Of a stretch of 64,000 nucleotides of DNA, positions 1-64,000 are shown piece by piece; position 1 is the first letter of the stretch; each line of letters begins with the position of its first letter. A program made the position numbers and the translations under genes. Origin of the DNA: Planctomycetota bacterium. Its GTDB lineage: Bacteria; Planctomycetota; B15-G4. Location: the NCBI GenBank assembly GCA_029259745.1, contig JAJDEO010000065.1, positions 124,001 through 188,000 of the forward strand, written 5' to 3'. Below the pieces are notes generated by a model, which saw only the letters and a list, made by a program, of their open reading frames with translations, had not been told where the DNA came from and made no database searches.

Positions 1-1
1 G

Positions 2-925
2 CGCGCAGGGCCGGCCTTCGACGCCCACCACCTCGTCGACGCGGCAGCGCGCTGGATCGACCGCCGCGGGCCGAACGATCCCCCGTTCTTCCTCTACCTC
101 CACTCCGTCGACCCCCACGCGCCCTACGAACCGCATGACGAAACAGTCGCGTTCACCGGCGACTACGACGGGTCGATCGACGGGGCCGTGGACACGCTGC
201 ACGACGCCCTGCGCGGCGACTACCCGTTCACCGACGCCGACATCCAGAACGTGATCGATCTCTACGACGGTGAGATCGTCTACAACGACGCGCAGCTCGG
301 GAAGCTCGTCGAGGCCTTGGAGGCCAGCGGCGTCCATGACGATACGCTGCTCGTCGTGATCTCGGATCACGGCGAAGAGCTCTGGGATCACGACACGCAC
401 GGCCACGGGCACCGCAACGTCCACCGCGAACTGACGCGCATCCCGTTCGTGCTGCACTGGCCGGCCGGGCTTCCTGCCGGCACGCGCGTCGACGGGCTCG
501 TGCGCGGCATCGACGTCCTGCCGACGCTCGTCGACCTCGCCGGCTTGCCCCCGGTCGAAGGAGCCAGCGGCCGCTCCGTGAGCGCGGCGATCGACAGCTC
601 GGTGGACGTCCCGCAGACCTACGTGCTCGTTGATCGAGCCAAGGAACTCGTCGACGTCGCCGGCGCGCGGTCGACCGAGATGCTCTACGTCTCCGACCCG
701 CGCGGACAGCGCACCGGGCTCTTCAACTGGATCGAGGATCCCGCCGAGCGCATCGACGTGCGCGCCGAGGTCCCGACGGTCGCTGACGAGCTCGAGAAGC
801 TCGTCGACGCGTGGCGGCACGATCGCGAGTCGATCGAACGCTCTGTTTCCGTCGAGATGGACGCCGAGACGCGCATGGCGCTCGAAGCGCTCGGCTACCT
901 CGAGGCCGAAGTCGAAGACCGCTGA
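2..925 (+). CDS. Sulfatase, C-terminal part (start outside window)
   Basis: The reading frame is open from base 2, so the gene begins before the window; about 307 residues are visible. It carries alkaline-phosphatase-superfamily sulfatase signatures: FFLYLHSVDPHAPYEPH near the start of the visible part, then VVISDHGEELWDH, whose Asp and His are typical metal ligands, then RIPFVLHWP and a domain with DVLPTLVDLAGL. Enzymes of this family hydrolyse sulfate esters, or phosphoester or phosphonate bonds in relatives. The N-terminal CxPxR motif, whose Cys or Ser becomes formylglycine, lies outside the window, so sulfatase activity cannot be confirmed. An FGE-like domain is present on the kinase at 53262-56360, but no link between the two is shown. 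Confidence 0.9.
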   Translation, partial: RAGPAFDAHHLVDAAARWIDRRGPNDPPFFLYLHSVDPHAPYEPHDETVAFTGDYDGSIDGAVDTLHDALRGDYPFTDADIQNVIDLYDGEIVYNDAQLGKLVEALEASGVHDDTLLVVISDHGEELWDHDTHGHGHRNVHRELTRIPFVLHWPAGLPAGTRVDGLVRGIDVLPTLVDLAGLPPVEGASGRSVSAAIDSSVDVPQTYVLVDRAKELVDVAGARSTEMLYVSDPRGQRTGLFNWIEDPAERIDVRAEVPTVADELEKLVDAWRHDRESIERSVSVEMDAETRMALEALGYLEAEVEDR

Positions 926-1300
926 GCCGCTCTTGATGACGCGCTGAGCGAGCCAACTGCCCCTCCGTCGTGCTCGTCGGCCCATCGCTGAGGAACCGGC
1001 AGCGTCGGGCGACCGCCGCGTGGTCGAAGCACGAAACGGGCGGAGCAGGTGCCCGCGCAGGCCCCTCTTGAGCCGAGAACCATGCGCTTGCCACCGGAAA
1101 GACATCGTGCGCGGACGTCGAACTTCCGATAGGGTTCGCATATCTATTCGGTGATCCACCGAGTGCGGCGAACAACAGGGCCTCCCCCAACTATCCATCG
1201 AGGCCGCGCCGACACCAAGCTTTCGGGCCCCTCGCTGTTGTACGAGCCCGACCCACGATCGCGCCGCTGATCACAGTGCCGCGCGACGGATTGCTCCACT
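926..1300. other. Intergenic region upstream of the helicase gene
   Basis: These 375 bases lie between the sulfatase stop and the TTG start of the DEAD-box gene. Short open frames occur on both strands but their translations are low-complexity Arg/Ser-rich shadows. I see no RNA gene, strong hairpin or clear promoter. A long 5' leader for the helicase is possible. Confidence 0.5.
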
Positions 1301-2614
1301 TTGGAAAGTTCCACACCCACCGGTTTCGACCGGTTTGGGCTCCATGACGTTCTCATGCGCGGTCTGCGCTCCGCTGGTTTCACGTCCCCACGTCCGATCC
1401 AGCTCGACACCATTTCAGCCAGCCTCGAGGGCCGCGACGTCCTCGGCTTGGCCCCCACGGGCACCGGCAAGACCGCCGCGTTCGCCCTTCCCATGCTGCA
1501 CCGCATCGTCACCGCCCAGCGCAAGGGACCGCGCGGCATCGTGATCGCACCGACGCGTGAGCTCGCGTCTCAGATCGCCGAGGAGATCGGCTCGCTGAGC
1601 CGGCACACGCGCGTCAAGACGGTCGTCATCTTCGGCGGCGTCTCGTCACGAGCGCAGATCTCGGCATTGCGTAAGGGCGCCGAGATCATCGTGGGCTGCC
1701 CCGGTCGTATTCTCGACCTCGTCCAACAGGGCCAACTGAAGCTCGATCGCATCGAGACGCTCGTCCTCGACGAAGCCGATCACATGTTCGACATGGGCTT
1801 CATCCCGACGATCCGCAAGATCCTCGCTCAGCTGCCGAAGCGTCGCCAGAACCTGCTCTTCTCGGCAACGATGCCCAAGGAGATCCGACGCCTCGCCGAC
1901 GAGCTGCTGAACGATCCGCACGTCGCCGAGCTCGCGAACTCCGCGCCGGCAAAGACGATCGACCACGCGCTCTACTCCGTGCACGAGAAGCGCAAGCGTC
2001 CGTTGCTCGAGCGCATGCTTGCCGATGGCAAGGGCAGCTCGGCGATCGTTTTCACGCGCACGAAGCATCGCGCCAAGCGACTCGCCGACCAGTTGCGCAA
2101 GGCCGGGCACGAAGCCACGGCGTTGCAGGGCAACATGTCACAAGGTCAGCGCGAACGCGCGATGAAGGGCTTCCGTGACGGACGCTTCGACATCCTCGTC
2201 GCGACGGACATCGCGGCGCGTGGAATCGACGTCGCCGACGTCGGCCACGTCATCAACTACGACGTGCCGACGACGTCCGAGGCGTACACGCATCGCATCG
2301 GCCGCACAGGTCGTTCGGCGCGCGACGGGATCGCGTCCACGTTCGTGACGAGCGATGACCGCGCATGGATCAAGGCCACCGAGAAGATGATCGGCGCCGC
2401 GATCGAACGCCGTGAGGTCGATGGTTTCGATGCACTCACGGCTCCCGAGTCGAGCGGTGACTCGCGCCCGTCCACACCGGCACGCGGACGTGCGCAGCAG
2501 CAGCGCAAGGGCCCACGCGCCAAGCCGCAGAAGAGCGCGAAGCCGCAGAAGAAGGCGAGCACGCAGCAGCGCCGTCGCCGACGCGCGACGAACCGTCTCG
2601 GCGGACGCGCCTGA
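1301..2614 (+). CDS. DEAD-box ATP-dependent RNA helicase, RhlE type
   Basis: A 437-residue superfamily 2 RNA helicase that unwinds short RNA duplexes, probably in ribosome assembly or RNA decay. Motifs appear in order: an aromatic-plus-Q motif (F9 to PIQ), Walker A APTGTGKT, PTRELA, VLDEADHMFDMGF (the DEAD box), LFSATMP, VFTRTKHRAKRLADQL, ATDIAARGIDV and HRIGRTGRSARDG. A basic Gln/Lys/Arg-rich tail follows residue 370 and probably binds RNA. The start is the TTG at 1301, because the first internal ATG at 1355 would remove the aromatic residue of the Q motif. No clear ribosome binding site precedes it. A hairpin at 2661-2699 probably ends the transcript. Confidence 0.95.
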   Translation: MESSTPTGFDRFGLHDVLMRGLRSAGFTSPRPIQLDTISASLEGRDVLGLAPTGTGKTAAFALPMLHRIVTAQRKGPRGIVIAPTRELASQIAEEIGSLSRHTRVKTVVIFGGVSSRAQISALRKGAEIIVGCPGRILDLVQQGQLKLDRIETLVLDEADHMFDMGFIPTIRKILAQLPKRRQNLLFSATMPKEIRRLADELLNDPHVAELANSAPAKTIDHALYSVHEKRKRPLLERMLADGKGSSAIVFTRTKHRAKRLADQLRKAGHEATALQGNMSQGQRERAMKGFRDGRFDILVATDIAARGIDVADVGHVINYDVPTTSEAYTHRIGRTGRSARDGIASTFVTSDDRAWIKATEKMIGAAIERREVDGFDALTAPESSGDSRPSTPARGRAQQQRKGPRAKPQKSAKPQKKASTQQRRRRRATNRLGGRA

Positions 2615-2660
2615 CGTCCAAAGCAGCCGAGCCCCTCGAAGGCTGCTCGAACAACGCTGT

Positions 2661-2699
2661 GCGCGCCCGCGCCGGACCTCTGGTTCTGCGCGGGCGCGT
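2661..2699. terminator. Bidirectional hairpin between convergent genes
   Basis: An 11-bp perfect GC-rich stem (2662-2672 with 2688-2698) encloses a 15-base loop and is followed by TT. It sits between the convergent helicase and methyltransferase-like genes, so it can serve both. The U tract is minimal. Confidence 0.6.
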
Positions 2700-2751
2700 T
2701 GCGATCACGCTGGGAACTCACCCGTGACATGCCTGCCGCGGGCTGCGAGGG

Positions 2752-3381
2752 TCAGGCGCGCACGACCGTGTCGAGTTCGGACGTGGCGCTGTGACGCTGC
2801 ACGAGCACGTGAGTCGATCCGTGATACGTGATCAGCAGGGCACCGGGTGTCGTGTGGCGCAGGAACAACGCGTCGAAGACGTGCTCGTCGCCGGGCCACG
2901 GATAGGCGAAGACGACGTCACACGTGGCGAGGTCGAGCCCGAGCGCCTGATAGCTCGCGGTGCTCGTCGACGGATCCATGTGTTGAGCAGATCTGGCGAG
3001 ATCTTCATCACCGGGAAGAAGCACGGTGCCCACGACGAACTCGGCGTCGATGTCGAGATCGCTGACGAGCGCGCGTGCCGAGGCGATGAGCGTGGCGTCG
3101 ATCTCGATTCCATAGGCCTCGAAATCCATGAGCGAGGCCAGCGCCGTGACGGCGCCGTGACCGCAGCCCCACTCACAGAAGACGGGACCGCGCGCCAGAT
3201 TGTCGCTGGCGATGCGCTCGAGCGCTTCATGCACTGCCGGCAAGTCGCTTTCGACGAACCCGGGAAGCATGTACGCGGCGAGCTCGTCGAGGGCTTCATC
3301 AACCCGCTCATAGAGCGCCGACAGACGGGTGTCGCTCGCCAGCGATGCGCCTTCGTCGTTTCCGTCTCGGTAGGTGTCCAT
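2752..3381 (-). CDS. Class I SAM-dependent methyltransferase-like protein
   Basis: A 209-residue protein with a Rossmann methyltransferase core. The glycine-rich SAM loop is VFCEWGCGHGAVTALAS (about residues 67-83), and an acidic residue follows the second strand (YGIEIDATLIASARAL). A motif IV equivalent is LATCDVVFAYPWPGDE, without an NPPY or DPPY signature. The N-terminal 60 residues are helical and acidic. The substrate is unknown; the fold suggests a small-molecule or uncharacterised methyltransferase. The gene converges on the helicase and has no close neighbour on its own strand. Confidence 0.7.
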   Translation of the reverse strand: MDTYRDGNDEGASLASDTRLSALYERVDEALDELAAYMLPGFVESDLPAVHEALERIASDNLARGPVFCEWGCGHGAVTALASLMDFEAYGIEIDATLIASARALVSDLDIDAEFVVGTVLLPGDEDLARSAQHMDPSTSTASYQALGLDLATCDVVFAYPWPGDEHVFDALFLRHTTPGALLITYHGSTHVLVQRHSATSELDTVVRA

Positions 3382-3679
3382 ATCGAGCGCACACTACCAC
3401 GCAGCGTCGACCGCCCGATCGCGGACACCTGATTCCATGTGCAAACGGTGATCGTGGCACGCGCCGGGGATCCGTGGATCCAGACGATGCAACTCCTCGA
3501 CCTGCCGTATGACGACACGCAATCGGACTCGGTGCCGCGAGGCACGATCGCCCTCTCGCGCGTGACTTCGAAAGCTGGTCCGCTGGACGACGGCCAGTCC
3601 GCTCGTCGTCGGGAAGAGCAGCTTGCGATCAACGACAACACGGTGAGCGTCGTCGTGGGCTCGGTCGTGACAGGCTCGT

Positions 3680-3883
3680 CCGTGTGATTCAGGTCGCGCG
3701 CTTCGCACGCCATTGGCCTCGGCTATTCGCGGAGAAGCGTAGCGAGGAAGTGGCTGCGTCTGCAGGACAGGAGAATCGACATCTTTCGACAGGTCGGCGA
3801 AGTGACGCTTCGTTGAGTCAAGAGGCGTATCGTTCGACGCAGCCCTGCGGGCGCAGCCGCAGTAGCTCCGTGAATCATGCGGG
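3680..3883. repeat. REP-like unit bounded by imperfect inverted repeats
   Basis: The edges are CCGTGTGATTCA (3680-3691) and TGAATCATGCGG (3871-3882), which match as inverted repeats at 10 of 12 positions. The right edge abuts the TAA stop of the transporter gene. The TGAATCA core recurs at 9599-9647, 10589-10608 and 26607-26681. The whole stretch 3382-3883 has no convincing gene; an 82-residue open frame at 3439-3687 has no recognisable features. Confidence 0.5.
3731..3811 (+). repeat. Dispersed ~80-bp repeat, copy 1
   Basis: This stretch matches 15598-15676 in inverted orientation over about 75-80 bases. The shared core includes GGAGAAGCGTAGCG, TGGCTGCGTCTGCAGG, GGAGAATCG and CATCTTTCGACAGGTCGGCGA. 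Copy 1 lies inside the REP-like unit. No protein is supported in it. It may be a small non-autonomous mobile element or a repeat of unknown role. Confidence 0.7.
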
Positions 3884-5674
3884 TTAGTGAGCGAAGTCGA
3901 AGAGCTCGATGCCGAAGGCGTCGAGGGCGGTCTTGAGCAGAACCAGCACCACGGAGATCACGGCCGCTGCCGCGAAGACCGAAGCACCGGCGAGCATCGT
4001 GTCGTTGCCGGATGCCACTTCCGCCGCAGCGCGCTCCTCGCCCGTCTTGCCCCGCGTGGCCAACACGGACGCGACGACCTTGATCACGCCGCCCGCGAAG
4101 ATCGCCGCCGAGGCTTCGGCCCCGACGAGCATGCCGATGCCGACGCCGAACAGCGAAGGCATCCAACGCGCCGTCGCTGGCATTACGGTGAAGAAGGCAT
4201 ACACGCAGCCGATGACGCTGACGCCGACGATCATCCAGATCAACGGCGTCGAGAACGTCGTGCCGCCGGCCATCGCTGCGGCCATCTCGGCCCAGGTCTG
4301 GGCGCCGGGAGCAGGCAGCGAGCTGCCCTCTCCGATGCCGAGCTGGTCGACGAGGATGTTGAGCGTTGGGATCGCGGCAAGGGCGCCGACAATCGCGCCG
4401 ATGAACTGCACCGACGTCTGGTGCGTGGGATTGGCGTCGACGAGATAGCCGGTGCGGTAGTCCTGCATCATGTCGACAGCAACAGCCGCGAGTGTCCCGC
4501 CGACGACGGCCATGCCGAGCAGCGCGATCGCCCCGCCGCTCATGAGCCACGCAAAACCCGAGAGCAACACGATCGCCACGAGCCTCACGGGGTTGATGTC
4601 CGTGTCGCCCGTGACGCGCCCGTTCACGACGCAGAGCGGCCAGGCGATGGCGATCGTGATCACGGACACGTACCACGGCATGCCGAAGACGAGCTGGCCG
4701 CACCAGGCCGTGACGGCAGCCATGACGGCGCCGACCATGCCGTAGACGAACGTGCGCGACGCCGGCGGCGTGTAGAGCGTCGCCCCGGGCGTGAAGCCCG
4801 GCGGGACGACGGGCGGCGTGCGGAAGCGATACGCGAAGAGGATCGTCGCGAAGGTCGGCAGCGTGAGCACGGCGATCGCGCCCCAGCGCACCCAGCTCCC
4901 GATCTCCGCCGTGCGTTCGGCGGCCGTGAGTTCGGGCACCATGATGAAGGGCACGGCGAGGGCGCCGAGCAACATCCCGAGCCCGACGCGCGGGCCGACC
5001 ACCACCCCGATGCCGTAGTACAGCGGGTCGACGCCGATCTTGACCCAGTCACCGGCCGGGTCCTTGAACATCGAGATGCTGCGGAAGATCGCCTCACCGG
5101 CGTGCTCGCCGACCTTCGTGATGCTGATCTTCGTCGGCAGCGTCAGCAGCGTCGCGATGCCGCCCCAGATCTTCAGCAAGCGCAGCGGCCGCGCACTGTC
5201 GGCCTCGTTGCCACCCGCAACGGAACGCTGGATCACGGCGCAGGCCGTTCCCGACGGAAAGAAGTACTTCACCATCGAGCGGCGCACGGTCGAGCCGACG
5301 ATCGAGCCCAGGATGCCCATCGCTGCGAACATCACGACCTGGATGGAGACCGGCGGGTCGAACTCGGGATCGATGATGCGCACGGCCGCGTAGCTGGCCA
5401 CCGCGAAGCCGACGCTGCCGCCGGCACTCGCCATGGTCTGGCCGAGGTTCAGCGTGTGAACCGAGGGACGCCGGCGCACGGCGCCGAGCGTCATCATCGC
5501 CGCGAGAACTGCGATGATCGACCCCGTGTCGCCCCAGCCGATCAGCAGCGTGGAGTAGATGTTCGTCGCCGCGAGCAGTGCCGCGAGAAGGGCGAACGTG
5601 ATCCACTCGATCGGTGCGAGGGACGGGAGGAGGCGGCGGTGCTCGGGGCCCGCCGCGGGCTCGGGGTCGGTCAT
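3884..5674 (-). CDS. OPT-family oligopeptide transporter
   Basis: A 596-residue polytopic inner-membrane protein with roughly 14-16 hydrophobic segments. The OPT family (oligopeptide/YSL transporters) moves small peptides or metal chelates with protons. Seen in sequence: an opening segment IEWITFALLAALLAATNIYS, a conserved-looking LNLGQTMASAGGSVGFAVAS near residue 75-95, and MMQDYRTGYLVDANPTHQ in the second half, all resembling OPT proteins. The length fits bacterial members. The gene stands alone and its stop codon abuts a REP-like palindromic motif. The substrate cannot be told from sequence. Confidence 0.85.
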   Translation of the reverse strand: MTDPEPAAGPEHRRLLPSLAPIEWITFALLAALLAATNIYSTLLIGWGDTGSIIAVLAAMMTLGAVRRRPSVHTLNLGQTMASAGGSVGFAVASYAAVRIIDPEFDPPVSIQVVMFAAMGILGSIVGSTVRRSMVKYFFPSGTACAVIQRSVAGGNEADSARPLRLLKIWGGIATLLTLPTKISITKVGEHAGEAIFRSISMFKDPAGDWVKIGVDPLYYGIGVVVGPRVGLGMLLGALAVPFIMVPELTAAERTAEIGSWVRWGAIAVLTLPTFATILFAYRFRTPPVVPPGFTPGATLYTPPASRTFVYGMVGAVMAAVTAWCGQLVFGMPWYVSVITIAIAWPLCVVNGRVTGDTDINPVRLVAIVLLSGFAWLMSGGAIALLGMAVVGGTLAAVAVDMMQDYRTGYLVDANPTHQTSVQFIGAIVGALAAIPTLNILVDQLGIGEGSSLPAPGAQTWAEMAAAMAGGTTFSTPLIWMIVGVSVIGCVYAFFTVMPATARWMPSLFGVGIGMLVGAEASAAIFAGGVIKVVASVLATRGKTGEERAAAEVASGNDTMLAGASVFAAAAVISVVLVLLKTALDAFGIELFDFAH

Positions 5675-5814
5675 CGTGTCTCGCCGGAACGGTCGGAACG
5701 GGGCTCACGTTCTACCGTCCGGCATGCGCAACCGTCTACCGACGCGACCGCCTCACGAGCCGAACCCGCCGGATCCGCGCGCGCCGATCGAGGCAACCAT
5801 CGACAACCACGAAG

Positions 5815-6981
5815 TCAGCGTCGACTCTTCTTGTCCCCGTGATCGACGCGCCATTCCTTCCAGAGGTTCGACGTCAGCTCGAACTTGTCGAGTGTGACGA
5901 AGTTCGACTTCTTGAACTCCAGATCCACGACATCACTGCGCCCGAAGACGTCTCGGTACGACCGCAGCTCACGCGTCGCCATGTACTTGCCGTCACGCAG
6001 AAGGCCCTCGAAGGCCGAGGCTCGCACGGCACCGTACGAGGCGTTTGCCGCGTAGTAGGTGTACATGCGCGAGTTCTTCTCCTCGCCGAAGATGATGTCA
6101 GGCTCGATCGTGTCCTTCGGCTTGAGCACCTTGCCGTAGCACATGATCGTGACCGGACCGTCGAACAGGTGCTCGTCGTTCGAACTGTTCCAAACGATCG
6201 CGCGATTGCGATTGCTCCGCAGATCACCGATCGCGCGTTCTCCGACTTCCTTCTTGGTGCCGGACACGGCGACCGACCCGAAGGTCCAGACGTTCACGTT
6301 GACCAGCGGCGGCATGTGCGTCATGGGCACATCGACGCACAGGACCAAGTCGAGATCGTCACTGACACCCTCGATGCTTCCGCCCCAGAAGCGCTCCCAC
6401 TCGTCTTGTTCGTCTTCGCTGGGGGCCGGAGGCGGCCACGGGTGCTTCTCGGCCAGTTCTTTGACATCGTCGGCGCTGACATCGTCCTCGCTGACGTCGA
6501 CGCCGTATCGACGCCCGATCCAGGCGCGGAACGGAACGGCTTTCGAGTTGCCTGACTTCGAGAGATGAAACGTGCCCGAGAAGGGCGTGTCGTAGAGATC
6601 GACGTAGCGGAGCTCGGCCACCTTGGCCTTGACCTTCTTCTCTTCGTCGTCGTCTTCGCCGTCCTCCGCGTCGTCCTCCTCGTCGTCCTCCTCGGCCTTG
6701 CTCGTCTTGGGGTAGATGTACCGCGGCCTGTCGAAGCACGTCCGCGTCTCGGACGGCACGGACGCGACATCGACCGTCAACTCCTGCTCCATCTTCACGA
6801 GGTTGGCGAGGTAGCTGCGATCGTTCTCGAACCAGGCGTCGAGCCCCTTCGTCAACTCAGCGGCCATGGCCGCGCCCGACTCGAACCACGGGCCCTCGAA
6901 CTCCGCATCATCTCCCGCTGACCAACTCGTGGCAGCAGACAACGCCCACACGATCGCGACGAACGCAAAACGTTTCGACAT
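5815..6981 (-). CDS. Secreted protein of unknown function with acidic linker
   Basis: A 388-residue protein beginning MSKRFAFVAIVWALSAATSWSA, a good Sec signal peptide, so it is probably periplasmic. The ATG at 6981 is preferred over one 15 bases upstream because GGAG lies nine bases before it. Around residues 90-115 there is a run of Asp/Glu (EEDDEEDDAEDGEDDDEE) that looks like a flexible acidic linker or calcium-binding stretch. Two globular parts flank it; the second contains DLDLVLCVDVPM and GPVTIMCYGKVLKPKD. I do not recognise a family. The flanking genes (transporter, VOC protein) give no functional hint. Confidence 0.75.
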   Translation of the reverse strand: MSKRFAFVAIVWALSAATSWSAGDDAEFEGPWFESGAAMAAELTKGLDAWFENDRSYLANLVKMEQELTVDVASVPSETRTCFDRPRYIYPKTSKAEEDDEEDDAEDGEDDDEEKKVKAKVAELRYVDLYDTPFSGTFHLSKSGNSKAVPFRAWIGRRYGVDVSEDDVSADDVKELAEKHPWPPPAPSEDEQDEWERFWGGSIEGVSDDLDLVLCVDVPMTHMPPLVNVNVWTFGSVAVSGTKKEVGERAIGDLRSNRNRAIVWNSSNDEHLFDGPVTIMCYGKVLKPKDTIEPDIIFGEEKNSRMYTYYAANASYGAVRASAFEGLLRDGKYMATRELRSYRDVFGRSDVVDLEFKKSNFVTLDKFELTSNLWKEWRVDHGDKKSRR

Positions 6982-7079
6982 CACCCGGATCTCCATTCCC
7001 TCGCACCAATGAACCCAAGTGTTCGATGATACATGCTCTCACCGACCGTGGGGTCATGAGTCGGATCGGTGTGCCACGG

Positions 7080-7487
7080 TCACGCCGGCGCCACGAACTC
7101 GACCTTGATCCGATCGGGATCCTCGAAGAAGACGGCGCACGAATCGGCGCCCCCCGCATGCGGAAATTGATCCTCGTAGAGCAGAGGCACATCGCGCGCG
7201 ACCAGCTCTTCCATGAGAGCGTCGACCTCGGCGCTGTCAGCGGCGTGGAAGGCCAGATGATTGAGCCCCGTTGCGCAGCGGTGATAGCCGCGCTCGCGAT
7301 GGCGTTCCTCGGTCTGCACGAAGACGAGGTACGTCGCGCCCTTGCGCCAACTGACGCCGCTGTCCCAGCGCTGGAATACGACGTAGCCCCAGCGCTCCAA
7401 GAGCCAGCCCCAAAATGCATCACTGCGCGCGAGATCCGAGACGTAGATCTCGACATGGTGCAGTGTGCCTGTCGCATGTCTCGACAC
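7080..7487 (-). CDS. VOC (glyoxalase/bleomycin resistance) family protein
   Basis: A 135-residue single-domain vicinal-oxygen-chelate protein. It begins TGTLHHVEIYVSDL and ends VFFEDPDRIKVEFVAP, with a second half-module at LNHLAFHAADSAEVDALMEEL; the candidate metal ligands are the His in each half and the Glu in KVEF. The family includes glyoxalase I, dioxygenases and resistance proteins, and the substrate is not evident. The GTG at 7487 is chosen because GGAG lies seven bases upstream and the first beta strand follows directly. It is divergent from the FG-GAP gene at 7585. Confidence 0.8.
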   Translation of the reverse strand: MSRHATGTLHHVEIYVSDLARSDAFWGWLLERWGYVVFQRWDSGVSWRKGATYLVFVQTEERHRERGYHRCATGLNHLAFHAADSAEVDALMEELVARDVPLLYEDQFPHAGGADSCAVFFEDPDRIKVEFVAPA

Positions 7488-7584
7488 TCGTGCTCTCCGT
7501 GACGCCCTTTCGGCCCGTGATACGATGCGCCGTTCACGCATCCTCTCAGCAACCACCATCTCACACCGCCGGGCTCCTCTCACC

Positions 7585-9480
7585 ATGCGTCTACCCCTCC
7601 TCGCCACGAGTCTCGTACTCGCCGCGTCCTCTGCCAGCGCGCAGCAGTTCGTGCGCGACGCCGCCGCTCTCTCGTCTCCCGCAACCTGGACGAACGGTGT
7701 CGCCGTCGCCGACTTCGATGCCGACGGCGACGACGACATCGCCTTCGCAAACGGCTTCAACTACTTCGCGGGTGGTGCCCGTCCCCAGCGTCTCTTCCTC
7801 AACGACGGCGCGGGCAACTTCACGGATGCCTCGGCGCAGCTCAATGTCGCCGACTTCAACGCCCAGATGGTGATCGCCGACGACGCCGACAATGATGGGG
7901 ACATCGACCTCATCTACTCGCCCGCCGGCGCGTTCCCCGCGACGACCGAGCGCGCGCGCATCCTGATCAACGACGGCACGGGCAACTTCACGGACGAGAG
8001 CGCGGTGCGCATGCCGCTCACGACGATGTCGTCGTGGTCGGTCGTGGCGGCCGACCTCGACAACGACGGCGACCGTGACCTCGTCCTCAACGACGGCTGT
8101 CAGAGCTTCATGGGTCAGCCGGCCCAGTCGTTCATCTTCGAGAACGACGGCACCGGTAACTACACGGACGTCACGGCCGCGGTCGCGCCCGTCGAGATCT
8201 ACAACTGCCAGGACATCATCTGCTTCGACTACGACGGCGACTTCGACCTCGACATCGCGTTCAGCGGCTTTGGCACGGCGGGCAAGCGCTCGAGCCTCTG
8301 GATCAACGACGGCACGGGCAACTTCACCGTCAACCCGATCCTCGACGACCTCTGCACGGCGAACAGCTACGAGGTCGACTGGTCGGACCTCGACGGTGAC
8401 GGCGACTGGGACGCCGCCGTGCAGTCCATCTCCGGCATGAGCGAAGGCTGGGGGGAGAACCGCGGCCCGAACGCCGCCCCGCCGACGACGGTCTTCTCGG
8501 GGAACAACGGCAACGACGACAATGAGCTCGCGTCGATGGACTATGACATGGACGGTGACATGGACGTCTTCGTCGGGTCGCTGACGGCGAACCGCGAGAA
8601 GGTCTATCAGCAGACCGCGGGCGTCTTCGATCGCGTCAACATCTTCCAGCAGATCACCGACAGCACGCTCGACTTCACGTTCGCCGATTTCGACGACGAC
8701 GGCCGCCCCGACGTCGTCACGGCCCAGGGTGAGTCGGGCGTCCAAACGAACAAGATCTACGACAACAACGGTCCGGTCGACACGCTCGTGCCGCGCCTGC
8801 TCAACGTCGAGTCGCCCGGCGCACTCGGCGTCGGCGAGACGGTCTTCCGCGTCTTCATCCAGGACGACTGGGTCGACGACGGCATCACGAGCGCAGCTGC
8901 CGCCTACACCTACGAGACGTTCGACGGCGGGCTCGTCGAATCGTCGGGTAGTGGCGACGGGTTCTTCATGGGTGGTGCCATGTACCGCGCGGCCGTTCCG
9001 ACCACAGCAGCCACCGATGGCATCCGCCTCACGTGGCTCGTCACGGACGACGCGGGCAACGCCGCCGCGCCCGTCAACCTCACGGTCGGCGACATCGGGA
9101 ACGTCGTCTGGGCCGACCTCGGGTCAGGCCTCGCCGGGACAGGCGCCGGCACGCCGCAGCTCGTCGGCACAGGCACGCTGTCGCCGTTCTCGAGCAACGC
9201 GCTCGTGCTGAGCGACGCCCTTCCGAGTACGTCCACCGCGCTCGTCGTCGGCTTCAGCCAGATCGACGCGCCGTTCAAGGGCGGCGTGCTCGTGCCCGAC
9301 GTCGACCTCCTGCTGACCGGGCTCCCCGTCGACGCCGGTGGTGGTCTGTCGCTGCCCTTCACGTGGCCCAACGGCGTGCCCGGCGGCTTCGAGCTCTTCG
9401 TGCAGCACTGGATCACGGACGCTGGCGGGCCGAAGGGCTTCTCGGCGAGCAACGCGGTTCGCGGCACGGCGCAGAACTGA
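7585..9480 (+). CDS. Secreted FG-GAP/VCBS repeat protein with shared C-terminal module
   Basis: A 631-residue protein with signal peptide MRLPLLATSLVLAASSASAQ. Residues about 25-400 hold repeated FG-GAP/VCBS units, each with a DxDxDGD-type calcium-binding loop (DFDADGDDDIAF, DNDGDIDLIY, DLDGDGDWDAAV, DYDMDGDMDVFV), predicting an integrin-alpha-like beta-propeller. An Ig-like region follows (about 405-520). The last 110 residues contain APFKGGVLVP, DAGGGLSLPF and GFSASNAVRG, which match the C-terminus of the protein at 16436-17686. The ATG at 7585 is chosen over one 120 bases upstream because the signal peptide starts there. A strong terminator follows. Probable role: surface or extracellular binding. 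Confidence 0.85.
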   Translation: MRLPLLATSLVLAASSASAQQFVRDAAALSSPATWTNGVAVADFDADGDDDIAFANGFNYFAGGARPQRLFLNDGAGNFTDASAQLNVADFNAQMVIADDADNDGDIDLIYSPAGAFPATTERARILINDGTGNFTDESAVRMPLTTMSSWSVVAADLDNDGDRDLVLNDGCQSFMGQPAQSFIFENDGTGNYTDVTAAVAPVEIYNCQDIICFDYDGDFDLDIAFSGFGTAGKRSSLWINDGTGNFTVNPILDDLCTANSYEVDWSDLDGDGDWDAAVQSISGMSEGWGENRGPNAAPPTTVFSGNNGNDDNELASMDYDMDGDMDVFVGSLTANREKVYQQTAGVFDRVNIFQQITDSTLDFTFADFDDDGRPDVVTAQGESGVQTNKIYDNNGPVDTLVPRLLNVESPGALGVGETVFRVFIQDDWVDDGITSAAAAYTYETFDGGLVESSGSGDGFFMGGAMYRAAVPTTAATDGIRLTWLVTDDAGNAAAPVNLTVGDIGNVVWADLGSGLAGTGAGTPQLVGTGTLSPFSSNALVLSDALPSTSTALVVGFSQIDAPFKGGVLVPDVDLLLTGLPVDAGGGLSLPFTWPNGVPGGFELFVQHWITDAGGPKGFSASNAVRGTAQN

Positions 9481-9509
9481 CGCCCCACCGCTGCACGCAC
9501 AACGTACGA

Positions 9510-9545
9510 GCGCCCCGCGACGAATGGCTCGTCGCGGGGCGCTTT
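9510..9545 (+). terminator. Rho-independent terminator after the FG-GAP gene
   Basis: A perfect 14-bp stem (9510-9523 with 9529-9542) with a 5-base loop is followed by TTT, 29 bases after the FG-GAP stop codon. Confidence 0.85.
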
Positions 9546-9598
9546 GACGTCGGTGAGATCTGGCGCTTGCGTCGGACGCAGCTCGTCGAGAGCTGCTC

Positions 9599-9647
9599 CC
9601 CGGGTTACTCATGGACGATCGTCGCGATCGTCCGTGAATCATCCGGG
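9599..9647. repeat. REP-like palindrome at a convergent junction
   Basis: Arms 9599-9621 and 9625-9647 are inverted repeats matching at 19 of 23 positions around a 3-base spacer. The right arm contains TCCGTGAATCATCCGGG and includes the stop codon (9639-9641) of the methyltransferase on the minus strand. The same core occurs at 3868-3883 and 10589-10608. It could also act as a transcription stop. Confidence 0.75.
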
Positions 9648-10367
9648 CTGAGCGTCCGGGAACGTCGCCCGTAAGACCGTCAACGTCTCGTAGTAGACAC
9701 CGTCGCGAACGTGGTAGCCGTTCGGGACGCTCGCCACCTCACGCATGAAAGCCGCATCCTCGAAGTAGTAGTCGCGGAACGGGCCATCGACCTGGCCGAG
9801 GATCTCCGTCGTGGCGCCCTCCTCATCGAGCATGCCGAGAGTTCGCGGAAGGTCGGCCATGCTCGACTGCACGAAGACCAGCTTCCCACCGGGCTTCAGC
9901 AAGCGGTGGGCGTCGCGGATCAGCGTGTCGATGAAGTAGCGGCGATAGCGCTTGCCACTTTTCGCGAACGGCGGGTTCGTGACGACGACGTCGAACAACT
10001 CGTCAGTCTCGACGCTCGTCCAGTTCGCGACGAGGTATTCGACAGGGATGTCAATGTCGTGCTTGGCGAGGTTGTGCCGGGCGTTGTCGAGGGTCGCGTC
10101 GTCGATCTCCGTCAGCACCATCGACTCGGCGCCGCTGCGCGCGATGGCGATCGCGTGGAGGCCGCATCCCGTTCCCAACTCCAGCACGGTTTCGCCGTCG
10201 AGATCGAGCTCAGCCAGCACGTTGCCGAGGTGGACACCGTGGGGCGTCGGGTTCCAGACCCCGGCCGGCACATCGAGGTGAAGCTCATTGTCTCCGAAGG
10301 TGACATTCATCGCGACGGGGTAGAGATTGTCGCCGCGACGCTTGGTCAGCTTCTCCATCGTGGGCAT
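9639..10367 (-). CDS. SAM-dependent methyltransferase with NPPF motif
   Basis: A 242-residue class I methyltransferase. SAM loop: VLELGTGCGLHAIAIARSG; acidic residue after strand 2: LTEIDDATLDNARHNL; catalytic-type motif IV: FDVVVTNPPF. The (N/D)PP(Y/F) signature is typical of enzymes that methylate amino groups of adenine, guanine or glutamine, such as PrmC-like and RsmC-like proteins, so the target may be rRNA, tRNA or a release factor; that is inference. An AAGGAG ribosome binding site lies six bases before the ATG. The stop codon lies inside a REP-like palindrome shared with the convergent FG-GAP region. Confidence 0.8.
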   Translation of the reverse strand: MPTMEKLTKRRGDNLYPVAMNVTFGDNELHLDVPAGVWNPTPHGVHLGNVLAELDLDGETVLELGTGCGLHAIAIARSGAESMVLTEIDDATLDNARHNLAKHDIDIPVEYLVANWTSVETDELFDVVVTNPPFAKSGKRYRRYFIDTLIRDAHRLLKPGGKLVFVQSSMADLPRTLGMLDEEGATTEILGQVDGPFRDYYFEDAAFMREVASVPNGYHVRDGVYYETLTVLRATFPDAQPG

Positions 10368-10676
10368 CCGTCACTCCTTCTATTCGGGTCCTTGGGGAAA
10401 AGCTGCAAACATAGCACGTGCGGCCGTCTCGCTCAGGACGCACTGGAACGGACGCCGTGGCGCCGGATGCGCCGGGTCTGTGAAGCTGGGAATCTGTGAT
10501 CCACTGGGGCCTCACGCGCCCAGGACGACGCTCGATGCTCATCGCCAAGCGCTGCCAGGAAACAGCGCGATGCAACCGCAGCGGATTGCCTGTGAATCAT
10601 GCGGGACCTCTCACCCGCGTCGCGGTGACGGCGCAAGCTCATCTCCAGGGCGATGACGATCGGCTTGCGGTGAACG
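10368..10676. other. Intergenic region with a REP-like motif
   Basis: These 309 bases contain CCTGTGAATCATGCGGGACCT at 10589-10609, another copy of the TGAATCA motif seen at 3868 and 9633. I see no gene or terminator-quality hairpin here. Confidence 0.5.
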
Positions 10677-11978
10677 TCAGGCGCGCGGCTTCGTTGCGAT
10701 GAACGCGGCCGAGCCCGGCAGTGTCGGGACGTCGCCGTAGCGCTCGACCGTGCGCACGCTGAAACCCGCGTCGGCGAGCTCCCGCGCCACCGTGTCGTGG
10801 TCGAGGAGCCCGAGGCGATGCACTTCGCGGTGGCGCGTATAGGTGCCCGCGTCGGCGATGAAGGTCGAGATGTCGCGTTGCAGGGTGCGCGCCTCGACGT
10901 CCGCGCTGATCTCGACGGCGACGACCCAGCCGTCCCCCTCGACCCAGAAGCGCGGCTGCGAGTAGGACGTCGCGCGCTCGGGCGTGGCGACATCGAAGAC
11001 GAACACGCCACCGGGCTCGAGCGCCGCGAAGACGCGCACGAACAGAGCGGCGCGCTGGGCGTCGTCGTTGCGGGCGTCGAAGGCGTAGTTGAAGACCTCA
11101 CCGATCGCCGCCACGGCGACGCAGCGCGGCAGCTCGACGTCGAGAAAGGACGCGACGCGGAAGGTTCCGGCGGGGATCGATGCACGTGCGCGCGCGATCA
11201 TCGGCGGGGAGATGTCGACCCCGAAGGGGTCGAAACCGCGGTCACAGAGGGAGCGGAGCGTGACCCCGCTTCCGCAGCCGAACTCCGCGACGGTGCCGCA
11301 CGCGAACCCCGCGTCGTGCAGTGTGGAAGACAGACAGACGGCGGCCCCGCGCGCGAGCTGCGTGAAACCCTCGTCGTGAACGCGGGCGAGCGCCTCGTCG
11401 TACGGATCTTCCAACGTCGTCGACGACTTCGGCGTCGCGGGCCAGTCGGAGCTCAGTGCTGCGTAGATCGCGTGGTCAACGAACCCGTCCGCGAGCCGCT
11501 CGACCTGCCGCGCGACTCCTTCTTGCTCGAAACCCAAGCGTTCGGGGATCGCGCGACTCCGCGCGTTGCCGACGGCGCACGCGATCCGGACGCGGTGGAG
11601 CGCGCGGGTCGTGAACGCCTCGTCGACGAGCGCGCGACACGCTTCGGTGACGATGCCGTGCCCCTCGGCGCTCGGTGCGATCCAGTAACCGATCTCGGCC
11701 GCGCGGTTCGCTCGGTCGATCGCGCGCAGGCCGATGACACCGACGATGCGTCCGCCCAAGAGCATCACATGGTTGTCCTCAGTGCCCTGCGCCCGCCGAG
11801 CCGTGCAGGCCTCGAGGTAGGCGCGCGTATCGTCCACCGTCGTGTTCTCGTCGACCCACGCCATCCAGCGTCGCAGCGAGCCACGAGATCGATCCACGAC
11901 CGCGAACAACTCGGCAGCGTCATCCTCCGAGGTCGGTCGGATCGCCCCCTCGACGTCGAGCGGCAGTGCCCCGTCCAT
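10677..11978 (-). CDS. GNAT acetyltransferase fused to SAM methyltransferase
   Basis: A 433-residue two-domain protein. Residues about 1-180 form a RimJ/RimL-type N-acetyltransferase: LRRWMAWVDENTTVDDTRAY, then VGVIGLRAIDRANRAAEIGYW, then the acetyl-CoA loop SAEGHGIVTEACRALVDEAF, then RVRIACAVGNARSRAIPERLGF. Residues about 185-433 form a class I methyltransferase with VAEFGCGSGVTLRSL and PFGVDISPPMIARARA, followed by GEVFNYAF and LEPGGVFVFDVATPE. The ATG at 11978 is preferred over two ATGs 6 and 12 bases upstream because GGAG sits six bases before it. Both active domains look intact. Joint acetylation and methylation of one substrate is inference. Confidence 0.85.
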   Translation of the reverse strand: MDGALPLDVEGAIRPTSEDDAAELFAVVDRSRGSLRRWMAWVDENTTVDDTRAYLEACTARRAQGTEDNHVMLLGGRIVGVIGLRAIDRANRAAEIGYWIAPSAEGHGIVTEACRALVDEAFTTRALHRVRIACAVGNARSRAIPERLGFEQEGVARQVERLADGFVDHAIYAALSSDWPATPKSSTTLEDPYDEALARVHDEGFTQLARGAAVCLSSTLHDAGFACGTVAEFGCGSGVTLRSLCDRGFDPFGVDISPPMIARARASIPAGTFRVASFLDVELPRCVAVAAIGEVFNYAFDARNDDAQRAALFVRVFAALEPGGVFVFDVATPERATSYSQPRFWVEGDGWVVAVEISADVEARTLQRDISTFIADAGTYTRHREVHRLGLLDHDTVARELADAGFSVRTVERYGDVPTLPGSAAFIATKPRA

Positions 11979-12096
11979 CGTCATCTCCATGTTGAGCGCG
12001 CAGACGATACCGGGTCTTGCCCCCGTCGCGCGACTTCGCTTCCGTGCGTGCCCCCTCGCGCTCTACGATGCGCGCCCGTCTCCATGGAGCACCCCG

Positions 12097-12672
12097 ATGG
12101 CCCTCTTACGCGACACGGCCTGGACCCATCTCTGTTCGTGGACCGAAACGGACTCGCTGCGCACCCATGCGCGGGCCGTCGAGATCGTCATGCGTGCCGC
12201 CGCGCATCGCTATGGCGACGGCGCACAGGACGAGCACTCGTGGGGCCTGGCGGGACTGATGCACGACGCCGATTACGAGCGCTGGCCCGAAGACCATCCC
12301 AAGCGCGTCGTGGCTTGGCTCGTGGAGCAAGATGAGCCCGCGATCGCCCACGCCGTCTCGGCGCACTACACGCAGTGGAACGTGCCGTACGAGTCGACGC
12401 TCGACAAGGCGCTGCTCGCCTGCGACGAACTCACCGGCTTCGTGATGGCGTGTTCGCTGCTGCGCCCCGAAGGCGTCACGACGCTGACGCCGAAGAGCGT
12501 CAAGAAGAAGCTCAAGACGCTGAAGTTCGCCGCCGGCGTCGACCGCCACGAGGTCAACGCCGGCGCCGAGATGCTCGGCGTCGAGCTCGGCGAGCACATC
12601 CAGTTCGTGATCGACGCCCTGCGTCCGCACGCTGAAGAACTCGGGATCGAAGGCACGGCGGCGACGGCTTGA
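12097..12672 (+). CDS. HD-domain phosphohydrolase-like protein
   Basis: A 191-residue HD-superfamily protein. Metal-binding residues are visible as SLRTHARAVEIVMRAAAHRYG (first His) and WGLAGLMHDADYERWP (the HD doublet), followed by HPKRVVAWLVEQDEP and IAHAVSAHYTQWN. The second half (LLACDELTGFVMACSLLRP, KSVKKKLKTLKFAAGVDR) is typical of the small stand-alone HD proteins often annotated as HDIG-domain hydrolases. The substrate is unknown; nucleotides are plausible. GGAG lies eight bases before the ATG at 12097. Confidence 0.85.
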   Translation: MALLRDTAWTHLCSWTETDSLRTHARAVEIVMRAAAHRYGDGAQDEHSWGLAGLMHDADYERWPEDHPKRVVAWLVEQDEPAIAHAVSAHYTQWNVPYESTLDKALLACDELTGFVMACSLLRPEGVTTLTPKSVKKKLKTLKFAAGVDRHEVNAGAEMLGVELGEHIQFVIDALRPHAEELGIEGTAATA

Positions 12673-12700
12673 GGTCTCGAACGACGCCGGGCGACGTCCG

Positions 12701-14230
12701 TCAGTCGTGCACGGTGACGGCGAGGGCGTTCGAGGTGAAGTCGAGCGGACCCGTCAACGCGTAGGCGAACGTGATCTCGAGGCCCACGAGCGACGGATCG
12801 ATGCTCGTGAGGGAATCGAAGCGCGCCACGGCGGCACCTTGGCCATCGAGCTGCCCCGCGAAGTCGACGAAGATGTCACCGTTGAGGTTCGCGAGCGCAA
12901 ATCCCGTGAAGAAGTCGATGTTGAGCGGTAGGTGAGCACCCGATGCCAGCGTGACACCCGGGCTGCTTCCATCGACGCCGGACAGGATGACGTAGTTGCG
13001 CCCGCCATGGTCTGCGCCAGCAAAGAGTTCGAGAGCGACTTGGTCGCCTGCGAGCCCGGCCGAGATCACGGGAGCGTTCGGCTCACCCCAGTTCGCGATC
13101 TCCGTGTTCGAACGGACGTACAGCGTTTGGAACGGGAAGGCACCGATGTCCGAACGCGTTCCATCGTCGTCGAGCACGTTGGGGTCTCCGGCGTCGATGC
13201 ACGGCGACGCCATGCGCAGATGGTAGTTCGCGTTCGACTCGTCGACGAACTGCGGATCGAGGTCGATGTTGCCCGCTCCCGGCCAGCCGCCGGCGACGTC
13301 GCTGTACGCCACGGCGCCCGTGTTCACGAGCTGCTGGGCTTCGTTTCCGCGGACGACCGAGTTGCGCACGATGGCGGGACCGTAGATGCCACCGGCCGTT
13401 TCGTTTACGGAAGCAAGCACGTTCCCGACGATCGTGCAGTTCGTGAGCGTCGTGCCTACCGATTCGACGAAAACACCGGCTCCGATGGCACCGAAGACCC
13501 CGGCGCCGGCGACGTTGGATGCGATCACGGTGTTCTCGATCACAGCGTCGGTGGATGAATCCACGTAGATCCCGGCGCCACGTCCCGCGTTCCCGAGGAG
13601 CGTCCGGTTCTCGATCACGAGGCAGTCGACGACGCTGACCGGACCACCCGTGAGATACAGCCCGCCGCCGTACGCCGATGTCGCCGTGTTGCCGGCGATG
13701 ATGCAGTGGCTCAGCTGCGGAGCTCCGTAGACGCCGCCACCGTGCGTCAAGGACGCCGAGTTGTTCATGATGGAGCAGCGGTTCATGATCGCGTTCCCCG
13801 ACACGCCGCCACCGAACTTGCCGGCGTTGCCGGTCACGATGCAGTCCTCGATCAGCGGAGTCGCCGCGCCCACGCGAATCCCACCCGCGCCGAACGACGC
13901 CGCCCCGCCGGTGATCGTGAAGCCCTGGAGTCGCGTCGTGGCGTCTTCGGTGCCAGCGAAGGCGACGACGGATCCGGTCCCCGCGCCGTCGAGTGTCGTC
14001 GCGGCCGGTCCGCCCACGCCGATGACCTGGATCGGCTTGCCCTGGAACTGGATGGTCTCGCTGTAGAGCCCTGGCTCGACGAGGACGCGATCGCCCGGCG
14101 ACGCGGAGTCGATCGCGGCCTGGATGCTGTCGCCAGGAAGGACGACGTGGTCGGCGGCCGACGCCGTTGAAGGGGCTGCGGCGAGGACCAGAGCCGAGAC
14201 GAAGAGTGAGCCTACTCGGAGAGCGTTCAT
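12701..14230 (-). CDS. Secreted right-handed beta-helix protein with shared C-terminal module
   Basis: A 509-residue protein with signal peptide MNALRVGSLFVSALVLAAAP. It opens with DSIQAAIDSASPGDRVLVEPG, the usual entry to polysaccharide-lyase-like parallel beta-helices, followed by repeated strands such as GFTITGGAASFGAGGIRV, IEDCIVTGNAGKFGGGVSG and NRCSIMNNSASLTHGGGVYG to about residue 365. The last 110 residues form a separate domain ending FTSNALAVTVHD, resembling the C-termini of other secreted proteins in this window. No catalytic residues can be assigned. The start at 14230 is chosen because the signal peptide begins there; an extension of 35 residues has no such character. Confidence 0.85.
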   Translation of the reverse strand: MNALRVGSLFVSALVLAAAPSTASAADHVVLPGDSIQAAIDSASPGDRVLVEPGLYSETIQFQGKPIQVIGVGGPAATTLDGAGTGSVVAFAGTEDATTRLQGFTITGGAASFGAGGIRVGAATPLIEDCIVTGNAGKFGGGVSGNAIMNRCSIMNNSASLTHGGGVYGAPQLSHCIIAGNTATSAYGGGLYLTGGPVSVVDCLVIENRTLLGNAGRGAGIYVDSSTDAVIENTVIASNVAGAGVFGAIGAGVFVESVGTTLTNCTIVGNVLASVNETAGGIYGPAIVRNSVVRGNEAQQLVNTGAVAYSDVAGGWPGAGNIDLDPQFVDESNANYHLRMASPCIDAGDPNVLDDDGTRSDIGAFPFQTLYVRSNTEIANWGEPNAPVISAGLAGDQVALELFAGADHGGRNYVILSGVDGSSPGVTLASGAHLPLNIDFFTGFALANLNGDIFVDFAGQLDGQGAAVARFDSLTSIDPSLVGLEITFAYALTGPLDFTSNALAVTVHD

Positions 14231-14398
14231 CGGACTGTTCCGGACGGGAGGAGAGGGTGCCGTTGCGTGCCGCGAATGCAGCACACCAGTGACGATAGGC
14301 ACTCCGTTCGCCCGCGTGGCTGACGATAATGTCATCTCGCTGTCATTTTACTGGCATGTGACCGCGCCCGGCGATGACGCCGTCGTCTTCGTGCTCGG

Positions 14399-14429
14399 AC
14401 GCCTGCTCGCGCCGCGCGAGAAGCGGCGT
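14399..14429 (-). terminator. Possible terminator hairpin after the GNAT pair
   Basis: A 6-bp stem CTCGCG/CGCGAG (14406-14411 with 14415-14420) is extended by ACGCC/GGCGT across small internal loops. It lies 27 bases downstream of the minus-strand GNAT stop. No U tract is present. Confidence 0.35.
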
Positions 14430-14455
14430 TCAGAACACGCCGAATCAGGTGTCAC

Positions 14456-14977
14456 TCAGCGCGCGTCGCGTTGCCGCGGAAGGTTGCCCTCTGCGAGCTC
14501 GAAGACAAGCGGCACGACTCCGTCGCGCGCCGTCTTGCCGGCGACCTTGAAGCCGTAGCGCTCGTAGAACCTCGCGGCGTGCTCGTTGTCGGAACGGACG
14601 CCGGCGGCGACACGCTCGAAACCCTCGGCATGCGCCCACGTCACGAGCTCGTCGACGAGCGCCACGACTGCGCGACCTCCGCGGACGCTCGGCGCCACCC
14701 AGACCTGGAACATCTCCGTGACGCCGGGCTCCTCGGCGCGCGCGTAGAGCGCAGCCATGCCGACGGCAGCGGCGTTTTGGAAGACGACGAAGAGGGCGCG
14801 CTCACGCCCATCGGCCGCCACCTCGACCTGCTCGCGCCAACTCGCCTCCGTACGCGCCGAAGCGTTGGCGTGTGTCGTGCCGAATGCGTACGGCGCATCG
14901 CGCAGCGCTTCGAGACGCATGGCGCGGTACAGCGCGACGTCGTCGCGGCCGAGACGTCGGATCGACAGGCCGATCAT
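14456..14977 (-). CDS. GNAT-family N-acetyltransferase
   Basis: A 173-residue acetyltransferase that transfers an acetyl group from acetyl-CoA to an amine. Seen: LSIRRLGRDDVALYRAMRLEA at the N-terminus, a central AVGMAALYAR strand, MFQVWVAPSVRGGRAVVALVDEL with the acetyl-CoA loop, and AAGVRSDNEHAARFYERYGF, the typical GNAT end. The start overlaps the upstream GNAT stop codon in an ATGA arrangement (14974-14977), so the two are probably translationally coupled. The substrate is unknown. Confidence 0.85.
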   Translation of the reverse strand: MIGLSIRRLGRDDVALYRAMRLEALRDAPYAFGTTHANASARTEASWREQVEVAADGRERALFVVFQNAAAVGMAALYARAEEPGVTEMFQVWVAPSVRGGRAVVALVDELVTWAHAEGFERVAAGVRSDNEHAARFYERYGFKVAGKTARDGVVPLVFELAEGNLPRQRDAR

Positions 14978-15531
14978 CGGTGCTTCCCGCGCGACGCTCT
15001 CGTCGCGACAAACAAACGCTCGGTCGGCGTGAGGTCGTGCTGCGCGCACTCCGCGCTTGACGCAGGGCAGAAGTCGAGCTTCTCGAGCACGCGGATCGAC
15101 GCGACGTTCAGCGCCTCGACCGTCGCGAGGAAACGCGTGACGCCTTCGTTCTCGCAGAGGTGGTCGACCATCGCGCGCGTGGCGAGCGTGGCGACGCCGC
15201 GCGACTGCACCGAGGGCGCGACGATGTACGCCACCCACGAGCTGGCCGGCTCGAAGGTGGTCGCCTGCACGACCCCACACGCCGGACCATCTCCGTCGCG
15301 GATGATCCAGTTGTGCCAGCCTTGTGTGCCGTCGGGCGAGCGACGCGCTTCGAGGAATCGGTAGCGCTCGGCAAGCGCCTCGACGGAGACCGGCGGCTCG
15401 GCATCGAGGTGGCGGTGGACGCCCTCGGCCGTGAGCACGGCGAACATCTCGTCGGCATGTCGCGCGACCTGCGGCTCGAGCACGAGCGAGCCCGCGAACA
15501 GCGTCGCCCCCACGACCTCATCGTTCGCCAT
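14974..15531 (-). CDS. GNAT acetyltransferase, RimJ/RimL-like
   Basis: A 185-residue acetyltransferase: LVLEPQVARHADEMFAVL and VSVEALAERYRFLEARRSP at the start, then ACGVVQATTFEPASSWVAYI, the cofactor loop VAPSVQSRGVATLATRAMVDH, and ATVEALNVASIRVLEKLDF. The arrangement matches ribosomal-protein-type N-acetyltransferases that act on many small substrates. The ATG at 15531 has GGAG eight bases upstream; a GTG at 15540 is too close to that site. It is first of a coupled pair with the GNAT at 14456-14977. Confidence 0.85.
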   Translation of the reverse strand: MANDEVVGATLFAGSLVLEPQVARHADEMFAVLTAEGVHRHLDAEPPVSVEALAERYRFLEARRSPDGTQGWHNWIIRDGDGPACGVVQATTFEPASSWVAYIVAPSVQSRGVATLATRAMVDHLCENEGVTRFLATVEALNVASIRVLEKLDFCPASSAECAQHDLTPTERLFVATRASRGKHR

Positions 15532-15597
15532 GACCGTCACTCCAGCCCGTGATCACCCGCGCCAACCCGGGCTCTTCGCCTTGCCAGCGAAAGCCTA

Positions 15598-15676
15598 AGC
15601 GTCGCCGACCTGTCGAAAGATGCCGATTCTCCTTGCCCTGCAGACGCAGCCACCCCCGCGCTACGCTTCTCCATGA
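15598..15676 (-). repeat. Dispersed ~80-bp repeat, copy 2
   Basis: The inverse complement matches 3731-3811 with few changes. It is joined directly to TCCATGAACAACCCGGG (15670-15686), which resembles the left arm of the palindrome at 9599. The copy lies in the divergent gap between the GNAT pair and the DJ-1-like gene and may carry part of their promoter region. Confidence 0.7.
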
Positions 15677-15714
15677 ACAACCCGGGTCAACCTCGCTCTT
15701 CGGAGACACACCGC

Positions 15715-16416
15715 ATGACACTCGTCCGCCTCGCCATCGCGAGCTTCGTCTTCCTCACGGCCTGCTCGACGACGCCGCACACCCCACCCGTCCCGGCTCC
15801 CGGGCAGCTCTCGGTGGGATTCCTGATCGTCGACGGAGTCTACAACTCGGAGCTCATGGCGCCTTACGACATCTTCCAGCACACGATCTTCCACACCGCC
15901 CCCGGGATGGCGGTGTTCACCGTGGCCGCCAGCCGTGCGCCCGTGCGCAGCTTCGAAGGACTCTACGTCGTCCCCGACTACACCTATGCCGACGCTCCGG
16001 ACGTCGACGTCCTCGTCGTTCCGAGTGCCGAGGGATCGATGACCAGCGACCTCGCCGACGAGGCCATGATGGGTTACGTGCGCCGCGCTGGCGGACAGGC
16101 CGACTGGATCATGTCGCTCTGTGACGGCGCGTTCGTGCTCGCGGCCGCGGGTCTGCTCGACGGCAAGGTGTCGACGACGTTCCCCTCCGACGTGCCGGCG
16201 TACCGTGACGCGTTCCCGCACCTCGAGGTTCTCGAAGGCGTGAGCTTCGTGCGCCACGGCCGCGCGATCACGTCGGCCGGCGGTGCCCTGTCGTATGACC
16301 CCGCGCTGTTCCTCGTCGAAGAGCTCTGGGGCGATGCTGTGGCGCGCGGTGTCGCCGGCGGTCTCGTCATCGATTGGGATCTCGCCACGATCGACCACGT
16401 CGACCGCGGCCCCTGA
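15715..16416 (+). CDS. DJ-1/PfpI-family lipoprotein
   Basis: A 233-residue protein with an N-terminal lipoprotein signal (FVFLTACS, lipid-modified Cys17), so probably anchored in the membrane. The rest is a class I glutamine-amidotransferase-like fold of the DJ-1/PfpI family: VGFLIVDGVYNSELMAPYDI, then DVDVLVVPSAEGSM, and the nucleophile elbow MSLCDGAFVLAAAGLLDG with Cys136. This resembles the sensor domain of GATase1-AraC regulators, but no DNA-binding domain follows. The ATG at 15715 has GGAG nine bases upstream; an ATG 42 bases earlier lies in repeat sequence. Being a lipoprotein is unusual for the family. Possible hydratase, glyoxalase or chaperone; not resolved. Confidence 0.85.
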   Translation: MTLVRLAIASFVFLTACSTTPHTPPVPAPGQLSVGFLIVDGVYNSELMAPYDIFQHTIFHTAPGMAVFTVAASRAPVRSFEGLYVVPDYTYADAPDVDVLVVPSAEGSMTSDLADEAMMGYVRRAGGQADWIMSLCDGAFVLAAAGLLDGKVSTTFPSDVPAYRDAFPHLEVLEGVSFVRHGRAITSAGGALSYDPALFLVEELWGDAVARGVAGGLVIDWDLATIDHVDRGP

Positions 16417-16435
16417 CAGCCAGCTCGAAGACATC

Positions 16436-17686
16436 TCAGGGCAACAGCTCGATCGCCAGCGCGTTGCTGATCGCGAAGCCCTTCACCTGCGCGGCATCGA
16501 CGACGATCGCCTGGAGGTAAACGGTTGCCGGTCCGCCGCCGCCCGCCACGCCGGAGATCGTCAGCCCGCCTCCCGCGTCGGTGCTCGTCGTGATGACGAC
16601 CTGCGGCGGGAAGGGCACGAGGGTGCCACCCTTGAACGGCGTCGGTGCGTCGACGAGACCCGTCGCGAGGAACGTCGACGCGAAGGCCGGCGCTCCGGAC
16701 AGCGTGAAGTCGGCGAGGCCGCCCGTCGCGAGTTCCTCGCCGCACAGCGAGACGACGACGTCACCCGGCCCATCGAACCCGAGGTCGTCCTGACAAACCG
16801 GCACGCCGACGACGGCGTCGACGTGGTCGAGCACGACGCGCAACGTCGCATGGGCACCAGCGCGCGCACGCGGCGTGCTCAACGTTCCGCCCACGTGCAC
16901 ATGACCCGCCGCGACGCACCAGTCGGCGAGGCCCGGGTCGGCATGGATGTCCTGGTACCAAACGCCGTGATACGCCATGAACTCCGAGAGAAACCCGCCC
17001 CCGTCGCCCGTGAAGCAGATGAACGGTGTGAGCCAGCTGAGCTTCTCGGTGGCGGCCAGGATCGCTTCGACGGGCAGTGTCGACGGGCGCAGCGTTTCGG
17101 CCGGGACACTGGCGTCGGGCGGTGTCGGCGTGGGTTGGGCGGGCGCGAGGAAGTCACCGATCCAAACCGTCTTGTTGAACTGGTTCATCTCGATCTCCCA
17201 GCTGTCGTCGATGTTGCCGCGACTGAAGGTGATGACCGCGATGGGGTCGAGGCTGTCGGCGATCGGCCAGAAGTCGGCGCTCGTGTCCTGGTAGTCGACC
17301 TCGAGATCGCCGAAGCCCTTGCCGCAGATGCCGCAGTTGGGCGGGACGAACTCGGGGAAGAACGCGTAGACGTCGTAGCCGCGGCCCTCCCAGTCGGCGC
17401 CGATCCACCCGTCGGGGTTCTTGACCGGGTCGTCGCTGAAGCGGCGCAGCATCTCGTTGGTCGGTGGCCAGTAGCCCGTGAGCAGCACGGCGGGCCGCGT
17501 CCCCTCGGCACTCGCGTGCGAGCCGGGCAAGTCGACACGACCGATCGCCGCGCGTGGCACGGGCTGCGTGAGCGTCTGCGGCACGGCGAGTTCGCGCACG
17601 CGGATGCGATCGCCCGAGCCCTGTTGTGCGTCGGCGAGCGTCCCGAAACAGAACGACAAGACGACAGCCACGCGGAGATTCACCAT
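16436..17686 (-). CDS. Secreted C15 peptidase-like protein with shared C-terminal module
   Basis: A 416-residue protein with signal peptide MVNLRVAVVLSFCFGTLADA. Residues about 45-270 resemble the pyroglutamyl-peptidase (C15) fold: AVLLTGYWPPTNEM, ADSLDPIAVITFSRG, FTGDGGGFLSEFMAYHGVWY and AAGHVHVG near the end. The His in HVHVG corresponds to the C15 catalytic His; the expected nucleophile Cys in the GxxxCN stretch appears to be Ser in GGFLSEF. The remaining C-terminal part includes TPFKGGTLVPF, STDAGGGLTISG and KGFAISNALAIELLP, closely similar to the end of the FG-GAP protein at 7585-9480. The start at 17686 follows the signal peptide. Fold assignment is moderate. Confidence 0.75.
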   Translation of the reverse strand: MVNLRVAVVLSFCFGTLADAQQGSGDRIRVRELAVPQTLTQPVPRAAIGRVDLPGSHASAEGTRPAVLLTGYWPPTNEMLRRFSDDPVKNPDGWIGADWEGRGYDVYAFFPEFVPPNCGICGKGFGDLEVDYQDTSADFWPIADSLDPIAVITFSRGNIDDSWEIEMNQFNKTVWIGDFLAPAQPTPTPPDASVPAETLRPSTLPVEAILAATEKLSWLTPFICFTGDGGGFLSEFMAYHGVWYQDIHADPGLADWCVAAGHVHVGGTLSTPRARAGAHATLRVVLDHVDAVVGVPVCQDDLGFDGPGDVVVSLCGEELATGGLADFTLSGAPAFASTFLATGLVDAPTPFKGGTLVPFPPQVVITTSTDAGGGLTISGVAGGGGPATVYLQAIVVDAAQVKGFAISNALAIELLP

Positions 17687-18057
17687 GCTCGAGCTCTCGG
17701 GGGGAAGGTGCTCGCCAAGTGTATGTCGGTTCGGCGCCGAGCGGGGACTCACGGCGCGCGAACGACGCAGGCGGCTCATGGCGCGTCACGGCCGTTCCTC
17801 TCGACTCGAACCCGATGCCGCGCGAAGCACGCCGCTGAGGCTGCGCGCGTGCACGTCGTCGTGTCGGGCCAAGGCGACCGACACCGTCATCCTCAGGCCT
17901 CCAGCGCCACGTCGTGCAACACCGCGGCGCATGCACTGACCTGCTTCCGGGACCAACGCGCCTCGCGGCGTTCGGGCGCGGGACGAAGTGCCGTGACGGT
18001 GTAGACGACGTTCGGTTCTCCTGCCAGGCTCACATGTCCCTTGGGAGATCGACCGGC
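17687..18057. other. Divergent intergenic region
   Basis: These 371 bases separate two divergently transcribed secreted-protein genes and should hold both promoters. Long open frames cross it but lack coding character. I see no repeat or structured RNA. GGGAG at 18043-18047 serves the downstream gene. Confidence 0.5.
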
Positions 18058-19734
18058 ATGACCACTCTTCGCGCGCTGCTCTGCGTTCTCGTCCTCGCAT
18101 CGCTGGGCCTGACCCAGAACTCACCGGCAACTCTGGCCGAGGGGCAGCGGCTGCTCCAAGCCGGCGACATGGCAGGAGCGGCAACCGAGCTCGCCGCCGT
18201 GACACAGAACGAACCCACCAACGCAGCCGCGTGGTGGTTGCACGGGTACGCGCTGCACGCGCAAGGTCAGTTCGAGGAGGCCCTCGTCTCGCACGCCAAG
18301 GCCGCCGAGTTCCCGGCGATCGAGGCCAACGCGTCGTACAACGCGGCCTGCGCTTCGGCCCGACTCGGTGAAGCAGATCAAGCGCTCGAGTGGCTCGCGC
18401 GTGCGCGCACGGCCGGCTTCAACAACCGCGCGTTGATCTCGACGGACACCGACCTCGACTCGCTGCGCGCACTTCCGGAGTTCGCGAACCTCGTGCCGCC
18501 CTTGCGCACCGGCGCCGACGCGTTCGTCGAGCCCGTGCGCGTGCTGCTCGAGCGGCACGGCGAGGCGGCCGGCGACCAGTACGGCTGGGTCGCGCGCTCG
18601 ATCGGTGACGTCGACGGCGACGGGGCGCTCGACTTCATCACGTCGGCTCCTTCTGCAAAGGGCGGCGCGGGCATGGTCGAGGCCGTGTCCAGCAAGACGA
18701 ACGAACGACTCTATGCGCATGTCGGTCCGCCGAACGCGAGCCTTGGCAACGGACTCGGGCCGGCCGGTGATGTCGACGGTGACGGCGTCCCCGATGCGAT
18801 CGTCGGCGCGCCGTTCCTCGGGTCGAATGCGCCCGGCATGGCCTTCGTCTACTCGGGCAAGGACGGCGCGGTGATCTGGTCGGCGACGGGCGAACAAGCC
18901 GCCTCGGCGTTCGGCTCGCAGGTGATCGGGCTCGGCGATCTCGATGGCGACGGGCATGGCGACGTCGCCGTCAGCGCGACCCAGTTCGATGGTAGCGCGG
19001 GTGCCAACTGCGGCGCCGTCGACATCCTCTCCGGCGCCGACGGAACGCGTCTGCAGCGCATCGAAGGCTCGGCCGCGGGCGCTCTGTTCGGCAGCGCCGT
19101 CGCCGCGAGCTTCGACGAGCACCGCATGCTCGTGGTGGGCGCGCAGGGCAGCGCCGGTGGCGGCCGCGTCCACGTCTTCAAAGTCGGCGCCGACCGTGCC
19201 GATGAACTCTTCACGATCGACCCCGGCCCGAACTCGGCCTCGCTCGGGCAGTACTTCGTGTCCGTTCCCGGCGACATCGACGACGATGGAACGCCCGACG
19301 TCTACGCGTCCGACTTCGGCGACGCGACCAATGGTCCCGCGACGGGCCAGATCGTCGTGCACTCCGGCGCGACGGGCGAGCGGCTGCTCACGCTCAACGG
19401 GTCACAGCCCGGTGAAGGCTTCGGCACATCCCCTTCGGACGCCGGCGACGTCGACGGCGACGGTGCTGCCGACCTCATCGTCGGCGCCTGGCAACATGCC
19501 AGCGCTGCCCCGAGCGGTGGCCGCTGCACGCTGCACTCGGGGCAAGACGGCAGCGTGCTGGCCACGTACACCTGCCAGGAGCTCAACGACACCTTCGGCT
19601 TCGACGCGGTCGGCATCGGCGACGTCGACGGGGACGGCGGCATCGACTTCCTGATCACCTCGGCCTGGGCCGACGCCAAGGGCCCGCGAACCGGTCGCGT
19701 CTTCATCGTCGCTGGCCCCACGCCCACTCGCTGA
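18058..19734 (+). CDS. Secreted TPR plus FG-GAP repeat protein
   Basis: A 558-residue protein with a Sec signal (LRALLCVLVLASLGLTQ). Residues about 22-135 form TPR repeats (LAEGQRLLQAGDMAGAATEL, AAWWLHGYALHAQGQFEEAL, NAACASARLGEADQALEWL). From about residue 160 to 550 there are integrin-alpha-like FG-GAP units with DVDGDGALDF, DVDGDGVPDAIV, DLDGDGHGDVAV, DIDDDGTPDVYA, DVDGDGAADLIV and DVDGDGGIDFL, alternating with IVGAP-type strands. It probably binds ligands outside the cell with calcium-stabilised blades. Unlike neighbours, it ends without the shared C-terminal module. An ECF sigma gene follows 89 bases later. Confidence 0.85.
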   Translation: MTTLRALLCVLVLASLGLTQNSPATLAEGQRLLQAGDMAGAATELAAVTQNEPTNAAAWWLHGYALHAQGQFEEALVSHAKAAEFPAIEANASYNAACASARLGEADQALEWLARARTAGFNNRALISTDTDLDSLRALPEFANLVPPLRTGADAFVEPVRVLLERHGEAAGDQYGWVARSIGDVDGDGALDFITSAPSAKGGAGMVEAVSSKTNERLYAHVGPPNASLGNGLGPAGDVDGDGVPDAIVGAPFLGSNAPGMAFVYSGKDGAVIWSATGEQAASAFGSQVIGLGDLDGDGHGDVAVSATQFDGSAGANCGAVDILSGADGTRLQRIEGSAAGALFGSAVAASFDEHRMLVVGAQGSAGGGRVHVFKVGADRADELFTIDPGPNSASLGQYFVSVPGDIDDDGTPDVYASDFGDATNGPATGQIVVHSGATGERLLTLNGSQPGEGFGTSPSDAGDVDGDGAADLIVGAWQHASAAPSGGRCTLHSGQDGSVLATYTCQELNDTFGFDAVGIGDVDGDGGIDFLITSAWADAKGPRTGRVFIVAGPTPTR

Positions 19735-19823
19735 GGCCGCAACGCTTCACTCGGGCATCCGATTCCGCTGATATGCTCGTCGGCACTCCTTGCCGAGCGG
19801 ATGAGATTCCCCGGGCCCCTGCG

Positions 19824-20405
19824 ATGTCGATCTCCCACTCGTCGGACCAAGACGTCACGCGCATGCTCGCCGAGCTGCGCGACGGCGCGCGTGATGTCGA
19901 GGCCGACCTCGCGGCGCTCCTCTACGACGAGCTGCGTGCGGCGGCCGGCAGTGCGATGCGGGGCGAGCGTGCGAACCACACGCTGCAGGCCACGGCGCTC
20001 GTGAACGAAGCCTGGCTGCGCCTCTGCGGCCCCGACGCGCCCGACACGACGTACGAGACGCGGCGGCACTTCCTGCGCGTGGCGTCGCGTGCGATGCGCA
20101 ACATCCTCGTTGACCACGCCCGCGGCAAGCGCGCCCACAAGCGCGGCGGCGACGCGTGTCAGGTGCCGCTCGACGAGATCACGGCGCAGATCGAGAGCAC
20201 GAACGTCGACCTGCTCGCCCTCGACGAAGCGCTCACGCGGCTGGCCGACCACGATGCGCGCATGGCCCAGGTCGTCGAGCTGCGATACTTCGGCGGACTC
20301 ACGCTCGCGCAGACGGCCGAGAGCCTCGAGCTGACGAGCGATCAGGTCTACTACTCGTGGGAACTCGCGCGCGCGTGGCTGCATCGCGAGCTATCACGAG
20401 CGTGA
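19824..20405 (+). CDS. ECF RNA polymerase sigma factor (TIGR02999-like)
   Basis: A 193-residue sigma-70-family factor of the ECF type common in Planctomycetota. Region 2: LAALLYDELRAAAGSAMRGE through HTLQATALVNEAWLRL and RRHFLRVASRAMRNILVDHA; region 4: MAQVVELRYFGGLTLAQTAE followed by the recognition helix SLELTSDQVYYSWELARAWL. It would direct RNA polymerase to a dedicated promoter set. No anti-sigma gene adjoins it. The ATG at 19824 gives the family's usual length; an in-frame ATG at 19773 adds 17 residues of no clear character. Confidence 0.85.
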   Translation: MSISHSSDQDVTRMLAELRDGARDVEADLAALLYDELRAAAGSAMRGERANHTLQATALVNEAWLRLCGPDAPDTTYETRRHFLRVASRAMRNILVDHARGKRAHKRGGDACQVPLDEITAQIESTNVDLLALDEALTRLADHDARMAQVVELRYFGGLTLAQTAESLELTSDQVYYSWELARAWLHRELSRA

Positions 20406-20464
20406 TGCGCACTCGGCGCAGCGCGTGACTTCGTCGACCGTCCGGCCGTGTCGAAAGCTCTCTG

Positions 20465-21199
20465 ATGCACCCCGCCCTCTGCGAAACCGCGCACCGCCCC
20501 TGGCCCCTCCCCGAAGCCGCGTGGACGTGGCGCCAGACCTGGTGCGATCTGCTCTTCGCCCACTGGCCCGTCCCGGCCGAAGCGCTCGCGCCGCTGCTGC
20601 CACCAGGGCTGAAACTCCAAACGTTCGACGGTTCGGCCTGGCTCGGCGTCGTCCCGTTCCGCATGGAAGGCGTGATGCGGCGACCACTCCCGGACTTGCC
20701 GTGGATCTCAGCGTTCCCGGAGCTCAACGTGCGCACGTACGTCGAGCGCGACGGCAAAGCGGGCGTCTGGTTCTTCAGCCTCGACGCCACGCAGCCGCTC
20801 GCCGTCTGGGCCGCACGCACATTCTTCCACCTGCCATACCACCGCGCGCGCATGTCGCTCGAACACGACGGCGACGACATCGTCTACCGCTCGGCAAGGC
20901 GTTCGGGTGACGCACGACTCGAGGGGCGCTACGGCCCGACCGGCCCCGTGAGCCTCTCGCAGTCCGGGACGCTCGATCACTGGCTCACCGAGCGCTACTG
21001 CCTCTTCGCCGACGACGGCCGCGACGGGCTCAGCATCACGGAAGTCCACCACGCACCCTGGCCGCTGCAACCGGCGCACGCGACGTTCGACGTGCAGACC
21101 ATGCACGAGCCAGCCGGCATCACGCTGCCCGACAGCGCGCCGGTCCTGCACTTCGTGCGTCATCTCGACGTCGTCGTCTGGTCGCCTCGACGCGCATGA
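20465..21199 (+). CDS. DUF2071 (YqjF-like) family protein
   Basis: A 244-residue protein matching the YqjF/DUF2071 family: RQTWCDLLFAHWPVPAEALA, LLPPGLKLQTFDGSAWLGVV, PFRMEGVMRRPLPDLPW, FPELNVRTYVERDGKAGVWF, FSLDATQPLAVWAARTFFHL and PYHRARMSLEHDGDDIVYRS. The fold is related to acetoacetate decarboxylase-like proteins, but function is unknown. It follows the sigma factor by 59 bases on the same strand and precedes a short-chain dehydrogenase by 22, so the three may be cotranscribed. Confidence 0.9.
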   Translation: MHPALCETAHRPWPLPEAAWTWRQTWCDLLFAHWPVPAEALAPLLPPGLKLQTFDGSAWLGVVPFRMEGVMRRPLPDLPWISAFPELNVRTYVERDGKAGVWFFSLDATQPLAVWAARTFFHLPYHRARMSLEHDGDDIVYRSARRSGDARLEGRYGPTGPVSLSQSGTLDHWLTERYCLFADDGRDGLSITEVHHAPWPLQPAHATFDVQTMHEPAGITLPDSAPVLHFVRHLDVVVWSPRRA

Positions 21200-21221
21200 C
21201 TCGCCCCGGCACACTCATCGC

Positions 21222-21908
21222 ATGACACCAACGCGCATCCTCGCCATCACGGGCGTCACGCGCGGCATCGGCCGCTCGCTCGTCGCCAGCTTCGTCGCCG
21301 CCGGCCACACCGTGCACGGCTGCGGACGCTCCGCCGACGCCCTGGCCGAGCTGTGCGCCGAGCATCCCGGCGCGCACACCTTCACCGCCGTCGATGTCGC
21401 CGACAGCGCCGCCGTCGAGGCCTGGGCGCGCTCCGTGCTCGCGTCAGGCCCCGCGCCCGATCTGCTCATCAACAACGCCGCGATCATCAACGCGCCGGCG
21501 CCGCTCTGGGAGATCCCGGCCGAGGACGTCGAACGCCTCCTCGCGATCAACGTCGGCGGCGTCGCGCACGTCATCCGGGCCTTCGTGCCGGCCATGATCT
21601 CGGCCGGGCGCGGGGTCATCGTGAACCTCAGCTCTGGCTGGGGACGCTCGACGTCGCCCGACGTCGCGCCCTACTGTGCGTCAAAGTGGGCCATCGAAGG
21701 ACTGACCCGCAGCGTGGCCCAAGAACTCCCGGCGGGACTGGCTTGCGTGGCCCTCTCGCCGGGTGTCGTCGACACGGACATGCTGCGCCTCTGCCTACCC
21801 GACACGGCGGCGGCCTGCGACGGACCCGACGCCTGGGCCGAGCGCAACGCGGCCTATGTGCTGGCGCTCGACGCCTCGCACAACGGACAGAGCCTCACAG
21901 CAACCTGA
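21222..21908 (+). CDS. Short-chain dehydrogenase/reductase
   Basis: A 228-residue classical SDR oxidoreductase using NAD(P). The cofactor motif is ITGVTRGIGRSL (TGxxxGIG), LLINNAAI gives the NNAG equivalent, the catalytic Ser is in VNLSSGWG, and the YxxxK pair is in YCASKWA. PGVVDTDM follows as in family members. The substrate is unknown. It lies close behind the DUF2071 gene. The length is slightly below the usual 240-250 residues, with the loss at the C-terminus. Confidence 0.9.
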   Translation: MTPTRILAITGVTRGIGRSLVASFVAAGHTVHGCGRSADALAELCAEHPGAHTFTAVDVADSAAVEAWARSVLASGPAPDLLINNAAIINAPAPLWEIPAEDVERLLAINVGGVAHVIRAFVPAMISAGRGVIVNLSSGWGRSTSPDVAPYCASKWAIEGLTRSVAQELPAGLACVALSPGVVDTDMLRLCLPDTAAACDGPDAWAERNAAYVLALDASHNGQSLTAT

Positions 21909-21997
21909 GCGCGCGTTGCACACGAGGCAGCGCGTTTGCGCCTTGATCCCTGAGGCCGCCCGCGGCGGGCGAGCCCACGGCACCAAGGAGCGACATC

Positions 21998-23281
21998 ATG
22001 CGTCTACTCGACACCCTGTACTCGGCAGCCGCTCTGGCTGCCCTCACGACGGCCTCGGTCGAAGCCCAAACTCTCTACACCCTCGACGGCGGCGCTGGCA
22101 TCGTCGACGAAATCACGGGCCCTCCGGCCGGGTTCTGCGGCTACCCGACCGGCCCGCTCGTCGGTGGCTTTCCCTATGCGCTCGGATTCGTCTGCGCAGC
22201 CGGAACACCGCCGACTCCCGCGCCGATCTTTCCCCCCGCGCCGTTCGGCATCGCCGGCGGCATGACGACGAACCCGATCACCGACACCGTCTTCGTCACC
22301 GACGGCTTCGTCATCACGGAGTACACGTCCGGCGGCGGTCCGATTGCCGGCTGGCCAGCCGCGACGCTCGCCGGCCCCATCACGGGCATGGCCTTCGACG
22401 GCGCCGCGGGCATGCTCTTCATCACCGATGGTGCATTCTGCGCGGGCCTCTTCCCGCCCGCCGGTGGCTGCGCGGCACCGATCGTCGCCATCCCGCCGTG
22501 GCCGGCGCTGCCAGCGGGATCCCCTCTCATCACGGGCTTGGCCTGGGATCCGGGCGGATTCCTGTGGGCCGTCGATGTCGGCGGTGTCGTGTCGATGATC
22601 CCGGTCGGTGGTCCCGGTGGACCGGCCTTCCCCGTCGTGCCTGACCCGGTCTGCGGTGCGCTCGGTGGCTTCGGCCCGATGCAGGGCATCGCCCTCGACA
22701 CGGCGAGCCTCCCGGGCCTCGGCGGCGGTCCGCCGGCGCTCTACGTCACGGACGGCGCAATCATCGTCTACCTCGTCCCCGGGGGCGGCCCGGCCGCACC
22801 GACCTTCTACACGACGGCGAACTGTCTGCCCGTGCCCGGTGGTCCGATCAGTGGCCTGGCGTACACCTCGCACGGCATCGTGTACGGCAAGGGCACCGAC
22901 CCGACGGGCATCCTCCCGCCGACGGCTGCCACGAAGGGACAGTTCACGAGCCCGAGCGGCCCCGTCGCCATCGACCTCGCCGGCGCCGACCCGACGCCCG
23001 GCGGCATGACGGTCCTCACCCTCTCGCTCGGCTTCCCCTTCGGCGCCGGCGCGGCCTGCCCGCCGATCCCCGGGCTCGGCGGCAACCTCATCCAGGTGGC
23101 TCCGCCCTTCGCCTTCACGCTGGGCCCCTTCCCCATCCCGCCGAGCGGAGCCGTCACGCTGCCAGGGGCCATCCCGCCTGGCTTCGCGGGCATCCAGATC
23201 ATGGGCCAGTGGTTCGTGGGCAAGGGCAGCGGCGGCATCCAGACAAGCAACGGAGTCGAGTTCACGATCGGCATCCCGTAG
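21998..23281 (+). CDS. Secreted beta-propeller-like protein, paralog A
   Basis: A 427-residue secreted protein (signal MRLLDTLYSAAALAALTTASVEA) unusually rich in Gly, Pro and Ala. Repeating blade-like units include DTVFVTDGFVI, ITGMAFDGAAGMLFITDG, ITGLAWDPGGFLWAVD and ISGLAYTSHGIVYGKG, pointing to an NHL/SMP-30-like propeller up to about residue 310. The last 115 residues are a separate beta-rich domain. The protein at 56480-57742 has the same plan and shares motifs such as GGPAAPxFYT, NCxPVP and SGLA, so the two are paralogs. AAGGAG lies seven bases before the ATG. No enzyme motif is seen. Confidence 0.8.
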   Translation: MRLLDTLYSAAALAALTTASVEAQTLYTLDGGAGIVDEITGPPAGFCGYPTGPLVGGFPYALGFVCAAGTPPTPAPIFPPAPFGIAGGMTTNPITDTVFVTDGFVITEYTSGGGPIAGWPAATLAGPITGMAFDGAAGMLFITDGAFCAGLFPPAGGCAAPIVAIPPWPALPAGSPLITGLAWDPGGFLWAVDVGGVVSMIPVGGPGGPAFPVVPDPVCGALGGFGPMQGIALDTASLPGLGGGPPALYVTDGAIIVYLVPGGGPAAPTFYTTANCLPVPGGPISGLAYTSHGIVYGKGTDPTGILPPTAATKGQFTSPSGPVAIDLAGADPTPGGMTVLTLSLGFPFGAGAACPPIPGLGGNLIQVAPPFAFTLGPFPIPPSGAVTLPGAIPPGFAGIQIMGQWFVGKGSGGIQTSNGVEFTIGIP

Positions 23282-23530
23282 CCAGCACGTTGAAAACTCA
23301 TCCGGCGCGCCGCACGCACCGAGCGCGCCTGTGCGAGCGCGGGAGCCTCGACGAATCCACCGATTCACCTGCGTTCCCACACTCGCGCAGACACACTCGG
23401 TCACGCACGGCGCACTCGGAGCAGTTCTTGAACAGGCTGGTAGCCCTTCGGCGCGCATCGGCGTCGGCGGACCCACGCGAGCCTCGCTCGCACCCGCCGT
23501 GCCGGTCTTCGACGACAACCTGAGAGAACG

Positions 23531-23570
23531 ACGCCGCCCCGCCTCCCGGCACAGGGATCCGGGGCGGCGT
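23531..23570. terminator. Bidirectional hairpin between convergent genes
   Basis: A perfect 10-bp stem ACGCCGCCCC/GGGGCGGCGT (23531-23540 with 23561-23570) with a 20-base loop; GAGAA/TTCTC adds pairs beyond a 2-base bulge. It lies between the propeller gene and the minus-strand GNAT. The rest of 23282-23627 shows nothing recognisable. Confidence 0.6.
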
Positions 23571-23627
23571 TTCTCGCGTGTGCGCGCTCGCTCATCGCGA
23601 CAGTCGCGTCACCCCGGCACTCGGGGC

Positions 23628-24122
23628 TCAGTCGTCGCGACGCAGCACGAGCTCGTCGATCTCCTCGCCGCGCGCCTCGGCGTACCCGCGTTCCTCGTCG
23701 ATCACCGTGAAGGCGCAGGCCTCGAGGACGCGCCGCGACGCGATGTTGTCGGCTGCCGTGCGCGCGTGGATCGGGCGACGGCCGTCGATTTCGAGAAACG
23801 CCGCGAGCGCAGCGCGCGCCACGCCGCGTCCCCACCAAGCGCGATCGATCCAGAAGGTCACTTCGGCGTCGCCGGCGCGCTCGAAGCTCGCCACGTGGCC
23901 GACGACGACGCCGTTGATGACGATCGTGCGCGTGACGATGCTCGGCACCTTGCGGATTGCCGACCAGTGCGCCACGTGGGCCTCAAGGTCGCTCGGGTCC
24001 TCGGGCACGAAAGCCGCCATGTGACAGGCCTCGGCGTCCTGCATGTGCGCGAAGAAGACGAGCACGTCGTCGTCGATGACGTCGCGCAGAGTGACCTCGA
24101 CCGACTTCGACTCGGCACTCAT
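23628..24122 (-). CDS. GNAT-family N-acetyltransferase coupled to the selenoprotein
   Basis: A 164-residue RimJ-like acetyltransferase: VTLRDVIDDDVLVFFAHMQD, INGVVVGHVASFERAGDAEV, FWIDRAWWGRGVARAALAAF (acetyl-CoA loop) and RTAADNIASRRVLEACAFTV. Its ATG overlaps the TGA stop of the upstream gene (24119-24122, ATGA), so translation is probably coupled to that of the candidate selenoprotein. The start is chosen because of that overlap; the open frame extends further upstream but as a shadow of the neighbouring gene. The substrate is unknown. Confidence 0.85.
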   Translation of the reverse strand: MSAESKSVEVTLRDVIDDDVLVFFAHMQDAEACHMAAFVPEDPSDLEAHVAHWSAIRKVPSIVTRTIVINGVVVGHVASFERAGDAEVTFWIDRAWWGRGVARAALAAFLEIDGRRPIHARTAADNIASRRVLEACAFTVIDEERGYAEARGEEIDELVLRRDD

Positions 24123-25432
24123 CGTTCGGGCAGTCCGCATTCGGCCGGTGACAGCAGCCAGTTGGCGACGTCGGGATGCTCGAGCCACGGGGCGTCGTAG
24201 ACGCTCGCAAAGGCCGGCGGGATGCGGCTCTCGGTCGAGCGCACGTGGAACGACAACAGGCCCGCCGCGACATCGCGACCACGAGCGTTGTTCTCCGTAC
24301 GCCCCCAGCGCCGCCCCACGGCGACGAGTTGAAAGGCCGTGAAGCGCTGCTCGGCGGCACTCCACGTCGCGGTCCCCATGACGTCACAGTCGATGCCGTG
24401 CGCAAACTCGCGCTGGGGTTTCCACTCGCTGAACGGCATGAGCCATGCGCCGTCCGAGCGCGCCGCCGTGCGACCGCGCAGCTCGAAGCGCGCCACGCCC
24501 GCGTCGACATCCACGACCGTGGCGAGCAGCTCGGCTGCCGTCACGTCCTCGGCGGCGTACGGGATCGTCTGTCCACCGACGTTGTCGACGAAGTGGAAGC
24601 GCGCGAGGCGCTCGGCGAACGACGGCCAGCGGAACGCATCACCTTCCTGAATAGGCTCGTCGCCGACCAGCGCCGTCGCCTCGGCACGCGAGAGCCAGAC
24701 GTGGTCGCGGTTCCAGCGACGCCCAGGACTTCCATCGAGCCCCTCGGTCGTGACGTCGCGGCCTACGCGCTCGAGCGCGAGCCCGTCGTCGGGAAAGAAC
24801 GCTTCATAACGGTGGGCCGAGTCGAAGTTCGCGTCGGCCGGAATCCGTCGCTCGTCTTCGGAGAGTTCACTCCACGCGGCGAGTCCGGCGGCCATCATCT
24901 CGAGCTGTCGCTCGACGTTGCGCGTGTTGACGCGCGCGAGCACCTTGCCGCTCGGCGCGATCACCCACGAACCCTGACGCGTGCCGCGGTCGGTGATGCG
25001 ATCGCCGCCCGTCACCATGCGCTGGAAGAAGAGACAGTCGGCTTCCGAGCCGCGCTGCAGACGCCAGACCTCGTCAGCCGCACAGACGAAGTCACCCGTC
25101 GCTGCGATCACGCGCGGGTCGGAGTAGACGGACACACGGTCCGCGACGCCATTGCCTCAGGTACAGCCCAGCGGGTGCCCGTTCATGAGCCAGAGCAACA
25201 GCGGTCGCTGTTCGGTCTCGGAACGCTCGAGGCCGGAGACCATGTCGGGGAGCCAGGGGATCGACTCGGCGGCAAGCTCGGCCGCCGAAGGGCGGATGAA
25301 GTCGCGCCAGCGCTCGAGGTCACCGATCTCGAGCACGGGCGGGCGCAGACTCGCGGCGAGGTCGGCGCCGTCGTCGACGGGCCCGGGAACGAGGAGGCTC
25401 AAGCCCGTCAGCAGCGTTGCGAAGGTGGTCAT
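24119..25432 (-). CDS. Candidate selenoprotein of unknown function, in-frame TGA at codon 92
   Basis: Read through one TGA (25157-25159), the frame gives 437 residues. Before it: a signal-like MTTFATLLTGLSLLVPG and RPLLLWLMNGHPLGCT. After it: GNGVADRVSVYSDPRVIAAT, DEVWRLQRGSEADCLFFQRM and 300 more residues with clear coding character, including RWNRDHVWLSRAEATALVGD and FHFVDNVGGQTIPYA. Both parts are in the same frame and neither has a convincing independent end or start. The result is a Cys-Thr-Sec-Gly site, as in redox selenoproteins, with a SECIS-like hairpin 13 bases downstream. A Sec signal suggests export. I do not know the family's function. The alternative is a nonsense mutation, or two separate genes with a GTG start at 25135. 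Confidence 0.7.
25129..25143 (-). promoter_or_regulatory. SECIS-like hairpin for UGA recoding
   Basis: On the minus-strand mRNA, CGGAC-CGTGT-GTCCG forms a 5-bp perfect stem (a G-U pair can extend it) with a 5-base loop whose second base is G. The loop begins 18 bases after the UGA at 25157-25159. Bacterial SECIS elements are small stem-loops within the coding region shortly after UGA, with a G at the start of the loop, so the geometry fits. The stem is short and could occur by chance in GC-rich DNA. Confidence 0.5.
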
Positions 25433-25506
25433 CGGGCCAGCTTCGCGCGCCGCCCGTGATGCGTCAACCTTGACGCGCCGCGCGCGAGACCGACAGTGGA
25501 GCGTCC

Positions 25507-26610
25507 ATGTCGACCTTCGCCCGACGAATCCTCGCGCTCGCCTTCGGATGCCTCATCGCCATCGCGTTGGGTGAAGGACTGCTGCGGCTCGGACACTTCG
25601 CGCTGCACGGCACGACGTCCGACCGCGGCGGCATCGCGGCGCCGATCAACGGTCATCACCCGCTCGTCGGCTGGCTCCCCATCGCTGGGAGCGACATCCG
25701 CCACCACACGACGGAGTTCGACGTCACCTACCGCGTCGGACCGCAGCGCTTCCGCGGCCTCGATGCCAGCACCCTCGATACCGACGCAACGGAACAGCCG
25801 ACGATCACGTTTCTCGGCGACTCGTTCGTCTTCGGGCAGGGCGTGGCGAGCACCGAGCGCGTGACCGAGCGTCTCGCGGCGCGGCTTGGCGTGACGGTCT
25901 GGAACCGCGGCGTGCAGGGCACCGGAACCGGACAGCACCTGCTGATCTACACGGACGTCGACGGCCCTCACCGCCACGGCGACATCGTCGTCCTAGGGCT
26001 CTTCGCCGATGCGATCCGCCGCCACGTCGCCGATCGCTTCGCGGGTCGGGCCAAGCCGCGCTTCCGAGTTCGCGACAACGTGCTCGAACTCACGGGCGTC
26101 CCCGTCCCCGAAACCTACGAGTCGCTCGAGGAGCGCGCGCCCGTCAGCACGCCATCGTGGAAGACGAGGATCCAGCGCCACAGCCGACTCTACGGAGCCG
26201 CGCGTACGCATCTGCGTGATGGTGTTCTTTTCATCCTCGGCCGCGATGTCGACCCCTACCCCGAGTGGAACGCGGCGGACAGCGAAGCGGCAGGCCTCAT
26301 GCGCGCGCTGCTCGCCGAGTTCGCGCGCTCCGTGCGAGCAGCCGACGCCAAGTTGCTCGTGGCGTTGATCCCCGCGCCTTGGCACCTCGCAGCGACCCGA
26401 CATCCCGAGCGGCGTGCCGCCTTCCAACACGCGGCGCTGACGATCTGCGAGCAGCTCGACATCGCGGCGATCGACCTCACGCCGGCACTCCGGTCCAGCG
26501 ATGCGCAGGCGTACTTCCCCGTCGACGGGCACTGGACGCCGCACGGACACGCACTCGCCGCCGAGGCCATCGCCGCCGAACTCACGCGCCGCGGGTGGGT
26601 GACACGCTAG
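25507..26610 (+). CDS. Membrane-anchored SGNH/GDSL-family hydrolase
   Basis: A 367-residue protein with one N-terminal hydrophobic segment (ILALAFGCLIAIALGEGLLRL) acting as signal or anchor. The SGNH catalytic residues are visible: FLGDSFVFGQGV with Ser106, and FPVDGHWTPHGH with Asp340 and His342. GVQGTGTGQHLL supplies the block II glycine region. Such proteins are esterases or acetyl-transferring/deacetylating enzymes acting on glycans or lipids at the cell envelope. GGAG lies five bases before the ATG. The stop codon lies within the left arm of a 16-bp inverted repeat. The substrate is unknown. Confidence 0.85.
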   Translation: MSTFARRILALAFGCLIAIALGEGLLRLGHFALHGTTSDRGGIAAPINGHHPLVGWLPIAGSDIRHHTTEFDVTYRVGPQRFRGLDASTLDTDATEQPTITFLGDSFVFGQGVASTERVTERLAARLGVTVWNRGVQGTGTGQHLLIYTDVDGPHRHGDIVVLGLFADAIRRHVADRFAGRAKPRFRVRDNVLELTGVPVPETYESLEERAPVSTPSWKTRIQRHSRLYGAARTHLRDGVLFILGRDVDPYPEWNAADSEAAGLMRALLAEFARSVRAADAKLLVALIPAPWHLAATRHPERRAAFQHAALTICEQLDIAAIDLTPALRSSDAQAYFPVDGHWTPHGHALAAEAIAAELTRRGWVTR

Positions 26611-26681
26611 TGGTGTGATTCACAGCCAGCGGCGAGGAGGGCGTGAAACAAATGACGCGAACTCTTGAATCACACCACTAG
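26607..26681. repeat. Perfect 16-bp inverted repeat at a convergent junction
   Basis: CTAGTGGTGTGATTCA (26607-26622) and its exact complement TGAATCACACCACTAG (26666-26681) bound a 43-base loop. The left arm includes the TAG stop of the SGNH gene. The core TGAATCA matches other REP-like sites in the window, and the arms match the edge CCGTGTGATTCA at 3680. It could be a terminator, a REP element or a small insertion remnant. Confidence 0.7.
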
Positions 26682-26733
26682 CTCGCTCGCCGCCATCGTC
26701 GCGGCTGGGCCACCGGTGCATCGAGCTGAACCG

Positions 26734-27120
26734 TCACGCGTCTGCGTCGACCTCGATGCGCATCGTCTTTGCCTCGCGCGCGTCGGCGAGCCGGTCGGCA
26801 CCTTCGACGTGCCCGAGGATCGACACATCGCTGGCGGCCACGGGGCGCTCGGAGCCGGGCGCCGACTCGGGCGTCGGACCGAAGAACACGACCACGGCAA
26901 GCGCCGCCGGCCAGTAGGCGACGTCACCGACGTCGACCTCGTCGCTGGCATCGGGACCGAGCACGGCCGTGATCGGCGTCTCGATGTAGTAGGCATCGCC
27001 AAACGTGCGACGCGTCGCGTCGAGTGGCATCGACGCCAGGACCTCCCGGGCGAGTTCGTCGCCGCGGAACTCGCCGCGCAGCACGACGTCACCCACTGTG
27101 ATCTTGATCGGGACGCTCAA
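26734..27120 (-). CDS. Cyclophilin-like fold protein
   Basis: A 128-residue protein resembling the small cyclophilin-like domain family: ITVGDVVLRGEFRGDELARE, LASMPLDATRRTFGDAYYIE, then VDVGDVAYWPAALAVVVFFG followed by PTPES. Catalytic prolyl-isomerase residues are not evident and function is unknown. It starts four bases after the stop of the radical SAM gene at 27125-28645, so the two are very probably cotranscribed. Confidence 0.75.
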   Translation of the reverse strand: MSVPIKITVGDVVLRGEFRGDELAREVLASMPLDATRRTFGDAYYIETPITAVLGPDASDEVDVGDVAYWPAALAVVVFFGPTPESAPGSERPVAASDVSILGHVEGADRLADAREAKTMRIEVDADA

Positions 27121-27124
27121 CGCC

Positions 27125-28645
27125 TCAGGCTCCGATCGCTGGCGCTTGGTCGTCGACGCGTTCGCTGTCGGAGCGCGTGCGCAGACGCGAGCCCTTCATC
27201 ACCGTGCCGGCGAACTGCGCGACGTGGCGGATCGTCTCACCGGGATGTCGGCGCAGGCGCGAAGCGAACTTGCGGGCGCGGTGTCCGACGACCTTCAGAC
27301 TGGGACGCGTGAAGAGGATGTTGACCTCGGTTTCGCGCCGAAGTTGCAGCAGCCGTTCGGGAGAGACGTGCGGCGTGTACCAGCGCGGCGTCTCGTTGTT
27401 GCCGTAGCGATTGTCGGGATTCTCGTAGCCGCGCGCGTAGGAGTAGTCGGCGGGAAGCGCACCGGCGTCGATCGCCATCTGATAGAGCGGCGTGCCCGGA
27501 TACACCGACAGGCCCACGTTGGCCTTGAGCTTCGAGACTTCGAGTTCGCGCGCCAGCCGCACCGATCGCTTCACGTCTTCTTCGCTCTCGTTGCCGATCC
27601 CGATCAGGTACGAGCAGCGCACGATCAGCCCGGCGGCCTTCGCCATCGCAACGCCCTCACGGACCTGGTCGACGTTGAAGCCCTTCTTGAGCCAGCGCAG
27701 CGTCTCGGGGTTCATCGACTCGGCGCCAAACGTGAGCACCTCGCAGCCGGCCTTCTTCATCTCCTTGAGGAGATCGGCCTTGATGCAGTCGACGCGCGTG
27801 GTCGCGAGCCACTTGATGTCGAGCTTGCGCCGCTGGATCTCTTCGCAGAAGGCGAGGATGCGACGCTTGTTCAGCGTGAACGTGTCGTCCTGGAAGATGA
27901 ATCCGCGGATGCCGTAGTTCTTGACGACGCTCTCGACCTCGTCGCACATCGACTCCGGCGAGTGGAAACGCGTCTCGCGCGAGAACCAGTCGCGGGTGCA
28001 GAAGGTGCAGCGCGCCGGGCAGCCGCGCGACGTCAGCACCGTGGTGCAGCGGTGCATCGTGCTCGGCATGCGCGTGCCGTACGAGCGCATCGGAAGCAGG
28101 TCGCGCGCCGGCATCGGCAGGGCGTCGAGATCTTGGATGTTCGGACGGTCGGGGGCGTGGAAGATCTCCCCTTTGTGACGCCCGGAGACGTTCTGCACGT
28201 CGCGCGGATCGCCGTCGGCGGCGAGCGCCTCGATCAACTCGAGCAGTCCGTACTCGCCTTCACCGCGCACCACGTAGTCGACGTGCGGCACTTCGCGCAG
28301 CGTGTCGTCGGGCACGGCCGAGACATGCGGCCCGCCCGTCACGACGGTGCACGATGGCCCGAGTGTCTCCTTGACGACCTTCGCCGTGCGGAAGCACTCG
28401 TAGCGCGTGGGTGAGTAGGTGCTGATGCCGACGACGTCGGGTTTCTCGCGCAACAAGATGCGCTTGAGCTTCGGGAAACGGATCCCTTGGACGAGCGCGT
28501 CGACGATCGTGACACGGTGTCCGTGCTCACGCAGGACGGCGGCGCAGTAAGCCAGACCGAGGGGCGGCCGAAAGTTCTCGGCGTAACTGAGTTCGAGATG
28601 CATCCGCTCGACGAACGGATTGATGAGCAGTACGGATTGCGACAC
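27125..28645 (-). CDS. B12-binding radical SAM protein
   Basis: A 506-residue enzyme with an N-terminal cobalamin-binding Rossmann domain (LLINPFVERMHLELSYAEN, GISTYSPTRYECFRTAKVV, VVTGGPHVSAVPDDTL, VVRGEGEYGLLEL) and a radical SAM barrel with the 4Fe-4S ligands Cys209, Cys213 and Cys216 in SRGCPARCTFCTRDW. FIFQDDTFTLN and EVLTFGAESMNPETL follow as in the B12-radical SAM class, many of which methylate inert carbons or build envelope lipids. The GTG start has GGAGGG six bases upstream. The product is unknown. A cyclophilin-like gene follows four bases downstream. Confidence 0.9.
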   Translation of the reverse strand: MSQSVLLINPFVERMHLELSYAENFRPPLGLAYCAAVLREHGHRVTIVDALVQGIRFPKLKRILLREKPDVVGISTYSPTRYECFRTAKVVKETLGPSCTVVTGGPHVSAVPDDTLREVPHVDYVVRGEGEYGLLELIEALAADGDPRDVQNVSGRHKGEIFHAPDRPNIQDLDALPMPARDLLPMRSYGTRMPSTMHRCTTVLTSRGCPARCTFCTRDWFSRETRFHSPESMCDEVESVVKNYGIRGFIFQDDTFTLNKRRILAFCEEIQRRKLDIKWLATTRVDCIKADLLKEMKKAGCEVLTFGAESMNPETLRWLKKGFNVDQVREGVAMAKAAGLIVRCSYLIGIGNESEEDVKRSVRLARELEVSKLKANVGLSVYPGTPLYQMAIDAGALPADYSYARGYENPDNRYGNNETPRWYTPHVSPERLLQLRRETEVNILFTRPSLKVVGHRARKFASRLRRHPGETIRHVAQFAGTVMKGSRLRTRSDSERVDDQAPAIGA

Positions 28646-28706
28646 GACTGACCCTCCTCGAAGTAAGCCCGACCCACTCCGGAGAGTCTACAGCAGTTTC
28701 GGCACC

Positions 28707-29750
28707 TCAGCGCTCGAGGTCGCGTGTCCCCTCGAGAGCGATGACGAGACGGATCTCGTCGCCAGCCACGCCGGGAATCCCGAAGGTCATCCCGTAGGCG
28801 CTGCGCTTGATCGTGAAGTCGGCCTCGTAGCCGACTTTGTATTGATTCGGTCCGAAGCGCGCCGCACCGAGCTTGTTCGCCGTGAACGAGACCTCGCGCG
28901 TGACGCCCCGCAGAGTGAGATCGCCCGTGACGGCCAGGTTACCGGCTTCCAGGCCGGCGACCTTTGTCGAGACGAACAGGAGGCCGGGGTGGTTGTCGGC
29001 GTCGAAGAACGACTCGGATTGCAGGAAGCGGTCGCGTCCTTCATCGCGCGTGTCGATCGACGCCACGGCCACCGCCAGCGCGATCGAGCTTTTCTCGGGC
29101 TCCTCGGTGTTGACGGTCAGCTCGCCTTTGAACTCGTCGAACCAACCCCATTGGGCCCCCACGCCCATGTGCATGACGCGGAAGACGACACTCGAATGGC
29201 CCGTGTCGACAGCGTAGGTGTGTTCGCCCCGCCCGTAGAGATCCGCAGCGCTGACGAGCGCGAAGCCGCGCGGAAGCAGCACCTCGTCGATCACGTGCAC
29301 GATGCCGTTGGTGAACTCGAGGTCGCGGTCCAGGACCGTGGCCGTCTCGAGTGCGTAGTCTTCACCACCGAGCCAGCGGATGGCGATCGTCCCACCTTGC
29401 AACGTGACGGGGCGCATCGTCTTCGCGATTTCCGCGAGCGTCAGCGACTCGTCGACGAGGTGGAAGCGCACCAGGTTCTTCACGGCCTCGAGGTTGTCGG
29501 CCTCGCGAAAGGCGGCGAGGCTCGCCGCGGGCAGCTTCGCGAAGGCGTTGTCGGTCGGCGCGAACACGGTCAGCGCGCCGTCGTTCGCGAGCATCTCGGT
29601 GAACCCCGTGCCCTCGACGATCTCGATGAACGAGGCGAAGCGGCCATCCGAGCGGAGACCGGCGAGGACGTCGACGTCGTCGCCGAGGTCGGGCGCTGGC
29701 GCCCCACCTCCCGAACCGAGCGCTGCGGCGAGAACGATCTGAGTGAGCAT
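28707..29750 (-). CDS. Fasciclin (FAS1) domain fused to YceI-like domain
   Basis: A 347-residue exported protein. Residues about 25-155 form a FAS1 adhesion domain (FASFIEIVEGTGFTEMLAND, LTVFAPTDNAFAKLPAASL, VRFHLVDESLTLAEIA, FTNGIVHVIDEVLLP). Residues about 165-347 form a YceI-type lipocalin-like domain (YAVDTGHSSVVFRVMHMGVG, FLQSESFFDADNHPGLLFVS, VTGDLTLRGVTREVSFTAN, GYEADFTIKRSAYGMTFGIP). YceI relatives bind isoprenoids and often respond to stress. A short hydrophobic MLTQIVLAAALG is the only signal-like segment. GGAGG lies five bases before the ATG at 29750. Confidence 0.9.
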   Translation of the reverse strand: MLTQIVLAAALGSGGGAPAPDLGDDVDVLAGLRSDGRFASFIEIVEGTGFTEMLANDGALTVFAPTDNAFAKLPAASLAAFREADNLEAVKNLVRFHLVDESLTLAEIAKTMRPVTLQGGTIAIRWLGGEDYALETATVLDRDLEFTNGIVHVIDEVLLPRGFALVSAADLYGRGEHTYAVDTGHSSVVFRVMHMGVGAQWGWFDEFKGELTVNTEEPEKSSIALAVAVASIDTRDEGRDRFLQSESFFDADNHPGLLFVSTKVAGLEAGNLAVTGDLTLRGVTREVSFTANKLGAARFGPNQYKVGYEADFTIKRSAYGMTFGIPGVAGDEIRLVIALEGTRDLER

Positions 29751-29948
29751 GACGACCTCCGAGACGAGCGATGTCTGATCCCGAAGGCTACTTCGCGCCT
29801 TGGCCGCGCCCGGATTCACGCACGCACTCGCTTCGATCCCGAACATCCGTCGCGTGTCCGCAACGCGCCGGCTTCCCCACTGCGGCAACTCTCGAGATCT
29901 GCCGCGGCGGCCGCGCAACGCGCCGACGACGCCCCCTACACTGGCGCC

Positions 29949-30977
29949 ATGATGAAAGCCCTCGCCTTGCTCGCCATCCTCGCCAGTGCAGATCCCGCGG
30001 TGCCGGTGATCGGACCGCACCTCGACCTCGACCCCCACCGGCAGTTCGACTTCTGGGTCGGCGAGTGGTCGGTCCTCAACCGGCACATGAATGCCGACGG
30101 CACATGGCGCGACGGTGATACGACGCGCGCGCGCATCACGCCGGTTTGTGGCGACCGCGCCATCCTCGAAGAGTGGGCCGGCACGTTCGGCCAGTCGTTC
30201 ATGAACGGCTTCAGCCTGCGCGCCTACGATCCGGAGGCCGAACAGTGGCAACTGCTCCTCTCGTGGACGACGACGGGCAACGACGGATTCGGTCGGCTCT
30301 TCGGATCCTTCCGACACGGCCGCGGCGAGTTCTTCTCGACGACGCGTGGGCCGCGGCGCACGCGCTACTCCTTCTCCGACGGGCTCCCGAACACGGTGCG
30401 CTGGGACAGCTCGACGACGAACGACGCAGGCGTCAACTGGAAGACCGACTGGATCATGGAGTTTTCGCGCACGCGCGCGGCCGCTGACGTCACGCAGGAC
30501 GAACTCTTCGACACGGCGTGGACGAGCGGCGAGGTCTCACCGCACCCCGAAGCGCGCGCGCTCGACGGCATGCTCGGCACGTGGACGGGCACTCAGCAAC
30601 GCGGCGGCGCGACACACGAAGCTCGACTGCGCGCGAAGCTGCTCAACAAGGACTGCCTCGTCGTGGACGTTCTCGGAGTGCGTGAGCAAGACAGCGACGG
30701 CTGGGACGAGCGACTCTGCGTGCGCGGCTACGTCGCCGGGTCCGAGCGCTGGGAGAGCTGGCGTCTCTCGGAGCGAGACACCGTGTTGCGCCAGTTCACG
30801 GCGACGCCCGCCGCTGGCACGGCCGCCTTCACCTTCGACGACGAGGCCAGCCGCGCCACGATCCAGGAGACGATCACCATGCGCGACGGCGTCCTCGAGA
30901 TCGTCGAATCGGCGCGGATGCCGGGCTCCGACGATCCCGTCGTGCTCAGCTCCACGACCCTACGCCGCGCCGAGTAG
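29949..30977 (+). CDS. Secreted two-domain DUF1579-like protein
   Basis: A 342-residue protein with a short signal (MMKALALLAILASADP). The N-terminal half opens HRQFDFWVGEWSVLNRHM, typical of lipocalin-like beta-barrel proteins of the DUF1579 kind, and the C-terminal half repeats the theme with LDGMLGTWTGTQQRGGATHE, giving an apparent internal duplication near residue 200. Strands such as DRAILEEWAGTFGQSFMNGF and FSDGLPNTVRWDSSTTND support the barrel reading. Ligand and role are unknown. It is divergent from the FAS1-YceI gene across 198 bases. Confidence 0.75.
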   Translation: MMKALALLAILASADPAVPVIGPHLDLDPHRQFDFWVGEWSVLNRHMNADGTWRDGDTTRARITPVCGDRAILEEWAGTFGQSFMNGFSLRAYDPEAEQWQLLLSWTTTGNDGFGRLFGSFRHGRGEFFSTTRGPRRTRYSFSDGLPNTVRWDSSTTNDAGVNWKTDWIMEFSRTRAAADVTQDELFDTAWTSGEVSPHPEARALDGMLGTWTGTQQRGGATHEARLRAKLLNKDCLVVDVLGVREQDSDGWDERLCVRGYVAGSERWESWRLSERDTVLRQFTATPAAGTAAFTFDDEASRATIQETITMRDGVLEIVESARMPGSDDPVVLSSTTLRRAE

Positions 30978-31076
30978 CATTTTCTTCCGATCGCCCGTCG
31001 ATTCGCGCCCGTCCCGTTCGTTGTCCTCTCAGCGAGCCGACGAGCGGCGCGCAGCCGTTACCCCAGGAGACGTCCA

Positions 31077-31451
31077 ATGCAGCAGTTCATCCTCCTCTTG
31101 CACGACCAGATGCAAGACAACCCGTTCTTCACCATGAGCCCCGACGAAATCCAAGCCGCGATCCGCGAGTACTCCGCGTGGGGCCAACGCCTCGACTCCA
31201 AAGGCCAGCTCGTCGCCGGAGAGAAGCTGAAGGACGAGGGCGGCAAGCAGATGACGATGGAAAACGGTGACGTCAGCGTGGTCGACGGTCCGTACGCCGA
31301 GGCGAAAGAGGTGATCGGCGGCTTCTACACGATCCGCGCCGAGAGCTACGAGCACGCCGTCGAGCTTTGTCGCGACCACCCGCACCTGAGGTTCGGCGGG
31401 CGGATCGACGTCCGTGAGGTCGAGTCGATGATGCCCACCGAGAAGGCGTGA
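31077..31451 (+). CDS. YCII/DGPF-domain protein
   Basis: A 124-residue protein of the YCII superfamily: MQQFILLLHDQMQDNPFFTM, MSPDEIQAAIREYSAWGQRL, and VVDGPYAEAKEVIGGFYTIR containing the DGP(F/Y) signature, then HAVELCRDHPHLRFGG. Proteins of this kind are regularly encoded beside ECF42 sigma factors, as here, and are thought to be regulators or targets of them. AGGAG lies before the ATG. The stop codon overlaps the GTG start of the sigma gene (GTGA at 31448-31451), so translation is probably coupled. Confidence 0.95.
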   Translation: MQQFILLLHDQMQDNPFFTMSPDEIQAAIREYSAWGQRLDSKGQLVAGEKLKDEGGKQMTMENGDVSVVDGPYAEAKEVIGGFYTIRAESYEHAVELCRDHPHLRFGGRIDVREVESMMPTEKA

Positions 31452-32734
31452 CGGCGCCGCACTCGACTCCCGTCGGCGCCCTCGTCGACCATCTGTTCCG
31501 CGAGCGCGCGGGACAGATGGTCGCGACGCTGACGCGCATCCTCGGTGTCGCGAACCTGCAGCTCGCCGAGGATGTCGTCCAGGAGGCGCTGCTCAAGGCG
31601 CTGCGCGTGTGGTCATTTCGCGGCGTACCGAGCAAGCCCGACGCGTGGCTCTTCGCGACGGCACGCAACGCGGCGATCGATGCGATCCGACGCGACGCCT
31701 CGCTCGCCGAGAAGACACCTGAGATCCTCGCGTGGTCGGAGCGCGCCGCGGCCGCGGCGGCCGGCCAGGCCGACGCGACGTTCGACGACGAACTCAGTGA
31801 CGACCAGCTGCGCCTCATGTTCGCCTGCTGTCATCCGTCGCTTCCGCGCAACGCCCAGGTTGCGTTGACGCTCAAGTCGCTGTGCGGCTTCGGCGTCGAC
31901 GAGATCGCGCGGGCCTTCCTCACGCCGTCAGCGACCATTGCCCAGCGGCTCGTGCGCGCCAAACGACGCCTGCGCGACGACGGCGTCACGATCTCCGCGC
32001 CGCGGCCCGCCGAGATCGCGACGCGTCTCGACCCGGTGCTCGACGTCCTCTACGTCATGTTCAACGAAGCCCACGTCGCACACAGTGGCTCGGCGCTCGT
32101 CCGCGACGACCTCATGCGCGAGACCATCCGCCTCGTGCGTCTGCTCCTGCACCGCGCCGACACGGCCGAACCGCGTGTCGAAGCCCTGCTCGCGTTGATG
32201 CTCCTGCAGGGCGCGCGCCTCCCCGCACGCACCGACGGGGACGGCAATCTCGTGCTCCTCCAGCACCAGGACCGCTCGCGCTGGGACGTGCCGATGATCG
32301 CCGAGGGTCTCACGTTTCTCGTGCGCTCGGCCCGCGGTGAGGAGCGCTCGGCGTTCCACATCCAGGCCGCCATCGCAGCCTGCCACTCCACGGCGTCGAG
32401 CTGGGAAGCCACCGACTGGCCGGCGATCCTCGTCGAGTACGACCGCCTCATGAGCCTGCGCGCTTCGCCGATCGTGGCCCTCAACCGCACCGTCGCCCTC
32501 GCGCTGGTGGAGGGCCCGGCGGCGGCCCTGCGTGCACTCGACGCACTCGACGACGAGGCCAGCCTGTCGTCGTACTACCTCTACTCGGCGCTGCGCGCTG
32601 AGTTCCTCATGCAGACCGGTCAGCTCGACGAAGCTGCCGGCTGGCTCGAACGCGCCCTCACGCTGCCGTGCTCGGAACCCGAGCGTCGATTCATGCTCAC
32701 GAAGCTCGCACGCTGTCGCGACGCGCGCGACTGA
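31448..32734 (+). CDS. ECF42-type RNA polymerase sigma factor
   Basis: A 428-residue ECF sigma factor with a long C-terminal extension. Region 2: LRMFACCHP is preceded by RILGVANLQLAEDVVQEALL and KALRVWSFRGVPSKPDAWLF; region 4: NAQVALTLKSLCGFGVDEIA and SATIAQRLVRAKRRL. Residues 190-428 are helical and end with TPR-like repeats (ALDALDDEASLSSYYLYSAL, AEFLMQTGQLDEAAGWLERA), the hallmark of the ECF42 group, where the extension is required for activity. The GTG start overlaps the DGPF gene stop. No anti-sigma factor is present, as expected for this group. Confidence 0.95.
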   Translation: MTAPHSTPVGALVDHLFRERAGQMVATLTRILGVANLQLAEDVVQEALLKALRVWSFRGVPSKPDAWLFATARNAAIDAIRRDASLAEKTPEILAWSERAAAAAAGQADATFDDELSDDQLRLMFACCHPSLPRNAQVALTLKSLCGFGVDEIARAFLTPSATIAQRLVRAKRRLRDDGVTISAPRPAEIATRLDPVLDVLYVMFNEAHVAHSGSALVRDDLMRETIRLVRLLLHRADTAEPRVEALLALMLLQGARLPARTDGDGNLVLLQHQDRSRWDVPMIAEGLTFLVRSARGEERSAFHIQAAIAACHSTASSWEATDWPAILVEYDRLMSLRASPIVALNRTVALALVEGPAAALRALDALDDEASLSSYYLYSALRAEFLMQTGQLDEAAGWLERALTLPCSEPERRFMLTKLARCRDARD

Positions 32735-32762
32735 GAGCGGCGCGTCACGGTATGCTGCGCCG

Positions 32763-33512
32763 ATGCTCACGACGGCACAGAGAGACCGACAGCTGCGCGC
32801 GATCCACCTGCGCCTGATGCGCGGGAAGACGTGGCGCTTCCTGCGCTACATCCACGCGCGCGAGGCGCTGCGACTTGCCACGGACGCGCGCTCGGTGCTC
32901 GTGTGCGGTGCAGGCCACGCGCTGGCAGAGGTGGCCCTCGCGATCGAGTTCCCCGAGCGGCGCTTCCACGTCACAGACTACGCCGCAGCCACGCACGACC
33001 AACGCACGGCGCGCAACCTCGCAGAGCGCTACGAGCTGACGAACATCACGTTCGGCGAGCTCGACATCCTCGAGCCTGGCGCCACGCCGCGCTTCGACAT
33101 GGTGACGTCCGTGGAAATCCTCGAGCACATCGCCCAGGACGATCTCGCGGCACACAACATGCGCGCGCTGGCGAAACGCTACGTCTTCTGCCTCGTCCCG
33201 TTCGCCCCGGCCGCGCACAACGACGATTGGAAGCGTCGCAAGCGCATGCTCGAGATGTTCGAGCACTACGTCTGCGGATACGACCCGGCGCGCCTCGTCG
33301 GGCTCTTCCCCCATCCACGCGCGATCCGCGGCTGCTACTGGCACGACGCCGGACAGCCCTTCCGCGCACGCCTCGGCGAGCTATCCGACGGCGCGATCGA
33401 GGACGAGCTCGAAGACCTCGTCGCCGACGCCCAGTCCGACGTTCGCATGACGATGCCCATTCGGCGCAACGAGGCCGCCGGCATCTGGATCCTCTCCGAG
33501 CCCCACGGTTGA
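32763..33512 (+). CDS. Class I SAM methyltransferase-like protein
   Basis: A 249-residue protein with a methyltransferase core: SVLVCGAGHALAEVALAIEF (SAM loop, with AGH in place of the usual GxG), RFHVTDYAAATHDQRTARNL, and FDMVTSVEILEHIAQDDLAA, whose EILEH matches the ubiE-like motif. The C-terminal third (CGYDPARLVGLFPHPRAIRG) is not typical of the family. Substrate unknown. It lies 28 bases after the ECF42 gene and seven before the large SGNH gene, so the four genes from 31077 probably form one operon. Confidence 0.75.
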   Translation: MLTTAQRDRQLRAIHLRLMRGKTWRFLRYIHAREALRLATDARSVLVCGAGHALAEVALAIEFPERRFHVTDYAAATHDQRTARNLAERYELTNITFGELDILEPGATPRFDMVTSVEILEHIAQDDLAAHNMRALAKRYVFCLVPFAPAAHNDDWKRRKRMLEMFEHYVCGYDPARLVGLFPHPRAIRGCYWHDAGQPFRARLGELSDGAIEDELEDLVADAQSDVRMTMPIRRNEAAGIWILSEPHG

Positions 33513-33519
33513 TCCGCGC

Positions 33520-36285
33520 ATGGCCGTCCCGGTGAAGGTCTGGCGGCGCATCGCCTGGGTACTCGCGTGCGTGGCGCTGCTCGCGTGGCCGCGCGTCCCC
33601 GCCGACAGCGGGCTCGTCACGCGGGGCGAGTTCTGGCACCTCGTCGACCGCGTCGGAGCGTCGCTGAGTTGGCCGACGACGTCGGAGGGGCTGCTGCTCG
33701 CGCCCGGTCGTCGGCTCGTGTTCGACGACATGTCGCTGGTGGCCCTCGAGCTCGCCGGCAGCGCCACTGGGCGTCAATCGGGCTACGTCGATGTCCGCTT
33801 CGGCGACGCCGAGACGGGCCGCCAACGCCTCGTCATCGTGCCGAGCGAACCACTCAGCGTGGCCTTGTCGGTCGATGGCGGTGGGGTCTGGGACGAACTC
33901 GAGCGCCTGTCGGTCGAAGGGCTCCAGCGGACGCTCACCGACCGGTTCACACTTGCGATCGAACTCGTCGCCGGCGAACTCGTCGTCCTTTGGAACGGCG
34001 TGTCGGTCCTCGAGCACGCGACGACGAAGACGACGCTCGCGGACGCGGTCGTCTGGGCTGACGACACGACACTCGCACACCTCGGCGTGACGTCGGCTGC
34101 GGGGCGCGAGTTGTCGGACAACTTTGACGACGTCGCCCGGCGCGCGCACCGCCACACGGTCACCACGCGCCTCGCCGCCGCCGCGCTCGTCGTGCTGTGG
34201 GTCACCGCTTGGCTCGCCACGCGGCGTACGCGCACACCCGCCGTCACCTGGCTCGATGCCTCGACGCGCCTGCTCGCACCGCTCGGCGCCCTCGCCGTTC
34301 TCGCAGCGGTCGTGCCGATCACAAACGCATTGACGGCTCTGCTCGTCGTCGCCCTGATCGCCGTATTCTCGCCGTCGGCTTGGTCGCGACTGCGCGAGAA
34401 GAACGTCGGATCCCGCAGCGCCGCGATCCTCACGAGCGGGCTGCTCTTCGTCGCACTCGCCGCGCTGATGGCCGGGGCCGCGCGCACTGCGCACGAGGCG
34501 CACGACGCCGCCGAGCGACACTGGCGTCCACACGTCGTGCCGACACCCTTCACGCACGACGCGGCTCTGACGCTCGACGCGTCCAACGCCCTGGCGACAG
34601 ACCTCATGCACCGCGACGTCACCGTCGAGCTGCGAGCGCGCTTTGCTCCCGATTCGCTCGTCGAGGTCCGCGTGCGTGCGCCGCTCGACGAACCCGTGGC
34701 CGGCGTCGCGCTGTGCGCCGGAACGATCGACGCGCTCGGAACGACGATCTCACGGCTGAGCAGCCACGAGCTCGTCGACCTCGCCGCGACGGACACGACG
34801 CTGCCCGCTGACACGTGGGGCACGCTGCGGCTCGCCACCCGCGGGGAGGAGTTCGAGGCGAGTTGGAACGGTCAGGTGCTCGTCACGGCCCGCGCCGATG
34901 CGCGCTGTTCACCGGCCGGGACGACCTTCGTCCTTGCCGCGGCAGGCACGGTCGACATCGAGAGCCTCGTCGTCACTCCCACACCGCTCGGCACTGACAC
35001 CGAGGCGCATCGCGACCCGCGCCTCGCCGGCGCATTCACCCTCGTCGCGCTCGTGCTCCTGCTCGGACTTCTCAGCCGCGTGACGCTCGGCCAACGCTTC
35101 TCGAGCGCATGCATGGCGCTGGTCCCCGCGGTCGCGCCGATCGCCTTCGCACTCGCACAAGTCGATGACGCGGGACGCCTCGCGCCGATCACGGCAACTC
35201 TCGCACTCGGAGCGACGGGCCTACTCCTCGCAGCTCACGGCGTCAGCTGGCTCGACCCGGTACGCCCGCCACGCCGGCACATTGCCGAGTGGACGCTCGT
35301 GCTGCTCGGCACCCTCGCGTCCACGGCCGCACTGACGTCGCTCGTCACCCCGACCTCGACGGAGCCGGCCGTGCGTACCGTCACGCCCTACACCTTCCCC
35401 GGCGAGCGACTCGTGCCCGGCACGATGGCCTTTCGTCACCCGGCCATCCGCCGCTATCGCGACGAACTCCGCGACCATCGCTTCCGCGGCCGTCGCCACG
35501 CGCTCTCGCCCGCGCCGGGCGTCGTGCGCGTGATGGCACTCGGCTCGTCGAGCACGTGGGGCCACGGGGTCCCGGCCGGCTCCGGGCTCGACTACCCCAC
35601 GCTCGTCGAACGCCTCTGGAACGACGCCCACGCCGAGCAGCCCATCGAGGTCATCAACGGCGCGATCCGCGGCAGCTCTGCGGCGCGCATGCTCGTCGTC
35701 TTCCGCGAGTACCTGCTCGCCTTCGCGCCAGACATCGTGACGCTGTCCTTCACCTACAACGACACCTACCTCATCACGCAACTCGACGAGCCGCGCTACC
35801 TCGCACGCATCAGCGCCCCCGAGTATGTGCATGACACGGAGGCCTTCGAGACCGGGCGCACCGAGGCGATGCGCGGCAAGGAGTGGCTGCGGGCGTTGCG
35901 CGCACACGTCGACGCGCACGGCACGCAGAGCGCGCTCGAGGCGTGGCGCGCGCTCGCGGGTACGGCCGACGAGCGGACGCCACCCGAGCGCTTCGCCGCC
36001 GTTCTGAACGACTTCGCCACACTGTGTCGCAACGAGGGCGTCACGCTCGTCCTCGTCAAAGAGCCCCTGCGCGACGACATGCCGCGGCTTTGGAAGGACG
36101 AGTTCTACGCCGCCATCGACAACGTCGCCGCGCAGTTCGATCTCACCGTCGTCGACCCTCGCTCAGCACTCGCCGCGCAGACGGGAAACCTGTTCATGGA
36201 CGACGTGCACATGCTCCCCCCGGGGCACTACTACATGGCCGAGGCACTCGTCGCCGCGCTCACGCCGTTGCTCACGTCACGCTGA
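33520..36285 (+). CDS. Giant membrane protein with C-terminal SGNH hydrolase domain
   Basis: A 921-residue protein. Order: one N-terminal membrane segment; a beta-sandwich-like domain (about 45-205, ending near LVVLWNGVSVLEHATT); a block of membrane segments (about 218-325); a second similar beta-sandwich (about 345-490, with ASWNGQVLVTARADA); further membrane segments (about 503-615); then an SGNH domain (about 660-921). In the last, the usual GDS is GSSSTWGHG with Ser677 in the nucleophile position; SFTYNDTY gives the Asn block, and MDDVHMLPPGH gives Asp894 and His897. The two sandwiches look duplicated. It probably modifies a surface glycan or lipid; the substrate is unknown. Confidence 0.8.
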   Translation: MAVPVKVWRRIAWVLACVALLAWPRVPADSGLVTRGEFWHLVDRVGASLSWPTTSEGLLLAPGRRLVFDDMSLVALELAGSATGRQSGYVDVRFGDAETGRQRLVIVPSEPLSVALSVDGGGVWDELERLSVEGLQRTLTDRFTLAIELVAGELVVLWNGVSVLEHATTKTTLADAVVWADDTTLAHLGVTSAAGRELSDNFDDVARRAHRHTVTTRLAAAALVVLWVTAWLATRRTRTPAVTWLDASTRLLAPLGALAVLAAVVPITNALTALLVVALIAVFSPSAWSRLREKNVGSRSAAILTSGLLFVALAALMAGAARTAHEAHDAAERHWRPHVVPTPFTHDAALTLDASNALATDLMHRDVTVELRARFAPDSLVEVRVRAPLDEPVAGVALCAGTIDALGTTISRLSSHELVDLAATDTTLPADTWGTLRLATRGEEFEASWNGQVLVTARADARCSPAGTTFVLAAAGTVDIESLVVTPTPLGTDTEAHRDPRLAGAFTLVALVLLLGLLSRVTLGQRFSSACMALVPAVAPIAFALAQVDDAGRLAPITATLALGATGLLLAAHGVSWLDPVRPPRRHIAEWTLVLLGTLASTAALTSLVTPTSTEPAVRTVTPYTFPGERLVPGTMAFRHPAIRRYRDELRDHRFRGRRHALSPAPGVVRVMALGSSSTWGHGVPAGSGLDYPTLVERLWNDAHAEQPIEVINGAIRGSSAARMLVVFREYLLAFAPDIVTLSFTYNDTYLITQLDEPRYLARISAPEYVHDTEAFETGRTEAMRGKEWLRALRAHVDAHGTQSALEAWRALAGTADERTPPERFAAVLNDFATLCRNEGVTLVLVKEPLRDDMPRLWKDEFYAAIDNVAAQFDLTVVDPRSALAAQTGNLFMDDVHMLPPGHYYMAEALVAALTPLLTSR

Positions 36286-36319
36286 CCCGACTCGGTCACG
36301 GCAGAACGATCGCGGCTCA

Positions 36320-37558
36320 TCACAGCGACGCGTCGAGCAACGCGACGGCCGTCGACGAGCCGAGCACGCGCTCACCGCCCGCCCCGATGAATCCGCCACC
36401 GAGGAACACCGTCACCGACTCGATCCCTGGTCCGAGGTCGGGGACGACGATCGGCAGCGACAGCTCGCCGCTGGCCGGCACGGCGAACGAGCCGGCCGTC
36501 ACGGCGAAGTTGCCGATCAGCAGCGCGCCCGCGAGCCCCGGGAGGAAGACGTGCTGTTGCTCGAACCCGAAGAGCAGGAAGAGCGTGTCGTTCGGCTCGG
36601 CGTCGACGTCGATCGTGAGGACGCCGCCTTCACGGACGGGCGAGTTGGCCACGAGGCTGCGTGGGACTTTGCCGACGACGTCGATGGGGTTCTGGCCGGG
36701 CGGGAAGGCCTGCAGCTCACCGCCCGGTCCACCGGCGGCGCAGCCCAGGCCTGCCGCCCCGCCGATGCCGCCCGCGAACGTCGACTGCTGGGCGTGGACG
36801 AGCGAGGTCGTCCCGAAGACCGAGATCCCGAAGCCGCCGGTACCGCCGCTGCTGCACCCGTTGCCCATGCCGTCGGGGTCGAGCCCGTCCCCGCCGTCGC
36901 CGGCGCTGAAGGCCGACGCGCTCGCGAAGATCTCGTCGTTGCCGTCGAGGCGCAGCCCGTGGACGCCCTGACCACCCGGCAAGGGAATCCCGAGCTTGTC
37001 GTCGAGCGCACCGGGAACGCCGTCGCCCGAACTCACGCTCGTCTCGAGCACGAAACCCTTGGATTTGAAGGAGCGCATACCGGAGACGGTCGTCGACGAC
37101 GCGAAGGCGCAGCGGATGAAAGCCGCCGACTGGCACGTCGACAGCGAGGCGCCCGAAGCGGTGCAGTCCTCGATCCACAGACGCCCCGACGACGTGCGCA
37201 GGTCGATGAGCCCCGTGCTGCCGAGGGACAGGCCGCGCAAGACGAGCGGGTTCGACAGGCCTTGACCCTCGACGACGATAGCGCCGTTCACGGCCACACC
37301 GATCCCGTCCGCGACGATGTGTAGGCCGCGACCCATGACATCGAAGCCGTCGTAGTCGCCGGGGCGCACGAGGATCACGTCACCGTTGCTGGCGCCGTCG
37401 ACCGCCGTCTGGATCGACACCGCATCGACGCCAACGCCTCCATCGTCGTCCACAACCCAGACGGCTCCCTGAGAGAACGCCGCACCGACAGCCAGCGTCA
37501 GCGCGCAGCCCGTCGCAACCGCGCGGCAGCGCCACCGAGTCCCGCTCGTCATGTCCAT
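36320..37558 (-). CDS. Secreted beta-helix protein with shared C-terminal module
   Basis: A 412-residue protein with a Sec signal (ATGCALTLAVGAAFSQ). It opens VSIQTAVDGASNGDVILVRP, the same entry motif as the beta-helix protein at 12701-14230, then runs of short strands (IEDCTASGASLSTCQSAAFI, HGLRLDGNDEIFASASAFSA) and a Gly-rich stretch around residues 220-275. The last 110 residues (GGVLTIDVDAEPNDTLFLLF to VLGSSTAVALL) resemble the C-terminal module of neighbouring secreted proteins. GGAG lies nine bases before the ATG, inside the end of the upstream gene at 37562, with which it forms an operon. Confidence 0.8.
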   Translation of the reverse strand: MDMTSGTRWRCRAVATGCALTLAVGAAFSQGAVWVVDDDGGVGVDAVSIQTAVDGASNGDVILVRPGDYDGFDVMGRGLHIVADGIGVAVNGAIVVEGQGLSNPLVLRGLSLGSTGLIDLRTSSGRLWIEDCTASGASLSTCQSAAFIRCAFASSTTVSGMRSFKSKGFVLETSVSSGDGVPGALDDKLGIPLPGGQGVHGLRLDGNDEIFASASAFSAGDGGDGLDPDGMGNGCSSGGTGGFGISVFGTTSLVHAQQSTFAGGIGGAAGLGCAAGGPGGELQAFPPGQNPIDVVGKVPRSLVANSPVREGGVLTIDVDAEPNDTLFLLFGFEQQHVFLPGLAGALLIGNFAVTAGSFAVPASGELSLPIVVPDLGPGIESVTVFLGGGFIGAGGERVLGSSTAVALLDASL

Positions 37559-37561
37559 CCG

Positions 37562-38854
37562 TCAGTTCTCCTGCACGACGGTGCGCAGGCCGGGTGTCGT
37601 CGCCACCGTCACCGACCCGAGCTGCAGCTCGCCACTCACGTCGGCCACGACCGCTTGCAGCACGAACTCGAGCCCGAGGAGTGATTGATCGAAGGGCACC
37701 GGTGCCGCGATCGTCTCGTCAAACGGCATGACATCCGACTGGAAGACGAAACGCACGAAGGGTGCACGCAGCGAGACGAGCAGCGGCCCGACGGCCTCCG
37801 TACCGACGAACAGCGAGCCGATGCCGTCGGGCGAGATGCGCGTGATCTCGAGCTCGAAGTCGGCGTTGCCGAGCGCGGGCGCACCGCCCGTCGAACGGAT
37901 GCGCGGCGTGCCGAAAGCGCCGTCGTTGGCCGCACCGAAACGCGTGACGCCGGGCACCGCCATCGTGCGGTAGAGGTCGTACGACCCCAGCGAACTCGGC
38001 CGATCGGAGACGAAGAACATCTCGCTGTGATCGTCGGCGATCGACATGAGGTACTCGTTGAACCCCGTGTTGAACTCGAAGACGGGTTCGATGACGGTCC
38101 ACGGCGAGTCGACGTCGGGCCGCATCGCGACCCACACGTCTTCGCTTGGCTCGGCCGATTCGTTGAGTTCACTGCCCGGGCGCGTCGAGGCGAAGTAGAG
38201 CGTGAGGTTGTCGGCCGTCACCGACGGGAACTTTTCGTCGAACGGCGTGTTGATGCTGAGGACGGGCTCGGGCCGCCCCCAACTCTCGTCGACGCTGGTC
38301 CGCGTGGACATGTAGAGATCGAACGAGCCTTCCTTCGGCCCACCGGGCGTTCCGCGATTCGAACTCATGTAGAGGCACAGACCGTCGGGGGTGATCGTGA
38401 ATCCCATGTCGCGCTTGTCGGAGTTGAGCACCGTGAGGTTCACCGGCGCGCTCCACGGCGAGTTCGCGTCGGGGCGCGACGTTTCGTAGGCATCGTCTGT
38501 GCCGAGCCCGCCGTCACGACTTGACGAGAACACCATGTAGGTGAGCGCGGCGTTCGTCGTCGGCGTGTGGTCGCGCTCGACGCTGTTGAGTTCGGTGACA
38601 TTCGTGGGCGCACCAAAGGGTTCGCCCTGCGCCGAGCGCGTCGCGAACCACAGGTCGAGCGAGCCGAAGCCGCCCTCTTGCGACGACGCGTAGTGCAACG
38701 TCTTGAGGTCGTGAGAGATGTCGGGCTTGGCCTCGAAGCCGTCGGACGACAGATCGATGAGATGCTCGACGCCGGCTTCGGAGAAGATCGGGCGTTCCTG
38801 CGCCGAAAGCGTCGCCGTGCAGAAGAGAGCGACCGTAACCATTGAAAGCTTCAT
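37562..38854 (-). CDS. Secreted TolB/PD40-like beta-propeller protein
   Basis: A 430-residue protein with signal peptide MKLSMVTVALFCTATLSAQ. Repeated PD40-type blades are visible: KTLHYASSQEGGFGSLDLWF, LTYMVFSSSRDGGLGTDDAY, LCLYMSSNRGTPGGPKEGSF, LTLYFASTRPGSELNESAEP and EMFFVSDRPSSLGSYDLYRT, each with the (Y/F)(F/M)(A/S)S(T/N)R signature of TolB-like propellers. From about residue 325 a C-terminal beta domain follows. Possibly a surface binding protein. GGAG lies six bases before the ATG at 38854. The next gene starts three bases after its stop. Confidence 0.85.
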   Translation of the reverse strand: MKLSMVTVALFCTATLSAQERPIFSEAGVEHLIDLSSDGFEAKPDISHDLKTLHYASSQEGGFGSLDLWFATRSAQGEPFGAPTNVTELNSVERDHTPTTNAALTYMVFSSSRDGGLGTDDAYETSRPDANSPWSAPVNLTVLNSDKRDMGFTITPDGLCLYMSSNRGTPGGPKEGSFDLYMSTRTSVDESWGRPEPVLSINTPFDEKFPSVTADNLTLYFASTRPGSELNESAEPSEDVWVAMRPDVDSPWTVIEPVFEFNTGFNEYLMSIADDHSEMFFVSDRPSSLGSYDLYRTMAVPGVTRFGAANDGAFGTPRIRSTGGAPALGNADFELEITRISPDGIGSLFVGTEAVGPLLVSLRAPFVRFVFQSDVMPFDETIAAPVPFDQSLLGLEFVLQAVVADVSGELQLGSVTVATTPGLRTVVQEN

Positions 38855-38981
38855 GACTGACTCCTCGATGCGGGGGTGCTGCCCCCCGGGTGCGACTCGC
38901 TGTGACCTCACTCGAGCCGTGACTGTGATGGTCTCGACGGCTCGCTGACCCACCGCACGTGCCGTCGCTGCGTGTGTTGCT

Positions 38982-40214
38982 TCAGAAGGTGTGCTTGATC
39001 ACCGTGCTGCCGAGGCACGACGTGATGTCGAGCGCCTGGACGTAGATCGTGAGGCCGATGGCTTCGATCGGGACGGGCCCACCGAAGACCGAGTTGCCGC
39101 TGCCATCGGTCGGAACGGCCACCGTGAAGAGCGGCAGCGTCTGCAGCGACATGCCGAGACATGCCTTCACCTTCACGAACACAGGCGTGAGCCCGACGAC
39201 GTAGCTGATCGTGTCACCCGGCTCGGCACCCGACACTTCCCAGAGGTTCGTGACGCCCGCCGATCCGGGAAACGGGCCGAAGAACTCGAGCTGATTGTCG
39301 GGGCGGAAGATGACCTGCTGAGGGTTCACGAGCCCGCCGTCGTTGGCGCTGACGAAGATGTCGATGAACGCGCCGGTCTTGCCGTCGTAGCGCAAGACCT
39401 CGTCGGTTCCCCACGACGTCACATAGAGATGAGCGTCGCTGCCGAACGTCAAACCGTGGGGACTGATGAGCCCCGAACTCGGACCGATGAACTCGTCGAT
39501 GAAGGCACCCGTCGTCGTGTTGTAGCGCAGCACTTGGTGCGACCCGAACGACGCGACGTACAGACGTCCGTCGGGGCCGAAGGTGAACGCGTGCGGGTCG
39601 GTGAGCCCACCGGCGCCCGGAAGGACCGGAAGGTCGATGATGGCGCCCGTCTGCCCGTCGAGCCGCAAGATGCCGTTCAGGATCGCCCCCGTCGACACGT
39701 AGAGATTTCCGTCGGGACCGAACCGCAGGAACTCGCTGAACATCGACGGGATCGACCCCGGCGCGAGGAAGTGATCGATGAACGCGCCCGTCGCGCCGTC
39801 GTATCGAATGACCCCGCCGTTGTTGAACGACGCGACGTAGAAGTTCTTGTCGGGGCCGAACACGCAGTGCATCGGTCCGTCGAGTCCACCCGACCCCACG
39901 CCGATGAACTCGTCGATCAACGCACCGCTCGTGCCGTCGTAGCGCAGGACGTTGCCGGTGTGGAACGAGGCCACGTACAGGTGACCATCCGGGCCGATGC
40001 AGGCTCCGTGCGGGCCGTCGAGTCCGCCGTCGGCCTCTGTCACGAAGACCTGGTTGAAGGCTCCGCTCGACGCATCGTATGAGCGCACGCCGTCGTTTCC
40101 GAAGCCGGGGACGAGGATGTCGTCCTGGGCCCCCGCCGCGGCAGACAGCAGCAACGCCGTCGACGCGAGAATCGTGATGGCGCCTGCGCACCGCCCTCCA
40201 CCGTGGTCACCCAT
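38982..40214 (-). CDS. Secreted NHL/Vgb-like beta-propeller protein
   Basis: A 410-residue protein with signal AITILASTALLLSAAAGAQ. At least six repeats of about 42 residues follow the pattern GPDGHLYVASFHTGNVLRYD plus GTSGALIDEFIG (also GPDGRLYVASFGSHQVLRYN and GSDAHLYVTSWGTDEVLRYD), a clear NHL or virginiamycin-lyase-like propeller. A C-terminal module starts near WEVSGAEPGDTISYVVG and ends IYVQALDITSCLGS. The ATG at 40214 has GGAG six bases upstream; a TTG at 40226 overlaps that site. No lyase active site is evident. Confidence 0.85.
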   Translation of the reverse strand: MGDHGGGRCAGAITILASTALLLSAAAGAQDDILVPGFGNDGVRSYDASSGAFNQVFVTEADGGLDGPHGACIGPDGHLYVASFHTGNVLRYDGTSGALIDEFIGVGSGGLDGPMHCVFGPDKNFYVASFNNGGVIRYDGATGAFIDHFLAPGSIPSMFSEFLRFGPDGNLYVSTGAILNGILRLDGQTGAIIDLPVLPGAGGLTDPHAFTFGPDGRLYVASFGSHQVLRYNTTTGAFIDEFIGPSSGLISPHGLTFGSDAHLYVTSWGTDEVLRYDGKTGAFIDIFVSANDGGLVNPQQVIFRPDNQLEFFGPFPGSAGVTNLWEVSGAEPGDTISYVVGLTPVFVKVKACLGMSLQTLPLFTVAVPTDGSGNSVFGGPVPIEAIGLTIYVQALDITSCLGSTVIKHTF

Positions 40215-40393
40215 GCTGCTCTCCAAGAGAAGGGAGCGCGGCCCCCGTCGAACACCGCCTCAGCACCGCTCCCGATACTGACCACACCGGCGCACGGACC
40301 TCTCCGTCTCAAAGGTCCACGTACGAAATCCCTCATCGAAACCGATGCGCACGGGGGCTACGATTCCCCGCTTTCATCCCACGGAGCCCCCCG

Positions 40394-40984
40394 ATGTCGC
40401 CGCGATTCGCCGCCCTCACGTTCTGCTTCCTCGTCGCCTTGCCAAGCTGTGGCTACAACCGTGCGACCTCGAACACGCCGCGTACCGCGACCGAACAGCT
40501 GCTCCTGACGGACTCGATCGTGCAGGCCGTCGAAGCCAGCGCACTGCCCGACGTGAGCGGTCGCTCCGTGACAGTGACGACGGCGAGCCTGGCTCAGGAC
40601 GCCGAGGTCGCCTACGCCAAGACGGCGCTCGAAGCACGCCTGCGTCGCGACGGCGCAAACGTCGTGGCCGAGGACGCGGACATGACGATGAACGCGATGA
40701 TCGGCACGTCCGGCACGGACGACCGGCGCATCACTCTCGGGATCCCCGAGATCAACAGCGTCGGCTTCGCGTTCCCCGGCCTCTACATCTTCGACTTCCA
40801 CCGCCAGCTCGGCTTCACCAAGCTGACCATCGAGACAACCGACAGCACGGGCGCCCACGTCGTCACGTCGACGCCGGTGCTCGGTGAGAGCCACTTCAAC
40901 ATCTACCGCTGGTTCGTCTTCTTCGTCTTCCGCAGCGACGACATCTTCCAGCCGGGCTACGACTGGCACTTCGGCGTCAGCTGA
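40394..40984 (+). CDS. DUF6655-like lipoprotein
   Basis: A 196-residue lipoprotein with lipobox LPSCGY (Cys19). It begins TSNTPRTATEQLLLTDSIVQ after the lipid anchor, the signature of a small lipoprotein family seen in Planctomycetota and relatives (DUF6655). The body alternates strands (RSVTVTTASLAQDAEVAYAK, GFAFPGLYIFDFHRQLGFTK) and ends aromatic-rich (NIYRWFVFFVFRSDDIFQPG). Function unknown; probably a periplasmic domain. It converges with the RND gene and the two stop codons overlap by 8 bases (40977-40984). Confidence 0.85.
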   Translation: MSPRFAALTFCFLVALPSCGYNRATSNTPRTATEQLLLTDSIVQAVEASALPDVSGRSVTVTTASLAQDAEVAYAKTALEARLRRDGANVVAEDADMTMNAMIGTSGTDDRRITLGIPEINSVGFAFPGLYIFDFHRQLGFTKLTIETTDSTGAHVVTSTPVLGESHFNIYRWFVFFVFRSDDIFQPGYDWHFGVS

Positions 40985-43900
40985 AGCGCGAGAACTTCGA
41001 CAGCGCCGCGCCGTACAGCACAGGCAGGACGAACAGAACGAGCAGGGTCGAGACGACCAGACCGCTGATGATCGTCGCGGCGAGCGGGCGCCACATGGGC
41101 CCGCCGGATGCGTAGAGCACGACCATTCCCGCCAGCGCGCAGAGCGTGGTGAGCATGATCGGTCTCAAGCGATGCGCGGCGCTGTCGACGACAATGTCAA
41201 AGGACACCTCGCCGGCCTCGACGACGCGCCGCCGGATGCTCGCGATGAGCACGATGGCGTTGTTGACGACGATGCCGGCGAGGGCCGTCATCCCGATCAA
41301 CGTCATGAAGCTGAAGGCCTCGCCGAAAAGCTGGAGGCCGAGGGCGACGCCCGCGAACGACAGCGGGATCGTCAGCAGCGTGAGCGTCGTGTCGAGGACT
41401 GAACGCGACTGCGCCAGCAAGCAGAGCAGGATCAAGAGCAGCGCCCACGGAGCTTGGTCGAGGATCGCGCGCTGGGCTCGTGAGGCCGACGCAGAGATCC
41501 CGACCGCCTCGATCGTGACGTCGGAGTGCTCGGCACGCAGGCCGTCGAGCCGCTCGTTGAGCGTTTGCTCGAGCGCGAGTGCGGCGGCATCGTCGGCAGC
41601 ATCGGCCCGCACGGTGATGGCGGGAAGTCCGCGGCGACGGACGAGCGCGGGAGCCTCGCGTGTCGATGTGATCTCGGCAACTTCGTACAGCAGCGCCGGA
41701 TCGCCCTTGCGCGGGTAGACGTAGGCATCCGAGAGCGCCTCGCGCGGATCGTCGCGCTTGACCGAGGCCTTCAGCATCACGGGAATCTGGCCGTCCTCCT
41801 CGAGCAGAGTAAAGAGCGGCAGACCGTGAACGACGCTGTGCATGCCAAGCGTCACGTCACCGACAGTGAGATCGCGTTCGGCGAGCGCCGCGCGGTCTGG
41901 CACGACACGCAGCTTCTCGATCGGCGCGCCCCAGTCCGTGGAGGTGTGGACACCGCCGGCGGCATCGAACTCCGCGACGACGTGATGCGCGACAGCGGAG
42001 ACCGACTCCGCCGGCCCGCGCACCTCGAACTGGACGGGCCACTCGAGCTGAGCGCCGAGCTGGACGGGATGGAAGCGGATCGTGGCCGCATCGTCGTGCT
42101 CGTCGGCCCAGGCCGTGAGCCGCACGGCGAACTCCTCGGACGCGACGTCGGGGTCGACCTGCAACAAGACGTGCGCGTAATGCGGTGCAAAGGCGCGCGT
42201 CGGCATCGAGGCCTGGATGGCCGGCGCCGAACGCCCCGCGAACGACAGCCAGCGTCGCAGCGGAGTGTCCGCGCGCGACGTCTCCTCGGCGAGATGCCGC
42301 TCGAGGTCGCCGACGAGAGCAGCGACGACTTCGGTGTCGCGGTCCTGCGGCGCGTCGATCTCCAACGTCCAGAGCGGTTGACTCGAGGCCGGGAAGAAGA
42401 TGCGCTCGTGCGACATCAGCATCATGGCCCCACCCACGCACAGAAGCACGGCCGCGAGCGCCAGGACGCCCGCGAAGCGCGACGTGCGCGCGAGCACTGC
42501 GCGGTAGCGGGTCTCGAGCGCGCCGACCTCGTGGAGTCCGCGCCGGATCGGCTGGAGCGCCGGTGTGACGACGAAGCACAGCACGAGTGAAACGATCAGC
42601 GCCGTCACGACCACCCAAAAGAGGCCGCCGACGTACTCGCCGATGGGTTCATGGGTGAGAACGATCGGAAGGAACCCGAAAGCCGTCGTCGCTGCGGCGG
42701 CGAGCAGCGGGCCGATGAGTTCGCGCCGCGACTTCGAGATCGCGGCCGCGCGCTCGACACCTTGTTCCTGAAGGCGATGGATGCGCTCGGCCATGACGAT
42801 GTGGTTGTCGACGAGCAGGCCGAGCACGAGGATCACGCTCGACAGCGTGACGACGTCGAGGCCGATGCCACCCGCGAGCATGACGATGAACGTCGCCAGC
42901 ACGACGAGCGGCACGATCAGCGCCACCGACAGCCCGGTACGCAGCCCCAAGACGGCCACGAGCAGCACCAGGATCACGACGAACGTCTGCACGAGATTGC
43001 TATCGAAGCGATCGATCTCCGTGCGCACGACCTGCGGCTGGAAGGCCACGATCTCGGCCACACTGCCCTGCTCGGACGCGTGGGCGAGAACACGTTCGAC
43101 GTCCGCAGCGAAGACGTCGAGGCTCGCACCTCGCTTGCGCTGAACGGCAAGCGCAATCGCCGCGCGTCCGCCACTGCGAACGTGCTCGACGTTCGGCGAG
43201 ATCGGAACACGCGAGACGTCGAGGAGTCGACTGAGGTTGACGGGATCACCGTCGCTGGGGTCGCGCACGGGAAGCTGCCGGAGTTCCTCGATGGAGCGGA
43301 TGCGCGCGCGGGTCTCGACGGGTTGGATCATTCCTCCGCCTTGGAGGTACGCGCCCGGAGCCGTGATGTGCTGGCCGCGGAGGTACTCGCGAAACTCGAG
43401 CGGCGTGGTGCCTGCGTTCGTGAACTCGTCGTCGTCGTACGTGAGCACGATCTGCTCACGGGGACGCCCGACGATCTCGACGTGCGCGACGCTGTCGGCA
43501 GCCGCGAGTTCGTCGGCGAGCTGACGCGCAGCCGCCATCGGTGCAGCACCGGCAGCATCGGTTGACGTCACCGCGACGAGCGCCTCGGCCCACTGCTCCG
43601 AAGGACGATGCAGCAGCGGCCCTTCGAGGCCGATGAACGCCTCCGCGAGTTCGCTCCGCATGCGCGCGAGGCGATCCTCGACGGACGTCCACGCCGCTCC
43701 GGCCTGCGCAAGGCTCGAGGCCTCGACGACGATGAGGACGAGGCCATCGCGCGTCGTCGCCTTCGTGTCCACGACATCCGGCAGCGCAAGCAGGGCATCC
43801 TCGAGCGACACCGTCAGCACACTCTCGAGTTCCCCCGCCGACACGCCGGGAAGGCGCGCCTCGACGAGCGCGTACGACAGCTCGACGACGGGCTCGAGGC

Positions 43901-43997
43901 GCTGGTCGAGGTGTGTCTTGGCGTAGAGCCCGGCCCAGCCGATCGCGAGAACGGCAACGAGGAGGGCGCTCAGGGGCGCCGGTCGTAGAGCTGAAAT
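40977..43997 (-). CDS. RND-family efflux permease with non-canonical start
   Basis: A roughly 1006-residue inner-membrane transporter of the AcrB/HAE superfamily with the usual duplicated plan of 12 membrane segments and two large periplasmic loops. Seen: the N-terminal segment ALLVAVLAIGWAGLYAKTHL, then LPGVSAGELESVLTVSLEDA, membrane segment 4 GLLVDNHIVMAERIHRL, and in the second half MTALAGIVVNNAIVLIASI and RLRPIMLTTLCALAGMVVL. The proton-relay Asp pair reads DN here. No ATG, GTG or TTG lies near the expected start; ATT at 43997 is nine bases after GGAGGG, and CTG at 44006 overlaps the upstream stop. No membrane-fusion or outer-membrane partner is adjacent. Substrate unknown. Confidence 0.85.
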   Translation of the reverse strand: MSALRPAPLSALLVAVLAIGWAGLYAKTHLDQRLEPVVELSYALVEARLPGVSAGELESVLTVSLEDALLALPDVVDTKATTRDGLVLIVVEASSLAQAGAAWTSVEDRLARMRSELAEAFIGLEGPLLHRPSEQWAEALVAVTSTDAAGAAPMAAARQLADELAAADSVAHVEIVGRPREQIVLTYDDDEFTNAGTTPLEFREYLRGQHITAPGAYLQGGGMIQPVETRARIRSIEELRQLPVRDPSDGDPVNLSRLLDVSRVPISPNVEHVRSGGRAAIALAVQRKRGASLDVFAADVERVLAHASEQGSVAEIVAFQPQVVRTEIDRFDSNLVQTFVVILVLLVAVLGLRTGLSVALIVPLVVLATFIVMLAGGIGLDVVTLSSVILVLGLLVDNHIVMAERIHRLQEQGVERAAAISKSRRELIGPLLAAAATTAFGFLPIVLTHEPIGEYVGGLFWVVVTALIVSLVLCFVVTPALQPIRRGLHEVGALETRYRAVLARTSRFAGVLALAAVLLCVGGAMMLMSHERIFFPASSQPLWTLEIDAPQDRDTEVVAALVGDLERHLAEETSRADTPLRRWLSFAGRSAPAIQASMPTRAFAPHYAHVLLQVDPDVASEEFAVRLTAWADEHDDAATIRFHPVQLGAQLEWPVQFEVRGPAESVSAVAHHVVAEFDAAGGVHTSTDWGAPIEKLRVVPDRAALAERDLTVGDVTLGMHSVVHGLPLFTLLEEDGQIPVMLKASVKRDDPREALSDAYVYPRKGDPALLYEVAEITSTREAPALVRRRGLPAITVRADAADDAAALALEQTLNERLDGLRAEHSDVTIEAVGISASASRAQRAILDQAPWALLLILLCLLAQSRSVLDTTLTLLTIPLSFAGVALGLQLFGEAFSFMTLIGMTALAGIVVNNAIVLIASIRRRVVEAGEVSFDIVVDSAAHRLRPIMLTTLCALAGMVVLYASGGPMWRPLAATIISGLVVSTLLVLFVLPVLYGAALSKFSRFS

Positions 43998-44002
43998 GTC
44001 GC

Positions 44003-46336
44003 TCAGCCCTCCGCGAGCTGTTGGGGATAGAGGAGCACGCGATCGTGGATGAGCAACAGGAAGTCGTCGAGGCCATCGTTCGTGAAGTCGCCGACCAGCA
44101 CTTCGCGCGGCTGGTCCCCGCTTCCACGGTTCGAGCGGTTGAAGCGGTTCTTCTCGAACACGGTGAAGAAGAGCTTGCTCGTCCACGGCACGTCGCAGCC
44201 GCCGCTGAGGATCTCGATGACGTGTTCACCGCCGTCGATGCCGAGCACGTCGATGCGACCGTCGTGATTGAGATCGCCCAGCGCAAAGCGCGTGAAGTCG
44301 ACGTCCTCGAGGTCGGTTCGGAACGTCGCGATCGACGCCGAGGCATTGCCCGTCTGCGCCGGCGGGACCGACCAGAAGCGATCCGAGCCGAAGAACATCA
44401 GACGCCGGCCCGCGGGCCCGCCGAGGTCTTCCACAGCGACGTGCTGCAGGCTGATCGGCGCGAGATCCAGCGAGTCGCGGTAGGTGTAGAGCCCCGACTC
44501 GTTGCGGTCGAGCACCTGCAAACGCGCCTCCTCCTGGAAGTAGCAGAGCAGCTCCTTGGTTCCGTCCCCGTCGAGGTCGTAGAGCATCGGACCGGCGAGT
44601 TCGTCGAGGCTGTTGCGTGCATTCGCCTGGTCGACGATCTCGAGCGAGTCGTCGGCGCGGATGCGGTAGGCGCGCACGAAGCCCTTGCCGGCCACGAGCA
44701 TCTCGGCCCGGCCGTCGCCCGTGAAGTCACCGATCCCGAAACGATCGGGAAGCACGCCTTCGAACTGACTCGTACGCACCGAGTCGGTTTCGCCGATCTC
44801 GCGGAACTTGCCGTCGCCCTCCTGCACGAGCAGCCGCGTGGCTTCGCGCGGGATGAACATGGCGATGTCGACGGCGCCGTCATCGTTGAGATCGTGGGCG
44901 ATGAGGCCCGTCGGGCTGCGCTTGATCGCTCCGAGCTTGACGGGCGAGTCGCCCGTCCAGCTCTCGCCGTCGCGTCGGAGTACCTCGAGGTTGAAACGGC
45001 GACCGTCCTTCGCCGCCACGAGGATCTCCGCGAGGCCGTCACCGTCGAGGTCGGCGCCCGTGGCCACGAGCGGCTCACCGGGGACGTCGACATTCGTCGG
45101 GAAGCTCAGCCGGCCGTCGCGCATCGTCGAGATGCCGACCATGCCCTCCTTCTCGCTGCAGACAAGCAGAGCCGTGGCGCCGTTGCCGAGTGCGAGCGTC
45201 GCCAGCGACGAGATGCCCTGGAGCGACGGGAACTCGACCGGGCGACCGAACTCGCCGCTGCCGTCCTGCACGAAGAGGTGGATCGCGGCGCCGTTCGTGT
45301 CGGCCACGGCGACGTCGGGAAGACCATCGCCGCTGAAGTCGCCGACGGCGTAGAGCGACGGATCGACGCCCGACTTCGGAACGGGGTAGTTGCGGATCGC
45401 CAGCGACGCGCGCCGTCCGATCGAACCGGCCTCGCCGGACAGTGGCGTGAACTGCAGCTCCGAGCGCGTGCGCTTGATCGTCACGAGCTCGGTGCCACCG
45501 TTCTCGCAGGTGAGCACATCCCAGTCGGCCGCGCCGACCGGAACCGGCAGGCCGAGTTCGGGACCGAAGTCGCCCGCCGCATCCTGGTAGCGCACGCGCA
45601 GAGCACGGTCGCTGCCTTCGGCGATGTAGGCGAGATCGAGTCGTCCGTCGCCGTTGAGATCGCGCGCGGCAAGACTCTGCGGGTTCTCCTCGCTGACGCG
45701 GTACTTGTCGGGTCGCGGGAGGACGTCGAGCTGGCCTTGTAGCCGGAAGATCAGGATCGCCGTCGTCGTCATCGCGATGAGATCGTCACGACCGTCGCCG
45801 TCGATGTCGGCGACCTCGAGCGACCCGACATTCGCGTTCGGCGTGTCGCGGTCGTAGGCCCAGCGTTCGTCCCAGACACCGTCGCCGGTTTGCAGCTTGA
45901 TCGCGATGCGATCCCGCTTGCCCGTGTAGACGAGGTCGTTCCGGCCGTCGCCGTTCACGTCGACGATGGCCGCGTCGTACATGAAGTCGCCCGTCGTGAC
46001 GGTTTCCTTCAGGAACGGGGCATCCTCGATGATCGGCTCCCAGCGCGGCGACGACAGGCGCGTCTTGGCGACGGCCAGCAGCTCGTCGGACGTGCGCTGG
46101 TAGAGGAGATCGATCCGCGCGCGATCGTTGTTGACGAGCGCGAGGTCAAGGCGGCCGTCACCGTCGAGATCTCCGGCCGTCATGCCGCGCGTGTTCCAGT
46201 CGAGCTTCGCGACGCGCGGACCGACGAGGCGGAACGGGGCGTCATCACCCTGCAACGCTGCCGACGGCGGAACGATAAGCATGTTCGCGACGAGCGTCGC
46301 CAGCGCGATTGAGAAGACCTTCATGGAGGAAATCAT
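44003..46336 (-). CDS. Secreted FG-GAP/VCBS repeat protein in protease-RND operon
   Basis: A 777-residue exported protein (signal FSIALATLVANMLIVPPSAA). FG-GAP units with calcium loops run the whole length: DLDGDGRLDLALV, DVNGDGRNDLVY, DIDGDGRDDLIA, DLNGDGRLDLAY, DFSGDGLPDVAV, DLDGDGLAEILV, DLNDDGAVDIAM, DFTGDGRAEMLV, DLDGDGTKELLC, DLNHDGRIDVLG and DFTNDGLDDFLL, enough for more than one propeller. Its ATG overlaps the stop of the gene upstream (46333-46336, ATGA), and its stop lies five bases before the likely RND start. The operon suggests an envelope role rather than a free secreted protein. Confidence 0.85.
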   Translation of the reverse strand: MISSMKVFSIALATLVANMLIVPPSAALQGDDAPFRLVGPRVAKLDWNTRGMTAGDLDGDGRLDLALVNNDRARIDLLYQRTSDELLAVAKTRLSSPRWEPIIEDAPFLKETVTTGDFMYDAAIVDVNGDGRNDLVYTGKRDRIAIKLQTGDGVWDERWAYDRDTPNANVGSLEVADIDGDGRDDLIAMTTTAILIFRLQGQLDVLPRPDKYRVSEENPQSLAARDLNGDGRLDLAYIAEGSDRALRVRYQDAAGDFGPELGLPVPVGAADWDVLTCENGGTELVTIKRTRSELQFTPLSGEAGSIGRRASLAIRNYPVPKSGVDPSLYAVGDFSGDGLPDVAVADTNGAAIHLFVQDGSGEFGRPVEFPSLQGISSLATLALGNGATALLVCSEKEGMVGISTMRDGRLSFPTNVDVPGEPLVATGADLDGDGLAEILVAAKDGRRFNLEVLRRDGESWTGDSPVKLGAIKRSPTGLIAHDLNDDGAVDIAMFIPREATRLLVQEGDGKFREIGETDSVRTSQFEGVLPDRFGIGDFTGDGRAEMLVAGKGFVRAYRIRADDSLEIVDQANARNSLDELAGPMLYDLDGDGTKELLCYFQEEARLQVLDRNESGLYTYRDSLDLAPISLQHVAVEDLGGPAGRRLMFFGSDRFWSVPPAQTGNASASIATFRTDLEDVDFTRFALGDLNHDGRIDVLGIDGGEHVIEILSGGCDVPWTSKLFFTVFEKNRFNRSNRGSGDQPREVLVGDFTNDGLDDFLLLIHDRVLLYPQQLAEG

Positions 46337-48162
46337 CCGTCGAGGTTGGGCCGAAGGAGCATGCGCAGCACGTAAGCGTCGTCGGTGCGGTAGCCCTTCG
46401 TGACGAGGAAGTACTGGATGTCGGAGACATCCGGGAGCTCGTCGAGCTTTTCCTTGGCCTCGAGCATGCGCTCGAGGTCGTCGGGGTCCGTCGTCATCAT
46501 CATCTGGTAGGCGAGTGCACCGTCGCCGCCGCGGATCATGTTGTTGAGGAGGTCGGCGACGTTGACGAAGCCCAGCTCGACGACGTCTTCACCGGGCATG
46601 TCGTCGAACGCGGCGATGAGGTCTTCGTCTTCAAGCAGCGACTCGCCGGGGTTCTTGATGTGCGCGATGAGGTTCTCGACCATCTTCGGGTCGCCCATCG
46701 AGAGCACGACGTTGTTCTGCACCACCGCGAAGGCGAGCTTGCTGTCCTTCTGGCCGGGCGCCATCCCCATGCCCATGGGCACGATGCGAATCGTCTCGTT
46801 CATGAACTCGACCGGCTCTTCGCCGGTGATGTCATCGCCCCAGCGCGCCAGGGCGTCCTCGAGCGACTGCGGATCCTTGACGCGGATCACGTAGGCCGTC
46901 GACGGATAGTCCTTCGGGCCGGCCGTGCTGGCCTCCGGGTACCCCACCACCGAGACGACGCGGCTGTCGAGGTTGCGAAGCAGGGCGTCGCGAAGCGGGA
47001 ACGTCTCGGCTTCGAGCTGTTCGATCTGCGCCGTGAGCATCCCGTGCGCCATCGGCGAGATCGACTGCAACATCTCGTCGAATACCTCGTAGGCCGCTGC
47101 GGGGTCGAAGAGGCTGATCGACGCCGAGTGGAAGTCGGAGCTGAAGTAGTCGGGCAGGTCGACGCCGGAGTTGCCGTACGTCAGCATCCGGTGCAGGCCC
47201 TTGTCGCTGTCCGCGAGCGTCATCCCGTACATGAACCCGGCTTCGTCGTCTTCGACGTACGCGGCTGCGAACAAGCTCTCGAAGGCCTCGAGACGCAACG
47301 TCGAGATGAGGTCGTCGACACGCAGGAACATCTCGACCGACGGCCCTTGCTTCTTGAGCTGGTGGGCGATGAGTTCGTTGACGAGTGGCAGGAGCGCGCC
47401 CGTGTTGACATACATCAGCACGTCGTGCGGGCCCGCGCGGTCGAGCGTCTCGAGGTAGCGCGCATCGTCGCTGAGTCGGTCGCCTTCGGGCGCGCCCTTG
47501 TCGGCGATGTCGACGAAGTCGAGCAGCGTGTCCTCTTCGTCGGAGAAGAGCAGCACCTCGTCGATGAGCGCCAGCCACATGCCGCTGTCGACCTCGCGGT
47601 CCGTGCTCACCTGCTCGATGTTGAAGAGGCGCACGCCGTCTTCGTCATAGCTGAAGAGACCCGCGCTGTGAACGTCGTCTTCCTCTTCGAGCAGCTTCGC
47701 GGCGTTCTCGAGCAACGTCTCGAGCCGGTCTTCGGTGCCGTCGAAGTCGGCCATCATGACGACGCCGCGGGCGAGATCGAGATTGAGCTCAACGCGCGTC
47801 GACGCGCCGACCGAAACCTCGCTCTCCTCGAGCGTGATCTCGGGAATCGCGAACATGACGCGCCCGTTGAACATCCGCCCGATCTCACCTTCCTCGAGAT
47901 CAAGCGCGAGGAGGAACTCCTCGTCTTCGAGCGTGTCGAGCATGTCGAACGCACCCTCGAACGCTGAACGCACGGCTTCATGCTTGAAGAGCCGCATCAT
48001 CGCGCCGTCGGGATCGAGCAAGGCGCCCTTCTTCAGATCGTTGACCTGCACGAACACCATCGTGTCGCGCGGGAGCACCTCGGCGAGGTCGCCCGCGGGC
48101 ATCTGCGCCTGTGCCGCGGCGGCGACCAAGGCGCCGGCAGCCAAGAGTCGAAGAGATGTCAT
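46333..48162 (-). CDS. Exported DUF3352-like protein
   Basis: A 609-residue acidic protein with signal MTSLRLLAAGALVAAAAQAQ. It opens AEVLPRDTMVFVQVNDLKKG, which resembles planctomycetal DUF3352-type proteins that begin with a statement-like FVxVxD strand; the body alternates strands and helices (FNGRVMFAIPEITLEESEVS, VVMMADFDGTEDRLETLLEN, LAFAVVQNNVVLSMGDPKMV). No catalytic motif is seen. It is joined by ATGA overlaps to the protease upstream (48159-48162) and the FG-GAP gene downstream, so the three are probably made together. Function unknown. Confidence 0.75.
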   Translation of the reverse strand: MTSLRLLAAGALVAAAAQAQMPAGDLAEVLPRDTMVFVQVNDLKKGALLDPDGAMMRLFKHEAVRSAFEGAFDMLDTLEDEEFLLALDLEEGEIGRMFNGRVMFAIPEITLEESEVSVGASTRVELNLDLARGVVMMADFDGTEDRLETLLENAAKLLEEEDDVHSAGLFSYDEDGVRLFNIEQVSTDREVDSGMWLALIDEVLLFSDEEDTLLDFVDIADKGAPEGDRLSDDARYLETLDRAGPHDVLMYVNTGALLPLVNELIAHQLKKQGPSVEMFLRVDDLISTLRLEAFESLFAAAYVEDDEAGFMYGMTLADSDKGLHRMLTYGNSGVDLPDYFSSDFHSASISLFDPAAAYEVFDEMLQSISPMAHGMLTAQIEQLEAETFPLRDALLRNLDSRVVSVVGYPEASTAGPKDYPSTAYVIRVKDPQSLEDALARWGDDITGEEPVEFMNETIRIVPMGMGMAPGQKDSKLAFAVVQNNVVLSMGDPKMVENLIAHIKNPGESLLEDEDLIAAFDDMPGEDVVELGFVNVADLLNNMIRGGDGALAYQMMMTTDPDDLERMLEAKEKLDELPDVSDIQYFLVTKGYRTDDAYVLRMLLRPNLDG

Positions 48163-49091
48163 GGGGTCTTCTCCAGCGCGTCGCCCTGCTTCGGCGGCGG
48201 GTAGTAACGGTGACCGCTGTTCGCGTTGAGCGTGTCGAAGGCGAAGGCCTCCTGACTGTCGATGAACGCCTTGACGCGGTTGACGGGGATGCTGAATGAC
48301 AGACCTTCGGCACCTTGGGCGACGGCCTTCAGCGAGTTCACGCCGATGACCTCGCCGGCCATGTTGAAGAGCGGCCCGCCGCTGTTGCCGGGGCTCAGCG
48401 CCGCTGTCGTCTGCACGTAGGTCTGCCCCGAGAGCAGCCGCGACTTCAGCGCGATGATGCCCTCGCTCAGACTCCGTTCGAGCCCGAGCGGGTTACCCAC
48501 GGCAAAGACACCCTCGCCCTGGACGAGGTGGTTCGAGTTACTCAGCGGCACCGTCACGAACTCTTCGGGTTCATCGGGTTCGATCTTCAGCAGCGCGAGG
48601 TCGAGCAGCGCGCTCGTGGCCACGATGCGGATGTTCTTGTACTCGTCCTTGCGCAGGCCGTCGGTGGCCTGGCGGTAGACGACGACGGTGAGCTCCGTGG
48701 ACCCTTCGATGACATGGTCGTTCGTGATCAGGTAGCCCTCGGGGTGGATCACGAAGCCCGAGCCGAGCCCGACGGGCGTGCGGACGAGCACGACCGCTTC
48801 GCCGACGGCCTTGATGTTGTCGTCGAGCGAGCGGTCCTCGCCACCGACCTGCTCGTGGAAGAGGCGTGATGCGACCACATGTTCGATGCGCGCGACCTCC
48901 GCGCGGGGCACGGACAGCACCTCGAAGCCGAGATCGACTTCGACGGTGTCGTCGTTCTCCACGACGGCGTCCGACTCGATCACGGTGCCGTTCGTCAGCA
49001 CGACACGCCGAGACTCCCGCGCCTCGTCGTCCTGTGCTGCGACCGCCGCACCGGCGATCGCCAGGACCACGCAGATCCTCAACCAATCCAT
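48159..49091 (-). CDS. Trypsin-like (DegP/S1C-type) serine protease without PDZ domain
   Basis: A 310-residue exported protease with signal WLRICVVLAIAGAAVAAQ. The catalytic triad is visible: His126 in YLITNDHVIEGS, Asp164 in ALLDLALLKIEPDEPE, Ser237 in SPGNSGGPLFNMAGEV. About 55 residues precede the protease fold (RRVVLTNGTVIESDAVVEND), a small beta domain. The usual C-terminal PDZ domains of DegP are absent; the chain ends soon after the fold. It is first in a tightly overlapping set of four genes. An AGGAA site lies upstream of the ATG at 49091. Probable periplasmic quality control or signalling. Confidence 0.9.
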   Translation of the reverse strand: MDWLRICVVLAIAGAAVAAQDDEARESRRVVLTNGTVIESDAVVENDDTVEVDLGFEVLSVPRAEVARIEHVVASRLFHEQVGGEDRSLDDNIKAVGEAVVLVRTPVGLGSGFVIHPEGYLITNDHVIEGSTELTVVVYRQATDGLRKDEYKNIRIVATSALLDLALLKIEPDEPEEFVTVPLSNSNHLVQGEGVFAVGNPLGLERSLSEGIIALKSRLLSGQTYVQTTAALSPGNSGGPLFNMAGEVIGVNSLKAVAQGAEGLSFSIPVNRVKAFIDSQEAFAFDTLNANSGHRYYPPPKQGDALEKTP

Positions 49092-49219
49092 GACGTTCTT
49101 CCTCGGGGGAACCGGGTCGCGGACCTCGCCGACCTCAATACGGGGAGGCCCTATCGTGCACATCTGCCCGCACCGCGTCAGGTCGAGAGTGTGTTCCATC
49201 TGCGGCGACTTCGGGACGC

Positions 49220-52200
49220 TCAGTGGTTCGGGAGGACGAACCGCTGTTCGGCAGGCCACGCCGCGATCTGCGCACCGACGCGGTTGACCGTCTCGTCGGC
49301 CTGGACGAAGTCCCAGTGCGTCAGCTGGTCGGAGCCGCCGATCGTCAAGCCCCGGCCCGAGGGGCTGAAGGCCATGCCGAGCACCGTGCCGGACACGGCC
49401 ACGGACGCGAGTTCGTGGCGTGATGCGAGGTGCCAGACCTTGACCGTCCCACCCGAGTCGGCGGAGGCCACGAGCTGACCGTTCGGCGAGATCGCCACGG
49501 ACAGCACGTCGGACTCGTGTTGCCCGAGCACGAACGCGCCCCACTCATCCACGACATCCACGACGATCACGTCGCCCCTATCACTCGCGATCACGAGCTG
49601 CGCTCCGTCGGGCGTCGTGACGACATCGCGGAACGAGGTGTCTGCGACATGCACTTTGTCGTGGTACGTCGAGACGACGTCACCCCGCAACGTCACACCG
49701 ACGGGCACACCGTCGGGCCGCCATGCGACAGCTGGCATGCGCCCCAACCGCTTGGGATCGATATCCGCCACCGGCGTGGCGTCGAGCACCCCCGACTCCA
49801 GGTCCCAGACGAGGAGCTCCCAGCGACTGGCCGACATCGCCAGACGCCTCGTCGACGGATCGACTTCGATGTCGTTGAGGGGAGCGGCGTGACGGTAGAG
49901 CACGTCGGTCGAGCCGCGATCACGGTCCCACTCGAGAAGCGCGCCGGCGTACGTCACCGCGAACAGTCGGTCGGTGTCGTCTGGGTCGAAGACGACGCTC
50001 GGGATCACGCCGCTTCTGCCGCTCGTCTCGACGACGATCTCATCGACGAGGCGAAGCGTCTCGGCATCCCAGACGCCGATGTATCCCGCTCGGTCCTCCT
50101 CCGCCGTGCCGCAGACAGCGATGAGCGCGCCATCGTCGGAGTACGTCACGCCGTGATGCGAATAGCACGCGCCCTGTTCGAAGCCGCGCGACGCCGAACG
50201 GAGCGGCGCCGTCGCGAAGCGCTGCAGCCGTCCGTCGGCCGTCAGAGTGAAGAGGGCGTCGCCCGCCGGTGAGTAGGCGAGCCCGCGCAGGCTCGACCGA
50301 TGGAAAGCAATGTCGTAGACGGGCTCGGTCGCTCCGATCTGGAGCACCACGACACCACCACCGCGGCGCATCTCCAGCGCCAGGTATTCGAGATCGGGGT
50401 GGACGTCGAACCGCCGCGCTTGCCGCCTCTGCGTAGAGACCCTCACGGCTCTCGACTCGCGCTCTCCCTCTTTCGGCGGCCAGAACATGATGAAGTGATT
50501 GGGCGCCGTGAGAAAGAACAGAGAGTCGTCGGGCGTCGAGAAGGCCACGCGAGCCTGTCCCTCGCGAACCGCGCCTGTGGCGCGATCGAGCGTGGGCGCC
50601 AAGCTGTGTCGACGTTGATAATACGACTCCCAACCGCGAATCGTGGTCTCCGTCACGCACAGCGACGTGAGAACACCGGGCAACGAACCGACGCGACGCA
50701 CCTCCTCGAAGGGTGCCGGGTGTTCGTCGAACAGATACGTCACTCCGTCGGTCGACGTCTCGACGATGAGCACCTCGCCGCTCGGCGCCCACTCGATGTC
50801 GTACACCGACTCAGCCTGCAGCAGTGAATTCTCAGCCACCACGTCACCTGCGCGCCAGGCGGCCTCGTCCCAGGCATGGACCTGGAGGTCGCCGCCGATC
50901 TCTGACCAGATCGCGATGTGTTCCCCTGAGGGACTGAGCTCGACAGTGCGAATTGACGCCCCGTCGATCGACGTGCGTCCGAGGACCTCCAATGTCTTGA
51001 CGTCGCGCATCTCAACCCAGTCACCGCGCACGCCGTAAATCAAGAGAACGCGACCGTGAGGATGCACGACGAGCCCCAACGGCAACGCCGAGCCGTGCCC
51101 CGTGTCGACCGAGCGCTCGAGTGGAAACGTCCCGACGAGTTCACGCAGCGCCCAACGCAGGCGCAGTTGCTCGTACTCCGAGACCTCCACGCCGAGCCAC
51201 GACGCCGAGGGCGATTCGGTGTTCGCGAGGTTCCAGAGCAACTCGAAGCCTCGATACGGACTGCCGTTGGCGACGAGGTCGCGTGCCCGAGCAATCGTAT
51301 CGAGTCGTCGCTGCTGCTCGAGCTCGATTCGACCGCGATGACCGAGCAGCGTCAGCGTCACCCCGAGCACGAGCAGGCCCGTCACCACGGCGAAGAGCCA
51401 CGGGTGACGGCGCGCGGAACGGCGCAGGCGTTGAATACCCGAGTAGGACGCGACGGAGACATCCTTGCCGTCGCGGACGGCGCGACAGTCGGCGACGAGA
51501 TCGCTGACCGACTGGTAGCGATCTGACGGTCGCTTCTCGAGTGCCTTGAGCAGCACGGCGTCGAGGTCGTGCGGGATGACTTCGCGTTCGAGCTGCCGAC
51601 TTGCACGAAGCGGCTCGACCTTTCCGATCGTGTCGATCATCTGACCGGGGTTCGACGGAATCGGGTAGGCGTGCACTCCCGTCACCATGCGATAGAGCAG
51701 CAGGCCGAGCCCGTAGATGTCCGTACGCGTCGAGACACCGTCGCCCTTCGTGAACCAAACTTGCTCGGGCGCTGCCCAGATCAGGCTGCCGACGAACTGA
51801 CCGCTGACCGTGAGCCCGCTGAGCTGCGACTCGTCGGTGAGCTTGGCCATGCCAAAGTCGAGCAGATGCGGCTCGTCGTCGGCATCGACGATGATGTTGC
51901 TCGGCTTGAGGTCGCGGTGAATCACGCCGACCTGGTGCGCGTACTCGACGGCCTCGCAGATCGTGATGAACATGGGCAGCGCGATGTCGACGGGCATCGG
52001 CTCGGCGCGTTCGTCAAGGAGCTCTTGGAGGCTTTGCCCCTCCACGTACTCCATCGCGAAGAAGTCCGAGCCACTCGACATCGTGCCGCGCGCGAAGAGC
52101 GTGACGATGTTCGGGTGACGCAGCCCCGCGATCACCTCGATCTCGCGCTCGAAGCGACGCCGTTGATTGGCCGTCACCCAGCGCCCGTGCAGCGGGACTT

Positions 52201-52534
52201 TCAGCGCAACGATGCGCGACGGCGAGTGCTCGCGCGCCTCGTAGACGACGCCCTGCCCGCCGCGGTGGATCTCACGCACGAGCGTGTAGCCCGCGGGCGC
52301 ATCGCCGACCTCATCGTCGTCCTGCAGTCGCCCCGACGTCCCCAGGTCGCGCAGCGCGGAGAACACGCTGGCGTTCTCGCGCAGCTCCGTCACCCTGACG
52401 CGACACGTCGCACACGTCGCGAGGTGGTCGCCGTGACGCTCGTCGAGCACACCGTCTTCGGACGCAGCCAAGAGTTCCGTCCGCGACGGGCAGAGCGCGG
52501 CTCCGGCGGACGCGTCGACATCAACCTCGTCCAT
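49220..52534 (-). CDS. Zinc-finger Ser/Thr protein kinase with WD40 repeats
   Basis: An 1104-residue sensor kinase. Residues 1-65 carry a HxxxCxxC zinc-binding motif (His37, Cys41, Cys44), as in anti-sigma factors. The kinase spans about 83-350: GGQGVVYEA, Lys112 in VALKVPLHG, VIHRDLKPSN and HLLDFGMAKL in place of DFG-LA, with WAAPEQVWF. A membrane segment (LFAVVTGLLVLGVTLTLLGH) near residue 375 is followed by WD40-type repeats (YIGVWDAETLRLVDEIVVET, LSVAISPNGQLVASADSGG). The gene follows an ECF sigma gene by 15 bases, so the zinc finger may bind that factor. All key kinase residues are present. Confidence 0.9.
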   Translation of the reverse strand: MDEVDVDASAGAALCPSRTELLAASEDGVLDERHGDHLATCATCRVRVTELRENASVFSALRDLGTSGRLQDDDEVGDAPAGYTLVREIHRGGQGVVYEAREHSPSRIVALKVPLHGRWVTANQRRRFEREIEVIAGLRHPNIVTLFARGTMSSGSDFFAMEYVEGQSLQELLDERAEPMPVDIALPMFITICEAVEYAHQVGVIHRDLKPSNIIVDADDEPHLLDFGMAKLTDESQLSGLTVSGQFVGSLIWAAPEQVWFTKGDGVSTRTDIYGLGLLLYRMVTGVHAYPIPSNPGQMIDTIGKVEPLRASRQLEREVIPHDLDAVLLKALEKRPSDRYQSVSDLVADCRAVRDGKDVSVASYSGIQRLRRSARRHPWLFAVVTGLLVLGVTLTLLGHRGRIELEQQRRLDTIARARDLVANGSPYRGFELLWNLANTESPSASWLGVEVSEYEQLRLRWALRELVGTFPLERSVDTGHGSALPLGLVVHPHGRVLLIYGVRGDWVEMRDVKTLEVLGRTSIDGASIRTVELSPSGEHIAIWSEIGGDLQVHAWDEAAWRAGDVVAENSLLQAESVYDIEWAPSGEVLIVETSTDGVTYLFDEHPAPFEEVRRVGSLPGVLTSLCVTETTIRGWESYYQRRHSLAPTLDRATGAVREGQARVAFSTPDDSLFFLTAPNHFIMFWPPKEGERESRAVRVSTQRRQARRFDVHPDLEYLALEMRRGGGVVVLQIGATEPVYDIAFHRSSLRGLAYSPAGDALFTLTADGRLQRFATAPLRSASRGFEQGACYSHHGVTYSDDGALIAVCGTAEEDRAGYIGVWDAETLRLVDEIVVETSGRSGVIPSVVFDPDDTDRLFAVTYAGALLEWDRDRGSTDVLYRHAAPLNDIEVDPSTRRLAMSASRWELLVWDLESGVLDATPVADIDPKRLGRMPAVAWRPDGVPVGVTLRGDVVSTYHDKVHVADTSFRDVVTTPDGAQLVIASDRGDVIVVDVVDEWGAFVLGQHESDVLSVAISPNGQLVASADSGGTVKVWHLASRHELASVAVSGTVLGMAFSPSGRGLTIGGSDQLTHWDFVQADETVNRVGAQIAAWPAEQRFVLPNH

Positions 52535-52549
52535 GGCGCTCCCCTGACG

Positions 52550-53152
52550 TCAGACGTCCTCGTACTCTTCGAGGAGCTGCTTGATGCGCTGAGCGAGACG
52601 CTGCCGAGTGTTGTAGACGACGGTATCCGTGACGCCGAAGTGCTCTGTCACTTCAGCCAGCGCACAGCCGTCGATGACCGACATGCGGAAGATCTCGTAC
52701 GTGCGCGGATTCACTTCGCGCTGCAGTTGACGCAGCGCGCGCTTGTAGATCGCCGCGCGCCACTCTTCTTCCCAGACGGCCTCGGCGGGGTCGTCCTGCC
52801 CGAGCACGAGATCGGCGACGCTCGACGTCTCCGGGAGCGCCACGGTGTTTGCACGCTGGCGCATGACCTTCGAACGCGCGTTCTGTGCCTGACGATGGGC
52901 GATCCCGAACAGCCAACTCTTGAGGCGGCCTTTCGACGGATCGAACTTGCCGTTGCGCATCGAATCGGCGAAGACGATCAGCGTCTCCTGCGCTGCGTCT
53001 TGTGCGTCTTGCGGGGTGAGTCCGAGACGCACTCCGAGCCGGATGACAGGCTCGCGAAAGTGATCGACGAGGAGATCCCACGTCGTCCGGTCGTCGAACT
53101 TTCGCAGCCGATCGATGATCGTCGACGTCGTTCGCCATTCACGTTCGCTCAT
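52550..53152 (-). CDS. ECF RNA polymerase sigma factor paired with kinases
   Basis: A 200-residue ECF sigma factor. Region 2: WDLLVDHFREPVIRLGVRLG, DAQDAAQETLIVFADSMRNG and RLKSWLFGIAHRQAQNARSK; region 4: NPRTYEIFRMSVIDGCALAE followed by helix VTEHFGVTDTVVYNTRQRLA. GGAG lies eight bases before the ATG at 53152. It sits between two kinases on the same strand, 109 bases after the SUMF1-kinase and 15 before the zinc-finger kinase. This arrangement matches planctomycetal sigma-kinase modules, in which the kinase is thought to control the sigma factor. The target promoters are unknown. Confidence 0.9.
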   Translation of the reverse strand: MSEREWRTTSTIIDRLRKFDDRTTWDLLVDHFREPVIRLGVRLGLTPQDAQDAAQETLIVFADSMRNGKFDPSKGRLKSWLFGIAHRQAQNARSKVMRQRANTVALPETSSVADLVLGQDDPAEAVWEEEWRAAIYKRALRQLQREVNPRTYEIFRMSVIDGCALAEVTEHFGVTDTVVYNTRQRLAQRIKQLLEEYEDV

Positions 53153-53261
53153 ACCCAGTTCTCCACTCGGCGCCCCGCCGCCGTCCGTGACACTGTAGCG
53201 ACAAGACCTGCAGGCGCACAGAGACGGACCCTTCCGATCGTGGGCCCGGACGGGCGCCGAA

Positions 53262-56200
53262 TCAACGCCCCATGATCGGCCGCGCAGGACGGAGGCCCAG
53301 CGCGCGCTCCAGGACGTGCGACGCGTGATTGCCGCGAGAGGCCGAACGCGTTCCACCTGGCGACGTCAGGAACGAGCCGCCGCGGATCACGTACTCGAGC
53401 TTGTACATCTCCCCGAAGCCGTTCGGACCGGGCGTCGGTCGATAGAGCGTGCGACACCACTCCAAGACGTTGCCGTGGACACAGCTCAACCCGAACGGGT
53501 TCTCGCGTCCGTAGTCGATGGTCTCGTGGATGATCGCGCCGTCGTCGAAGCCCGGCCACATCAGCGGCGCATCGAAGTCCGCACCCCCGCGATCACCGGC
53601 CATGTCGAAGAAGTTCACCACGTCGGTCAGATCGTCTCGTGTCGAGCCGGCCCACCAAGGCGTCGTCGTTCCTCCGCGTGCCGCGTACTCCCACTCACTC
53701 TCCGACGGGAGGACAAGCCCGTACCACGTGAGGAGCTTGACGCTTTCATCCCACGTGACGTTCTCGACGGGACGCAACAATGTCCGCGCGCGCTCGCCCG
53801 CCTTGTTCGCCCCGGGCGGATAGTGCGCCGGGTTGTGGCCGGTCATGCGCACCCACTGTCCCTGTGAAAGCTCGTACTTCGACATGAAGTACGGCTCGAG
53901 CGTCTCCTCGTACACCGGCCCTTCGGTCTTCTCGGCCATCGGGTCGTAGTTGTGGCCTTCGGGATCATAGGACTGTGCGCCGAGCCAGGCCGTGCCGCCG
54001 GGGATCAGCACGAGCACGATGCCCGTGTCCAGGTCGAGGACGAGTCCACCGTCTTCGGCGCGCTGCGGTTCGGCGCCAGACATCGCGTGCCAGAACTCCC
54101 AGAGACCACTCTCGCGATCGCGCCCGATCGGGAGGAGCCCGAACTGCGGCGTGATGTCGAGGCCGCCGTAGATGTCGAGCGTGGCGATCGATGCGACGGC
54201 CGCGTTCCAGCGGCGACGCGCGTCACGGCTCGTCAGCGTCAGCTCTTCGAGTCGACGTGTTTCCTCGAGGCGCCGCGCGACGCCCCAACCGTGCGCGCGC
54301 GAGATTCCGTCGATGAGACCTTGCTCGGCGTCGCTGAAGCTCTCGATCTCGGCAATGATGCGCACGATCTCCCCGTGCCACAGGGCGTCATCGCCATCCT
54401 CGAACGTGAACATTCGCTGCTGACAGACCTGTGCAGCGAGGTCATCGCGCTCGACGATCACGGCCGGGAGATTCGTTTCGATCCGATCGCGTATCCGGGC
54501 TTCGGCGGGCGTGATCTTTCCGGCCTCGGTCTTGCGCCTGAGTTCGGACAGCACGCCTTCGAGCTCGGCGACGCCGTCACGCTTGTCCACCCACTCGGCG
54601 TACTCGGGGTGTCGCTGCCAGTCGAGTTGGAGAGCCTCGGCGCTGATGGGCAAGGCCCGCTCGCGCAGCGCTGCGAGTCGCTCGCGATGTCCGAGGACTT
54701 TGTGGTCTGGCGACGAATCAAGCGTCGCCACGAGCGCATCGGCACGCTCGAGCCAGTCTTCGTAGAGTGGGATGTCGTCCGGTGACAGCGGCCAGAGTTC
54801 GTCGGCCTCGGCGACAAGTCGATCGCGCATCGGCGAGACGAGCAACCGCAGCACGCGTGAGCGCTCCAACTCGGCCTCACGCCGTGCCTCGCGAGCATCG
54901 TCGAGCGAGATGGCCAGGTCGGCATTGCGCGACTCGAGCACCTCGCCCATGTCTTGTTCGCGATCGAGCGCCAGCGTCAGGGCCTCGTTCTGCACCCCCA
55001 GCTCGTTCGACAACTGCGCGAACATCGCGACGCCCGCAAACGCCACGACGATCAGTGCCGCGAGCGTGCCGGCGAGCCCGCGGTTGCGCACCACCCACTT
55101 GCGCAACTCCGCGACGGCGCCGGTTTCGTAGGCCGAAACGACGCGCTGCTCGAGAAAGGCGCGCAGATCGTCGGCGAGCTCAGATGTGTCGGAGTAGCGC
55201 TCACCGACGTCACGAGCCATGGCCTTGTCGCAGATGGCCACCAGCTCTTCCGGCGCATCGGCCGCGACACGGTGGAGCGGGTCGGGCGGCCCCTTCGTGA
55301 GTTCCGCCAAGACGGCCCGCACCTTGCCGCCCGTCTCCCGCGTGTACGGCGGGCGACGCGCGAGCAGATGATAGATCATCGCGCCGATGGCATAGACATC
55401 GTGCGCTGGCGAGATGAGTTCCCCGGCGCCGGACGCCTGTTCGGGCGGCATGTAGACCGGCGTCCCGACGACACGATGACCGCCCGTCGTGCGCGCCGTC
55501 TTCGACGTCTCGAGCGCATCCCCGTCGAACGCCGTATCGATCGAGACGGTCTCGTAGCCATCGGTGTTCCGATCGACGACGCACGCCAGGCCCCAATCCA
55601 TGACGTAGACCTCGCCGAACGCTCCGACCATGATGTTCGACGGCTTCAGGTCACGATGGATCACGCCCTTCGCATGGGCATACGACATCGCTTCGCAGAC
55701 GCGCAGCAACAGCCCCAGCACGCGCGTGCGCGTCCAGTCTTTGCTTCCCGAATGCACGCGCTCGAAAACCGCGCGCAGCGTCTCGCCCTTCACGAGCTTC
55801 ATCGTGAAGAAGACGTGCCCGTCGTCGTCGAGCCCGACCTCGTGCACGGGCACGATGCCGGGGTGATCGAGCTGCCCGGTGATCTGCGCTTCTTCGAGGA
55901 ACTGGCGCACCTTCGAGAAGTCCGCGCGTGGCACCGCGGGCGTGGGCGTGCCGTCGGATGCGTCTGCGCCGACGTGCCGACGCAGGTCTTCGAGCAGGCG
56001 GTCGACGCTGCCCGAGCCCATCTCGTCGCCCTGGACATCGGCGGGGACCGTGCCGTCGCCAATCTCCCCCTGCAGGACCTTCATCGCGAGATTGCGGCGC
56101 AGGTCCTCATCCCAGACGCGCAGCACTTTCCCCATGCCGCCGCGCCCGACGCACTCGTGCACGAGATAGCGATCGCCGACGACCTGACGCGAGGCGAGCC

Positions 56201-56360
56201 GTCGCAACACGTCGATCGCCTTGCGGGAGGCTTCGTCGGAGCCGGGCCCGTGCAGACTGATCTCGGGATCGACATCCCCGAAGAGCTGCTCAAGGCGCGC
56301 CCGCAGGCGCCCGTCCCCCGACACCGACGCCATCGGCTCGGTGCCACCTCCATCGACCAT
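53262..56360 (-). CDS. Ser/Thr protein kinase with C-terminal FGE/SUMF1 domain
   Basis: A 1032-residue kinase. An N-terminal stretch precedes the catalytic domain: VGRGGMGKVLRVWDEDL, Lys94 in LAMKVLQGEI, VIHRDLKPSNIM and VMDWGLACVV (DWG in place of DFG), with VYMPPEQASGAGELIS. A membrane helix (GTLAALIVVAFAGVAMF) near residue 450 is followed by a long helical region (about 470-770) and a formylglycine-generating-enzyme-like domain (about 790-1032): MSKYELSQGQWVRMTGHNPA, LPSESEWEYAARGGTTTPW, GNVLEWCRTLYRPTPG, YVIRGGSFLTSPGGTRSASR. In such kinases the domain is thought to bind ligands rather than oxidise Cys. GGGAG precedes the ATG at 56360. Confidence 0.9.
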   Translation of the reverse strand: MVDGGGTEPMASVSGDGRLRARLEQLFGDVDPEISLHGPGSDEASRKAIDVLRRLASRQVVGDRYLVHECVGRGGMGKVLRVWDEDLRRNLAMKVLQGEIGDGTVPADVQGDEMGSGSVDRLLEDLRRHVGADASDGTPTPAVPRADFSKVRQFLEEAQITGQLDHPGIVPVHEVGLDDDGHVFFTMKLVKGETLRAVFERVHSGSKDWTRTRVLGLLLRVCEAMSYAHAKGVIHRDLKPSNIMVGAFGEVYVMDWGLACVVDRNTDGYETVSIDTAFDGDALETSKTARTTGGHRVVGTPVYMPPEQASGAGELISPAHDVYAIGAMIYHLLARRPPYTRETGGKVRAVLAELTKGPPDPLHRVAADAPEELVAICDKAMARDVGERYSDTSELADDLRAFLEQRVVSAYETGAVAELRKWVVRNRGLAGTLAALIVVAFAGVAMFAQLSNELGVQNEALTLALDREQDMGEVLESRNADLAISLDDAREARREAELERSRVLRLLVSPMRDRLVAEADELWPLSPDDIPLYEDWLERADALVATLDSSPDHKVLGHRERLAALRERALPISAEALQLDWQRHPEYAEWVDKRDGVAELEGVLSELRRKTEAGKITPAEARIRDRIETNLPAVIVERDDLAAQVCQQRMFTFEDGDDALWHGEIVRIIAEIESFSDAEQGLIDGISRAHGWGVARRLEETRRLEELTLTSRDARRRWNAAVASIATLDIYGGLDITPQFGLLPIGRDRESGLWEFWHAMSGAEPQRAEDGGLVLDLDTGIVLVLIPGGTAWLGAQSYDPEGHNYDPMAEKTEGPVYEETLEPYFMSKYELSQGQWVRMTGHNPAHYPPGANKAGERARTLLRPVENVTWDESVKLLTWYGLVLPSESEWEYAARGGTTTPWWAGSTRDDLTDVVNFFDMAGDRGGADFDAPLMWPGFDDGAIIHETIDYGRENPFGLSCVHGNVLEWCRTLYRPTPGPNGFGEMYKLEYVIRGGSFLTSPGGTRSASRGNHASHVLERALGLRPARPIMGR

Positions 56361-56410
56361 GCTTCGCTCCCGACGCTCACTCCACGCATCGGTGATCCTA
56401 CAGCACGGCA

Positions 56411-56446
56411 CGCGGGGCGAGGGTGGCGCACCACCCTCGCCCCGCG
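56411..56446. terminator. Strong hairpin after the propeller gene
   Basis: A perfect 16-bp GC-rich stem (56411-56426 with 56431-56446) around a 4-base loop, plus a second small hairpin at 56445-56462, lies 17 bases after the stop of the minus-strand gene at 56480. No U tract is present. It also separates that gene from the start of the kinase operon. Confidence 0.7.
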
Positions 56447-56479
56447 AAGAAACGCTTCTTCGAAATCAGTGCCGCATCG

Positions 56480-57742
56480 TCACGGAAGGCTGAACGTCAT
56501 CTCGAGTCCGTTCGTCACCTGCCAGCCCGGTCCGGGCTTGTCGACGACCCACTGCATGTAGAGCGAGAGGCCTTCAAAAGTCGGCGGGATCGGACCCGTC
56601 GGCAGCGAGATCGCACCACCGGCCGGCACGATCAGCGGACCGATGGGCGTGAACGGGAAGCAGAAGCTGATGTAGAGCGGGTTGCCGCCGAGCCATGTGC
56701 CAGCCGGGCACAGCGCACAGAGGTCGAGCAGCAACCACGACGGGCTCGTCGGAACGGCCGAGCTCAGCTCGATCGTGAAGCCCGACGGGTGTGGCGAGAC
56801 GGCCTGGCCCGTCGAGCCGAGACGCGGCCAGACGCTCGAGCTGGGATCGAACCCCGTGCCGTACGTGATCGGACGCGCCGAGAAGGCGAGCCCCGAAACC
56901 GGCTGGGCGACGAGTGGCACCGGGTAGCAGTTCGTGGGCGTGTAGAACTGCGGCGCGGCCGGGCCACCGAACGGGTCGAGGTAGAAGACGTTGAAGCCGT
57001 CCGTGGCGTAGAGCGCCAGGCCGGGGTTGACGGCGTTGCCGGTGCCCGTGTCGACGGCGATGCCCGTCACCATCGTGCCGAGCGCATTGAGGCACGCCGT
57101 CGGCGCGATCGGTGCGACCCCGGTGGCGCCGATGCCGCCGATGGTCGTGATGTTCGTCAGGAAGCCCATGTCGTCGACGCCGTAGAGCGTGCCGGTCGTC
57201 GGGTCCCAGTCGAGGTCGAGCAGGCGTCCGGGCGAAGGCGTCAGGAAGGGACCGGTGAGCAGCGGGCCGGGGACGCCGCAGGACGGCACGGCGATCTCTG
57301 CGACGAACTGGCCGTCGGTGATCCAGACCGTCTGGGCTGCCGTGTCGAAGCCGAGCCCGGTGAGCGGCCCCGGCATGTAAATGCCCGCGATCTGGATGCC
57401 GAAGAGCGGCACGCCCGTCGTCGCCTCGTGCGCCGAGAGGACGACGCCGTCCGTGACGTACGCGATGTCCTTGTGCTTGTCGATTGCCACGTCGCCCAAC
57501 GGCGTTGCGGGCGGGTGCGGAAGCGGGTTCACCGTCGGGCAGAAGAACGGGATGTTCACGCCGAAGACGTTCAGCACGTCACCGTTGGGATACAGGCACG
57601 GTCCACTCGGCGGTCCGGCCCACTCCGTGAGGTAGATGTCGGGGTTGTTCGTGACGCCGTAGACAGTCTGGGCGTCGGCGAGGGGCGCAAGGGCGAGGCC
57701 GAGCGCAAGGCCGGCAAGGATCGGTGAGTGACTACGCTTCAC
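56480..57742 (-). CDS. Secreted beta-propeller-like protein, paralog B
   Basis: A 420-residue protein with signal ILAGLALGLALAPLADAQ. Blade-like units: IAYVTDGVVLSAHEATTG, LTGLGFDTAAQTVWITDG, LDLDWDPTTGTLYGVDDMGF and VSGLAFSARPITYGTGFDP. The same order, the GGPAAPQFYTPTNCYPVP stretch and the C-terminal beta domain match the protein at 21998-23281, so the two are paralogs 34 kb apart on opposite strands. The GTG start at 57742 has GGAG six bases upstream. Function unknown; extracellular binding is likely. Confidence 0.8.
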   Translation of the reverse strand: MKRSHSPILAGLALGLALAPLADAQTVYGVTNNPDIYLTEWAGPPSGPCLYPNGDVLNVFGVNIPFFCPTVNPLPHPPATPLGDVAIDKHKDIAYVTDGVVLSAHEATTGVPLFGIQIAGIYMPGPLTGLGFDTAAQTVWITDGQFVAEIAVPSCGVPGPLLTGPFLTPSPGRLLDLDWDPTTGTLYGVDDMGFLTNITTIGGIGATGVAPIAPTACLNALGTMVTGIAVDTGTGNAVNPGLALYATDGFNVFYLDPFGGPAAPQFYTPTNCYPVPLVAQPVSGLAFSARPITYGTGFDPSSSVWPRLGSTGQAVSPHPSGFTIELSSAVPTSPSWLLLDLCALCPAGTWLGGNPLYISFCFPFTPIGPLIVPAGGAISLPTGPIPPTFEGLSLYMQWVVDKPGPGWQVTNGLEMTFSLP

Positions 57743-57942
57743 GGCGCGTGCTCCGTCGGAGGGGAAGGGACATCACGAACCAAGGCGCAAAGGCGACGTC
57801 TGTCGTGCAATCACGACGCGAGAATCGGTCGTCTTTCGCAGCTCGGCCTCAGGGATGGCGCCGTGTGTCCCGGCAAGTCGGCCGGTGGATCAAGACCGAC
57901 GAGCCACGCGAAGAGTCCCACCATCCTGGTGCGGTCGTCTCC

Positions 57943-58476
57943 TCAGCCTCGCTCGTCCGATGGGTCACGCGCGGGGGACGAGAGCTCACCCATCGAATCG
58001 ACGTATCTCTGTGACGTCCAAGGAAGTATCCACAGGAACCTAAGCACGTTCGTCTCGCGTACGCCGACCGTCGTCTCGACCTGCTCCCGGTGTGCCTGGA
58101 GCAGTCCCCACAGGAAGGAGTTGAAGTCGTGGTGTTCACATAACTGGAGCTCGCTGTCATAGCGTTTGACGGTCGCATCGATAATCCCGAAGAGTGGGAG
58201 ATACGCAGCGACATCCGCCTCGACGAAGCCACCGGGAACACCGTCATCGCCTGAGTCGCCAAACACGTTCAACCGGGTGCGCGTGAGGGGAATCACATCC
58301 AAGTCATAGAGCGCCCGCTCTTCATCGGTCGCCCTCTCATCCAGACCTTCCGCCAGGATCTTCCCCCTGGCGAGCCCCGTGACTTCGGACAGCGCATCGA
58401 AGTTGTAGTTGCTTGCAGCACATCCGGCACAGGCCGTGGCAAGCAAGAGGAGTCTGACCGTGTGGATTGTCTGCAC
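57943..58476 (-). CDS. Lipoprotein of unknown function
   Basis: A 177-residue protein if begun at GTG 58476, which places a lipoprotein signal (LLLLATACAGCAAS, lipobox Cys near 20) at the N-terminus. Downstream: DALSEVTGLARGKILAEGLD, DERALYDLDVIPLTRTRLNV preceded by a short acidic stretch, DGVPGGFVEADVAAYLPLFG, then FLWGLLQAHREQVETTVGVR. I do not recognise the family. The open frame extends 73 codons further, to an ATG at 58695 that overlaps the upstream DUF2306 stop (ATGA), but that extension is Arg-rich and unlike a signal; an ATG at 58590 is also possible. The start remains uncertain. Confidence 0.65.
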   Translation of the reverse strand: MQTIHTVRLLLLATACAGCAASNYNFDALSEVTGLARGKILAEGLDERATDEERALYDLDVIPLTRTRLNVFGDSGDDGVPGGFVEADVAAYLPLFGIIDATVKRYDSELQLCEHHDFNSFLWGLLQAHREQVETTVGVRETNVLRFLWILPWTSQRYVDSMGELSSPARDPSDERG

Positions 58477-58691
58477 GGCCCATGCGGCCCCATCCCTGCG
58501 CGCGCCCGATGGACGCGGCCGGCCCTCGTCGACCCTGTCCCCCGTAGCCGCTTTCACCGTGTGTGTCTCGACGTCCCACTCGGCTCTCATCCTCTTGCCT
58601 TTCGTTCGTGCCGAGCTGCGACGCCCCTGAAGTGGGACAGTCGCCGACTCGGCGGATTGTTCGTCACCCCCTCGGACCGGAAACAAGACCG

Positions 58692-59399
58692 TCATCGCTC
58701 CGGCGACAGACTCTGCATCGCTCCGACGGCAGGCAGCTCATCGCGCTGGCGCGCTCGGCGGTGGAGGATCCACTCGACGAAGGCCACGTTGATCGCCCAT
58801 CCGGAGCCCATGAGAAGGGCACGTTGGAAGACGTCCGGGGCGCCGATCAGGAACATCCACGGAAGTGAGACGAAAACCTGGGTCCCGGCCCCCATCCCGA
58901 TGGCGTACGTGCGCATCATCCAGGCGCCGTGCCGTGCGTAGTCGCGGCGCAACAGAGCGCGCACGCCGAGGAGCGTCGTCGCGATCATGGCCGTGCCGAA
59001 GGCCGCGCGAAACGCGGACAGCAGCTCACCGTCGTGCGCCGGCAGGTCGTAGGAAGCCTCCATCCACAGGCCCGTCGTCGCGACGACGAGCGCGCTCGGC
59101 ACGAACAGCGCGCCACGTACGCGGTGGCTGCGTGGATTGCGACGGGATGCGGGCGTGAACTGGAACGCTCCCAGGACCGCGAACAGGGCGCAGGCCACGC
59201 CGTGCAGCACGACCGGAACGGGCGCGTCGAAGAAACGCTCGTTCGCGGTCGTGACCTCAGCGCCGAACGAGACGTGGAGCACGCGGTAGATGCCGCCGAG
59301 TACAGGAACGGCGGCGAGGAGGAGAAGCGAAGCGGGCACGAGCCAGTCGCGCCGCCGACGACGCGAGGCGTGTGCCCTCGAAGAGTGCGCTGTTTTCAT
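58692..59399 (-). CDS. DUF2306 membrane protein
   Basis: A 235-residue polytopic protein with about seven membrane segments, matching the DUF2306 family: LLLLAAVPVLGGIYRVLHVS, HGVACALFAVLGAFQFTPAS, VRGALFVPSALVVATTGLWM, FGTAMIATTLLGVRALLRRD and HGAWMMRTYAIGMGAGTQVF. The Arg-rich MKTAHSSRAHASRRRRRD at the start is a cytoplasmic tail. Function unknown; relatives sit beside regulators, as here beside a two-component system 114 bases away on the same strand. Confidence 0.85.
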   Translation of the reverse strand: MKTAHSSRAHASRRRRRDWLVPASLLLLAAVPVLGGIYRVLHVSFGAEVTTANERFFDAPVPVVLHGVACALFAVLGAFQFTPASRRNPRSHRVRGALFVPSALVVATTGLWMEASYDLPAHDGELLSAFRAAFGTAMIATTLLGVRALLRRDYARHGAWMMRTYAIGMGAGTQVFVSLPWMFLIGAPDVFQRALLMGSGWAINVAFVEWILHRRARQRDELPAVGAMQSLSPER

Positions 59400-59513
59400 G
59401 GGCGCAAACGGTAGGCGCCCGTGAAGACGACCACCATCGGCCCGGAGACTGGTTTTACCCCCTCCGCAAGGACCAGCTGAGGCTCGTCCTTTCGGACGAG
59501 GAGACAGTTCGAG

Positions 59514-60167
59514 CTACCGCATGCGACGGGTCTCGTAGGCCCAGATCGCGACCTCGACGCGGTTGCGCGCCATCAGTTTCGCCATCAGGTTCGCGACGTG
59601 TGTCTTGACCGTGCTGAGGCTGATGTGGAGCTCGCGCGAGATCTCGGCGTTGGTCTTGCCGCGCGCCACGGCGCGCAGGACGTCCTCCTCGCGATTCGTG
59701 AGCGGCTCGCTCGGTTGCACGGGCGGCACGGCGACCGCAACTCCCGCGAACTCGGTGAGCAGACGTGCGGTCACGCGCGGTGCGATGAGCGCGTCCCCCG
59801 CCGCGGCCGCACGGATCGCCTCGGACAACAGCGCCGGGCCCGCGTCCTTGAGCAGGAACCCGCGCGCGCCCGCCTTGAGCGCGGCGTACACGTAGTCGTC
59901 GAGGTCGAAGGTCGTGATCACGACGACGGCGAGCGGGTCCTCCACGTCAGGGCCGGCCAGCCGTCGCGTGGCCTCGATGCCGTCGATGCCCGGCATGCGG
60001 ATGTCGAACAGGCAGACGTCGGGTCGCAGCTCGAGCGCGCGCTCGACGGCAGCGTTCCCGTCGGCGACCTGGGCGACGACCTCGATGTCCGCCTGCGCGT
60101 TGAGGATCATCGTGAGGCCGGTGCGGACGATCTCCTGGTCGTCGGCGATGAGGACGTGGATGCTCAT
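59514..60167 (-). CDS. NarL/FixJ-family response regulator
   Basis: A 217-residue regulator. Receiver domain: VLIADDQEIVRTGLTM, phospho-acceptor Asp55 in LFDIRMPGIDG, then VVVITTFDLDDYVYAALKAG and ARGFLLKDAGPALL with the conserved Lys. C-terminal LuxR-type helix-turn-helix: LTNREEDVLRAVARGKTNAE and ELHISLSTVKTHVANLMAKL. Its ATG overlaps the stop of the histidine kinase gene (60164-60167, ATGA), so the two are made together. Once phosphorylated it should bind DNA; the targets are unknown. Confidence 0.95.
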   Translation of the reverse strand: MSIHVLIADDQEIVRTGLTMILNAQADIEVVAQVADGNAAVERALELRPDVCLFDIRMPGIDGIEATRRLAGPDVEDPLAVVVITTFDLDDYVYAALKAGARGFLLKDAGPALLSEAIRAAAAGDALIAPRVTARLLTEFAGVAVAVPPVQPSEPLTNREEDVLRAVARGKTNAEISRELHISLSTVKTHVANLMAKLMARNRVEVAIWAYETRRMR

Positions 60168-61324
60168 GGCGTGGCGTCGACGCCGCCGTGAGGCAGGACG
60201 GCCGTGACCGTCCAGCCCCGCTTGGGTCCGGGGCCGGCTTCCAAGGTGCCGCCGAGTAACTGCGCGCGTTCCGCCATGCCGATCAGCCCGTACCCGGCCG
60301 GACGCGCGCCCGCGGTCGCGCGCTCCCCGTCGTCGTGCACGCGCAGCGTTGCCGAGCACTCGTCGACGGTGAGACCCACGGAGATGCGCGTCGCCCCACA
60401 AGCGTGCCGGCGGGCGTTCGTCACCGACTCCTGGGCAAGTCGGTAGACCGCGCCCGAGAGCGCCGGCGAGAGTTTGGCCGCGTCTCCAGAGAGCATGACC
60501 TCGACGCGCGTCCGACCGTCGCCCGCATCGGCGAGTGTCTCGAGGTCTTCCACCCGTGGAGCCGGCGCGAGCTCGGCCGCCTCGTCGTCGCGCAGCACGC
60601 GAACCATCTCGCGCATCTCGTCCAACGTTTGCGACGCCTCGTCCGCGATGACATGCAGGGCGTCCAATGCCGCCTGCGGATCCTGCGCCGACGTCACGAC
60701 TCCGGCCTGCGCCCGAACGGCGATGGCAGAGACGTGGTGGGCAACGGTGTCGTGCAGCTCTCGGGCGAGGTTCAAGCGCTCGCCCGAGCGCACATCCCCC
60801 AGCTCCTGTACGCGCGCCGCTTCGCGATACCGGGCGGCGGTGCCGAGCGCAACGGGCGCGAGAAGCATCGCGAGCCCGCCGAGGAACTCGCCGGCCGAGA
60901 GGTCGTCGCCCGCGAGTCCCAGCGTCGCCGAGCCGAGGATGATCGGCAGCCCGAGCAGCGCTTCGCGCCCCGAGCCCCAGCGAAGGAGCGCGTAAGGCAG
61001 GATCAACAGGAAGGCGAGCGCGTTGAGGTCCGGAACGTCCCGCCCCGTGACGAGCCCCACACCCTCGAGGGCCCCCGTGATCGCGAAGGCAATCGCCGTC
61101 ACCAGCAGCGGATGCGACCGTCGCCAGAGCACCGTCGGCGTCAGCGACAGGACGAGCAGAACCGACACCGAGGTGACGCCGAGGTCGTCACGCAGGGTGG
61201 CCTCGAGCAGGGCGACCGCGACCAGCGCGGCGAGCAGCCACCAGTCCGAAACGTTGCGCGGAACCGTGGCGGGTCTCGGCTCGGACCAGAACGATCGGAG
61301 GAGGCGATTCACGCGCGAGATCAT
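60164..61324 (-). CDS. NarL-type sensor histidine kinase
   Basis: A 386-residue kinase. The N-terminal half has about six membrane segments (ALVAVALLEATLRDDLGVTS, LAFLLILPYALLRWGSGREA) with almost no periplasmic loop, suggesting sensing in the membrane. HisKA_3: LNLARELHDTVAHHVSAIAV with His191 as phospho-acceptor. ATPase: LAQESVTNARRHACGATRIS (N box) and GYGLIGMAERAQLLGGTL (G box). It passes phosphate to the regulator at 59514-60167, whose start overlaps its stop. The ATG at 61324 is chosen because 37 further residues upstream are not typical. Confidence 0.9.
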   Translation of the reverse strand: MISRVNRLLRSFWSEPRPATVPRNVSDWWLLAALVAVALLEATLRDDLGVTSVSVLLVLSLTPTVLWRRSHPLLVTAIAFAITGALEGVGLVTGRDVPDLNALAFLLILPYALLRWGSGREALLGLPIILGSATLGLAGDDLSAGEFLGGLAMLLAPVALGTAARYREAARVQELGDVRSGERLNLARELHDTVAHHVSAIAVRAQAGVVTSAQDPQAALDALHVIADEASQTLDEMREMVRVLRDDEAAELAPAPRVEDLETLADAGDGRTRVEVMLSGDAAKLSPALSGAVYRLAQESVTNARRHACGATRISVGLTVDECSATLRVHDDGERATAGARPAGYGLIGMAERAQLLGGTLEAGPGPKRGWTVTAVLPHGGVDATP

Positions 61325-61379
61325 ACGGACTCGATGACGCAGCGTGCTGAAGAAGTGGCGCGAGCCCGGTGCGCGTGAC

Positions 61380-61428
61380 CCGGTGTGCCCACCGGCCTGC
61401 GGATACACAGGGCCGGCAGGCACACCGG
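61380..61428. repeat. Imperfect inverted repeat in divergent promoter region
   Basis: Arms 61380-61396 and 61412-61428 match at 15 of 17 positions around a 15-base loop. The site lies in the 375-base gap (61325-61699) between the divergent histidine kinase and membrane-protein genes. It could be an operator or a hairpin; nothing else is seen in the gap except the tandem repeat. Confidence 0.5.
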
Positions 61429-61455
61429 GGCGCAAGCAGCGCGCCGGATGTCGTC

Positions 61456-61501
61456 TTCCACGTCAACGCCCTGTCAGGTTCCACGTCAACGCCCTGTCAG
61501 G
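61456..61501. repeat. Perfect tandem repeat, 2 x 23 bp
   Basis: Two exact, contiguous copies of a 23-base unit, 61456-61478 and 61479-61501, each containing CCACGTCAACGCCCTGTCAG. The repeat is in a noncoding divergent gap. Direct repeats here could bind a regulator such as the neighbouring response regulator, or reflect a slippage duplication. Confidence 0.8.
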
Positions 61502-61699
61502 GCACGACGACCACGTGCCCGGCCGTTGCGGCGTAGAGACCGTTGGCGGCGTTCGTCCACAGCGCGAAGGCCTTGGCGACGCACGAATCGCGCGGCGCGG
61601 TCGAGCGCGTCGGGCGGCGAGAGTCGACCACCCACCGGCCTCGTGCCGTATGTTGCTCGACGTGACGCACGGTCGGTGCACTCGGGGGAGGAGACGACG

Positions 61700-63499
61700 A
61701 TGGCGAAAGGGCGAGTCAGCATTGGCCGTGCGCTGCGCCACTTCTTCGTCCATGCCTTCGGCCTCGCGACGATCGTGATGTTCCTCGCGTTGCTGACGGC
61801 GGTCTTCTCGGTCGGGCAAGACGTGACCGACGGGCTGATCGGCGCAGCCAGCGCCTGGGTCATCCATCTGATGCTGTCGCGGATCGACGTCGACGACGAC
61901 CCATCGATCTTTGCTGCCGCCGTCGCAGCCATGGCTTGGGCCGCGCGCACATGCGCGCAGATCGTGGTGCCTTCGGCGATTTTCGTCGCGGTCTACGCCG
62001 GGCTCTGGGAGCTCGGAAGATCGCCGTTCGTGGAACAGGTCGGCGCCTGGATCGACACCCCCGCCCTCGAAGCGACTTACCACACCCTCGAGACGAGTGC
62101 GCGCGACGTCGCGCGCATTGTCACGGGGTTCTTTGCGCTGGCCGCCCTCGGGGGCGTGATCGAGATGCTCCACGTCGCCGTGCTCGTGTCGCTCATGACG
62201 CGCAATGCGGCTCCGTGGCGACGCGCGACGACCGTCCTCCGCACGCGCCGCGCGGCACGTCGCGAACTTCGTCGCACGATCCACGGCCTCGGCGAAGTCA
62301 CGCCTTCGCCCGCTGCAAAGCACATTCTCGCACGCAACCACCGCGCACGTATCGCGAGTCTCCGCACCACCTGCCTCGCGATCCTGGCGATGTTCGTACC
62401 GATCGCAGCCTTCCACCCCTACGCGCTGAGCGGCGCGCCGGATCCGACAGTGCTGGACATCTTGGAGTTTCTCGCGTTTGCACTCGTGGTCCTCGCACTC
62501 TTCACCCTACGTGGCCTCGGCACGCGCACGCCCTTCCGCCAGGTTCGGGTCGCACTCGGAGCGACCATCGCGCTGTTCGCGGTCTCCATCGTCGGCATGC
62601 TCAGCCTGCTTGCTCCGCTGGGGCTCTTCACGACATCGCGATCGCGCCATTGGCACCTCGTGTCGCGGGCCGTCTCGATCGCCGATCACGCGCTCATCTC
62701 CCGCCACGGGTACATCGCGCTGATGTTCATCGGCATCTGTCTCGGGTTCGACCCGCGCGAGGATCTCTTCGGCGCTCCCCTGGCGCTGACGCTCTGGTTC
62801 CTCGGGATCGCCGCGTACGCGGCAGTACACGTGACGCTTCGACGCGTTGACGATGCGACACGCGCGGCACCGGTCCACCTCATCCTGCTCCGCGTGTTCG
62901 GCGATTCCGACCGCGCCGGATTCCTGATGGAACGCGTCGTCCCCATGTGGCGTGGCATCGGCAACGTCGCCACGATCTGTGCGCCAGACACGGCGAGCTA
63001 CACGCTGGACACGAGCACCGTTGCGCACATCCTCTTCGGGCAGCTCCGCAACCGCTTCGGCGACGACCCGGCCGTCCGCGACGCAGCGATCCAGGACCAC
63101 CTCGGCGACGACCACAGCGGACAGAGTCAGCAGTTCCTCTGCTACGACGACACGTGGCGCGAGACGCTGCAACGCTTCCTCGACGTCGACGCCGTCATCC
63201 TCATGGACCTGCGCGGCTTCGGCCCGACGAACGCCGGATGCGCGTACGAGCTCGGGCAGCTCGCCGATCGCGTGCCCGTCGATCGCGTGATTCTCCTGAC
63301 GGACGACACGACCGACCCCGCCATGCTCGATTCGTCGCTCGCAGAGGCTTGGCACGCCCGCTCGACGACGTCGCCGAACGCCGACCTTCCATTCGGCGAG
63401 GTGAACATCGCCGCCGCCGCGGACTCCGATGACGACACGACGCGTCATCTCCGGCCCCTCCTTGCGGAGGCCGCCGCACGCATCGATCGCACATCGTGA
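61700..63499 (+). CDS. Polytopic membrane protein with TIR-like C-terminal domain
   Basis: A 599-residue protein. Residues 1-385 contain about eight membrane segments (AFGLATIVMFLALLTAVFSV, GVIEMLHVAVLVSLM, LEFLAFALVVLALFTLRG, ALTLWFLGIAAYAAVHV). Residues about 390-599 form a soluble domain: VHLILLRVFGDSDRAGFLME, FLCYDDTWRETLQRFLDVDA, VILMDLRGFGPTNAGCAYEL, VPVDRVILLTDDTTD. The order of strands and the CAYEL motif (Cys514, Glu517) resemble the WCxxEL motif carrying the catalytic Glu of TIR-family NAD-cleaving domains. That relation is inference. GGGGAGGAG lies six bases before the ATG. No defence genes adjoin it. Confidence 0.75.
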   Translation: MAKGRVSIGRALRHFFVHAFGLATIVMFLALLTAVFSVGQDVTDGLIGAASAWVIHLMLSRIDVDDDPSIFAAAVAAMAWAARTCAQIVVPSAIFVAVYAGLWELGRSPFVEQVGAWIDTPALEATYHTLETSARDVARIVTGFFALAALGGVIEMLHVAVLVSLMTRNAAPWRRATTVLRTRRAARRELRRTIHGLGEVTPSPAAKHILARNHRARIASLRTTCLAILAMFVPIAAFHPYALSGAPDPTVLDILEFLAFALVVLALFTLRGLGTRTPFRQVRVALGATIALFAVSIVGMLSLLAPLGLFTTSRSRHWHLVSRAVSIADHALISRHGYIALMFIGICLGFDPREDLFGAPLALTLWFLGIAAYAAVHVTLRRVDDATRAAPVHLILLRVFGDSDRAGFLMERVVPMWRGIGNVATICAPDTASYTLDTSTVAHILFGQLRNRFGDDPAVRDAAIQDHLGDDHSGQSQQFLCYDDTWRETLQRFLDVDAVILMDLRGFGPTNAGCAYELGQLADRVPVDRVILLTDDTTDPAMLDSSLAEAWHARSTTSPNADLPFGEVNIAAAADSDDDTTRHLRPLLAEAAARIDRTS

Positions 63500-63560
63500 C
63501 GAAATCGTGTTCGTTCGGCTCGCGAGCCACGCTCCCTGAAACAACCATGAGAGGCTGGGC

Positions 63561-64000
63561 ATGACGTCGTCGAAAAAGCTGACCTGGATCGCCACTGTCG
63601 CGGTCGTGGTCGCGACCCTCGTGATCGTGAACTGGCCGCAATCAGCAGAGCGCATCGACGTCGACGTCGTGACGCCACGTGACACCATCGCCACCGAGGC
63701 GGCTGAGTTCGTCGACGGCGTCGCTCGAGAGGTCCCTGTCGACGACGGCACCTCGACAGCGCCTGACATCGCCCCCATGACGGAGCCTTCGACGACGTCG
63801 CTGCGGGTTCGTGTCGTCCACGCCGACGAGGAACCGGCCCGCGGCGTAATCGTCGTGCTCGCCGAGGGCACCACGCCCTTCGACCGCGGCGTCACGGACA
63901 CTACGGGCGCCGCCGTGTTCGAGGGACGCGACGAACCCGCCACGGTGTACGTCGGAGGTGCGAGCTTCGGCATCGACTCGCTCGAGCTCGAAGCGTGCCA
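63561..64000 (+). CDS. Membrane-anchored protein with carboxypeptidase-regulatory-like domain (partial)
   Basis: The frame opens at ATG 63561 and is open to the window end, giving about 146 residues. It has one N-terminal membrane helix (LTWIATVAVVVATLVIVNW) and an acidic spacer (about 30-75), then a beta domain of the CarboxypepD_reg kind (LRVRVVHADEEPARGVIVVL, DTTGAAVFEGRDEPATVYVG). Such domains are often repeated in planctomycetal anchored proteins. The rest of the gene and its function lie outside the window. Confidence 0.75.
   Translation, partial: MTSSKKLTWIATVAVVVATLVIVNWPQSAERIDVDVVTPRDTIATEAAEFVDGVAREVPVDDGTSTAPDIAPMTEPSTTSLRVRVVHADEEPARGVIVVLAEGTTPFDRGVTDTTGAAVFEGRDEPATVYVGGASFGIDSLELEAC

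Follow-up and report, generated by a model that had tools for sequence, protein, structure and literature searches.

The minus-strand gene at positions 24119-25432 of the stretch of Planctomycetota DNA analysed here (64,000 nucleotides, hereafter the window) very likely encodes a selenoprotein, with the UGA at codon 92 as its selenocysteine codon (Sec92); the evidence is comparative, and selenium has not been detected directly. A single TGA at 25159-25157 divides one 437-codon frame. The upstream frame (25432-25160, minus strand) begins with an ATG, has 91 residues and ends in ...RPLLLWLMNGHPLGCT, and the downstream frame stays in phase up to a TGA at 24121-24119. An earlier note, made from the sequence alone, had described two in-phase frames split by one TGA, with GTG 25135 as the first downstream start: both statements held, and all its coordinates were right. 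The gene and its recoded codon are:

24119-25432, minus strand: the whole putative selenoprotein gene, read through the TGA (437 amino acids, terminal stop TGA at 24121-24119; supported by homologs)
25157-25159, minus strand: the in-frame TGA, very likely the selenocysteine codon of residue 92 (TGA at 65 of 73 distinct aligned sites)

Homologs of this protein retain the TGA at the same position. Protein searches recovered matches in 20 of 58 related genomes, nearly all of the site-spanning ones with exactly one TGA, and named metagenome assemblies of Planctomycetota supplied three more loci. These homologs are mostly 27-47% identical and align across the TGA; the TGA column is constant throughout the first alignment (28 homologs, median pairwise identity 34%). 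Oriented translations give the motif [KR]PxLLWxMNGHPLGCTU[NG]NG, and the invariant residues include Trp60, Pro77, Met83, Gly85, Gly95 and Arg99 (window numbering). A profile of 27 homologs, termed A1, had matches in 120 of the 392 Planctomycetota genomes sampled, and a TGA-bearing copy is present in 86 of the 392. Readthrough of the TGA at an identical codon in independent homologs is not attributable to chance.

A first alternative is that the locus comprises two adjacent genes, or a single gene recently inactivated by a nonsense mutation. In its favour, two open frames are separated by just one stop, and ordinary in-phase neighbours do exist in the window (at 52550). Against it, the same TGA recurs in 65 distinct sites and 86 genomes, and invariant residues follow it directly, ahead of any start codon. 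The earliest downstream start, GTG 25135 (Val100), lies inside the loop of the predicted SECIS element and would omit the family-invariant Gly95 and Arg99; since both are encoded after the TGA yet ahead of any usable start, the second frame is no gene of its own. Further, in close pairs with computable dS, the dN/dS ratio is 0.06-0.20 for the part ahead of the TGA and 0.04-0.10 for the part behind it, so that both sides are likely under purifying selection, though the stretches are short and the estimates rough. Because the TGA itself is conserved, the two-gene or pseudogene reading is refuted, and we regard it as all but excluded.

The genome to which the window belongs encodes the complete decoding apparatus: selA (424 bits, C20), selB (332 bits, C2) and selD (303 bits, C34), all above curated cut-offs, and a tRNA-Sec (71 bits) with the anticodon UCA (TCA in DNA) located 3.5 kb from selA. 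Across the 392 Planctomycetota genomes, a strong selA match is found in 83 of the 86 TGA-bearing genomes compared with 158 of the remaining 306 (Fisher p = 7e-17). The three TGA-bearing genomes without a full selA (G215, G263 and G279) count against the selenoprotein reading. Their assemblies are, however, incomplete (completeness 67, 91 and 87% respectively), and one has a weak selA fragment; hence, the missing genes are probably assembly gaps. The genomes in which only non-Sec copies were found (G106, G178 and G295) are without selA.

Downstream of the UGA lies a candidate recoding element:

25128-25144, minus strand: predicted bacterial SECIS hairpin, with a 6-bp stem and the loop CGUGU (G at the second loop position), the loop being 18 nt after the UGA

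It meets the published bacterial SECIS model, which specifies a spacing of 16-37 nt after the UGA and a G within the first two loop positions (PMC13188914). Its support is clear for the homolog set and weak for the single sequence: the window hairpin (-12.5 kcal/mol over a 38-nt stretch) is by itself no more stable than shuffles (z = -1.1), and this unexceptional stability is a point against the selenoprotein reading. In 27 aligned sequences, the stem columns 15-21/27-33 have 73.5% of cells paired and a covariation of 0.339, against 0.21 in shuffles (0 of 500 reach the observed value) and 0.07-0.16 in slid controls. Over the 65 sites the best-stem score is 16.3, compared with 11.3 +/- 0.5 (sd of the mean) in synonymous shuffles, none of 100 of which reach it; stretches taken as controls from other parts of the genes have no stem excess, save a small one upstream. 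In a minority of the homologs the hairpin is in a shifted register, a further point against the selenoprotein reading. A second register (columns 22-26 with 30-34) was rejected as unsupported over the whole set, though some sequences apparently use it.

A second alternative is that the UGA is translated as an amino acid other than Sec, by a general recoding to Trp or by plain stop-codon readthrough. This has no specific support, and several observations oppose it: the gene itself and most homologs terminate in TGA; a tRNA-Sec with anticodon UCA is present; copies without TGA show Ser, Asp or Pro and never Trp; and there is both the strong co-occurrence with selA and the SECIS hairpin. We consider it, too, all but excluded.

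Another point against the selenoprotein reading is the lack of Cys-containing counterparts in the core family; selenoproteins usually have such homologs, although they are not obligatory. The 73 distinct readable sites, from all loci fetched by that stage, comprise 65 with TGA, six with Ser, one with Asp, one with Pro and none with Cys. Outside the Planctomycetota we performed only a single scan with six exact peptides, and Cys homologs elsewhere are thus not excluded. The sites of the non-Sec copies are degenerate (GHPLGATSSAG, GNPLGLPDFAPS and GHPLGPGPG), which indicates that Sec was lost along with the motif rather than swapped for Cys. In a quick tree these copies are scattered among Sec copies, with four changes, at least three of them forced by well supported branches. 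This pattern is consistent with an ancestral Sec and several losses, even if long branches leave the details unsure. The earlier note's proposal of a selenoprotein is therefore strongly supported by homologs, machinery and hairpin, short of direct detection of Sec. It had suggested searching for homologs across the TGA and for selA, selB, selC (tRNA-Sec) and selD in the genome, and both checks were passed; homologs starting or ending at the TGA, which it would have taken as a refutation, were not found. Its expectation of homologs with Cys (TGC/TGT) failed in the core family, Cys being found only in a distant sister branch.

Two loci show further variation at or beyond the site. In L086 (G118:C37) tandem paralogs are observed, a TGA copy with the motif HPCAVVUNNG adjoining a degenerate Ser copy; this pair may capture a loss of Sec that followed duplication. 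L092 (G358:C55) has a second in-frame TGA, 323 codons past the Sec codon and within the aligned region, which might be either an early stop or a second Sec.

The sister branch emerged from a search with the thioredoxin domain alone (query A3), which retrieved more Planctomycetota proteins with a TGA at the Sec column and other motifs: RCUVFAGAAR, GNCUAGSVAVR, GLUSAGHSLR, ECULGGRILR, LCUVGGNALR, HCUATATQAR, YVUGNGVVAR and VWUPGKQ. Almost all of them have an Arg at Sec+7. The looser set includes loci L138, L140, L141, L143, L144, L146, L148, L153, L155, L158, L159 and L164. Of the wider-set proteins scanned against NCBIfam and Pfam, only L154 reached a cut-off; it is a UxxC protein of the Thioredoxin_2/Thioredoxin_7 type. 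In the branch with the motif ULGGRxxR, two genomes without a selA match, G022 and G355, have Cys (TGC) at the Sec column, and these forms are 35-38% identical to a TGA form; the sister branch thus supplies the Sec/Cys pair missing in the core family, which counts in favour of the selenoprotein reading:

L152:258-953 and L137:1368-2147: ULGGRxxR-branch proteins with Cys (TGC), from two genomes in which no selA was found

A bolder reading, for which we see slightly more reason to doubt than to believe, is of a phylum-specific radiation of exported thioredoxin-like selenoproteins with Sec at the thioredoxin nucleophile site and Arg at Sec+7, in which the core Sec is ancestral and not replaceable by Cys, so that lost sites degenerate to Ser, Asp or Pro. 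If true, these proteins would perform a chemistry possible only with selenium.

The predicted architecture of the protein provides the basis for functional inference:

25376-25432, minus strand: signal-like hydrophobic stretch at the N-terminus, only weakly marked in the window copy and clear in most homologs
24866-25327, minus strand: probable thioredoxin-like domain, about residues 36-189 (AlphaFold2 pLDDT mostly >90, Foldseek matches to DsbH and AGR2, weak Thioredoxin_7 and DsbH matches in homologs)
24158-24781, minus strand: predicted C-terminal beta-rich domain, about residues 218-425, of no known family (AlphaFold2 model, weak Foldseek matches only)
25163-25165, minus strand: Cys90 of the C-T-U motif, the probable resolving cysteine, kept in 26 of 28 homologs
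25148-25150, minus strand: Gly95, invariant in the homolog alignment, replacing the second Cys of the thioredoxin CxxC (from an alignment with PDB 3ira, CHWC, of weak E-value)
25136-25138, minus strand: Arg99 (Sec+7), invariant in the homolog alignment and also found in most of the distant selenoprotein relatives

The AlphaFold2 model (pLDDT 88, pTM 0.86) has a thioredoxin-like domain followed by a beta-rich domain. Foldseek ranked a DsbH-domain protein (7tkv) first, with the thioredoxin-like AGR2/AGR3 among the next; the top matches have probabilities of 0.98-1.0 with modest E-values (1e-3 to 3e-2). A thioredoxin-like fold is hence likely, as predicted by the model. Sequence searches with the single protein against Pfam, NCBIfam and PDB found no match, a profile search of PDB gave weak matches only, and a viral fold library and viral contigs returned nothing meaningful. 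A separate fold search with the C-terminal domain gave no confident match, LmcA and a haemophore being weak ones. In the alignment with 3ira, Sec and Gly95 take the columns of the first and second Cys respectively, a placement consistent with their distance from the [YFW]SDP motif. A CxxC active site is therefore absent, with U-x-x-G in its place and a Cys at -2, and a near-invariant Gln153 occupies the usual cis-Pro site (aligned by eye). Some homologs, among them L018 (PTU) and L099 (AGU), keep Sec and are missing the Cys at -2, which points to Sec as the indispensable residue and to Cys90 as a helper. Several homologs have a lipoprotein-like Cys in the N-terminal segment, and, judging from these N-termini, the protein is likely exported, despite the weak signal in the window copy.

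From fold and motif alone, we infer that the best functional assignment is an extracytoplasmic selenol oxidoreductase or peroxidase. Between the two, a thiol-disulfide role, likewise inferred, is a call that the present evidence leaves finely balanced. The alternative of a peroxidase, resembling glutathione peroxidase or peroxiredoxin, has in its favour the invariant Gly in place of the second CxxC Cys, the retention of Sec without Cys90 in the PTU and AGU homologs, and the Gln at the usual cis-Pro site. Against this, the nearest folds are DsbH and AGR2 and not peroxiredoxins, and the presence of Cys90 in 26 of 28 homologs suggests an internal selenenylsulfide; we lean slightly away from it. 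It is also conceivable that the protein is no catalyst and that its C-T-U site serves to bind or transport a metalloid or a soft metal, such as mercury or copper. CxU sites could bind soft metals well, and the beta-rich domain, with its weak LmcA and haemophore matches, could bind a ligand; yet both the thioredoxin nucleophile position and the Arg conserved at +7 speak for catalysis, making a metal-binding role very unlikely.

On the comparative evidence, SelB and tRNA-Sec very likely decode UGA 92 under the direction of the hairpin that begins about 12 nt downstream. Sec92 is predicted to lie just past the first strand, at the start of the next helix, in the position of the attacking thiol of thioredoxins. 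Under the preferred reading as a selenol catalyst, its selenolate would attack a disulfide or peroxide in the cell envelope. Sec92 would then become linked to Cys90 at position -2, and some thiol donor, as yet unidentified, would reset the site. Arg99 would probably stabilise the selenolate or bind the substrate; that the beta-rich domain confers substrate specificity is no more than a guess.

The genomic context of the gene is less informative. Its stop codon overlaps the ATG of a GNAT acetyltransferase gene (23628-24122, minus strand; Acetyltransf_3, 5e-14) in the sequence ATGA, and this overlap suggests translational coupling. Across 33 loci no gene neighbourhood is conserved beyond near relatives, the overlapping GNAT gene does not recur, and the neighbours give no conserved pointer to a partner protein. 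Elsewhere in the window, a superficially similar TGA (52552-52550, minus strand) stands in frame between long open frames; on one side of it is what looks by eye like the C-terminus of a sigma factor, on the other a gene for a Ser/Thr kinase with WD40 repeats. Unlike the Sec92 gene, these are likely ordinary in-phase neighbours. The same window encodes a large protein with a Ser/Thr kinase domain and a sulfatase-modifying-factor (FGE) domain (53262-56411, minus strand).

These results add a widespread selenoprotein family (in 86 to 120 of 392 Planctomycetota genomes) in a phylum whose use of Sec is hardly described. Standard annotation likely cuts genes of this type in two. The family offers a direct test case for the relation between Sec and Cys, since dozens of its members have Sec, several have degenerate sites without it, and none with Cys was found.

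As far as the open-access literature allows, this is likely a new, unnamed family of thioredoxin-like selenoproteins. No Pfam or NCBIfam model (June 2026) reaches its cut-off in the core family, and a 2026 catalogue of 119 prokaryotic selenoprotein families, which includes CxU and thioredoxin-like entries (PMC13188914), has no entry recognisable as this family by motif or model. The selenoproteins of two Planctomycetes isolates are listed in the supplement of PMC4807772, and individual members may therefore already have been noticed. The earlier note's view of an undescribed protein thus holds as far as it can be tested, and its description as secreted and redox-like holds as probable, the function being inferred from fold and motif.

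Four known groups bear comparison. The VPGUxxT proteins of types 1 and 2 (NF041382, NF041383) share a distantly related thioredoxin-like domain, and their models are the best-scoring of NCBIfam for one core member and several relatives, albeit far below the cut-offs of 350 and 275 (core best 14.9 bits, distant relatives at most 25.9); they differ in that the Sec92 family has the motif GHPLGCTU[NG]NG and a different C-terminal part. The Trx7/PDZ domain-containing (seleno)proteins (NF041199) also possess a thioredoxin-like selenoprotein domain, but are characterized by a CxxU motif and a PDZ domain (PMC13188914 Table 1), unlike the Sec92 family; this model has no match at E up to 1 among 27 A1 members and scores 11.7 bits in the outlying member L094 and at most 32.7 in a distant relative, against a cut-off of 300. 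The thioredoxin-like selenoprotein Sec.1 (PF13192; PMC13188914 Table 1), compared by its catalogue entry only, resembles the family in its CxU on a thioredoxin-like domain, whereas the Sec92 protein has no PF13192 match and the family has a large extra domain. The fourth group, Thioredoxin_7 (PF13899) and Thioredox_DsbH, DUF255 (PF03190), whose matches in the family are all below Pfam cut-offs, shares the thioredoxin-like fold, the placement of Sec92 at the first Cys of CxxC and the flanks of the site, namely a K/R-P-hydrophobic strand before it and [YFW]-x-D-P after it; the Sec92 family is set apart from these by the loss of CxxC with Gly for the second Cys, the extra Cys at Sec-2 and the C-terminal beta-rich domain.
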